This document shows positions 1-34,342 of a DNA stretch of 34,342 nucleotides, piece after piece. A model generated the notes under the pieces. That model was given only the letters and a program-made list of their open reading frames with translations, searched no databases and was not told the DNA's origin. The translations under genes were made by a program, and so were the position numbers. Each line of letters starts with the position of its first letter. Positions within the stretch are counted from its first letter, which is position 1. Where the stretch lies: assembly GCA_902772845.1 (NCBI GenBank), contig CACYCI010000123.1, positions 1 through 34,342 of the forward strand. The letters run 5' to 3'. This DNA is from an uncultured Ruminococcus sp. GTDB taxonomy: Bacteria; Bacillota; Clostridia; Oscillospirales; CAG-382.

Positions 1-64
1 CGGATTTGAACCAACGACCTGCCGGGTATGAACCGGATGCTCTAGCCAGCTGAGCTATTCCGCC
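1..64 (-). tRNA. tRNA-Met (CAT anticodon), 3' end cut by window edge
   Basis: Read on the minus strand from 64 downward, the acceptor 5' strand GGCGGAA is followed by TA, a D-stem GCTC/GAGC with loop containing GG, an anticodon arm with loop TTCATAC (anticodon CAT), variable loop AGGTC and a T-arm beginning GTTGG with loop TTCAAAT. The T-stem 3' strand and acceptor 3' strand lie outside the window. The first anticodon-stem pair (T27, C43) looks unpaired; the other four pair. The D-loop and 5' end fit an elongator rather than an initiator tRNA, since the acceptor 5' strand starts with a pairable G. Whether CCA is encoded cannot be seen. Confidence 0.93.
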
Positions 65-88
65 GAATGCCCCGCCGAGCGCTTGATT

Positions 89-117
89 AGTATATCAATA
101 AAGTTCCGGTTTGTCAA
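89..117 (-). promoter_or_regulatory. sigma-A type promoter of the tRNA-Met gene
   Basis: On the minus strand a perfect -35 TTGACA (117-112) is separated by 17 bases from -10 TATACT (94-89). The predicted start near 82 leaves a leader of about 18 bases before the tRNA 5' end at 64. No terminator is evident between the dockerin gene stop at 162 and this promoter apart from an AT-rich stretch. Confidence 0.85.
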
Positions 118-161
118 TAGTAATTTTCAAAAAACGCAAAAAAATTTTTTTCGGTCTTTTC

Positions 162-689
162 TTACTGCTGAGCAGGGTAAACGGTCACCACAAAAGCAAC
201 GCGCGCGCCGGCGTAGCTGACGACGATTATCTTAACGCCGGGGGTGGAAGAATAACCGCTGTAAGAATAATTTTCGACCGGGAGGATATCGCCGTTGGAA
301 TATACGATCTGAAGCTCGAACCCCGTCATATCGATTTTCTCGCCTTCTGTATATTCGGTCTTATCGGGGTACGAGATTATGGCGAGCCGCCCTCTGCCGC
401 GGTGGACGTAAGGCAGCGCCGAAAGCACGCCGGTAACGTAATGCAGGAGCTGCGCGCAATCAGCCGGAGTGATACCGCCGTCGCCGTCTATATCCGCCGC
501 GCGCATCTGCGCTATGGAAAGAAAACCCGACCCCGCGACGTAATCGAACAGCAAACGGCAGTCGTCATAATCGACATCGCCGTCAAAATCTATGTCGCCA
601 AGCGGATTTTCGGCGTAGGCGGAGCCCGAAAGGGCGAGCGAAAGCGCGCACGCGCACAAAAGCGCGGCAACGATACGCACAAGCTTCAC
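162..689 (-). CDS. Small secreted protein: dockerin type I plus bacterial Ig-like (Big_3-type) domain
   Basis: A 175-residue product if translation starts at the GTG at 689, preceded by an AAGGGGG ribosome site; an upstream in-frame ATG (779) would lie before the promoter and is rejected. Residues 1-26 form a signal peptide (Lys/Arg, long Ala/Leu core, AYA cleavage site). Residues 32-53 and 66-87 are two dockerin calcium loops: D32, D34, D36, D43 and D66, D68, D70, D77. C44 and C78 occupy equivalent spots in the two repeats. Residues about 110-172 match the pattern of Big_3 Ig-like domains (Y-x-EGE, TGF, YSNGD, STPGVK, VTV end). Dockerins in general bind cohesin modules or, in non-cellulosomal species, act as calcium-binding modules; there is no catalytic domain here. 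The role is unknown; a cell-surface or secreted adaptor is an inference. Confidence 0.82.
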   Translation of the reverse strand: MKLVRIVAALLCACALSLALSGSAYAENPLGDIDFDGDVDYDDCRLLFDYVAGSGFLSIAQMRAADIDGDGGITPADCAQLLHYVTGVLSALPYVHRGRGRLAIISYPDKTEYTEGEKIDMTGFELQIVYSNGDILPVENYSYSGYSSTPGVKIIVVSYAGARVAFVVTVYPAQQ

Positions 690-725
690 GGACGGCGCCC
701 CCTTCGGTTTACATAATACAAATAT

Positions 726-754
726 ATTATACGGAAAGCGTCGCATTTTGTCAA
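726..754 (-). promoter_or_regulatory. Perfect consensus promoter of the dockerin-protein gene
   Basis: Minus strand -35 TTGACA (754-749), 17-base spacer, -10 TATAAT (731-726). The predicted start near 719 gives a leader of about 30 bases to the GTG at 689. All twelve core bases match the sigma-A consensus, so strong vegetative expression is expected. Confidence 0.88.
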
Positions 755-836
755 TAGCAATTATTGCTTTTTGATCCATTTTGCCTTATCCGACGCAACG
801 CGCGCGCGTTTTTTGGGGCAAAAACGCATTTTTGTC

Positions 837-865
837 TTTACAACAAGAAAAATATGTGTTATATT
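837..865 (+). promoter_or_regulatory. Promoter of the ddl-murI-...-rnhA operon
   Basis: TTTACA (837-842), 17-base spacer, TATATT (860-865), predicted start near 872 and a leader of about 59 bases before ddl at 931. It diverges from the dockerin promoter, with about 80 bases between the two -35 boxes. A second TATAAT at 880-885 has no matching -35. Confidence 0.7.
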
Positions 866-930
866 GTAAGGTACCGTATTATAATTATTATAGAAACATC
901 TTTTTTCACAAGTACGAAAGGACCTCGCAA

Positions 931-1989
931 ATGAAACAGACCGTACTGGTAATGTTCGGCGGACGTTCGACAGAACACGAAGTGTCGTGCGTTTCCGCTT
1001 CGTTCGTAATAAGCAATCTCGATCCATATAAATACGACGTCATCCCGTTGGGGATAGACAAAAGCGGCAGATGGTTCATTTACCGCGGCGCGCTCGATCG
1101 CATAAAAGACGATTCCTGGAACGAAGACGCGCAAAACATATACCCCGTATCCGGCGCCGCCCACCGCGGCGTTACCGTGTTTGATAAAGAAAAGAACACA
1201 TGGTCCCTGCAGCCCGTAGACGTAGTGTTCCCCGTGCTTCACGGCAAAAACGGCGAAGACGGCACTATGCAGGGGCTGCTCGAGCTGTTCGATATACCGT
1301 TCGTCGGGTGCGGTCAGTATTCTTCCGCCGTCTGCATGGACAAAGTCGCCGCCAAAACGCTTTGCGAAGCGGAAGGTATAAAAACCGCTCCGTTCGCCGT
1401 GGCTCGCAACACTCCGGAATTCAATATATCCGCATTCATGGACGAATGTGAAAAGCGTTTCGGATACCCCGTTTTCGTAAAGCCCGCAAACGCGGGCTCT
1501 TCCGTGGGCATAACAAAAGCCAAAAACAGGGCGGAATTCGAAAAAGGCGTAGGCATAGCGTTTGAAAACGACCGCAAGCTGCTGGTCGAAGCAGCCATTA
1601 TCGGGAAAGAAATAGAAGCGGCGGTCATAGGCAACGATACCCCTGTTTCGCCCTGCTGCGGCGAAATAGCTCCCAACGCCGATTTCTACGATTACGACAC
1701 CAAATACGTGACCGACACGTCACGCGCATACATACCCGCCCGCATTTCGCCCGAGGTGGCGGAACGCGTTTGCCGCACCGCCGAAAAAGTTTATAAGACG
1801 CTTGACTGCGCAGGGCTTGCAAGGGTAGATTTCTTCGTAGACGGCGAAAACATAGTTTTCAACGAGATTAACACCATGCCCGGCTTCACGTCTATTTCAA
1901 TGTACCCCAAAATGATGATATATTCCGGCAAGACCGCGAGCGGTCTGCTCGACGAGCTTATAAAGCTGGCTCTGGAGGCGCGCAGATGA
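931..1989 (+). CDS. ddl: D-alanine--D-alanine ligase
   Basis: Joins two D-alanines with ATP to make the dipeptide that ends the peptidoglycan stem peptide; cytoplasmic, ATP-grasp superfamily. The product is 352 residues, the usual size. Seen: N-terminal GRSTEHEVS (residues 11-19), ATP-grasp segment KPANAGSSVGI, the omega-loop FYDYDTKY, and the C-terminal metal/substrate stretch EINTMPGFT. The omega-loop KY type is that of normal Ddl and not of VanA/VanB D-lactate ligases. The ATG at 931 is chosen because AAAGGA lies just upstream and family N-termini begin here; an ORF extension to 781 would include the promoter. It is the first gene of a six-gene plus-strand operon and overlaps murI by four bases (ATGA). 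Confidence 0.97.
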   Translation: MKQTVLVMFGGRSTEHEVSCVSASFVISNLDPYKYDVIPLGIDKSGRWFIYRGALDRIKDDSWNEDAQNIYPVSGAAHRGVTVFDKEKNTWSLQPVDVVFPVLHGKNGEDGTMQGLLELFDIPFVGCGQYSSAVCMDKVAAKTLCEAEGIKTAPFAVARNTPEFNISAFMDECEKRFGYPVFVKPANAGSSVGITKAKNRAEFEKGVGIAFENDRKLLVEAAIIGKEIEAAVIGNDTPVSPCCGEIAPNADFYDYDTKYVTDTSRAYIPARISPEVAERVCRTAEKVYKTLDCAGLARVDFFVDGENIVFNEINTMPGFTSISMYPKMMIYSGKTASGLLDELIKLALEARR

Positions 1990-2786
1990 TAGGAGTATTC
2001 GATTCCGGCGTAGGCGGGCTCACCGCCGTCAGCGCGTTCGACCGCCTGATGCCCGAATGCGACATAGTTTATTTCGGCGACACGGCGCGCGTGCCGTACG
2101 GCACCAAAAGCAAGGCGGTAATAGAAAAATACGCGTTCCAGGACTGCCGCTTTTTGCTTTCGGAAGGCGTGAAAGCCATACTCGCCGCGTGCGGTACGGT
2201 TTCTTCGAACTGCCTTTCCGAACTGAAAAACGCGCTCGACGTACCTGTTGCGGGCGTAGTGGAGCCGGCCGCAAAAAAGGCGTACTACACGGCCGCCGGC
2301 GCCAACCGCACGGTCGCTGTGCTCGGAACTTCCGCCACCGTCCGCAGCGGCGCATACGAGCGCGAGATCCGCAAATACGGCGACGGCACGGAAATTATTT
2401 CAATTGCCTGCCCGCTGTTCGTTTCGCTGGTGGAAAACGGCAGAGTGGCAGACGACGATGAGATCGCCAACATAGCGGTGCGCGAATATCTTGAGCCCAT
2501 CATACCGCTTTCACCGTCGGCGGTCATACTCGGCTGCACGCATTATCCGCTCCTTTCGCGAATAATAGCAAAATATCTGCCAGAAAGCGAGCTTATAAAC
2601 GCTTCGGAAGAAGCGGTGAAATCGCTTGACGAAATGATCGGCGGCGACGCCGGGATCTGCGGCAGCGGCGCTTTGCGCAGGTTTTACGTCAGCGACGACC
2701 CGGCCGGATTTGCCGAAAGCGGCAAAGCGTTTTTGGGCCGCGATATTTCCGACCGCGTAAACTACGTAAACATTGAGGAATTCTGA
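1986..2786 (+). CDS. murI: Glutamate racemase
   Basis: Interconverts L- and D-glutamate for peptidoglycan, without cofactor, through two cysteines. The product is 266 residues, normal length. Seen: N-terminal DSGVGGLT (residues 6-13) with D6/S7, first catalytic cysteine C69 in AACGTVSSN, and second catalytic cysteine C184 in GCTHYPLL. The usual text around the first cysteine is ACNTAS; here the Asn after the cysteine is Gly, which is discussed as a finding. The start ATG overlaps the ddl stop (ATGA), indicating translational coupling between two wall-precursor enzymes. Confidence 0.96.
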   Translation: MIGVFDSGVGGLTAVSAFDRLMPECDIVYFGDTARVPYGTKSKAVIEKYAFQDCRFLLSEGVKAILAACGTVSSNCLSELKNALDVPVAGVVEPAAKKAYYTAAGANRTVAVLGTSATVRSGAYEREIRKYGDGTEIISIACPLFVSLVENGRVADDDEIANIAVREYLEPIIPLSPSAVILGCTHYPLLSRIIAKYLPESELINASEEAVKSLDEMIGGDAGICGSGALRRFYVSDDPAGFAESGKAFLGRDISDRVNYVNIEEF

Positions 2787-2792
2787 AACAGC

Positions 2793-3242
2793 ATGAAAAT
2801 ACCCGTAAATATAACAATAAGGACCGATAAAACGGTAGACGACCCGCAAGACGGCAGCAACCGCAACGAAGTGCGCGAAACCACCGTGAACGGTTTTATG
2901 CACACAAAAAAGAGCGGTCTCACGCTTGAATACGCCGAACGCGACGAAGGCAGTCTTCCCGTCACCACGCTCATAGATATGCCTGTAAGCGGCATGGTCA
3001 TGATGACGCGCGGCGGCGATGCGGGCATGATTTTTGAACGCGGCAAGACCCACAGCTGCGTTTTCACCAACGGCGCGCTGCCGGTGGAGATACGCGTGCG
3101 TACCGAAGCGCTTACGAATACCATCTCCGCGCTGGGCGGCAGACTTGACGTGGATTACACCGTGGATATCATTGCCAGCCGCGCCGAGCAAAGCCACCTT
3201 TCGCTCAGCGTGCGCCCGGCTTCCGGCGCGACCGCGTCCTGA
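2793..3242 (+). CDS. DUF1934 (YwiB-type) beta-barrel protein
   Basis: A 149-residue product resembling the DUF1934 family, whose Bacillus member is YwiB. Members are small lipocalin-like beta barrels of unknown function. Seen: an N-terminal strand with I/V alternation, the segment KKSGLTLEYAERD, a central Met/Gly turn region (MVMMTRGG) and the C-terminal half LGGRLDVDYTVDI. There is no signal peptide, so it should be cytoplasmic. It starts six bases after murI and lies 45 bases before the DnaD gene. The 45-base gap contains no clear promoter or terminator. Family assignment is from pattern memory and rated moderate; no function is claimed. Confidence 0.75.
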   Translation: MKIPVNITIRTDKTVDDPQDGSNRNEVRETTVNGFMHTKKSGLTLEYAERDEGSLPVTTLIDMPVSGMVMMTRGGDAGMIFERGKTHSCVFTNGALPVEIRVRTEALTNTISALGGRLDVDYTVDIIASRAEQSHLSLSVRPASGATAS

Positions 3243-3287
3243 CCCTGACGCGGCGAAAAAAACAATACGGCAGAAAAGAAATCGCTT

Positions 3288-4190
3288 ATGAAAAATTACA
3301 GGACGACCACTTCCGCAAGCGGGGATTTCGTAGTCCCGCGCGAAGCGCTGAAATACATAGCCGGGGCCGACGCAGACGTGCTGAGAGTGCTGCTGTTCTG
3401 CGCGGCGAATCCCGAATTCGAACTGACAGCCGCCGCGCGCGAATGCGGTCTGGACAAGGACCGCTTTTGCTCGGCGCTCGCGTTCTGGAGCGAAAACGGC
3501 GTTATCTCTGTGGGCGAAAAGTCCGCGCCGCGTAAAAAGCCGGCGGATCTGCTTCAGAGTTACGACAGTATCACGCTTGCAGATGCGCTCGAAAAGGACG
3601 GCTCGTTTGCTTCGGTAAAGGACAGCGTTCAGGATCTTTTGGGCATCCATATGAACAAAAACGACATAAACCTTTTGTACAATATGTACCATTTCGCGGG
3701 GATGAACGCCGATTACATATGTACGGTGGCCGCCTACTGCGCGGCGCGCGGAAAGCGCAGCATGATGAGCATTACGCAGACGGCGCTCGGTTTTTACGAC
3801 GACGGCGCCGATACCTTTGAAAAGCTGGAGATCATGCTTGCGGAACGCCAGGGACTGGAAGCCGACCGCGCGCGTTTTATAACGCTTTGCGGGTTCGGTT
3901 CGCGCAAGCTGACCGGTAAGGAAAACGCGTTGCTGACAAAATGGTTTTCGGAATACGAAATGCCTTTCGACGTCGTTCGCGTGGCGTACGACAAAATGGT
4001 AGACACCATAGGCGAAGTGAAGCTGACGTACCTCGACCGCATACTTGTGGACTGGTACTCTAACGGCGTAAAGGACGAGCAGAGCGCAAAGAACGCGGCT
4101 GAGCAGCGCAAGAACAGCGCTTCCCTGCCCGAAGACAGCTTTGACGAACGCGAATTCATTAACGCCGCCTTAAAAAAAGGAGTGAAATAA
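3288..4190 (+). CDS. DnaD-domain primosome protein
   Basis: A 300-residue protein of the DnaD/DnaB family that helps load the replicative helicase in Bacillota. The N-terminal ~90 residues look like a winged-helix (helical runs with FELTAAARECGLDKDRFCSALAFW in two parts). A DnaD-type helical domain occupies about residues 195-275, with the characteristic WFSEYEMPFDVVRVAYDK and the YLDRILVDWYSNGV end. A short disordered charged tail follows. The start ATG has only a weak A/G-rich ribosome site. The next gene, the helicase loader, begins directly after the stop (TAA then ATG), so the two should be made together. Whether it corresponds to DnaD or DnaB of Bacillus cannot be decided here. Confidence 0.9.
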   Translation: MKNYRTTTSASGDFVVPREALKYIAGADADVLRVLLFCAANPEFELTAAARECGLDKDRFCSALAFWSENGVISVGEKSAPRKKPADLLQSYDSITLADALEKDGSFASVKDSVQDLLGIHMNKNDINLLYNMYHFAGMNADYICTVAAYCAARGKRSMMSITQTALGFYDDGADTFEKLEIMLAERQGLEADRARFITLCGFGSRKLTGKENALLTKWFSEYEMPFDVVRVAYDKMVDTIGEVKLTYLDRILVDWYSNGVKDEQSAKNAAEQRKNSASLPEDSFDEREFINAALKKGVK

Positions 4191-5129
4191 ATGCCAGCCA
4201 ACGAAATTTCCCCCGCCGATATCCTTTCACGCAGGCGCGCGGCCGCGATCACGGCTGCGGAACGCCGCACCGCGGAACTCCATGAAAAGATACCGGAGAC
4301 CATGGCGGCAGACGAACGCATGAGCGTTCTTTCTTACGAAATGTTCCTTGCCGCCGGCGACGCTTCGAAAGCGGCAACTCTCGGCGCGGAAAAGAAAGCG
4401 CTGGCGGAAAAGCGCGCCTTGCTGCTGCGATCCGCCGGATACCCTGCGGACTACGACAAGCCGGTGTTCAAATGCAAAAAATGCGGTGACACCGGGTATA
4501 TAAAGTTAGAAAAGTGTTCCTGCTATAAAGAGCTCGAATCGGCCGCTTTCAACAACACCGAGCTCGGAGCCGGGCTTGCCGACTGCACTTTTGAAACGTT
4601 TTCGCTGGACTACTATCCCGACGAAGCCAAGGGCGGACGTTCGGCGCGCGACGTTATGGCTGAAATACTTGAAAAATGCAGCGTGTACGCCGAATATTTC
4701 AACGCGCATAGCGGTAATCTGCTGTTCTGCGGCGGCACCGGGCTGGGCAAGACGCACCTTTCCGCCGCCATCGGCCATGAAGCCGCAAAAAAGGGCTATT
4801 CCGTAATATACGAATCCGCCCAGAAAATAGTTTCGGAATGCCGTCGGGCGCTCTATTCTTCGGCATACGACGCCGCCGACGCATTTTACGATTGCACTCT
4901 GCTGATAATCGACGATCTTGGCGCGGAAGTGCCTAACGAATATTCCATATCGGCTCTCACCGAGCTCATAAACCGCCGCATGGTGCTGGGAAAGCCCATG
5001 ATAATTTCAACTAATCTGGAGCCCGAAAAGATCCGCCAGACCTACGGTTCGCGCCTGTTTTCCCGCATCATAGGCGGGTTCATCATCTGCGTGTTCAAGG
5101 GCAAAGACGTGCGATATCAAAAATTGTGA
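4191..5129 (+). CDS. Replicative helicase loader, DnaI/DnaC-type AAA+ ATPase
   Basis: A 312-residue AAA+ protein that loads the DnaB-type helicase at origins or restart sites. The N-terminal half has a coiled-coil-like Ala/Glu/Lys stretch and a zinc-binding cluster with C95, C98, C109 and C111, as in DnaI. Walker A is GGTGLGKT (181-188), Walker B LLIIDDLG (237-244), sensor 1 STN (273-275), and an arginine-finger-like SRLFSR near 287-292. It is preceded by a strong AAAGGAG ribosome site that lies inside the end of the DnaD gene. Pairing with a DnaD-domain gene is typical of Bacillota primosome operons. It ends by sharing one base with the ATG of rnhA. Confidence 0.93.
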
Positions 5130-5572
5130 TGAAAAAAATAAACATATTTACCGACGGCGCGTGCAGCGGTAATCCCGGTCCGGGCGGCTGGTGCGCCATA
5201 CTCCGCTATGAAACGGCGGAAAAAGTGTTATCCGGCGGCGAAAAACTCACCACTAACAACCGCATGGAACTGACTGCCGTGATCGAAGCGCTTTCGGCGC
5301 TGAAAGAGCCGTGCGCGGTGACTTTGGTGACAGATTCCAAATACGTTTCCGACGCCGTGGGCAAACGCTGGGTATACGGCTGGCAAGCGCGCGGATGGAA
5401 AAAATCCGACAACAAGCCGGCTTTGAACGCGGATCTGTGGGAAAAGCTGCTTTTCCTTTTGAAAATACACAGCGTGGAATTCGTATGGATCAAAGGGCAC
5501 GCAGGGCATCCCGAAAACGAACGCTGCGACCGCACAGCAGTAGCGGAAGCCGAAAAGCTAAAAGCGCAATGA
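5129..5572 (+). CDS. rnhA: Ribonuclease HI
   Basis: Cuts the RNA strand of RNA/DNA hybrids, removing R-loops and primers. With the ATG at 5129 the product is 147 residues, the usual length for a bacterial RNase HI. The catalytic set is complete: D9 ([11 protein letters not shown]), E47 (NNRMEL), D69 (VTDSKY) and D134 (NERCD), plus H124 in the loop KGHAGH. The basic protrusion [14 protein letters not shown] is present, so it is the E. coli type. A GTG at 5126 is an alternative start, but the stop-start overlap TGATG with the helicase loader favours 5129. No good ribosome site is seen, so translation probably depends on coupling. It is the last gene of the plus-strand operon. Confidence 0.97.
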
Positions 5573-5593
5573 AACAAAAGTTCCATGCGCTTT
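5561..5593. terminator. Possible bidirectional terminator between rnhA and the 91-residue orphan
   Basis: AAAGCGCA (5561-5568) pairs with TGCGCTTT (5586-5593). With one bulge and one mismatch the stem continues through TG/CA and AAC/GTT to an AAAA loop. On the minus strand T-rich sequence follows (TTTTAGCTTTTC); on the plus strand a T-run comes only after about 15 bases. The stem spans the rnhA stop. Its place between convergent operons supports the call, but the U-tracts are imperfect. Confidence 0.42.
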
Positions 5594-5604
5594 GAGCACA
5601 AATA

Positions 5605-5880
5605 TCATATTTTTTCAGGCGTGTAAAACACATCGACCGTGTGCTGCACGCCGTTTTCTTTTTCCGTATCGGCGCCCCGCAGGCAAAATAGCCGCATACC
5701 TTTGCTGATAAACGTTTCCAATACCGCGGCTTCGCTCCCGGTGACGTAGCAGCAGACTTCGCCGCCGCACGCGATGCCGAGCGTGCGCCTTGCGCCGGGT
5801 TCGGGCACGAACAGCATTTTTGCGTTTTCGGCGGGGATACCTCCGTAAACGTTTACGGTACCTATGTATTTATCCTTCAT
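5605..5880 (-). CDS. Orphan 91-residue protein coupled to addA
   Basis: Function not recognised. The ATG at 5880 has a strong GGAGG site seven bases upstream, located inside addA, and the gene overlaps the addA stop by 11 bases; this arrangement argues that it is really translated. The product has no signal peptide or membrane segment. It contains four cysteines (two adjacent in GEVCCYVTG, one in GIACGG and one in RLFCLRG) and alternating hydrophobic residues suggesting a small alpha/beta or beta fold (NVYGGIP, AVLETFISKGMRLFCL, VDVFYTPEKI). It is the last gene of the long minus-strand block. A link to AddAB activity or to DNA repair is suggested only by position. Confidence 0.72.
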   Translation of the reverse strand: MKDKYIGTVNVYGGIPAENAKMLFVPEPGARRTLGIACGGEVCCYVTGSEAAVLETFISKGMRLFCLRGADTEKENGVQHTVDVFYTPEKI

Positions 5881-8800
5881 ACGGGACCTCCACCGTTTTG
5901 CCGAGCGAAAACGACCACAGCACGGCGCGGCTCACTGTGCCGCCTGTCATCCGTTCTACGGCGCGGCAATAATAGCGCAGCTGCATGGAATGGCGCTCCG
6001 CGAGCTTCTGTTCGCCGTCTTCGCGGCGGACGCGGTCGGTCTTGTAATCGACCACGGTATAAGTCCCGTCGTGATTCTTGAAAAAGCAGTCGATAACGCC
6101 CTGTATCATGACTTTTTCGCCTTCGACGTCGGAAAGCATGGAAGAATCCTCTATGATATTGAACCGCTTTTCACGCTCAACGTACGGTGAAGCGGATATC
6201 TCGCGGCACAGCGCCGAACCGAAGAAAACTCCGAGCGCGCGCGTATCCACCCGCGACGCGTCTTCCGCGGAGATCATCCCCACTTCCGTAAGACGGGCGA
6301 GCTCGTCTTCCACGCCGGTTTTGCGCACGTTTTCAAAGTCGGCGAACTGCATGAAAAGATGCGTTGCGGTGCCGATAGACGCGGCATCCGCCGCGGGCGA
6401 AGCGAACGACGGCACTCTGGAGGCCTCGCTCACCGCGATGGTGCGCGTGTATTCGTCGTCTTCGAGTATCCCTTTGCGCAGTTCCGAAACCGCCGCTTTC
6501 GCGGGAACTCTGTTCCCGCCGCCGTAAGGGTATTCAAAAGCGAGCGCACGGCGGAACGTTTCGTCGGGTATAAGCAGATCCGAACTTTCGGTGCGCGACG
6601 TTTCCGCGCAGGATCTCGGCTTGGGGTCTTCGTTAAGGACAAAGCAGGGATGGTTTATGCCGCCGATGACGCCGTATATCCATTCTATCGGGCTGGCACA
6701 CGAAAAGAAATCCTTGCTTTTGGGTTTTTCGAGCACGCCGGTAACGTATAATCTGTCCATTGCGCGCGTGAGCGCGACGTAAAGGCAGAACAAATCGTCT
6801 ATTCTGGAAGAACGCTTTTCTTTTGCTTTTTGTAAAATGAGCGCGGCAGGGCTTTTTCTGACAAAGCCGTCGGTGACGGCGCAGGTAAGTTCTCCCACGT
6901 CGGACACCATATAGGCGCCCTGCAGATCTTTGTCGTTGAACTTTTTCCCGGTATCGCTGACGAACACCACGGGATATTCGAGCCCTTTGGACTGATGTAT
7001 GGTAAGTATCTTTACAAGCTCTTTTTCGTCGTCTTCGGATTCCGGATTGAAATTCCCTTCGCCGGCAGAGATCTCGAGATAGCGCAAAAATTCCGAAAGC
7101 CCGCGGAACGAAGTCTTTTCGTAATCGAGCGCGAACTTATACAGCGAATTCAGATGAGAGACGCGTTTTTCGCCGCCTCTTTCGCAAGAGCAGAGCGAAA
7201 TAAGCCCGGTCTTCTGATACATCAGCCAGATAAGGCGGCTGCCCGAGCATTCGGCGCCGCTGCGTCGCAGCCCGCGCAAAAGTTCCAGCGCGTTTGCGCT
7301 TTTTTCGCAGGTTTCCGCGCCGGGTCTCGGGCCGACCCTGCATGCATGGGCGAGGAACACGCCGGGGCGCCGTTTGACTTCACCTATACGTTTATCGGCT
7401 TTATAGCAACGCTTTATCCCCGTGCGGCGCCCATGCGAAGCCGCGGCGTGGCGCAGACATTCATAAAGCGAATCGTATGCGTAATAACGCTTGATCTCGT
7501 AAAGATCTTCCGCCGTGAAGCGGAACACCGGGCTGCGCAAGGAAGCCGCGAGCGAAATATCGTCGAGCGGGTCGTCTACCGCGCGCAGCAGCGCAAGCGC
7601 AAGCCGGATCTCGGGGAACGAAAGGAAATCTTCTTTTTTATCGGAAGCGTACGGGATCCCGGCGGAATCGAACGCCTTGCGGAACGCGACGCCGTCGGAT
7701 GAGGTGGAACGCATTATAACGGCGATATCGCCGTATTTGTATTTTCCGCCCGCCACGAGCGAAACGATCTCAGAAGCCACGAATTCCGCTTCTTTTTCGG
7801 TCTTTGCGTTTTCGCCTGTGAAAATATCCACTTCCACCGGCGGAGCCGCCACGGGCTCTTTTTTCTTGGGGTAGCGCAGCCGTTCGTTTTCGTACGACGC
7901 CCCGACCGTGTTTTCGTTATAGAGTTTATCGAAAAGAAGGTTGACAAAATCCAGCACCGGCTTTTGGCTGCGGAAGTTTTCGTTCAGAAAGATGCGACCG
8001 GTCGGCGCTTTTTCGGTAAGATCCGCAAAGCTCGAAAGATACCCCATAAAGATCTTGACCGAAGAGTTGCGGAAACGGTAGATCGACTGCTTGACGTCGC
8101 CGACCATAAAGCGGTTAGTTTCTTTTGATATGAGCCGGAATATCATATCCTGCAAAGGGTTGATATCCTGATATTCGTCTATATACAGCTCTTTTATCCC
8201 CGCGCGCAGCGTTTCGCAGAATTCCGTGCGGCAAAGCGTGCCGTCAGGAGCGACGCGGCCCAGCAGCTCCAGCGCGAGCTGCTCGAAATCCGAAAAATCG
8301 AGCGCTCCGCGGGCGAGCTTTGCGCTGTAATATTCCGCTTCGAACTCTGTTACAAATCCGTTGAACGCGGCCACGGTCTGCGCCATGCGGCAATGGTCCT
8401 CTATGACCTCGTCTTCGCCGCGGGCAAACAGCTCGGCGCTCTTTTTTACCGCTGATTCTATGTATTTATATTCGGAATTGAAATATTCTTTGAAATCCGC
8501 GTCTTTGATCGCGGCGTTTTTGGGCGGGACCCAGTCGTTGAGATACGAACCGAAATCGAAAAACGACGCGCCGCTTTCTGCCATTTCAATGAATCCGTCT
8601 ATAAAATCGACGACATAATCGATCTTTTTGAATTCGCTTTCCTTTGAAAAATAAGTGTCACACGCGCTGTGGAGCGTATAGGCGCGGGCTTGCGCAGAGC
8701 GCATACGCTCTATGGTGTGGCGCCGCATATCGGCGCCGTATTCGCAGGCGAAAAAGCCCTTTTTGACTGCGATATCGGCAGAAGCGAGCGTTTTTTCGGT

Positions 8801-9391
8801 GGCGGCGGCGATCTTTTCACGCCAGAACGGGAGCGCACGGTATTTTCCGAGGACTTTGACCACCGCGGCTTTGAAAGGATCGAGCGAGCGGTAATCGGCA
8901 AAATTATCGCACAAAGCCATAGTGCGCTTGTCGTTTTCGGCGAGCTTTTTTTCTATAAAGCGGTCAAGGCAAGTATCCAAAAGGATGGAGTTTTCGCAAG
9001 TATCTATCACTCGGATCCCCGGCGGGATCGAAAGCGCGCTGAAATTTTCGCGCACAAGATCAAGGCAGAACGAATCGACCGTGGATATACGGGCCGACGG
9101 TATGAGATACAGATCGCGCGCGACGGATTTTTTGCCGGGGTTTGCTTCTATGTATTCCAAAAGCAGCGTATACAGCTTTGATCTGAGCGACGCGGCCGCC
9201 GAACGCAGAAACGTCACCACGAGTATTTCGGAAATATCCGTGCCGGCAATAAGACTTTCGAGTATACGCCCCGTGAGCACGGTGGTCTTTCCGCTGCCTG
9301 CGCCGGCAGAAACGATGAGCGTGCGACCGGACGCCTCCACCGCGGAAAGCTGTTCGTCATTGAATTTTTCGAGACGTTTTTCAGTACTCAC
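5870..9391 (-). CDS. addA: ATP-dependent helicase/nuclease subunit A
   Basis: The 1173-residue UvrD-type helicase and nuclease subunit of AddAB, which resects double-strand breaks for recombination. Seen: Walker A AGAGSGKTT (K35), helicase motif II DEYQD, motif III VGDVKQSIYRFR, motif VI YVALTRAMDRLYVTG, and a C-terminal RecB-type nuclease motif VIDCFF...VVDYKTDR. The length is near the family norm. The start is a GTG at 9391 behind AGGAGGTGG, lying within the end of addB (11-base overlap); the stop overlaps the next gene by 11 bases. A Cys- and Arg-rich stretch encoded around 7225-7440 fits the family poorly and may reflect divergence or a compensated frameshift. Confidence 0.95.
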   Translation of the reverse strand: MSTEKRLEKFNDEQLSAVEASGRTLIVSAGAGSGKTTVLTGRILESLIAGTDISEILVVTFLRSAAASLRSKLYTLLLEYIEANPGKKSVARDLYLIPSARISTVDSFCLDLVRENFSALSIPPGIRVIDTCENSILLDTCLDRFIEKKLAENDKRTMALCDNFADYRSLDPFKAAVVKVLGKYRALPFWREKIAAATEKTLASADIAVKKGFFACEYGADMRRHTIERMRSAQARAYTLHSACDTYFSKESEFKKIDYVVDFIDGFIEMAESGASFFDFGSYLNDWVPPKNAAIKDADFKEYFNSEYKYIESAVKKSAELFARGEDEVIEDHCRMAQTVAAFNGFVTEFEAEYYSAKLARGALDFSDFEQLALELLGRVAPDGTLCRTEFCETLRAGIKELYIDEYQDINPLQDMIFRLISKETNRFMVGDVKQSIYRFRNSSVKIFMGYLSSFADLTEKAPTGRIFLNENFRSQKPVLDFVNLLFDKLYNENTVGASYENERLRYPKKKEPVAAPPVEVDIFTGENAKTEKEAEFVASEIVSLVAGGKYKYGDIAVIMRSTSSDGVAFRKAFDSAGIPYASDKKEDFLSFPEIRLALALLRAVDDPLDDISLAASLRSPVFRFTAEDLYEIKRYYAYDSLYECLRHAAASHGRRTGIKRCYKADKRIGEVKRRPGVFLAHACRVGPRPGAETCEKSANALELLRGLRRSGAECSGSRLIWLMYQKTGLISLCSCERGGEKRVSHLNSLYKFALDYEKTSFRGLSEFLRYLEISAGEGNFNPESEDDEKELVKILTIHQSKGLEYPVVFVSDTGKKFNDKDLQGAYMVSDVGELTCAVTDGFVRKSPAALILQKAKEKRSSRIDDLFCLYVALTRAMDRLYVTGVLEKPKSKDFFSCASPIEWIYGVIGGINHPCFVLNEDPKPRSCAETSRTESSDLLIPDETFRRALAFEYPYGGGNRVPAKAAVSELRKGILEDDEYTRTIAVSEASRVPSFASPAADAASIGTATHLFMQFADFENVRKTGVEDELARLTEVGMISAEDASRVDTRALGVFFGSALCREISASPYVEREKRFNIIEDSSMLSDVEGEKVMIQGVIDCFFKNHDGTYTVVDYKTDRVRREDGEQKLAERHSMQLRYYCRAVERMTGGTVSRAVLWSFSLGKTVEVPYEG

Positions 9392-12300
9392 CGCTACCCA
9401 CCTCCTCTGTCACGGGCTTGTTGCGTTTGACGCGGAAATCATCAGAAAGCCGGCAAACGCTCTTGTGGTCGCAATATTTGCAGGCGTCGCACCCGGCGAT
9501 CCTGTTCCCTTCGCTGTCTTTGATCCCGGCGGAAGAATCGAGCGGAGAAACGTCCATTTTGCCTTTTGCGATAAGCCGCGCGGTGTTTTTAAGGCATTTT
9601 TCGGTCTTAGAAAGCAGCGCGCGGAATTCATCCTGAGTCACCTGCGACTTGGAATCCGGGTCCGTATCTATACCGGAAAGGCGCAGCTTTTTGGCTACCG
9701 CCCCGGCAAACGCTTCGCCGTCGGGGACGTCTTCGTACTTGAACGTGCCTATCTTTGCGGGATAATACCCTACCGCGGCGGGCGAATGAGGAGGGTAAGC
9801 GTGCTTTTTGAGATAAACGTCCATATACAGCATGAGCTGAAGATCCAGCCCGAAATCGAGTTTCTGCTTATTGAAAACGCGGCTCCCGGTCTTGTAGTCC
9901 ACAATACGCACGTAAGAGACGCCGTCACGTTCGCGGACGTCTATGCGGTCTGCGATACCGGAAAAATCCACGTTGAGCCCGTCGTCGGTCACGAAACGGT
10001 AATGCATGGGCTCTTCGAACGCGATCGGAGTGAAGGCCGTTTTTTCAAGCTCGTCGGCTATGTTTCTGAAAAGCAGACGCATAACGTTTTTCAGCCGTCC
10101 GAGCGAATATATGAGCGATTTCGGGATATCTCCGCCGCCCTTGCCCAAAGAAACTATGTAATCGTCGGTATAGCGGTCGGTAAGAGCAGCGAGCTTTGAA
10201 TCGTCCAGCGGGCGCAGCGAAGGATCCGCCACGAGTTCGGACACAAAAAGCTGAAGCAGGCGATGCACGAATATGCCGAGCTCAGAAGCGTTGAGTTTGG
10301 CTTCCGGCTTGGCTTTGAGATGAAGCACCTCGTTTGCAAAATAAGAAAACGGGCAGTTTGAATAACGTTCGAATTTTGTGGGCGAAAGCGAAACGCATCC
10401 GCCGTCTTGATAATCGATCTGAGCGCGACTGTCGCACAAAGGAAATTCGCGCGCGGTCAGCGAGCCGTCCAACCCTTTTTCGCGCAGGAGCCGCGCAGCG
10501 GCGGGGCTTGCAAACATAGAACGTTCACGCGCGGAAGCGGCTGAAAACACCAGCGTTTGCGGCTGCTCGCCGAAACTGACGGAAACCGCGCCGCGGCAAA
10601 GCCGCTGCAGTCTCATTGCACCAACGGAAGCGCGCTGAGCGCCGCCGGTGGAATATATACATACCAGTTTTTCGCTCGCACTGCATGCCGCGAGATAGAA
10701 AAACAGCTTTTCGTTGCAGATCTGGCGGTCGAATGTGTCTTCTATGTAAATATCCCTTTCGGCAAGCCGACGGACTTCGTCGCGGTCGAATATCCCCGCG
10801 GCAGAAGGCGAGGCGGGAAATTCTCCGTCATTGGCGCCGAAAAGTATAACGGCGCGCGGATTATCGGCGCGGAATACCGAAGCGCCGCCTATGATAACGG
10901 AATCGCACACCGCAGGCACCGCGCCGAGCGTATACGTACCGAGCACGAGCTCCAGCCGCTTTTGAAGCAGGTCGGGAGTTACGGAGCGTTCGCCTCCCGT
11001 GTCATGGAGCTGTTCGAGCGCGCTGACGATTATATCCCAAAGCTGTGTGAGCCGCTGGGCGCTTGCGTCGTCGCCGCTTTCGCGGAGGGCCTTTGCTTTT
11101 GCGCGGACTTGACCGGCGGCGTTGACCGCCGTGAGCAGACCGTAGAGCGCCTTTGCGCCCCCTGCGTAAGTGGGATCGGCAAGCAGACTGCCGGCAAAAT
11201 CCTTGAGCACCGCCGATATTTTCCAGCGGGCATTATTTATTATGGCGAGCCGGCGCACGGTGTTTTTAGTGTCACGCGCAGAAAAACCTTCCGGGTTCAT
11301 GAGCCACTGCACGTCGTCCACCCATTTTTTGCCTCTTATGTTCCATGTCTGCGCGTACCGCGTTATAAGCTCCGCTTCGGAAGACGAAACGGGCATAAAT
11401 CCGCTTTTGATGAGCTTTATTACCGATGCGGTCTGAAAACCGCCCGCAACGCATTCGACAGCCGATACCAGGAACACCGCGAGCGGCTTGGTGAGCGTTT
11501 CTTCTTTTGCGGAAAAGAAACACGGCACCGAATGCTTGGCCAACACGGTGTCGAGCACGCCGATATAGTTTTCGGGCTTGCGCGCAATAATGACTATGTC
11601 GCGCCAGCGCATACCGCTTTGGGCGAGCTTTATGGCGGCGTACGCCGCGGCTTCGGCCTCTTCGAAAACGGAAGCGCATTTTATGAATTCCACGTCGTCT
11701 GCCGCGCCGTCATAAGCGGGAGCGCCGTCGTTCCAGATATTCTGTTCTATGTAAGCAAGGCAGGGGGATACGAATCTCCCTCCGCTTTGCAGTTCGATAT
11801 CCTCGCATTTTTTATGCTGCGCAAGGCGCGCAAAAGCGTAAGACGGGTTGGCGAACATTTCGCTTTCGTCGTCGCGGTCGTAGCAGATCGCCACGTAAAG
11901 GTCATCGCATTGAGCATAGATCTTGTCAAGCACGCGCTGCTGCTGTTCGGTGAACGAGTTGAACGAATCCACGAACACGGTCTTTCCTTTGAAAAACGGC
12001 ATACTGCGCAGATTCTGCGCATAAACAGTGAGTACGTCGCGCGAGTCGCGGTTGTTTGCGCCGAACATGGAATCGTATTCCGTAAGGATAATATCGGTCT
12101 CGCGCGATTTTACGCCGAGCCGCCCGAATTCGCCGAGCCGCGACAGCAAACGGTGGTCGACCCCGTTTTCCTTGAGCGCGCGCGACGTTTCGATCATTTT
12201 GAGTATGAATGAATTCTCGGCGCACACCGGAGCGAATTCCGCAAGACGGTCACGCACGTTTTCCAGCGCGAAAGCCATCATAAGCGCCCTGCCGCCCTCG

Positions 12301-12551
12301 TCCGTATAACTGACGGCAAGTTCGCCGTATTCGCGGTAGGTGCGGTTTGGGAGGCGGTCGAAGGTAAGCACCTCGGCGCACAGATTCGCCTTTGCGCCGA
12401 AACGAACTGAAACGTCCTTTTCGTATTCCATGGATTGCTGCACCGGCACGATCACCACGCATTTTGTCCCTTGCGCGATCTTTTCGCCGAGCAGCGTCTT
12501 TATATATTCGCTTTTGCCGCTTCCGGCGCGGCCGTAGATCCTGTGCAGCAA
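9381..12551 (-). CDS. addB: ATP-dependent helicase/nuclease subunit B (TTG start)
   Basis: Partner of AddA with an inactivated helicase-like domain, an N-terminal ATP site and a C-terminal nuclease held by an iron-sulphur cluster. The product is 1056 residues from the TTG at 12551. Walker A GRAGSGKS then sits at residues 7-14, as usual in AddB. The four cluster cysteines are visible: one in YSNCPFSYFAN and a C-x2-C-x5-C near the end (CKYCDHKSVC). The nuclease motif is IVDYKTG. The 12551 start is preferred because GGAGG lies eight bases upstream. A longer frame opens at another TTG at 12593 but would overlap spoIIR and lacks a good ribosome site. addA follows with an 11-base overlap. Confidence 0.93.
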   Translation of the reverse strand: MLHRIYGRAGSGKSEYIKTLLGEKIAQGTKCVVIVPVQQSMEYEKDVSVRFGAKANLCAEVLTFDRLPNRTYREYGELAVSYTDEGGRALMMAFALENVRDRLAEFAPVCAENSFILKMIETSRALKENGVDHRLLSRLGEFGRLGVKSRETDIILTEYDSMFGANNRDSRDVLTVYAQNLRSMPFFKGKTVFVDSFNSFTEQQQRVLDKIYAQCDDLYVAICYDRDDESEMFANPSYAFARLAQHKKCEDIELQSGGRFVSPCLAYIEQNIWNDGAPAYDGAADDVEFIKCASVFEEAEAAAYAAIKLAQSGMRWRDIVIIARKPENYIGVLDTVLAKHSVPCFFSAKEETLTKPLAVFLVSAVECVAGGFQTASVIKLIKSGFMPVSSSEAELITRYAQTWNIRGKKWVDDVQWLMNPEGFSARDTKNTVRRLAIINNARWKISAVLKDFAGSLLADPTYAGGAKALYGLLTAVNAAGQVRAKAKALRESGDDASAQRLTQLWDIIVSALEQLHDTGGERSVTPDLLQKRLELVLGTYTLGAVPAVCDSVIIGGASVFRADNPRAVILFGANDGEFPASPSAAGIFDRDEVRRLAERDIYIEDTFDRQICNEKLFFYLAACSASEKLVCIYSTGGAQRASVGAMRLQRLCRGAVSVSFGEQPQTLVFSAASARERSMFASPAAARLLREKGLDGSLTAREFPLCDSRAQIDYQDGGCVSLSPTKFERYSNCPFSYFANEVLHLKAKPEAKLNASELGIFVHRLLQLFVSELVADPSLRPLDDSKLAALTDRYTDDYIVSLGKGGGDIPKSLIYSLGRLKNVMRLLFRNIADELEKTAFTPIAFEEPMHYRFVTDDGLNVDFSGIADRIDVRERDGVSYVRIVDYKTGSRVFNKQKLDFGLDLQLMLYMDVYLKKHAYPPHSPAAVGYYPAKIGTFKYEDVPDGEAFAGAVAKKLRLSGIDTDPDSKSQVTQDEFRALLSKTEKCLKNTARLIAKGKMDVSPLDSSAGIKDSEGNRIAGCDACKYCDHKSVCRLSDDFRVKRNKPVTEEVGSGEY

Positions 12552-12559
12552 ATCATGTA

Positions 12560-12564
12560 CCTCC
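12560..12564 (-). promoter_or_regulatory. Ribosome binding site deciding the addB start
   Basis: GGAGG on the minus strand (12564-12560), eight bases before TTG (12551-12549) and just after the spoIIR stop at 12571. An ATG at 12556-12554 is closer but out of frame with addB. Confidence 0.75.
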
Positions 12565-12570
12565 GTTTTA

Positions 12571-13173
12571 TCAGTAAAATCCAAACCATTCAAGCAGTTT
12601 TATCCTTATGCGCGGCGTGTTTTGCGCAATAGCGGGGCGTTCGCCGCCGGAGTCGTTTTCGCCGTCGCCTCCGGTAGTCCGGGAACTGCCGAGACAAAGA
12701 GGCGGAAACAGCACGCACCACCAGTTTTTCCCTTTGCCTTCGCCTATGATAACGCGCAAAGAGAGATATTTCCCCGCCGGATAAATACGGTCGCCGTATT
12801 CTCTTTGCGGATATTCTTCCTCGCCGAACACCACCCGCACCGGATACGAAGCTCCGCGTTCCGCCACGACTCGCTCCGCAACGGCTTGGATACGGGGCGC
12901 GGAACCGTTCACGATACGAATGGCAGAGCCGAGATCTTCGCCTTCGAACGCCGAACGCGCATCCGCAAGCAGCGCGTCGCGCACGGCGAGCTTGAGCGAC
13001 TGGTCGGATTCTGTGTCGGAATTGGCTATTACGTGCAGCCGTATGACGCTTTTGTAAAGCGAACGCTCTTTGATCGGAAGATACGCCGCCGAAGCGAGCG
13101 TGATCATAACCGCCGCCGTCAGCGTGAACGCGAACGCCACGGCGCGTTTTTGCCGTTTGTCTTTGTTTTTCAC
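12571..13173 (-). CDS. spoIIR: Stage II sporulation protein R
   Basis: A forespore-made signal protein, secreted toward the mother cell, that activates the SpoIIGA protease to process pro-sigma-E. The product is 200 residues. Seen: a basic N-terminus, a membrane or signal segment at about 11-31, the family core RLHVIANSD (45-53), KLAVRDALL, and the hallmark GEGKGKNWWCVLFPPLC (144-160). Family length is typical. The start is a GTG at 13173 with AGGTGAT upstream. It lies 71 bases after ispE and 19 bases before addB. In Bacillus its promoter is read by sigma-F; here only a sigma-A-like candidate is visible. Its presence implies an endospore-forming lineage, although not that this strain sporulates. 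Confidence 0.96.
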   Translation of the reverse strand: MKNKDKRQKRAVAFAFTLTAAVMITLASAAYLPIKERSLYKSVIRLHVIANSDTESDQSLKLAVRDALLADARSAFEGEDLGSAIRIVNGSAPRIQAVAERVVAERGASYPVRVVFGEEEYPQREYGDRIYPAGKYLSLRVIIGEGKGKNWWCVLFPPLCLGSSRTTGGDGENDSGGERPAIAQNTPRIRIKLLEWFGFY

Positions 13174-13214
13174 GTTTTATCACCTCGAACTGATTATCGG
13201 CAACGATAAACGCG

Positions 13215-13243
13215 ATTATACGCAAAAATGCCGTGCGTGAAAA
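13215..13243 (-). promoter_or_regulatory. Candidate internal promoter ahead of spoIIR
   Basis: Minus strand TTTTCA (13243-13238), 17-base spacer, perfect TATAAT (13220-13215); predicted start near 13208 gives a leader of about 35 bases. The -35 matches four of six bases. The overlapping GTATA resembles a sigma-F -35, but no good GG-containing sigma-F -10 follows at the right distance. Confidence 0.4.
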
Positions 13244-13254
13244 ATTACCGCACG
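13232..13254 (-). terminator. Weak hairpin at the ispE stop
   Basis: On the minus strand CGTGCG (13254-13249) pairs with CGCACG (13237-13232) around an 11-base loop that contains the ispE stop, followed by GCATTTTTGCG. A six-base stem with a five-T run is at best a partial terminator; it overlaps the candidate spoIIR promoter. Confidence 0.3.
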
Positions 13255-14078
13255 ACACTTTCCGCAAATGCGGCAAAATGTTCACCCTGCAACGCTTTTG
13301 CGGCGTCGATCGCTCCTGAACGATCGGCAAAAATACCGAAGCACCCGCTTCCGCTGCCCGTAAGCGAAACGCCTATGGCTCCGCAGGACATGAGCGCGGC
13401 GCGGCAAAGCACCGTGCCGGGGCAGAAAGAGCCGCAGATATCGGTAAAATCGTTGTGGAGCGAATATGCCGCTTTGTACGGATCGCCTTCACGCAAGGCG
13501 CGGATCATTTCCCCGCTGTTGGGGGCGAAAAAGTTATATTTATCGGATTCGGCAAACATCTGTGCTGTCGAAGCGCCTTCATCCGGCGCGCAGAGGCAAT
13601 AGTAAAACGACGCGCGGCATTCTATACGTTCGGTCCGCTCGCCCTTGCCTGTGCAGAGCGCGGTCCCCCCGCGCACGAGGAACGGAACGTCGGCGCCGAG
13701 CGCAGCCGCAAGGCGGCAAAGCTCTTCGGCGGAAAGTGGCGAACCGTAAAGCGAATCCAGCGCGCGCAAAACGGCAGCCGCGTCGGCGGAACCGCCGCCG
13801 AACCCGCCGCAAACAGGTATGCGCTTATTGATGACGATCTCTGCGCCGCCCTTTATGCCGGTGCTCGCAAAAAACGCACGCGCCGCCTTAAAAGCAAGGT
13901 TCCTTTCGCCCGAAAGCGCGCCGCATTCCACGCTTATGCCGGCGCTTTCGCGCACAAAAACGTCATCGCAAAGCGAGACGGTCTGCATCACGGTCTCGAC
14001 AGAATGGTAACCGTCGGGGAGCTTGCCTGTTATGCTTAGCGTAAGATTCAGTTTTGCATAAGCTTTTTCGTTTATCAT
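13245..14078 (-). CDS. ispE: 4-diphosphocytidyl-2-C-methyl-D-erythritol kinase
   Basis: GHMP kinase of the MEP pathway that phosphorylates CDP-methylerythritol on the route to isopentenyl diphosphate. The product is 277 residues from the ATG at 14078. Seen: N-terminal KLNLTL with the catalytic lysine K9, PDGYH (21-25), the GHMP phosphate loop PVCGGFGGGSADAA (88-101), the catalytic aspartate D130 in LGADVPF, and the C-terminal SLTGSGSGCFG loop. The start ATG overlaps the stop of the PHP gene by four bases, which fixes it; an open frame extends to 14456 but lies inside that gene and gives a non-family N-terminus. dxr and ispG of the same pathway are in this block. Confidence 0.96.
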   Translation of the reverse strand: MINEKAYAKLNLTLSITGKLPDGYHSVETVMQTVSLCDDVFVRESAGISVECGALSGERNLAFKAARAFFASTGIKGGAEIVINKRIPVCGGFGGGSADAAAVLRALDSLYGSPLSAEELCRLAAALGADVPFLVRGGTALCTGKGERTERIECRASFYYCLCAPDEGASTAQMFAESDKYNFFAPNSGEMIRALREGDPYKAAYSLHNDFTDICGSFCPGTVLCRAALMSCGAIGVSLTGSGSGCFGIFADRSGAIDAAKALQGEHFAAFAESVVR

Positions 14079-14905
14079 ATATCTCTGAATACCGGCTTTC
14101 TTTCGCGGAAAGTGACAACGCCGCCAAACCCGAGTTCCTTGAGCAGGCGGTAGGTATCGGCTATGTCCGCCGCGAGGTCGCACGCGTAATGCGCGTCCGA
14201 ACCGACAGTGACAAGTTCGCCGCCGAGCTCGCGGTAGAATTTGATAAGATCGGTGTGCGGGAAAGTGCAGCCGTCGCGCTGGCGCAGGCCGGAAGTGTTC
14301 ACTTCGAGCGCTATGCCTTTTTCTATTATACGCCTGAGCACCGGCTCGAACTGCTCGCGCCCCTTTGTATAGACTTCTATTATGTTTTCCCTGCCGTGGC
14401 GGTGAAAATAGCGGTACGGATATGTGATATGCGCCAGCGTATCGAAACCGCCCCATTCCACAAGTTCACTCATTTCGGAAAGATAAAGCTCCCACGAATG
14501 CGCGAGCGTAGAGTCGGAAACCGCGGGATATTCCATATCTGAAAAATCCGGGAATCCGCGCACGCAATGCACCGAGCCGATTATGAAATCATATTTGAAT
14601 TCGTCAAGTATGCTGCGCGTCTTTTGCATTTTGTGGCACGCCTGCGCGAGCTCCACTCCGTAGACCACTTCGGTCCTGCCTGAGTATTTTCCCTTTGCGG
14701 CGCAAATATCGCGCCGGATCCCTTCGTTGTCGAGCGGAGGAAATATATTGCCCATAGTCTGGTCGATCTCGAGATGGTCCGTGACCGCGATCGACCCCAG
14801 CCCGAGCTCGACGGCGCGGGCGCAAAGCGCGTCTATCGACGCACCGCGCGACTTGTCGACATCGCCGGAATAGAGTGAATGGCAATGAGTTTCGTGTATC
14901 TGCAT
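14075..14905 (-). CDS. Stand-alone PHP-family phosphoesterase (histidinol-phosphatase-like)
   Basis: A 276-residue PHP-fold protein closest in layout to HisK/HisJ histidinol phosphatases. The metal-ligand set appears complete: H7 and H9 (THCHS), D43/H44 (VTDHLE), E85 (GVELA), H113 (GSVHC), H159 (LAHITYPYRY), and D237/H239 (GSDAH). The start ATG at 14905 has AAGAGG seven bases upstream; the frame is open to 14971 but that would overlap polC. It lies 25 bases after polC and overlaps ispE by four bases. No other histidine gene is nearby, so the true substrate is uncertain; other phosphate esters or a nucleic-acid-related role remain possible. Confidence 0.85.
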   Translation of the reverse strand: MQIHETHCHSLYSGDVDKSRGASIDALCARAVELGLGSIAVTDHLEIDQTMGNIFPPLDNEGIRRDICAAKGKYSGRTEVVYGVELAQACHKMQKTRSILDEFKYDFIIGSVHCVRGFPDFSDMEYPAVSDSTLAHSWELYLSEMSELVEWGGFDTLAHITYPYRYFHRHGRENIIEVYTKGREQFEPVLRRIIEKGIALEVNTSGLRQRDGCTFPHTDLIKFYRELGGELVTVGSDAHYACDLAADIADTYRLLKELGFGGVVTFRERKPVFRDI

Positions 14906-14930
14906 ATGTACGCCTCTTTTTAAAGTAGTA

Positions 14931-17900
14931 TCAGAAAAATGAAAGCTGGTCGGATTCCGGCAGCGAAGCAAGGCAGCCTTTTTCCTGCAGCAGATCCACT
15001 ATGGACCTGCCTACGCCCGGGTAGGAGCGGAGCGTTTCGACCGTTGAAACGCCGGATCTCACAGCGTCGTACAGACATTGCGCAGCCGATTTTCCCAGCC
15101 CGCCTATCGCCGTGAACGGAAGCCGGATCTTGCCGTCTTCCGGCACGAAAGACGAAACGGACGATTTTAAGATATCCACGGGCAGGAAAGAGATCCCGCG
15201 CGCGTACATTTCGTTTACTATCTGCATACAGCCGTAGACGGCTTCCTCCTGCTGAGTGGAGTCGTTCTGCTGGCGCGCGTTTTCGAGATATTTCATCAAC
15301 CCGGATTTGGACTGCATCGCCACGTCGTAATCGAACCCGTCGGGACGGGCGGAAAAGTACGTGGCGTAGTATTCCACGGGGCGGAACACTTTGTACCACG
15401 CGAGTCTGAGCGCGGCTATGACGTACGCGGCAGCGTGCGCCTTGGGGAACATGTACTTGATCTTGCGGCAGGACTGGATATACCATTCCGGCACGTCGTG
15501 CTCTGTCATTTCTTTTTCGAAATCGTCGGTAAGCCCTTTGCCTTTGCGGACCGATTCCATGATCTTGAATGCCGACGAAGGTTCAAGCCCCTTTTGCAGC
15601 AGGTACAGCATTATGGAATCGCGCGTGCCGATTATGGTATCGATAGTGCAGGTGCCGTTTTTGATCAGCTCTTCGCCGTTCCCGAGCCAAATGCCCGTTC
15701 CGTGAGAAAGCCCCGATATCTGCAAAAGATCTGAAAAGTTCTTGGGTTTTGCGGCCAGAAGCATACCGCGGACGTATGGCGTGCCCATTTCAGGCAGACC
15801 GAGAGTGCCTGTTTCGCACATTATGGATTCCGGCGTAACGCCCAGCGCGGCGGGAGACGCGAACAGCGAATAGACAGTCTTATCGTTGAGCGGAATATCG
15901 CGGACGTCCGTACCGGTATAATCTTCGAGTATTTTATACATGGTAGGCACATCGTGGCCGAGCATATCGAGTTTTAATATTGTGTCATGCAGGAATTCAA
16001 AAGCAAAATGCGTGGTGACGACCCCGCTGGATTCTTTTTCGGCGGGGTGCTGCACGGGTGTGAAATCGTACACCTCGTACTGCTTCGGCACGACTATGAT
16101 CCCGCCCGGATGCTGACCGGTGGTGCGCTTTACGCCCACGCAGCCGGTAGTGAGGCGGTTTATTTCGGCTTTGGAAAGTGAAATGCCTTTTTCTTCGAGA
16201 TACTTTTTAACGTAGCCGTAAGCCGTTTTGAACGCTATGGTACCGACGGTGCCGGCGCGGTAGATGTTTTCCTTGCCGAAAAGCACTTCGGTGTACTTAT
16301 GAGCGTCGGACTGCACGTCGCCCGAAAAGTTCAGGTCTATATCCGGCGCCTTGTCGCCCTTGAAGCCGAGGAACGTTTCAAAGGGGATGTCGTGGCCGTC
16401 GCAGACCATTTTTGTTCCGCATTTCGGGCAGTCGGCGTCGTCTAAGTCGAATCCGCTGCCGACGCTGCCGTCGGTGAAGAATTCGCTGTAACGGCAGTTC
16501 GGACATCTGCGGTGAGGCGGGAGCGGGTTGACTTCGGAAATATCCGCGAGCATGGCGACCACGGAAGAGCCGACCGACCCGCGCGAACCGACAAGATACC
16601 CTTTGCTTTCGGAATTGGCGACAAGCTTGCGGGCGATTATGTAAAGGACAGAAAAGCCGTGCTTTATGATGGCTTCCAGTTCGCGGTCCAGCCGTTTTTT
16701 TACGATCTCGGGCAACGGATCGCCATAAAGGCGCCTGGCTTTTTCGTTACAGCAGTTGACAAGCTCTTCTTCGGCGCCGTCGATTGAAGGCGGATAAGTG
16801 CCTTTGGGTATGGGGCGTATATCCGGCTCGACCATATCCGCGACCTTGCGCGTGTTGGTAACTACCACTTCGTATGCGCGGTCGCCCAGATACGAAAACT
16901 CCTTAAGCATTTCGTCCGTGGTTTTAAGATACATCCCCGTATGACGGAAAGCGTCGCCGAATTTCTGACCGTTTTTGAGAAGCTGGCGGTAGATCTCGTC
17001 ATCGGCGGTCATAAAATGGACGTCGCCCGTAGCCACGCACGGCTTGCCCTGCTTGTCCGCGACTTCGAGTATACGGCGGTTGATATTATGAAGGTCTTCC
17101 ACGGTGACCGGGTTTTCGCCTTCGAGCATATATCCGTTGTTGCTGTCGGGCATTATTTCGAAATAATCGTAAAAATCGGCGGCTTTCATAAGATCGCCGT
17201 AGGCGCTCTTTTGCGATATTTTCTGGAATATCTCGCCGGACGAGCACGCCGAACCGATTATGAGCCCTTCGCGGTACTGCTGGAGCACCGTTTTGGGGAT
17301 ACGCGGATAGCGGTAGTAATAATCCAGGTAAGAAAACGAAACAAGCTTATAAAGGTTCTTGAGCCCGGTCTTATTCTTTACGAGTATGGTGACGTGGTAC
17401 GGTCTGAGCCGGCGCGGGTCGGATTTTTCGGCCATTTCGCTTATCAGCTTGCCGACTGTGGTGACGCTGTCGGGCAGCATCTGATATATCATGCTGTCGA
17501 AAATATCGGCGAGCATCCGGCAGTCATCGCACGCGCGGTGATGATTGAATTCGCCAAGTTTGTAATGATTGCGCAGCGCTTCAAGGTTATGGCGCGAAAG
17601 CTTGGGGTTGAGATGCCGCGAAAGTGCGACGGTGTCTATGTAGGCGTTGGGCAGTTTTTCGCCGTTATCGGCGAGCACCCTGCGTATAAAACTTATATCG
17701 AAATTTGCGTTGTGAGCTACAAGTACCGTATCGCCCGCAAAGCGCATGAATTCATGCACCGCGTCGATCTGCGAAGGCGCGCCGGCGACCATTTCGTCGG
17801 TAATGCCGGTGAGTTCGGTTATGTTTTCGGGGATATGAGTTTCGGGGTCGACGAAAGTGTCGAATTCATCCACCACTTTTCCGCCGCAAAAACGCACCGC

Positions 17901-19280
17901 GCCTATTTCGGTTATGGCGCAGGTCGCCGGGGAAAGCCCGGTAGTCTCTATATCGAAAACAGTGAAAGTTCCTTCGTTGAAGCTGACGTCGTTTTCGCCG
18001 TCGGTCTCGTAACCGTAGACGGCGCGGGCGGTATCGTCGACGAGATACCCTTCCATACCGTAAAGCGGTTTGACCGGGGATTTGGATTTTTCGATAGCGT
18101 TCATTATTTCCGGGAACGCCTGAACGTTGCCATGGTCGGTGACCGCTATTGCCGGCATGCCCCAGCGCGTGGCGGTCGCAACTACGTCGGCAGGATTGCA
18201 CAGCGCGTCGTTTGCGGAAAGAGTGGTGTGCAGATGCAGCTCCACGCGTTTTTCCGGCGCGGGATCTGTTTTAAGCACCTGCTTTACAAGATATATGCTG
18301 CGCGCGCGGACGGCAAGCTCGCCGTCGAACTCTTCCGTACGGGCGGTACCGCAGACTAAAAAAGCCGGGTTCCCTTTGAGGTGGGGCGTGATCTCGTCGC
18401 TCGCCTTATCCACCGTAAGGCGGACGTTCACGGACGAATCGAGATCGGTCACGCCCAGCGTGTATTTAACGGAAGTTCCGTCGCGGCTTTCGCGCTCGTC
18501 TTTCATGAACATACGGCACAGAAACGCGCAGCGTTTATTTTCGGCGATATCGCGTATTGGTATAAGTTTGGTATTGGATTCATACCCGTAAACGAGCGTC
18601 TTTTCTGAAATATCAAAAGTCAGACGTCCGCTGCGGACCACGCCTTCTTCCAAAAACTCGATCGTTTCGCCTTCCATGGGAAGCAGCGAACGGTTGTCGC
18701 TGCCGACCGGCTTTTCCGGCGCGGTATCGGCGGCCGCACGCGCGCGATATTCTTCCTGAGCGGATCTGATAAGCGCTTCCTCGCGCTCGCGAAGATCGGA
18801 TCCGCCGCGTTCGCTTTGGAACACGACCTTGACTTTTTCGCCGAAACGCGCTTCGATCATGCTTTCAAAATATCCGACCAGATCCGACATCAGATCCACC
18901 ATAAGCCCCGCGCGCAACGAAAAAGTGAGCTGTTCGCCGTCGAATTCCGCGGTGTATTCGCCCAAAAAACCTTTTGGATACGCCTTGCCGTAGTATATTT
19001 CGAGCGTGCGCACGAGCTCGCCGGCGTATGACTTATCGAACCTGCACCCGTAGAACGCGGGCAGGACCGAGCATTCGTTGAGCGTATACGCCGCCATGAT
19101 ATGCGTTTCGATAGAGTTTATCACGTCTGCAGATACCACGGTATCGAAAACGGCGTCTATGACTACCGATTTGTTTTCTTTATTTATTTTGGTTTTGAAA
19201 TCGATAAGATGTTCAAGCGCGGAAAATTCGTCGGCGTCCGGCGAAAAGCGTTTGAACATTTTAAGGAAAGCTCCTGTCAT
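14931..19280 (-). CDS. polC: DNA polymerase III alpha subunit, PolC type
   Basis: Main replicative polymerase of Bacillota, with built-in proofreading. The product is 1449 residues, close to the Bacillus enzyme. Domains in order: N-terminal domain, an OB-fold region about 205-335, PHP domain starting at VELHLHTTLS (H349, H351) and interrupted by the exonuclease, DEDDh exonuclease from FDIETTG (D443, E445) through AHNANFD and HHRACDD, then the polymerase. In the polymerase, a four-cysteine zinc module (CPNC...CPKC) and the active-site stretch DIDLNFSGD are visible. The ATG at 19280 overlaps the ispG stop (ATGA) and has AAGGA upstream; a second ATG seven codons in is a weaker alternative. The mix of OB, PHP and exonuclease identifies PolC rather than DnaE. 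Confidence 0.98.
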   Translation of the reverse strand: MTGAFLKMFKRFSPDADEFSALEHLIDFKTKINKENKSVVIDAVFDTVVSADVINSIETHIMAAYTLNECSVLPAFYGCRFDKSYAGELVRTLEIYYGKAYPKGFLGEYTAEFDGEQLTFSLRAGLMVDLMSDLVGYFESMIEARFGEKVKVVFQSERGGSDLREREEALIRSAQEEYRARAAADTAPEKPVGSDNRSLLPMEGETIEFLEEGVVRSGRLTFDISEKTLVYGYESNTKLIPIRDIAENKRCAFLCRMFMKDERESRDGTSVKYTLGVTDLDSSVNVRLTVDKASDEITPHLKGNPAFLVCGTARTEEFDGELAVRARSIYLVKQVLKTDPAPEKRVELHLHTTLSANDALCNPADVVATATRWGMPAIAVTDHGNVQAFPEIMNAIEKSKSPVKPLYGMEGYLVDDTARAVYGYETDGENDVSFNEGTFTVFDIETTGLSPATCAITEIGAVRFCGGKVVDEFDTFVDPETHIPENITELTGITDEMVAGAPSQIDAVHEFMRFAGDTVLVAHNANFDISFIRRVLADNGEKLPNAYIDTVALSRHLNPKLSRHNLEALRNHYKLGEFNHHRACDDCRMLADIFDSMIYQMLPDSVTTVGKLISEMAEKSDPRRLRPYHVTILVKNKTGLKNLYKLVSFSYLDYYYRYPRIPKTVLQQYREGLIIGSACSSGEIFQKISQKSAYGDLMKAADFYDYFEIMPDSNNGYMLEGENPVTVEDLHNINRRILEVADKQGKPCVATGDVHFMTADDEIYRQLLKNGQKFGDAFRHTGMYLKTTDEMLKEFSYLGDRAYEVVVTNTRKVADMVEPDIRPIPKGTYPPSIDGAEEELVNCCNEKARRLYGDPLPEIVKKRLDRELEAIIKHGFSVLYIIARKLVANSESKGYLVGSRGSVGSSVVAMLADISEVNPLPPHRRCPNCRYSEFFTDGSVGSGFDLDDADCPKCGTKMVCDGHDIPFETFLGFKGDKAPDIDLNFSGDVQSDAHKYTEVLFGKENIYRAGTVGTIAFKTAYGYVKKYLEEKGISLSKAEINRLTTGCVGVKRTTGQHPGGIIVVPKQYEVYDFTPVQHPAEKESSGVVTTHFAFEFLHDTILKLDMLGHDVPTMYKILEDYTGTDVRDIPLNDKTVYSLFASPAALGVTPESIMCETGTLGLPEMGTPYVRGMLLAAKPKNFSDLLQISGLSHGTGIWLGNGEELIKNGTCTIDTIIGTRDSIMLYLLQKGLEPSSAFKIMESVRKGKGLTDDFEKEMTEHDVPEWYIQSCRKIKYMFPKAHAAAYVIAALRLAWYKVFRPVEYYATYFSARPDGFDYDVAMQSKSGLMKYLENARQQNDSTQQEEAVYGCMQIVNEMYARGISFLPVDILKSSVSSFVPEDGKIRLPFTAIGGLGKSAAQCLYDAVRSGVSTVETLRSYPGVGRSIVDLLQEKGCLASLPESDQLSFF

Positions 19281-20329
19281 TTTACTAATTTCCTTACTTC
19301 ATCTGTGAGTATACGTATCATTTCTTCCTGAGGTACTTTGCAAACGGGAACTCCTTTACGGAACAGCAGACCTTCATTTACTCCGCCGGCAATGCCTATA
19401 TCCGCGTCGGCGGCTTCGCCGGGTCCGTTGACCGCGCAGCCCATGAACGCAACTTTCACGGTCTTTTCCGTTTTGATTTTATCGAGTTCGCTCCGAAGCT
19501 TTTTGGCAAGCGGGATCAGGTCGAACTTGGTTCTGCCGCAGGTGGGGCAGGACACCAGATCTATATGCGGGCGAAGATCGAGCGCGTAAAGCAGCTCGTA
19601 GCCCGCCTTGACTTCTTTTACCACGTCGTCTGTCAGCGAAACGCGTACCGTGTCGCCGATACCGTCTGCAAGCAGCGCGCCCACGCCCAGCGCGGATTTT
19701 ACCACCGCCTGTTCCCCGCAGCCGGATTCTGTGACTCCGATATGGAGCGGATACGGCAGCCGTCGAGAAACGAGCCGGTTAGCGGCTATCATGGTGCGAA
19801 CGTCCGAAGATTTGACTGAAACCACTATGTTATCGAAGTCGAACCGTTCGAGCTCCGCGCAGGCGCGCACCGCCGAATCAGCCACGGCTTCCGGCGTGAC
19901 GCCGCCGTATTTGGCAAGCAGCGCTTTTTCGAGCGAGCCGCCGTTGACGCCTATGCGGATGGGGATACCGCGCATTCGGCAGGAATCGCACACCTTCTTT
20001 ACCCTTTCGGGATCGCCGATATTGCCGGGATTTATGCGGATCTTGTCTATTCCCGCGGCGGCGGATTCGAGCGCGAGTTTATAGTCGAAATGGATGTCCG
20101 CCACGAGCGGAACCGAAGTGTGTTCTTTGAAATAAGCGATATTCTTTGCCGCTTCGTATGTATTAACGGTGAAACGGACTATTTCACAGCCCGCTTTTTC
20201 AAGCCGTTTTATCTGCCGCAAGGTAGCTGCGCGGTCGGCGGTATCGGTATTTGTCATAGATTGAACGGCGACAGGATTGCCGCCGCCGATCTTGATATTG
20301 CCTATTTTTATTACCTTTGTGTTATTCAT
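19277..20329 (-). CDS. ispG: 4-hydroxy-3-methylbut-2-enyl diphosphate synthase (flavodoxin/ferredoxin)
   Basis: Iron-sulphur enzyme of the penultimate MEP-pathway step, converting MEcPP to HMBPP. The product is 350 residues from the ATG at 20329. Cluster ligands C261 and C264 (CPTCGRTKFDL), C298 (FMGCAVNGPGE) and E305 are visible, and the N-terminal TIM-barrel half carries VAVQSMTNTDT and PLVADIHFD. The start shares one base with the rseP stop (TGATG). The frame is open to 20509, but that extension lies in rseP and is not family-like. polC follows with a four-base overlap. Confidence 0.97.
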   Translation of the reverse strand: MNNTKVIKIGNIKIGGGNPVAVQSMTNTDTADRAATLRQIKRLEKAGCEIVRFTVNTYEAAKNIAYFKEHTSVPLVADIHFDYKLALESAAAGIDKIRINPGNIGDPERVKKVCDSCRMRGIPIRIGVNGGSLEKALLAKYGGVTPEAVADSAVRACAELERFDFDNIVVSVKSSDVRTMIAANRLVSRRLPYPLHIGVTESGCGEQAVVKSALGVGALLADGIGDTVRVSLTDDVVKEVKAGYELLYALDLRPHIDLVSCPTCGRTKFDLIPLAKKLRSELDKIKTEKTVKVAFMGCAVNGPGEAADADIGIAGGVNEGLLFRKGVPVCKVPQEEMIRILTDEVRKLVK

Positions 20330-21411
20330 CAGAAAAGTCCCACTACGTCTTTTACCGTGACAAACAGCATAAAGCCCAGAAGGATAAGCATGAACGCCGT
20401 GTTTATTGCCGCTTCTGTTTTGGGTTTCATGGGTTTGCCGCGTATGAGTTCTATGATATAAAACAGTATGTGGCCGCCGTCCAGCACGGGAATGGGAAGC
20501 AGGTTGCATATTCCCAGACTGACCGAGATGAGCACCGCCATCATGACCAGACTAATAACCGTGTCGCCGAAATTGCCCGTGGCGTGGATGACTTCGCCGA
20601 TCTGTTCGCCGACTCCCACCGGTCCTGACACCGCCGCCCAGCCGTATTCGCCGCGAACGGCGCGGAAAAGCGATTCAAGCGTCATTTTTACGATCGATAC
20701 CGGCTGCCAGAACGCCTGGTGCATGACTTCGCCGAACGTCTTTTCGGCTGCATATACTTTGAAATCGATATCGCCCATGGCGACGCCGTTGCTGACCGAT
20801 TCGGGAAACTGTATATTTTTGATAACGATCTTTTCACCGTTGCGGATAACGGTGACGTCGAGCGGATTCCTGCCGCGCAGCGCCACAAGATAGTTGAGAT
20901 CGTTGAAAACGTGCACGCCGGTGCCGTTGATCGCAACGATCTCATCATTTATCTGAAGCCCGGCTTTTTCCGTGGCCGCGTCTGCGCTGAATTCAGCCAC
21001 CACCGTACTGCCTATCCGGCTGGACGGCATGAATGTGACGAGCAGAGCCATGACCACAAAAGCAAAAAGAATATTTGTAAGCGGCCCCGCCAGCACGACG
21101 AGTATCCGCTGCCAGATCGGCTTGGTGTTGAGCCCCGCTTTGCCTGCGTCTTCCGGATCTGGAGTGTCGTTGGGGTCTTCGCCGACCATGGAAACGTAGC
21201 CGCCTATAGGCAGCCAGCGGACCGAAACTTTATTCGTCTTGCATTTCCAGGTGTGTATGGCAGGTCCCATGCCGACGGAAAATTCGCGTATGCCTACCTT
21301 GAATGCGCGAGCCACGAGATAGTGGCCGAGTTCGTGTATGGTGATGAGTATACCGAAAATGAAGATAGTGATGAGTATCGTCCAGACTGACGAAAAGATC
21401 GAAGTTAACAT
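20329..21411 (-). CDS. rseP: RIP site-2 zinc metalloprotease
   Basis: Intramembrane protease that cleaves membrane-bound regulators such as anti-sigma factors, or leftover signal peptides; the Bacillus counterpart is RasP. The product is 360 residues. The first membrane helix carries HELGH (H26, E27, H30), the PDZ domain lies at about 130-220 (AGLQINDEIVAINGT), and the third zinc ligand is D311 in PVLDGGH within a later helix. A final helix closes the protein. The ribosome site AAGGAG lies in the end of dxr, two bases of spacing separate the genes, and ispG overlaps downstream. Position between dxr and ispG is the usual Bacillota arrangement. Confidence 0.96.
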   Translation of the reverse strand: MLTSIFSSVWTILITIFIFGILITIHELGHYLVARAFKVGIREFSVGMGPAIHTWKCKTNKVSVRWLPIGGYVSMVGEDPNDTPDPEDAGKAGLNTKPIWQRILVVLAGPLTNILFAFVVMALLVTFMPSSRIGSTVVAEFSADAATEKAGLQINDEIVAINGTGVHVFNDLNYLVALRGRNPLDVTVIRNGEKIVIKNIQFPESVSNGVAMGDIDFKVYAAEKTFGEVMHQAFWQPVSIVKMTLESLFRAVRGEYGWAAVSGPVGVGEQIGEVIHATGNFGDTVISLVMMAVLISVSLGICNLLPIPVLDGGHILFYIIELIRGKPMKPKTEAAINTAFMLILLGFMLFVTVKDVVGLF

Positions 21412-21413
21412 AA

Positions 21414-22556
21414 TTATCTCCTTTGGAAGGTGGAACGCACATATTCGCGAGCGGATCTGTCTGCGGAAAGCAGAACGTCAACGCAAGGATCAGCGTAAAA
21501 CCCAACGTCGTACGCCGCAGATTCTACGAGCCGGAAAATATCTGTAAAACCGATCTTGCCCTGCAAGAACAGAGCCACGGCCTCCTCGTTTGCGGCGGAC
21601 ATAGCGGCGGGCATAGAGCCGCCTTTTTCTATGGCACGCTTTGCCAACGCCAGCAACGGGAACGTCTTTTCATCCGGCGAAGCAAAAGTGAGTTTGCCCA
21701 ACGCGCAAAGATCCGGCGGCGGAGTCAGTGACGGGGCGCGGTCGGGGTAGGTAAGCGCGTACTGTATGCAAAGCCGCATATCCGGCCTGGCAAGCTGTGC
21801 TATAACGGTATTGTCTTCGAACCCGACCATGGAATGCACTATGCTTTCGCGGTGGACGAGCACTTCAATATCCTTTGGCGGAACGTCGAAAAGCCAGACC
21901 GCTTCTATTATTTCGAGCCCTTTGTTCATCATGGTGGCGGAATCCACCGTGATCTTTGCGCCCATGCTCCAGTTCGGATGCGCAAGCGCCATGGCCGGCG
22001 TGACGGTCTTCAAAAATTCGGCGTCTTTGCCGAAAAACGGGCCTCCGGACGCCGTAAGATATATTTTACGCGGTTTTTTGCCGCCCATACATTGAAAAAC
22101 GGCGGAATGCTCGCTGTCTACCGGGAGTATCTTTACTCCCGCGCGCTTTGCCGATGCGGTGACTATGGCTCCGCCTGCGACGAGCACCTCTTTATTGGAA
22201 AGCGCAATGTCGTGTTTGCCTTCTATGGCGGCGAGCGTGGGCAAAAGGCCGCTCATTCCGAGCAGCGAATTACAGACAATGTCGCATTCCGTGTCGCGCG
22301 CAAGGGCGCAAAGCGAATCTTCACCGGTGAGCACTTTTACGAAAGTGTCTGCAAGAGCCGTTTTTAAGTTTACATAATTATCTTCGCCGATCCACACGGC
22401 CGCGGGGCGGAATTCCCTCGCCTGCCGTTCGAGCAGCTTATAGTTGCCGTGAGCGGTGAGCGCGTTTATACGGAAGCCCAGGTGTCGTGCGACTTCCAGA
22501 GTCTGGGTCCCGACCGAACCGGTCGACCCCAATACCGCCAACGTCTTTTTCAGCAT
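21414..22556 (-). CDS. dxr: 1-deoxy-D-xylulose-5-phosphate reductoisomerase
   Basis: First committed MEP-pathway step: DXP to MEP with NADPH. The product is 380 residues. The NADPH-binding loop GSTGSVGTQTL is at residues 10-20, NKEVLVAGG and the metal-binding PVDSEHSAVFQ lie in the middle, and the flexible-loop and catalytic region includes MNKGLEIIEA and HRESIVHSMV. The C-terminal helical domain is complete. The ATG at 22556 overlaps the cdsA stop by seven bases. It is the first of three MEP-pathway genes in the block, upstream of ispG and ispE. Confidence 0.97.
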   Translation of the reverse strand: MLKKTLAVLGSTGSVGTQTLEVARHLGFRINALTAHGNYKLLERQAREFRPAAVWIGEDNYVNLKTALADTFVKVLTGEDSLCALARDTECDIVCNSLLGMSGLLPTLAAIEGKHDIALSNKEVLVAGGAIVTASAKRAGVKILPVDSEHSAVFQCMGGKKPRKIYLTASGGPFFGKDAEFLKTVTPAMALAHPNWSMGAKITVDSATMMNKGLEIIEAVWLFDVPPKDIEVLVHRESIVHSMVGFEDNTVIAQLARPDMRLCIQYALTYPDRAPSLTPPPDLCALGKLTFASPDEKTFPLLALAKRAIEKGGSMPAAMSAANEEAVALFLQGKIGFTDIFRLVESAAYDVGFYADPCVDVLLSADRSAREYVRSTFQRR

Positions 22557-23347
22557 ATTACCTCAAGCTCCGTAAGTATGAACGCTACGAGCGTTATGAG
22601 TATTATCGAATCGAACCTGTCGAGCACGCCTCCGTGCCCGGGGAACAGGTTGCCGTAGTCCTTTACAGAAAAGCTGCGCTTTACGACCGAAGCGGCAAGA
22701 TCGCCGAACTGCCCCGCGACCGAAAGCGGGATCGCGATAAGCGCGAGCAGCCACAGCTTATGCTCCTGAGCGAGCGCGGCGTTGCAGATAACACCGAAAA
22801 CGACGAACCCGGCTATACATCCGAGTACGCCGCCGACAGCGCCGGCGACGGTCTTTTTGGGCGAAATATGCGGGCAGAGCTTACGCTTGCCGAAAAGCAT
22901 ACCGCAAAAATAAGCGAACGTATCGGTGACCCACGCCGCCACGAAGATAAGCAGATATCTGGTGGGTTCGCGGTCGCGCACGAGTACGATGAGCCCTATG
23001 CCGAATATGGCAGCGGCCGCCTGAACGGCGGTCAGGCCCAGAACTTTTGCGTCAAATCTGTTGTAATCCAGCACTTCGGATGCCAGGGCGGCGCAAAGAA
23101 GCAACGTCGCGCACGCCGGAAGTACAGCGGGCAGATAGCGCGCCGCAAACGGAACGCCCGCCGCCAGCAGCAGCGAAACGCCGAAAAGCGCGTAGCTGCG
23201 CCTGGTGCCGGTGCAGCCGAACAGTTCCCATACCGCTATTGCCGAAAGCAAAGCGAGAACGATCGGAAATACCACCGTCTGCGAAAACCACAGGACGGGT
23301 AAAAATATCGCAAGCGCCACAACGGCGGTGATGATGCGTTTTATCAT
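22550..23347 (-). CDS. cdsA: Phosphatidate cytidylyltransferase
   Basis: Makes CDP-diacylglycerol from phosphatidate and CTP at the membrane, the branch point for phospholipids. The product is 265 residues and is highly hydrophobic with about seven or eight membrane segments. The family signature is visible: D-x-FAYFCGMLFGKRKL, HISPKKTVAG and the C-terminal KDYGNLFPGHGGVLDRFDS with its paired aspartates. AGGTGA lies before the ATG at 23347, which follows the uppS stop by six bases. The neighbours uppS and dxr are standard for this gene. Confidence 0.96.
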   Translation of the reverse strand: MIKRIITAVVALAIFLPVLWFSQTVVFPIVLALLSAIAVWELFGCTGTRRSYALFGVSLLLAAGVPFAARYLPAVLPACATLLLCAALASEVLDYNRFDAKVLGLTAVQAAAAIFGIGLIVLVRDREPTRYLLIFVAAWVTDTFAYFCGMLFGKRKLCPHISPKKTVAGAVGGVLGCIAGFVVFGVICNAALAQEHKLWLLALIAIPLSVAGQFGDLAASVVKRSFSVKDYGNLFPGHGGVLDRFDSIILITLVAFILTELEVIC

Positions 23348-23353
23348 GACGTG

Positions 23354-24043
23354 TCACCTGCCAAATTTTCTTTTTCGTTTAGAATACTCTTCAAGCGCCG
23401 CTTCCAGCGCGGTCCTGTCAAAATCCGGCCAAAGCGTGTCGCAGAAATACAGTTCGCTGTACGCGCACTGATAAAGCAAAAAGTTGGAAAGCCGCTTTTC
23501 GCCCCCGGTGCGTATAAGCAGATCCGGATCGGGTATACCGGCGGTATAAAGATACCTGCCCAGCGTGCCGTCGTCGAATTCCCTTTCGCCGGCGGCGAGC
23601 GCGGAATTGACCGCCCGCGCAAGCTCGTGCCTTCCGCCGTAGCAGAAAGCTATGCACAGAGTCATGCCGGTGCAGGCGGAAAGCCGCTCTTCAGCGCGGC
23701 GGATCCGCTCGGCAAGCGAGGCGTCGACCATGGAAAGATCGCCGATCACTTTTGCGCGTATGTTTTTCCGCATGAGCTTTTCGACGTATGTATCTATGGC
23801 TTTAGAGGCGAGCGAAAACAGACCGTTCACCTCTTCGGCGGAACGGTTGATGTTTTCGGTGGAAAAAGCATATACGGTAAAATACTTTACGCCCATATCC
23901 GCGCAAAGTTCGGTGATTTCGGCAAACCGTTTAAGACCTGCCGCATGCCCGGCGGTACGCGGAAGCAGGCGCCTGCTCGCCCAGCGACCGTTGCCGTCCA
24001 TTATGACGGCGATATGCGCGGGTAACGCGTTCTGCTCGTTCAT
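23354..24043 (-). CDS. uppS: Isoprenyl (undecaprenyl) diphosphate synthase, cis-type
   Basis: Builds the C55 lipid carrier for peptidoglycan by adding isopentenyl units to farnesyl diphosphate. The product is 229 residues. Seen: the start motif IMDGNGRWA with catalytic D16, TVYAFSTENINR, and the C-terminal LLIRTGGEKRLSNFLLYQ with ELYF. All five conserved family regions appear present. The ATG shares one base with the frr stop (TAATG). Its substrate derives from the dxr, ispE and ispG products encoded further along the same block. Confidence 0.97.
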   Translation of the reverse strand: MNEQNALPAHIAVIMDGNGRWASRRLLPRTAGHAAGLKRFAEITELCADMGVKYFTVYAFSTENINRSAEEVNGLFSLASKAIDTYVEKLMRKNIRAKVIGDLSMVDASLAERIRRAEERLSACTGMTLCIAFCYGGRHELARAVNSALAAGEREFDDGTLGRYLYTAGIPDPDLLIRTGGEKRLSNFLLYQCAYSELYFCDTLWPDFDRTALEAALEEYSKRKRKFGR

Positions 24044-24597
24044 TATACTTCCAGAATGTCCTTGTTCTTCTTTGCCACTACGACGTCGACTTCTTTGATG
24101 TATTTATCGGTGAGTTCCTGAACGCTCTTTTCCGAAGCGGTCTGTTCGTCTTCGGTCATTTCCTTGGCGTTTTTCATATCTTTTATCTTCTTGTTTGCGG
24201 TCTGACGTATATTGCGGAGCGCGACCTTTGCTTCTTCGCCCATCTTGGAGCACTGTTTGGTGAGTTCTTTTCTGCGTTCTTCGGTGAGGGGCGGGAAGCA
24301 GAGGCGGATCGATTTTCCGTCGTTCTGCGGGTTTATGCCTATATCCGCTGCGTTTATGGCTTTTTCTATATCTTTGATAAGGTTGGCTTCCCAGGGAGTG
24401 ATGGTCAAGGTCCTGGCGTCGAGCGTTTTTATGTTGGCGACGCTGGTAAGATCGGTGGGAGTGCCGTAATAGTTGACTTTTACTTTATCGAGTATGCGTG
24501 CGGAAGCGCGTCCCACGCGGACTGATGCGTAATCGTCTTCGAGGACTCTGATGGTCTTTTGCATTTTTTCTTCAAATTCTTTGGTATCGAGCTTCAT
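24043..24597 (-). CDS. frr: Ribosome recycling factor
   Basis: Splits post-termination ribosomes with EF-G. The product is 184 residues, exactly the usual size: long three-helix bundle ends with a small middle domain (YYGTPTDLTSVANI, LTITPWEANLIKDIEKAI). The conserved VRVGRASARILDKVKV and GINPQNDGKSIRL are present. GGGAGGAAG lies just before the ATG at 24597. A 44-base A-rich gap separates it from pyrH, without a terminator. Confidence 0.98.
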   Translation of the reverse strand: MKLDTKEFEEKMQKTIRVLEDDYASVRVGRASARILDKVKVNYYGTPTDLTSVANIKTLDARTLTITPWEANLIKDIEKAINAADIGINPQNDGKSIRLCFPPLTEERRKELTKQCSKMGEEAKVALRNIRQTANKKIKDMKNAKEMTEDEQTASEKSVQELTDKYIKEVDVVVAKKNKDILEV

Positions 24598-24641
24598 TGT
24601 TTCTTCCTCCCGTATTTTATGTTTATTTTTGGCTTTTTATT

Positions 24642-25340
24642 TTATTCTATTACCGTGCCTATGTTTTCTCCGCATGCCGCGCGGTAGATGTTATGCGGAT
24701 CGGCAAGCGAAAACAGCAGCATTTTTATTCCGTTTTCTCTCGCCATTGCGGCGGAGGTCGCGTCTATGACCGCGAGCCCGTCTTTAAGTATGGTGTCGTA
24801 AGACACTTTGTCGAAACGCACCGCGTCGGGGTATTTATTGGGGTCTTTATCGTACACGCCGTCGACGGCTTTTGCCGAAAGCACGATATCCATTCCCAGC
24901 TCGGCTGCGCGGAGCACCACGCCCGTGTCGGTCGAAAAATACGGATACCCTACTCCGCAGGAGCAGAGCACAACGTACCCTTCGTCAAGCAGTTCGAGCG
25001 CGCGCTGCTGACTGTACGGCTCGCAGATCTGCTGCATAGGCACAGCCGAAAGGACTTTTGCTTTGACGCCCGCCTGTTCAAGATAATCCTGCATTGCGAT
25101 ACAGTTTATCAGGGTGGCGAGCATGCCCATATGATCCGCCTTGAAACGGGTGACGTTCAGGCCGCTCTGCCTGGCGCCGCGCCAGATATTGCCGCCGCCT
25201 ATGACGACCGCCACGCGCACGCCGGAACCGACGCAGCGTTTGATCTCTTCGGCGACCTTTTGCAAAAAGCCGCCCTTTAATATTTTTCCGTCGCCCGAAA
25301 GCGCCTCGCCCGAAAGCTTCAACAGCACTCTGTTATACAT
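24642..25340 (-). CDS. pyrH: UMP kinase
   Basis: Phosphorylates UMP to UDP; bacterial UMP kinases are hexameric amino-acid-kinase-fold enzymes. The product is 232 residues. Seen: N-terminal LLKLSGEALSG, VVIGGGNIWRG, the ADHMGMLAT helix, PYFSTDTG, KAVDGVYDKDP and a C-terminal domain ending IGTVIE. AAGGGA lies upstream of the ATG at 25340. In most Bacillota rpsB and tsf precede this gene; here a lipoprotein gene ends 34 bases upstream instead. The gap shows no clear promoter or terminator. Confidence 0.97.
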   Translation of the reverse strand: MYNRVLLKLSGEALSGDGKILKGGFLQKVAEEIKRCVGSGVRVAVVIGGGNIWRGARQSGLNVTRFKADHMGMLATLINCIAMQDYLEQAGVKAKVLSAVPMQQICEPYSQQRALELLDEGYVVLCSCGVGYPYFSTDTGVVLRAAELGMDIVLSAKAVDGVYDKDPNKYPDAVRFDKVSYDTILKDGLAVIDATSAAMARENGIKMLLFSLADPHNIYRAACGENIGTVIE

Positions 25341-25374
25341 TTTTCAGGTCCCTTTCTTGTATATCTTATATGAT

Positions 25375-26766
25375 TCATTCCCATTCGAACACGAACTGTT
25401 CGTGAAGCGCGTCCGTCATACCCGTGAGATACGCTGTCAGCGGAGAGACGCCGTAAAGCCCTATATCGCTGCCGACCGCGGACATGATATCGTTGGGATA
25501 ATAATGCGCGAGCGACTCGGCGGCGGACTCGCTGATATTCTCGCCGTAAAGGTCGACCGCGCCGAAAAGGTGAAGTATTTCATGCGCGTAAGTGCACTCG
25601 CCGCAATAGAATTCGTATTTTTTATCTTCCGACCGGTAAAACAGCGCACGTTCACAGCTGTATGCTTCCCAATCGAAATCGTTCGAATCGCATTCGAGCG
25701 CGTAAGACCTGCCCGGCTTGTTCAGATGGAGCAGTACGCAATAGTTTTCGTATGACTCCAATTCGAAATATTCCGCAACGTAATTCTGCAGACTGCCGAA
25801 TACGGTCGAGTTGAACAGCAGGTCTATACGCACGAAACCTTCGGGCGAATCCGGGAGCTTTTCCGAAGTGGAAAGCCGCGGCGACGTGACTTGATCCGTA
25901 ATGACGAACCGAACGTCGGAACCGTATGATGCCGCGGCGCTTTTTATGAACTCCGCGGCTGCCCCGACTTTATCGAGTTCCGCTTTTATATCTTTCTCGT
26001 CCCACGAAGATACGCCGTCGTCTATGAAAACGTTGATAAGCAGGCATTCCCCTTTGAGAGACGCAGCGCTGCCGATCCCCGCGGTCGTATATTGCGGCGT
26101 GTACTCCGCGTTGCGGAACGCAAAGAAACACGGCCTGTTCAGGCGCCAGCCGTCGGCTGTGAGCGTGAATCCCGCTTCGTGCTCGGCTCCGGAAATATCC
26201 GGCACCGCGACAGCCGCGCTTTGTTCGCCAAACTCTTTAACGTAAGCGCTGCCGATCACCAAAGTCGCCGCCGGTGCGGGCGTAAAATGAAAGCTGTATT
26301 TCGCCTGCTCGCCTGATAATAGCACAAATTTTGTACCATATTCGGGATATGCGGAATATTCTTCCGCCCCGGACGGCAGATAGACCGAGCAGAGATCGTC
26401 CCACAGCGTTTGAGAAAGGTAATAGCGGTTTTGCGGAGACACGGTGCGCGCGGCGAATTTATCGGCACCGACGCGTTCTCCTTCGAAAATCCCGCCCATC
26501 ACGAGCAATTCGGTGAAAGCCAGGTCTTTTTCGAGCAGCTCCTGCGCATCCTGCAAAAACAGTTCGCGTTCGTCCGGCTCCGGGTCGGACGGCTCTTCCG
26601 GAACGGAAGACGACTCTTCGCTTTCGGAGGCAGTGCCGGAAGACGGCTCGGAAAGTTCCGGCGAAGCCGCTTCATCAGCAGAAGGCGATATTTTTTTGCC
26701 GCAGGCGCCGAGCAGCAGGCACAGCGCGAGCAGCGCGGCTAACAATGCCGATCGATTTGATTTCAT
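25375..26766 (-). CDS. Lipoprotein with metzincin-like zinc protease site
   Basis: A 463-residue surface lipoprotein. Residues 1-22 are a lipoprotein signal ending in the lipobox LLGAC (C22). A Ser/Glu/Pro/Asp-rich linker spans about 28-66. The next ~160 residues form a soluble domain with the recurrent pattern of IseA/NTF2-like modules (weak guess). The C-terminal domain carries HEILHLFGAVD (395-405), matching the metzincin pattern HExxHxxGxxH/D with Asp as third ligand, and NDIMS (425-429), which could be the Met-turn. Six cysteines follow the lipid anchor. GGTGAT precedes the ATG. It lies 59 bases after the DUF2344 gene and 34 before pyrH. An extracellular zinc peptidase is inferred; substrate unknown. 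Confidence 0.78.
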   Translation of the reverse strand: MKSNRSALLAALLALCLLLGACGKKISPSADEAASPELSEPSSGTASESEESSSVPEEPSDPEPDERELFLQDAQELLEKDLAFTELLVMGGIFEGERVGADKFAARTVSPQNRYYLSQTLWDDLCSVYLPSGAEEYSAYPEYGTKFVLLSGEQAKYSFHFTPAPAATLVIGSAYVKEFGEQSAAVAVPDISGAEHEAGFTLTADGWRLNRPCFFAFRNAEYTPQYTTAGIGSAASLKGECLLINVFIDDGVSSWDEKDIKAELDKVGAAAEFIKSAAASYGSDVRFVITDQVTSPRLSTSEKLPDSPEGFVRIDLLFNSTVFGSLQNYVAEYFELESYENYCVLLHLNKPGRSYALECDSNDFDWEAYSCERALFYRSEDKKYEFYCGECTYAHEILHLFGAVDLYGENISESAAESLAHYYPNDIMSAVGSDIGLYGVSPLTAYLTGMTDALHEQFVFEWE

Positions 26767-26825
26767 TATAACATCACCGTTTTAATAATGCAAGTTTTTT
26801 ATATTGACGAATATGTTTTTTTACG

Positions 26826-27455
26826 TTATTCGAGCGTTTCACCGTCGGCGGTGAGCAGCGCGGTGCGTACTATGCGGCTATCTGTGATCTTTTCGCCCAG
26901 AAAATCGGTGAGATAGCGCAAATTAAGGTGTTCGCCGCTTCCGCAGGCGCAGCGCAGGAACAGCCGCACGCCGCTTTCGAACGGCTCAAAACGCATGGAA
27001 CGTATAAGCGGAGATATATCGGTGAGGACGTCGCCTTTTTTGCTCTTCTTCACCACGTTTATACTTCCCGAAAGCGCGGCTTTTATTTCATCCGCGCCAA
27101 GCGGCGTGAAAAGGTCCACGATGTAATCCGCAAGCGCGAGCTCGCTTGCCTTCCTGACCGGCGCGGCGGCACGGATCACCGGCAGACATTCCGGGAACGC
27201 GCTCCGCAGCTTTTCGGTGATGGTTTCGTACGGAAGATCATCTTCGGAAAAGAAATCGAATATTTCGCATTCGCTTTCCTGATACACCGAAAGCGAAACG
27301 GCGAACGCCAACTTTATGTGCGGGTTGAATCCTTCGGTATAGCACGGGCGTATGCCGCTGCGAAGTATGGCGCGGAACACCGTGCGCTGAAGATCGAGAT
27401 GCGAAATATAGGCGGCGACGCCCTGTTTTTTAAAGAAAACTCTTACCGGCAGCAA
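26826..27455 (-). CDS. DUF2344/TIGR03936 radical SAM-associated protein (TTG start)
   Basis: A 209-residue protein of the DUF2344 family, found next to or fused with TIGR03960-type radical SAM proteins. Its role is not established; it has been presumed to work with its radical SAM partner. Seen: N-terminal [20 protein letters not shown] in two parts, then AILRSGIRPCYTEGFNPHIKLAFA, the most conserved family stretch. The start is a TTG at 27455 with GGAGGTG nine bases upstream, both inside the end of the radical SAM gene (13-base overlap); no in-frame ATG matches the family N-terminus. A CTG follows directly and is less likely. Confidence 0.88.
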   Translation of the reverse strand: MLPVRVFFKKQGVAAYISHLDLQRTVFRAILRSGIRPCYTEGFNPHIKLAFAVSLSVYQESECEIFDFFSEDDLPYETITEKLRSAFPECLPVIRAAAPVRKASELALADYIVDLFTPLGADEIKAALSGSINVVKKSKKGDVLTDISPLIRSMRFEPFESGVRLFLRCACGSGEHLNLRYLTDFLGEKITDSRIVRTALLTADGETLE

Positions 27456-29266
27456 CGTCTTTCACCTCCCAGCGCGTTTGCTCCGCAAGCCGAACACTTG
27501 GTGCGGCAATCGGGCGTCGTCTCGCCGCGGCGGGCTTTTTCGCTTTCGTTTATCAAAAAGCGTTTGCTGACGCCGCACGATATGTGGTCCCACGGAAGTA
27601 CTTCGCCGTAATCGCGGCGGCGGTTGGCGTAAAACGATTCGTCTATGCCGACCGACGCGAAAATATCGTGCCAGTTTTCCGCGGAAAAGAATTCGTCCCA
27701 GCTGTCGAAACGTTGGCCGCGGCGGACGGCTTCCGCCACCGCTTTGCACAGGCGGCGGTCTCCGCGTGCGAATACGCCTTCCAGGTGCGAAACTTCGGCT
27801 GTATGGTAGTTATAGGTTATCTTGCGGGATCTTATCTCTCCGCGGAGCAGTTGCTGCTTACGCTGAAGCTCTTCCACGGTGTCCTGCGGTTCCCACTGGA
27901 ACGGCGTGAACGGCTTGGGTACGAAGCACGAAACCGATACCGTGACTCCCACGGCTTTGCCGCCGAATTCGCCGATTATACTGCCCGCGAGCTTTGCGAT
28001 GCCCGCGATATCTTCGTCGGTCTCGGTGGGGAGTCCGTTCATAAAGTAAAGCTTTACGTTCTGCCTGCCGTTTTCAAAAGCCATACGGCAGGAACGCAAT
28101 ATCTCTTCTTCCGTAACGTTTTTGTTTATCACGTCGCGCAAGCGCTGTGTCCCGGCTTCCGGCGCGAAAGTCAGGCCGGATTTGCGCACAGACATAACCT
28201 TTTTCATAAGGTCGGCGTAGAACGCGTCTATGCGCATGGAAGGCAGCGAAAGCCCCACTTTTTGTTTTTCGGTCCAGGTAAGGAGTTTATCGACAAGCTC
28301 GTCGATATGCGAATAATCGGATATGGAAAGCGACGCAAGCGACATTTCGTCGTAACCCGTAGCGGCTATGCTGCGGCGCGCGCACTCGTCGAGCACGTCC
28401 ACCGATTTTTCGCGGTAAGGCCTGTAGACCATGCCCGCCTGGCAGAAACGGCAGCCGCGTATGCAGCCGCGGAACACTTCAAGCGTAACTCTGTCGTGCA
28501 CGGCTTCTATGTACGGCATCTCGAATTCGGTGGGGAACGGCGAACGGTCAAGATCGGACATTATACGCTTTTCCACCACCGCGGGAACGTCTTCGTATTT
28601 CGGGGTTATGGATCTGACCGTGCCGTCTTCGTTATACGAAATATCGTAAAGCGAAGGCACGTACGTACCTTTTATGTGCGAAGCAAGGCGCAGGAAGTCC
28701 GCCTTTTTCACGCCGTTCTTGCGGCATTCGCGGTACAGCGCGGCTATCTCGCACAGATGCTCTTCGCCTTCGCCTATGGAAAACAGATCAAAGAAATCCG
28801 CCACGGGTTCGGGATTGTACGCGCACGGTCCGCCGCCGATTATGAGCGGGTCGTCCTCGCCGCGTTCGCTCGCGTACCAGGGTATCCCCGCGAGATCGAG
28901 CATATTGACGGCGTTGGTGTACGAAAGCTCATACTGCAGCGTGAACGCGATTATATCGAATTCGCCGAGCGGGTCGCCGCTTTCGAGCGCGTACAGAGGC
29001 AGACGGTTTTCGCGCAGGAGCTTTTCCATATCGTCCCACGGGGCGTAGGCGCGTTCGCACCACAGATAGTCGAGCTTGTTCAGACAATGCATGAGTATTT
29101 TCACGCCGAGGTTGGACATCCCTATCTCGTACGTATCCGGGAAACAAAAGCACATACGCAGATCGACCGCGTTTTTGTCTTTGTATGTACAGCCGTATTC
29201 GCCGCCGGTATATCTTCCGGGGCGTTCGACTTTTTTCAGCAAGGGTAGGTATTCGTCCTTTATCAT
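27443..29266 (-). CDS. TIGR03960-type B12-binding-domain radical SAM protein
   Basis: A 607-residue radical SAM enzyme. The N-terminal ~200 residues form a cobalamin-binding-like Rossmann domain ([33 protein letters not shown]). The radical SAM core has C268, C272 and C275 in the [14 protein letters not shown] motif. A further cysteine pair and Cys-rich C-terminus ([13 protein letters not shown]) may bind metal. The TIGR03960 family is known by sequence; the reaction is not established. The ATG overlaps the uvrA stop by four bases (ATGA) with GAGGTG upstream. It is followed by its usual partner, the DUF2344 gene. In many Firmicutes these two precede rng and rplU, which are absent here. Confidence 0.92.
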
Positions 29267-32088
29267 TTCTTTTTAAGCACCTCTCTGAGATATTCGCCGG
29301 TGGCGGATCCCGGGGCGTTCGATACTTGCTCGGGCGTGCCGCACGCTATGACCGTGCCGCCTTTTTCGCCGCCTTCGGGTCCGAGATCGATAATATAGTC
29401 CGCGGTCTTGATAAGGTCGAGATTATGTTCTATGACCACCACGGTATTGCCGGAATCCACCAGCTTTTGAAGCACTTCGCCCAGCTTTTCGACGTCGGCG
29501 GAATGCAGCCCGGTGGTCGGTTCGTCGAGTATATAAAGCGTTTTACCCGTAGAACGGCGCGAAAGCTCGGTCGCAAGTTTTACGCGCTGCGCTTCCCCGC
29601 CGGAAAGCGTAGTCGCCGGCTGACCGATCTTGATATAGCCGAGTCCGACTTCCTGCAGCGTAGAAAGCTTGCGGTAAAGCGACGGGTAATTCTTGAAAAA
29701 TTCAAGTCCTTCGTCAACAGTCATTTCGAGCACGTCGAAGATCGACTTGCCTTTATATTTTATCTCGAGCGTTTCGCGGTTATAGCGTTTGCCCTTGCAC
29801 ACGTCGCAGGTGACGTAAACGTCGGGGAGAAAATGCATTTCTATGGCTATGGTGCCGCCGCCTTCGCAGGATTCGCACCTGCCGCCCTTGATGTTGAACG
29901 AAAATCTGCCGTCCTTGTAGCCGCGCGCCTTCGCTTCGGGAGTAGAAGCGAAAATGGAGCGTATATCGGTAAACATACCGGTATAGGTGGCGGGATTTGA
30001 GCGCGGATTGCGTCCTATGGGCGACTGGTCGATATTTATCACCTTGTCTATATTCTCTATCCCGTCTATGCGGTCGTGCTTTCCCGGCAGCAGCGAATAG
30101 CGCCCGAGCGCACGTCCGGCCGCCTTGTACAGCACCGAATTGACTAACGACGACTTGCCCGAGCCGCTTACGCCGGTAACGCATATGAAACAGCCGAGCG
30201 GAAAAGCGACGTCTATGTTTTTAAGGTTGTTTTCACGCGCGCCGCGCACCGTGAGGAACGACCCGTTCCCCTTGCGGCGTACATCCGGGACCGCTATGCG
30301 GCGTCTGCCCGAAAGGAACGCGCCCGTGATCGAATCAGTGCAAGCGGCGACTTCGGCAGGGGTGCCGGCGCAGACGATCTCGCCGCCGTGCACGCCCGCG
30401 CCCGGACCAATATCCACTATATAATCGGCTTCACGCATGGTCTCTTCGTCGTGTTCTACGACAATGACCGTGTTGCCCAGGTCGCGCAAGTCCTTGAGCG
30501 TGGCTATGAGCTTGCCGTTATCGCGCTGGTGAAGCCCTATCGACGGTTCGTCGAGCACGTACATAACGCCGACGAGCGCGGAGCCGATCTGCGTGGCGAG
30601 CCGTATACGCTGTGCCTCGCCGCCGGAAAGCGAACCCGCGGAGCGCGCCAGAGTAAGATATTCAAGGCCGACGGAATTAAGGAACCCGAGCCGCGCTTTT
30701 ATTTCTTTTACTATTTCTTTGGAGATCTTTTGCTGAGTAGGCGTAAGCTTGAGTTCTTCAAAGAATTTCAGCGCGCGTTCCACCGGCAAGCGGCATAGCT
30801 CCATTATGTTGAGTCCCCCTACGGTAACGGCGAGCGATTCCTTTTTAAGCCGCATCCCTTCGCACACCGGGCACGGGACGTTTTCCATAAGTTCTTCGTA
30901 AGCGGCGCGCTGATCCATATCGGTGCACTGCTCGTAGCGGCGCATTATCGTGCCGACGACCCCGTCGTACTTGGGTTCGCCTATGGCGCGGCGCTTTCCG
31001 CCGGTGTTGCGGATGTTGCCGTATAGCAGTACGTTGTACGCTTCCGGCGTGTAATCTTTTATGGGCGTGTGGATATCAAATCCGTAGAACCTTCCCAGCA
31101 GATTGAAGAAATTGCCCGAATACGAGCCGGGTTCAATGGATTTGAAGCCGTTGACGCAGATAGCGCCGTTGAACAGCGAACGCGTGGTATCGGGAATAAT
31201 TTTTTCGGGCGAAGGCACGTATGATTCACCAAGCCCCTGGCAGGCGTCGCAGGCGCCGGCGGGCGCGTTGAACGAAAACATACGCGGAGTGAGTTCGCCT
31301 ATGGAAACGCCGTGCGTCTTGCAGGCGTAATTCTGAGAAAACAGCATTTCGTCTTCTTCGCCGTCCGGCAAAACGACTATTATCTTGATTATCCCTTCCG
31401 AAAGGTTTGAGGCAGTCTCTATACTGTCGGTAAGGCGCGAGCGGATGTTTTCGCGATCCATCACAAGACGGTCGACGACTATGTCTATATTATGTTTTTT
31501 GTTTTTGTCAAGCTCTATTTTTTCGCCGACGTCATACATCAGCCCGTCTATACGCACGCGGACATAGCCGGAACGGCGGGCGTCGTCTATGACTTTTTCG
31601 TGCATGCCCTTTTTTTCTTTTACCACGGGTGCAAGCACCATAAAGCGCGTGCCGTCTTCGAATTCGAGTATATGATCGACTATCTCGTCAACGCTCTGCT
31701 GATCGATGACCTCGCCGCATATCGGGCAATGCGGAACGCCTATGTTGGCGTAAAGCAGGCGCAGATAATCGTATATCTCGGTGACCGTGCCGACCGTAGA
31801 ACGCGGGTTGCGCGCGGTCGTCTTCTGGTCTATGGAAATTGAAGGCGAAAGCCCTTCTATGCTTTCGACGTCCGGCTTGTCGAGCTGGCCGAGGAACTGG
31901 CGGGCATACGACGAAAGCGATTCCACAAAGCGGCGGTGGCCTTCGGCGTATAGCGTATCGAACGCCAGCGATGATTTCCCTGACCCCGAAAGCCCTGTCA
32001 TGACTATGAATTTATCGCGCGGGAGCGTGAGCGAAACGTTCTTAAGATTATGCACCCGCGCGCCTTTTATTACTATGTTTTCTGCCAT
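29263..32088 (-). CDS. uvrA: Excinuclease ABC subunit A
   Basis: DNA damage sensor of nucleotide excision repair. The product is 941 residues, the normal size. Two ABC ATPase halves are visible: Walker [10 protein letters not shown] (from residue 32) and GVSGSGKSS, signatures [12 protein letters not shown] and [12 protein letters not shown], and Walker B VLDEPS/ILDEPT. Zinc modules include CPIC early, CDAC, CPVC, and the second-half CESC...CDVC pairs. The UvrB-binding and insertion regions appear intact. The ATG follows the uvrB stop by seven bases with GAGG upstream, and the stop overlaps the next gene by four bases. Confidence 0.98.
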
Positions 32089-32095
32089 ATAAACC

Positions 32096-34048
32096 TCACA
32101 TCAGCCGTTTTATTCTGTCTCGGAGCACGGCAGCGGATTCGAAATCCAGCTCTTTTGCCGCCTGCTTCATATCCTTGGTAAGCTTGTCTATAAGTTTCTT
32201 GCGCTCGGTCGCCGTGAGCTTGCCCGTATCCACTTCTTTTATCTCTTCCGCCGCGGATACCGCAAGCGGCATACGGATCTCTTTTACAATGGTCTTGGGC
32301 GTTATGCCGTGCGCCTTGTTGTAATCGTCCTGTATGCGGCGGCGGCGTTCCGTTTCGCGGATAGCCCTTTCCATGGAACCGGTGACGGTGTCGGCGTACA
32401 TTATGACCTTGCCGTTGACGTTGCGCGCCGTTCTGCCTATGGTTTGTATCAGCGAAGATTCGCTGCGCAGGAAACCTTCTTTATCGGCGTCTATTATCGC
32501 CACCAGCGATACTTCGGGCAGGTCCAGCCCTTCGCGCAGAAGGTTTATGCCTATAAGCACGTCGAATTCGCCTTTTCTCAGGTCGCGCAATATCTCCATA
32601 CGCTCGATCGTCTCTATATCGTAATGCATATAGCGGCACTTGATATCGTAGCTTTCGAGATAATCGCAAAGGTCTTCCGCCATGTGCTTGGTGAGCGTGG
32701 TGACCAGCACGCGCTCGCCGCGTTCGCTGCGGGCGCGGATCTCGCCCATAAGATCGTCGATCTGCCCTTTGACCGGGCGCACCTCGATTTCGGGATCGAG
32801 CAGCCCCGTGGGGCGGATGATCTGTTCGGCGGTCTGCAAAGCACGCTCTTTTTCAAAGTCGCCGGGAGTTGCCGAAACGTATATAGTCTGCCCTTTTTTC
32901 TGCAGGAATTCATCAAACTTGAGCGGGCGGTTATCGTATGCGGAAGGCAGACGGAAACCGTAATCTATAAGATTTTTCTTGCGCGCCGTGTCCCCGCGCG
33001 ACATACCGCGCACCTGCGGCACCGTGACGTGGCTTTCGTCTATGAACATAAGAATATCGGCGGGCAGATAATCGAGCAGCGTGTAGGGAGTGGAGCCGGG
33101 AGCTCTGCCCGAAAGCACGCGCGAATAGTTTTCCACGCCCGAACAGTAGCCGATCTCGCGGATCTGCTCTATATCGTAATTGACGCGTTCGGTTATGCGC
33201 TGCGCTTCTACGTACATGCCCTGTTCTTCGAACCAGGCGGCGCGTTCGGCTTTTTCGCTTTCTATTTCTTTAAGCGCCCTTTCACGGCGCTCAGCACCGG
33301 TGACGTAGTGGCTCGCGGGCCAGATATCTATGTTTTTCAGCCGGGTGACGGCTTCGCCGGTGACGGTGTTGATAACGGAAATGCGTTCTATCTCGTCGCC
33401 CCAGAATTCCACGCGCACCGCGTCGGTAGACGTATTGGAGGGGAATATTTCCAACGTGTCGCCGCGCGCACGGAAAGTGTTGCGGTCAAGGTCTATATCG
33501 CAGCGGTTGTATTGTATGGCGACGAGCCGTTTTATCACGTCGTCGCGTGAGATATGCTGCCCCGCGTACAGCGCGACCATGTGGCGCTGGTATTCTTCCG
33601 GATCGCCCAGCGAATATATGCACGACACGGAAGAGACTATTATAACGTCGCGCCGCTCGAACAACGCCGAAGTCGCCGAATGGCGCAGCTTGTCTATTTC
33701 TTTGTTTATAGACGCGTCTTTTTCTATGTAAATATCCTTACCGGGGACGTACGCTTCCGGCTGGTAATAATCGTAATAGCTTACAAAGTATTCCACTGCG
33801 TTGTTGGGGAAAAACTCTTTGAATTCCGAACACAACTGCGCAGCCAGCGTTTTGTTGTGCGCAAGCACTAACGTGGGCTTGTTGACGTTGGCTATAACGT
33901 TAGCCATCGTAAACGTCTTGCCCGAGCCGGTGACGCCGAGCAGCACCTGGTCGGAATACCCTTTGAGCACGCCTTCGGTGAGCTTTTCTATTGCCTGCGG
34001 CTGGTCGCCGGTCGGCGCGTATTCCGAAACGAGTTCAAAATGATCCAT
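32096..34048 (-). CDS. uvrB: Excinuclease ABC subunit B
   Basis: Damage-verifying helicase-like subunit of excision repair. The product is 650 residues. Seen: TGDQPQAI, Walker A GVTGSGKT (K44), the beta-hairpin [17 protein letters not shown]-type motif FIDESHV, the motif V/VI region [13 protein letters not shown] and QTIGRTARN, and the C-terminal UVR motif ([18 protein letters not shown]) that binds UvrA or UvrC. GGAGG lies 10 bases before the ATG. It is the first gene of the long minus-strand block and follows an extended -10 promoter. No LexA/DinR operator of the GAAC-N4-GTTC type is visible, so SOS control is not evident. Confidence 0.98.
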
Positions 34049-34089
34049 TTGCGCCGCGCCTCCTTTTTTCTTGTTTTGGTCAGTTTGTT

Positions 34090-34098
34090 ATTATACCA
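34090..34098 (-). promoter_or_regulatory. Extended -10 promoter of uvrB and the minus-strand block
   Basis: Minus strand TGGTATAAT: perfect -10 TATAAT (34095-34090) with the extended -10 TG dinucleotide (34098-34097). The -35 region is only a T-rich TTTATT-like stretch, which extended -10 promoters tolerate. Predicted start near 34083, leader about 35 bases. Confidence 0.7.
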
Positions 34099-34176
34099 CG
34101 TTTTTGTAAAAAAATAAATAGATTTTGGGGAATTTTTTTACATAAGCAGTTCCGGGCGCAAAAAAGTGCGGGACGC

Positions 34177-34205
34177 AAAAAGGACGCTTACAGAGCGTCC
34201 TTTTT
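34177..34205 (-). terminator. Strong bidirectional intrinsic terminator
   Basis: AGGACGCT (34181-34188) pairs perfectly with AGCGTCCT (34194-34201) around the loop TACAG, with flanking A-run and T-run (34177-34180 and 34202-34205) extending the stem and giving a U-tract in both directions. On the minus strand it ends the zinc-ribbon gene, 32 bases after its stop, and insulates uvrB. Confidence 0.9.
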
Positions 34206-34236
34206 GTAGTCATTGTTGTTTGTTTACCTTTGTCCC

Positions 34237-34342
34237 TTAGTTCTGCTTCATGGCAGCGAAGCATTCACTGCAGTAAATAGGTCTGTCAGTGGTGGGCTGG
34301 AAAGGAACGGTAGCTTCTTTGCCGCATTTAGCGCAAACGCCG
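34237..34342 (-). CDS. CxxC-x17-CxxC zinc-ribbon protein, 5' end cut by window edge
   Basis: The last 34 codons of a small protein, ending GVCAKCGKEA...RPIYCSECFAAMKQN and stop TAA at 34239-34237. Four cysteines in the exact C-x2-C-x17-C-x2-C spacing form a zinc ribbon of a type known in short bacterial proteins described as CxxC-x17-CxxC domain proteins. Function is not known. The N-terminus lies outside the window. It is followed by the terminator at 34177-34205, so it probably belongs to a separate transcript from uvrB. Confidence 0.8.
   Translation of the reverse strand, partial: GVCAKCGKEATVPFQPTTDRPIYCSECFAAMKQN

Follow-up and report, generated by a model that had tools for sequence, protein, structure and literature searches.

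What does a surface lipoprotein with a zinc-peptidase motif do in the middle of a bacterial housekeeping cluster? The question is raised by a 463-residue protein encoded in 34,342 nucleotides of DNA from an uncultured Ruminococcus sp. (contig CACYCI010000123.1; the whole stretch analysed is here termed the window). We address it by computation, from sequence, predicted folds, conservation, synteny and the genera in which the site has been lost. The ORF starts with ATG and is co-directional with its two neighbours, from which it is separated by gaps of 59 bases upstream and 34 bases downstream. The surrounding gene order is uvrB-uvrA-TIGR03960-TIGR03936-gene-pyrH-frr-uppS-cdsA-like-dxr, with polC further on (Table 1). 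An earlier note, made from the sequence alone, had described this setting as housekeeping, and the TIGR03960/TIGR03936 genes upstream and pyrH-frr-uppS downstream bear that out. The same is true of the lipobox and the long acidic Ser/Pro linker that it had reported. The signal peptide ends in LGAC22, as in bacterial lipoproteins; C22 is invariant in all 26 rows of alignment A3, and a lenient lipobox pattern matches within the first 110 residues in 35/35 pyrH-linked orthologs. Residues 24–66 contain 12 Ser, 10 Glu and 7 Pro among 43 positions, and pLDDT in the linker falls below 50 at 26–40, 42–46 and 48–54. The translation likewise carries the HEILHLFGAVD motif named in the note at residues 395–405, followed by Tyr407 and by M428, 23 residues past the Asp ligand; a shuffled copy is expected to contain 4e-5 occurrences of the motif. 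Elsewhere in the window, two minus-strand ORFs of 393 aa (2511–3692) and 246 aa (12590–13330) have no Pfam match at E 1e-5, and the second may be spurious because it overlaps 13245–14456.

Table 1. Parts of the gene and its immediate neighbours, in window positions.
Feature	Position	Strand	Basis
Whole gene: IseA-fold / metzincin lipoprotein, 463 aa	25375..26766	-	ORF, translation, orthologs
Signal peptide and lipobox LGAC, lipidated C22, residues 1-22 (predicted)	26701..26766	-	sequence, conservation
Acidic Ser/Pro linker, residues 23-61	26584..26700	-	composition, low pLDDT
N-terminal IseA-fold domain (predicted), residues 62-218	26113..26583	-	Foldseek, VIA
C-terminal metzincin-like domain (predicted), residues 226-463 (fold match 238-453)	25378..26091	-	VIA
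HEILHLFGAVDLY predicted zinc site H395/H399/D405, general base E396, Y407; residues 395-407	25546..25584	-	motif, conservation
M428, predicted Met-turn methionine	25483..25485	-	conservation, M6 profile alignment
pyrH, next gene downstream	24642..25340	-	TIGR02075; beside gene in 35/35 linked orthologs
TIGR03936 radical-SAM-associated protein, upstream neighbour	26826..27455	-	upstream in 25/35 linked loci, flanks as retrieved

An AlphaFold2 model of the full protein, built with 58 sequences (pLDDT 87.3, pTM 0.79), contains two domains. The C-terminal one is predicted to adopt a metzincin fold, in agreement with the comparison proposed in the earlier note: residues 238–453 match the O-glycopeptidase OgpA best (VIA Z 11.8 over 182 residues), followed by acutolysin-C (Z 11.4 over 158 residues at 2.9 Å), ADAMTS-5 (Z 11.4) and TACE (Z 11.3). 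Because these top scores are ties, the fold picks out no metzincin subfamily. At the sequence level, HEILHLFGAVD fits the extended metzincin motif HExxHxxG/NxxH/D.

Library searches with the window protein itself returned no Pfam model at E up to 10 and weak NCBIfam matches only, the best relevant one being SVAGG (E 0.12, residues 387–432, covering the motif). Against whole genomes, the protein found orthologs at 64% (G003), 62% (G001) and 38% identity in the genus and at 25–36% in the family. A single-protein pattern scan of genome contigs found no relative; an alignment-based profile scan of a named genome collection, whose query A1 comprised the 14 motif-keeping rows of 30, confirmed 227 relatives, and the best 80 were analysed. 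Ten of these 80 (L033–L038, L043, L044, L046 and L048) coincide with pyrH-linked loci described below, and L039 is the same gene as L015. As H, E, H and G were fixed in the search pattern, their conservation in the 80 is circular and was left unused. D405, Y407 and M428 were absent from the pattern, and their conservation thus supports an Asp-ligand metzincin site with a Met-turn: among the best 80 of the 227, position 405 is Asp in 79, Tyr407 is kept in all 80, and Met428, which fits a Met-turn by sequence, is kept in 79. Glu replaces the Asp third ligand in L050 (GAGELY), which also carries Leu at position 428, and in L207 (GAEELY), a locus from the order sample described below.

Alignment A2 joins 57 of the best 80 loci to the window protein. 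When members were scanned singly, Reprolysin_5 matched in 13/58 (best 5e-6), SVAGG in 34/58 (best 9.5e-5) and the M6 domain in 21/58 (best 7.6e-5). Unrelated models were matched by single members at similar E (FAM176 4e-5, SA0632 2.4e-4), so that only the recurrence of the metzincin matches counts. Together, the predicted fold and the coupled conservation of H/E/H/G/D and M support a metzincin-like C-domain and, with it, the earlier proposal of a metzincin-like surface lipoprotein; from these we infer zinc binding and peptidase activity. That proposal had also suggested a new family in Clostridia. The family indeed has no model of its own, Pfam and NCBIfam scans of the window protein and the members having returned none specific to the C-domain, but it is not confined to that class: the best 80 of the 227 relatives come from Clostridia, Bacteroidales, Planctomycetes, a Spirochaetaceae bacterium, a Cytophagales bacterium, Aliikangiella and a Kofleriaceae bacterium. 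It would thus add a metzincin family that spans several phyla and lacks its own model in the two libraries searched.

Asp as the third metzincin ligand is rare; the accessible part of PMC12237041 describes it in snapalysins, thuringilysins and igalysins and treats a Tyr shortly after the Asp as a possible switch. The site is therefore a rare variant, as the earlier note had headlined, yet not new in kind, since three metzincin families with this ligand have already been described. Igalysins (M64) and snapalysins (M7) share the Asp ligand and the Met-turn with the window protein (PMC12237041 and PMC3890501, each as far as accessible). The M64 IgAse, however, reads HExxHxxxG (PMC12237041, same portion), with one residue more before the Gly than the HExxHxxG of the window protein, which lacks this extra residue; in snapalysin, the accessible text of PMC3890501 places the Met about ten residues past the ligand, in contrast to 23 here. 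The string HEILHLFGA does not occur in the literature searched.

The M6/immune inhibitor A family (thuringilysin) shares HExxHxxGxxDxY, the Asp third ligand and a later Met with the window protein, which differs by its lipid anchor and the IseA-fold domain in front. We retrieved 15 M6 loci and used 12 M6 domains, 7 of which carry the exact HE..H..G..D spacing. In five M6-family domains of the class (L160, L162, L165, L166 and L167), the spacing between HExxH and the PDLY segment is different. With hhalign, the C-domain matched the 7 motif-bearing rows at E 2e-6 (probability 78.5%), a match favoured by the choice of this set by motif, with HExxHxxGxxDxY and the Met in register; the N-domain profile gave E 0.53 against the same rows. 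All 12 domains yielded E 1.6e-5 (probability 56%). The match was gone without residues 392–409 (E 0.77 and 0.83). When the motif was kept and the other columns were shuffled, 5/6 draws lost the 7-row match, one giving 8.5e-5, and 6/6 lost the 12-row match. The M6 tie therefore rests on the motif, because the match vanishes without 392–409 and one control with shuffled context still matched. Since the match depends on the motif but also gains something from the order of the remaining columns, we use the label M6-like and do not assign membership. TIGR03296 has no match in the window protein at E up to 10 and none in its genome; the window protein falls short of the 110.8-bit cut-off of this model, which the relatives' weak E-values cannot reach either. 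The metzincin call is unaffected by this weaker tie because it is based on fold and conservation.

The N-terminal domain, modelled alone from 10 sequences (pLDDT 87.0), most resembles IseA. Foldseek placed IseA on top at E 1.6e-5 (8wt4) and 3.1e-5, with the next hit at 0.08, in a loose superposition (TM 0.52–0.55, rmsd 7.5–7.8). In VIA, residues 62–218 gave Z 10.9, 10.7 and 10.2 to three IseA entries and 6.9 to the next fold, and the best of these superpositions covered 145 of 159 residues, almost the entire IseA domain, at rmsd 4.0; identity was 8–9%. A search of PDB sequences with the N-domain profile (hmmsearch) reached no IseA chain at E up to 10. The models thus support an IseA fold that is linked by fold, not by sequence. 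Of the earlier guess that the domain is IseA- or NTF2-like, the IseA half holds by fold; the NTF2-like alternative was rejected (Z 6.9 vs 10.9). Within the family of the window's genome, to which the search was confined, the N-domain profile matches 33/63 genomes.

IseA (YoeB) is an extracytoplasmic DL-endopeptidase inhibitor of Bacillus subtilis; the window protein shares its fold and is unlike it in being lipid-anchored and fused to a metzincin. The accessible text of PMC7299342 describes it as a secreted LytE inhibitor under WalRK control, and the available portion of a review (PMC13204101) states that it occupies the LytE active site, mimicking substrate. No fusion of an IseA fold to a metzincin was found in the accessible parts of the open-access literature searched. 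This fusion and its fate are what is new here, and they would make the IseA fold a module of a larger protein.

That fate becomes apparent at the pyrH locus. Loci were counted by matches over the domains, many raw family matches having covered signal peptide and linker only. The set, which leaves out a few weaker matches, holds 33 full-length and two single-domain pyrH-linked loci, 13 unlinked loci in the family and two from other families of the order. Flanks were mostly 1.5–6 kb, some contigs end nearby, and "unlinked" denotes the absence of pyrH within that stretch. All 33 full-length genes in the window's family adjoin pyrH, as do two genes with the C-domain only, and in linked loci the matched stretches of gene and pyrH lie at most about 350 bases apart. 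An intact site (H, E, H, G, D and M together) is present in 13/35 linked orthologs, all from genera g1, g2, g8 and g13; the two C-domain-only genes are among them. The expectation that homologs conserve H395, E396 and H399 fails in the remaining 22/35, from genera g5, g6, g10 and g12, which have none of the three and are here called dead. None of the 35 has lost G402 or E372. Met428 is retained in 13/13 intact and 10/22 dead linked orthologs, and Tyr407 in 12 of the 13 intact ones, with Asn in L020. The unlinked loci keep H/E/H/G/D and M without exception (15/15; 13 in the family, two outside). Because 22 of the 35 linked orthologs have lost catalysis, the essential function that they share cannot be proteolysis. 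The loss is all-or-none and follows genus; it therefore identifies pseudo-protease orthologs and leaves the case for the site in the window's lineage standing.

What is most unusual about the system is that active and dead orthologs occupy one conserved locus. Non-catalytic metzincins that keep the fold after loss of HExxH are known from animals (ADAM11/22/23; PMC11266112, in its accessible part), where they are paralogs; here, bacterial orthologs at one chromosomal locus are involved. Trees were built without the active-site columns. A C-domain tree of the 35 linked rows and 10 of the 15 unlinked ones implies two changes; in it, no single branch separates off the unlinked rows, and the row for L157 is very long. 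The two-domain tree implies three changes, and a single loss is not rejected (p_AU 0.134). In six overlapping dead pairs, C-domain dN/dS by simple counting is 0.09–0.13, compared with 0.18 and 0.21 in two intact pairs; five of the six dead pairs come from one genus, rows are shared, and dS exceeds 1 in the pairs L001/L004 and L018/L012. N-domain dN/dS is higher than that of the C-domain in five of these dead pairs (0.16–0.24) and lower in L013/L014 (0.06 vs 0.13). The low values suggest that the dead C-domain is kept for something other than cutting, and it looks like a selected pseudo-protease. A sample of the order yielded matches in 13 genomes outside the family; of 12 loci read, 10 carry the motif, the exceptions being L207, with Glu for Asp, and L198, where the site is lost. 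None of the 14 loci L195–L208 has pyrH beside the gene. L198 (G300:C46), from another family of the order, combines a lipobox-like start and a dead C-domain with a different N-terminal part and is an extra site loss outside the pyrH-linked set.

The reading that we favour, at a probability of roughly 0.55, is that of a lipid-anchored fusion of an IseA fold and a metzincin that acts as an endopeptidase in the window's lineage and by binding only in sister genera. The protein would sit on the outer face of the cytoplasmic membrane, its flexible linker carrying both domains. In the window's lineage, H395, H399 and D405 would bind zinc, and E396 would activate water; Y407 would help to stabilise the intermediate, and M428 would form the Met-turn floor. 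The C-domain would then be an endopeptidase acting close to the membrane. More tentatively, the IseA-fold domain might serve as the binding module that recruits an envelope protein to the C-domain; a wall hydrolase, or a regulator of one, is the most plausible candidate. The gene's counterparts in sister genera would have dropped catalysis and would work by binding alone.

The strong purifying selection on dead C-domains also fits a different picture: every lineage would use the protein as a scaffold or receptor, and the motif that survives intact in the window's genome would be a leftover with little catalysis. The absence of all of H, E and H from the site in 22/35 linked orthologs and the precedent of the animal ADAMs (PMC11266112, accessible part) point the same way. 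A leftover, however, would not be expected to keep H/E/H/G/D and M intact together in 13/13 intact linked and 15/15 unlinked loci, nor D and M in 79 of the best 80 of the 227 relatives, and we regard this alternative as doubtful at best.

The retention of the N-domain bears on another alternative, namely that the IseA fold is a built-in inhibitory or pro-domain covering the metzincin cleft up to its removal, which would make the protein a zymogen held at the membrane and unconnected with wall hydrolases. Latency imposed by N-terminal parts is common among metzincins, and the order of the domains, inhibitor before protease, is the appropriate one. IseA itself blocks an enzyme active site (PMC13204101, available portion). 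Yet two pyrH-linked orthologs lack the N-domain and keep the site, and 74 of the best 80 of the 227 relatives align to the query only from residue 185 on, three of which (L043, L046 and L048) nevertheless carry the N-domain. Moreover, 22/22 dead linked orthologs keep the N-domain, which would be pointless if it served only to restrain catalysis; retention in dead and intact orthologs does not differ significantly, however (Fisher p 0.13). On balance we consider the zymogen reading unlikely.

Under the favoured reading of a fusion that cuts in one lineage and binds in others, the IseA fold would bind a partner in the envelope. The window's genome, about 88% complete, holds one NlpC/P60 match, and neither this protein nor the best match in four other carriers has a signal peptide by eye (0/5). 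The protein (L174, G000:C18) and its relatives L175–L178 have a MIICVP-type start without a signal peptide, presumably as befits a cytosolic recycling enzyme. A simple IseA-type inhibitor reading thus lacks a secreted NlpC/P60 target here. NlpC/P60 is present in 21/21 gene carriers and 12/16 non-carriers among 37 family genomes, a comparison confounded by kinship; for this reason, and because the proteins look cytosolic, the co-occurrence was not used as evidence.

The closest functional precedent is the Listeria pair Mtz/Tim, in which, according to the accessible part of PMC8235301, a secreted metzincin (HEXXHXXGXXH/D) acts with a lipoprotein of inhibitor-like fold, the lipoprotein is cleaved and wall sensitivity changes. 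Metzincin, inhibitor-like fold and lipoprotein recur in the window protein; unlike it, Mtz/Tim consists of two proteins, is TIMP-like rather than IseA-like and is phage-derived. A bolder version of our reading, which is possible but which we hold only tentatively, is that of a wall-control module that unites an IseA-type recognition domain and a metzincin in one membrane-anchored chain and that, beside pyrH, may, between one and three times in a single Clostridia family, have turned from a protease into a pseudo-protease that only binds. If true, orthologs of a single bacterial gene, some active and some dead, perform related tasks, the former by cutting and the latter by binding. The locus offers a natural ortholog set, with and without the zinc site, in which to ask what a non-cutting metzincin fold does.

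Members away from pyrH carry the C-domain in other contexts. Five unlinked paralogs with an intact motif (L147, L148, L149, L151 and L153, from G046, G043, G045 and G041) contain GDVNGDGKVN-type repeats near the N-terminus, which we take to be dockerin-like and which suggest that other scaffolds may also bear the metzincin domain. Such repeats would also suit an outward-facing gut peptidase that acts on host or diet glycoproteins in the manner of OgpA, the best single fold match (Z 11.8), and gut and rumen genomes are common among the best 80 of the 227 relatives. This last alternative seems improbable to us, however: snake-venom and ADAMTS domains, at Z 11.4, tie with OgpA, the gene lies in a housekeeping cluster, its product is membrane-held and non-catalytic in sister genera, and the domain also occurs in Planctomycete and Aliikangiella genomes. 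Three further paralogs with an intact motif, L152, L155 and L156, start with CxxC...CxxC zinc-ribbon-like segments.
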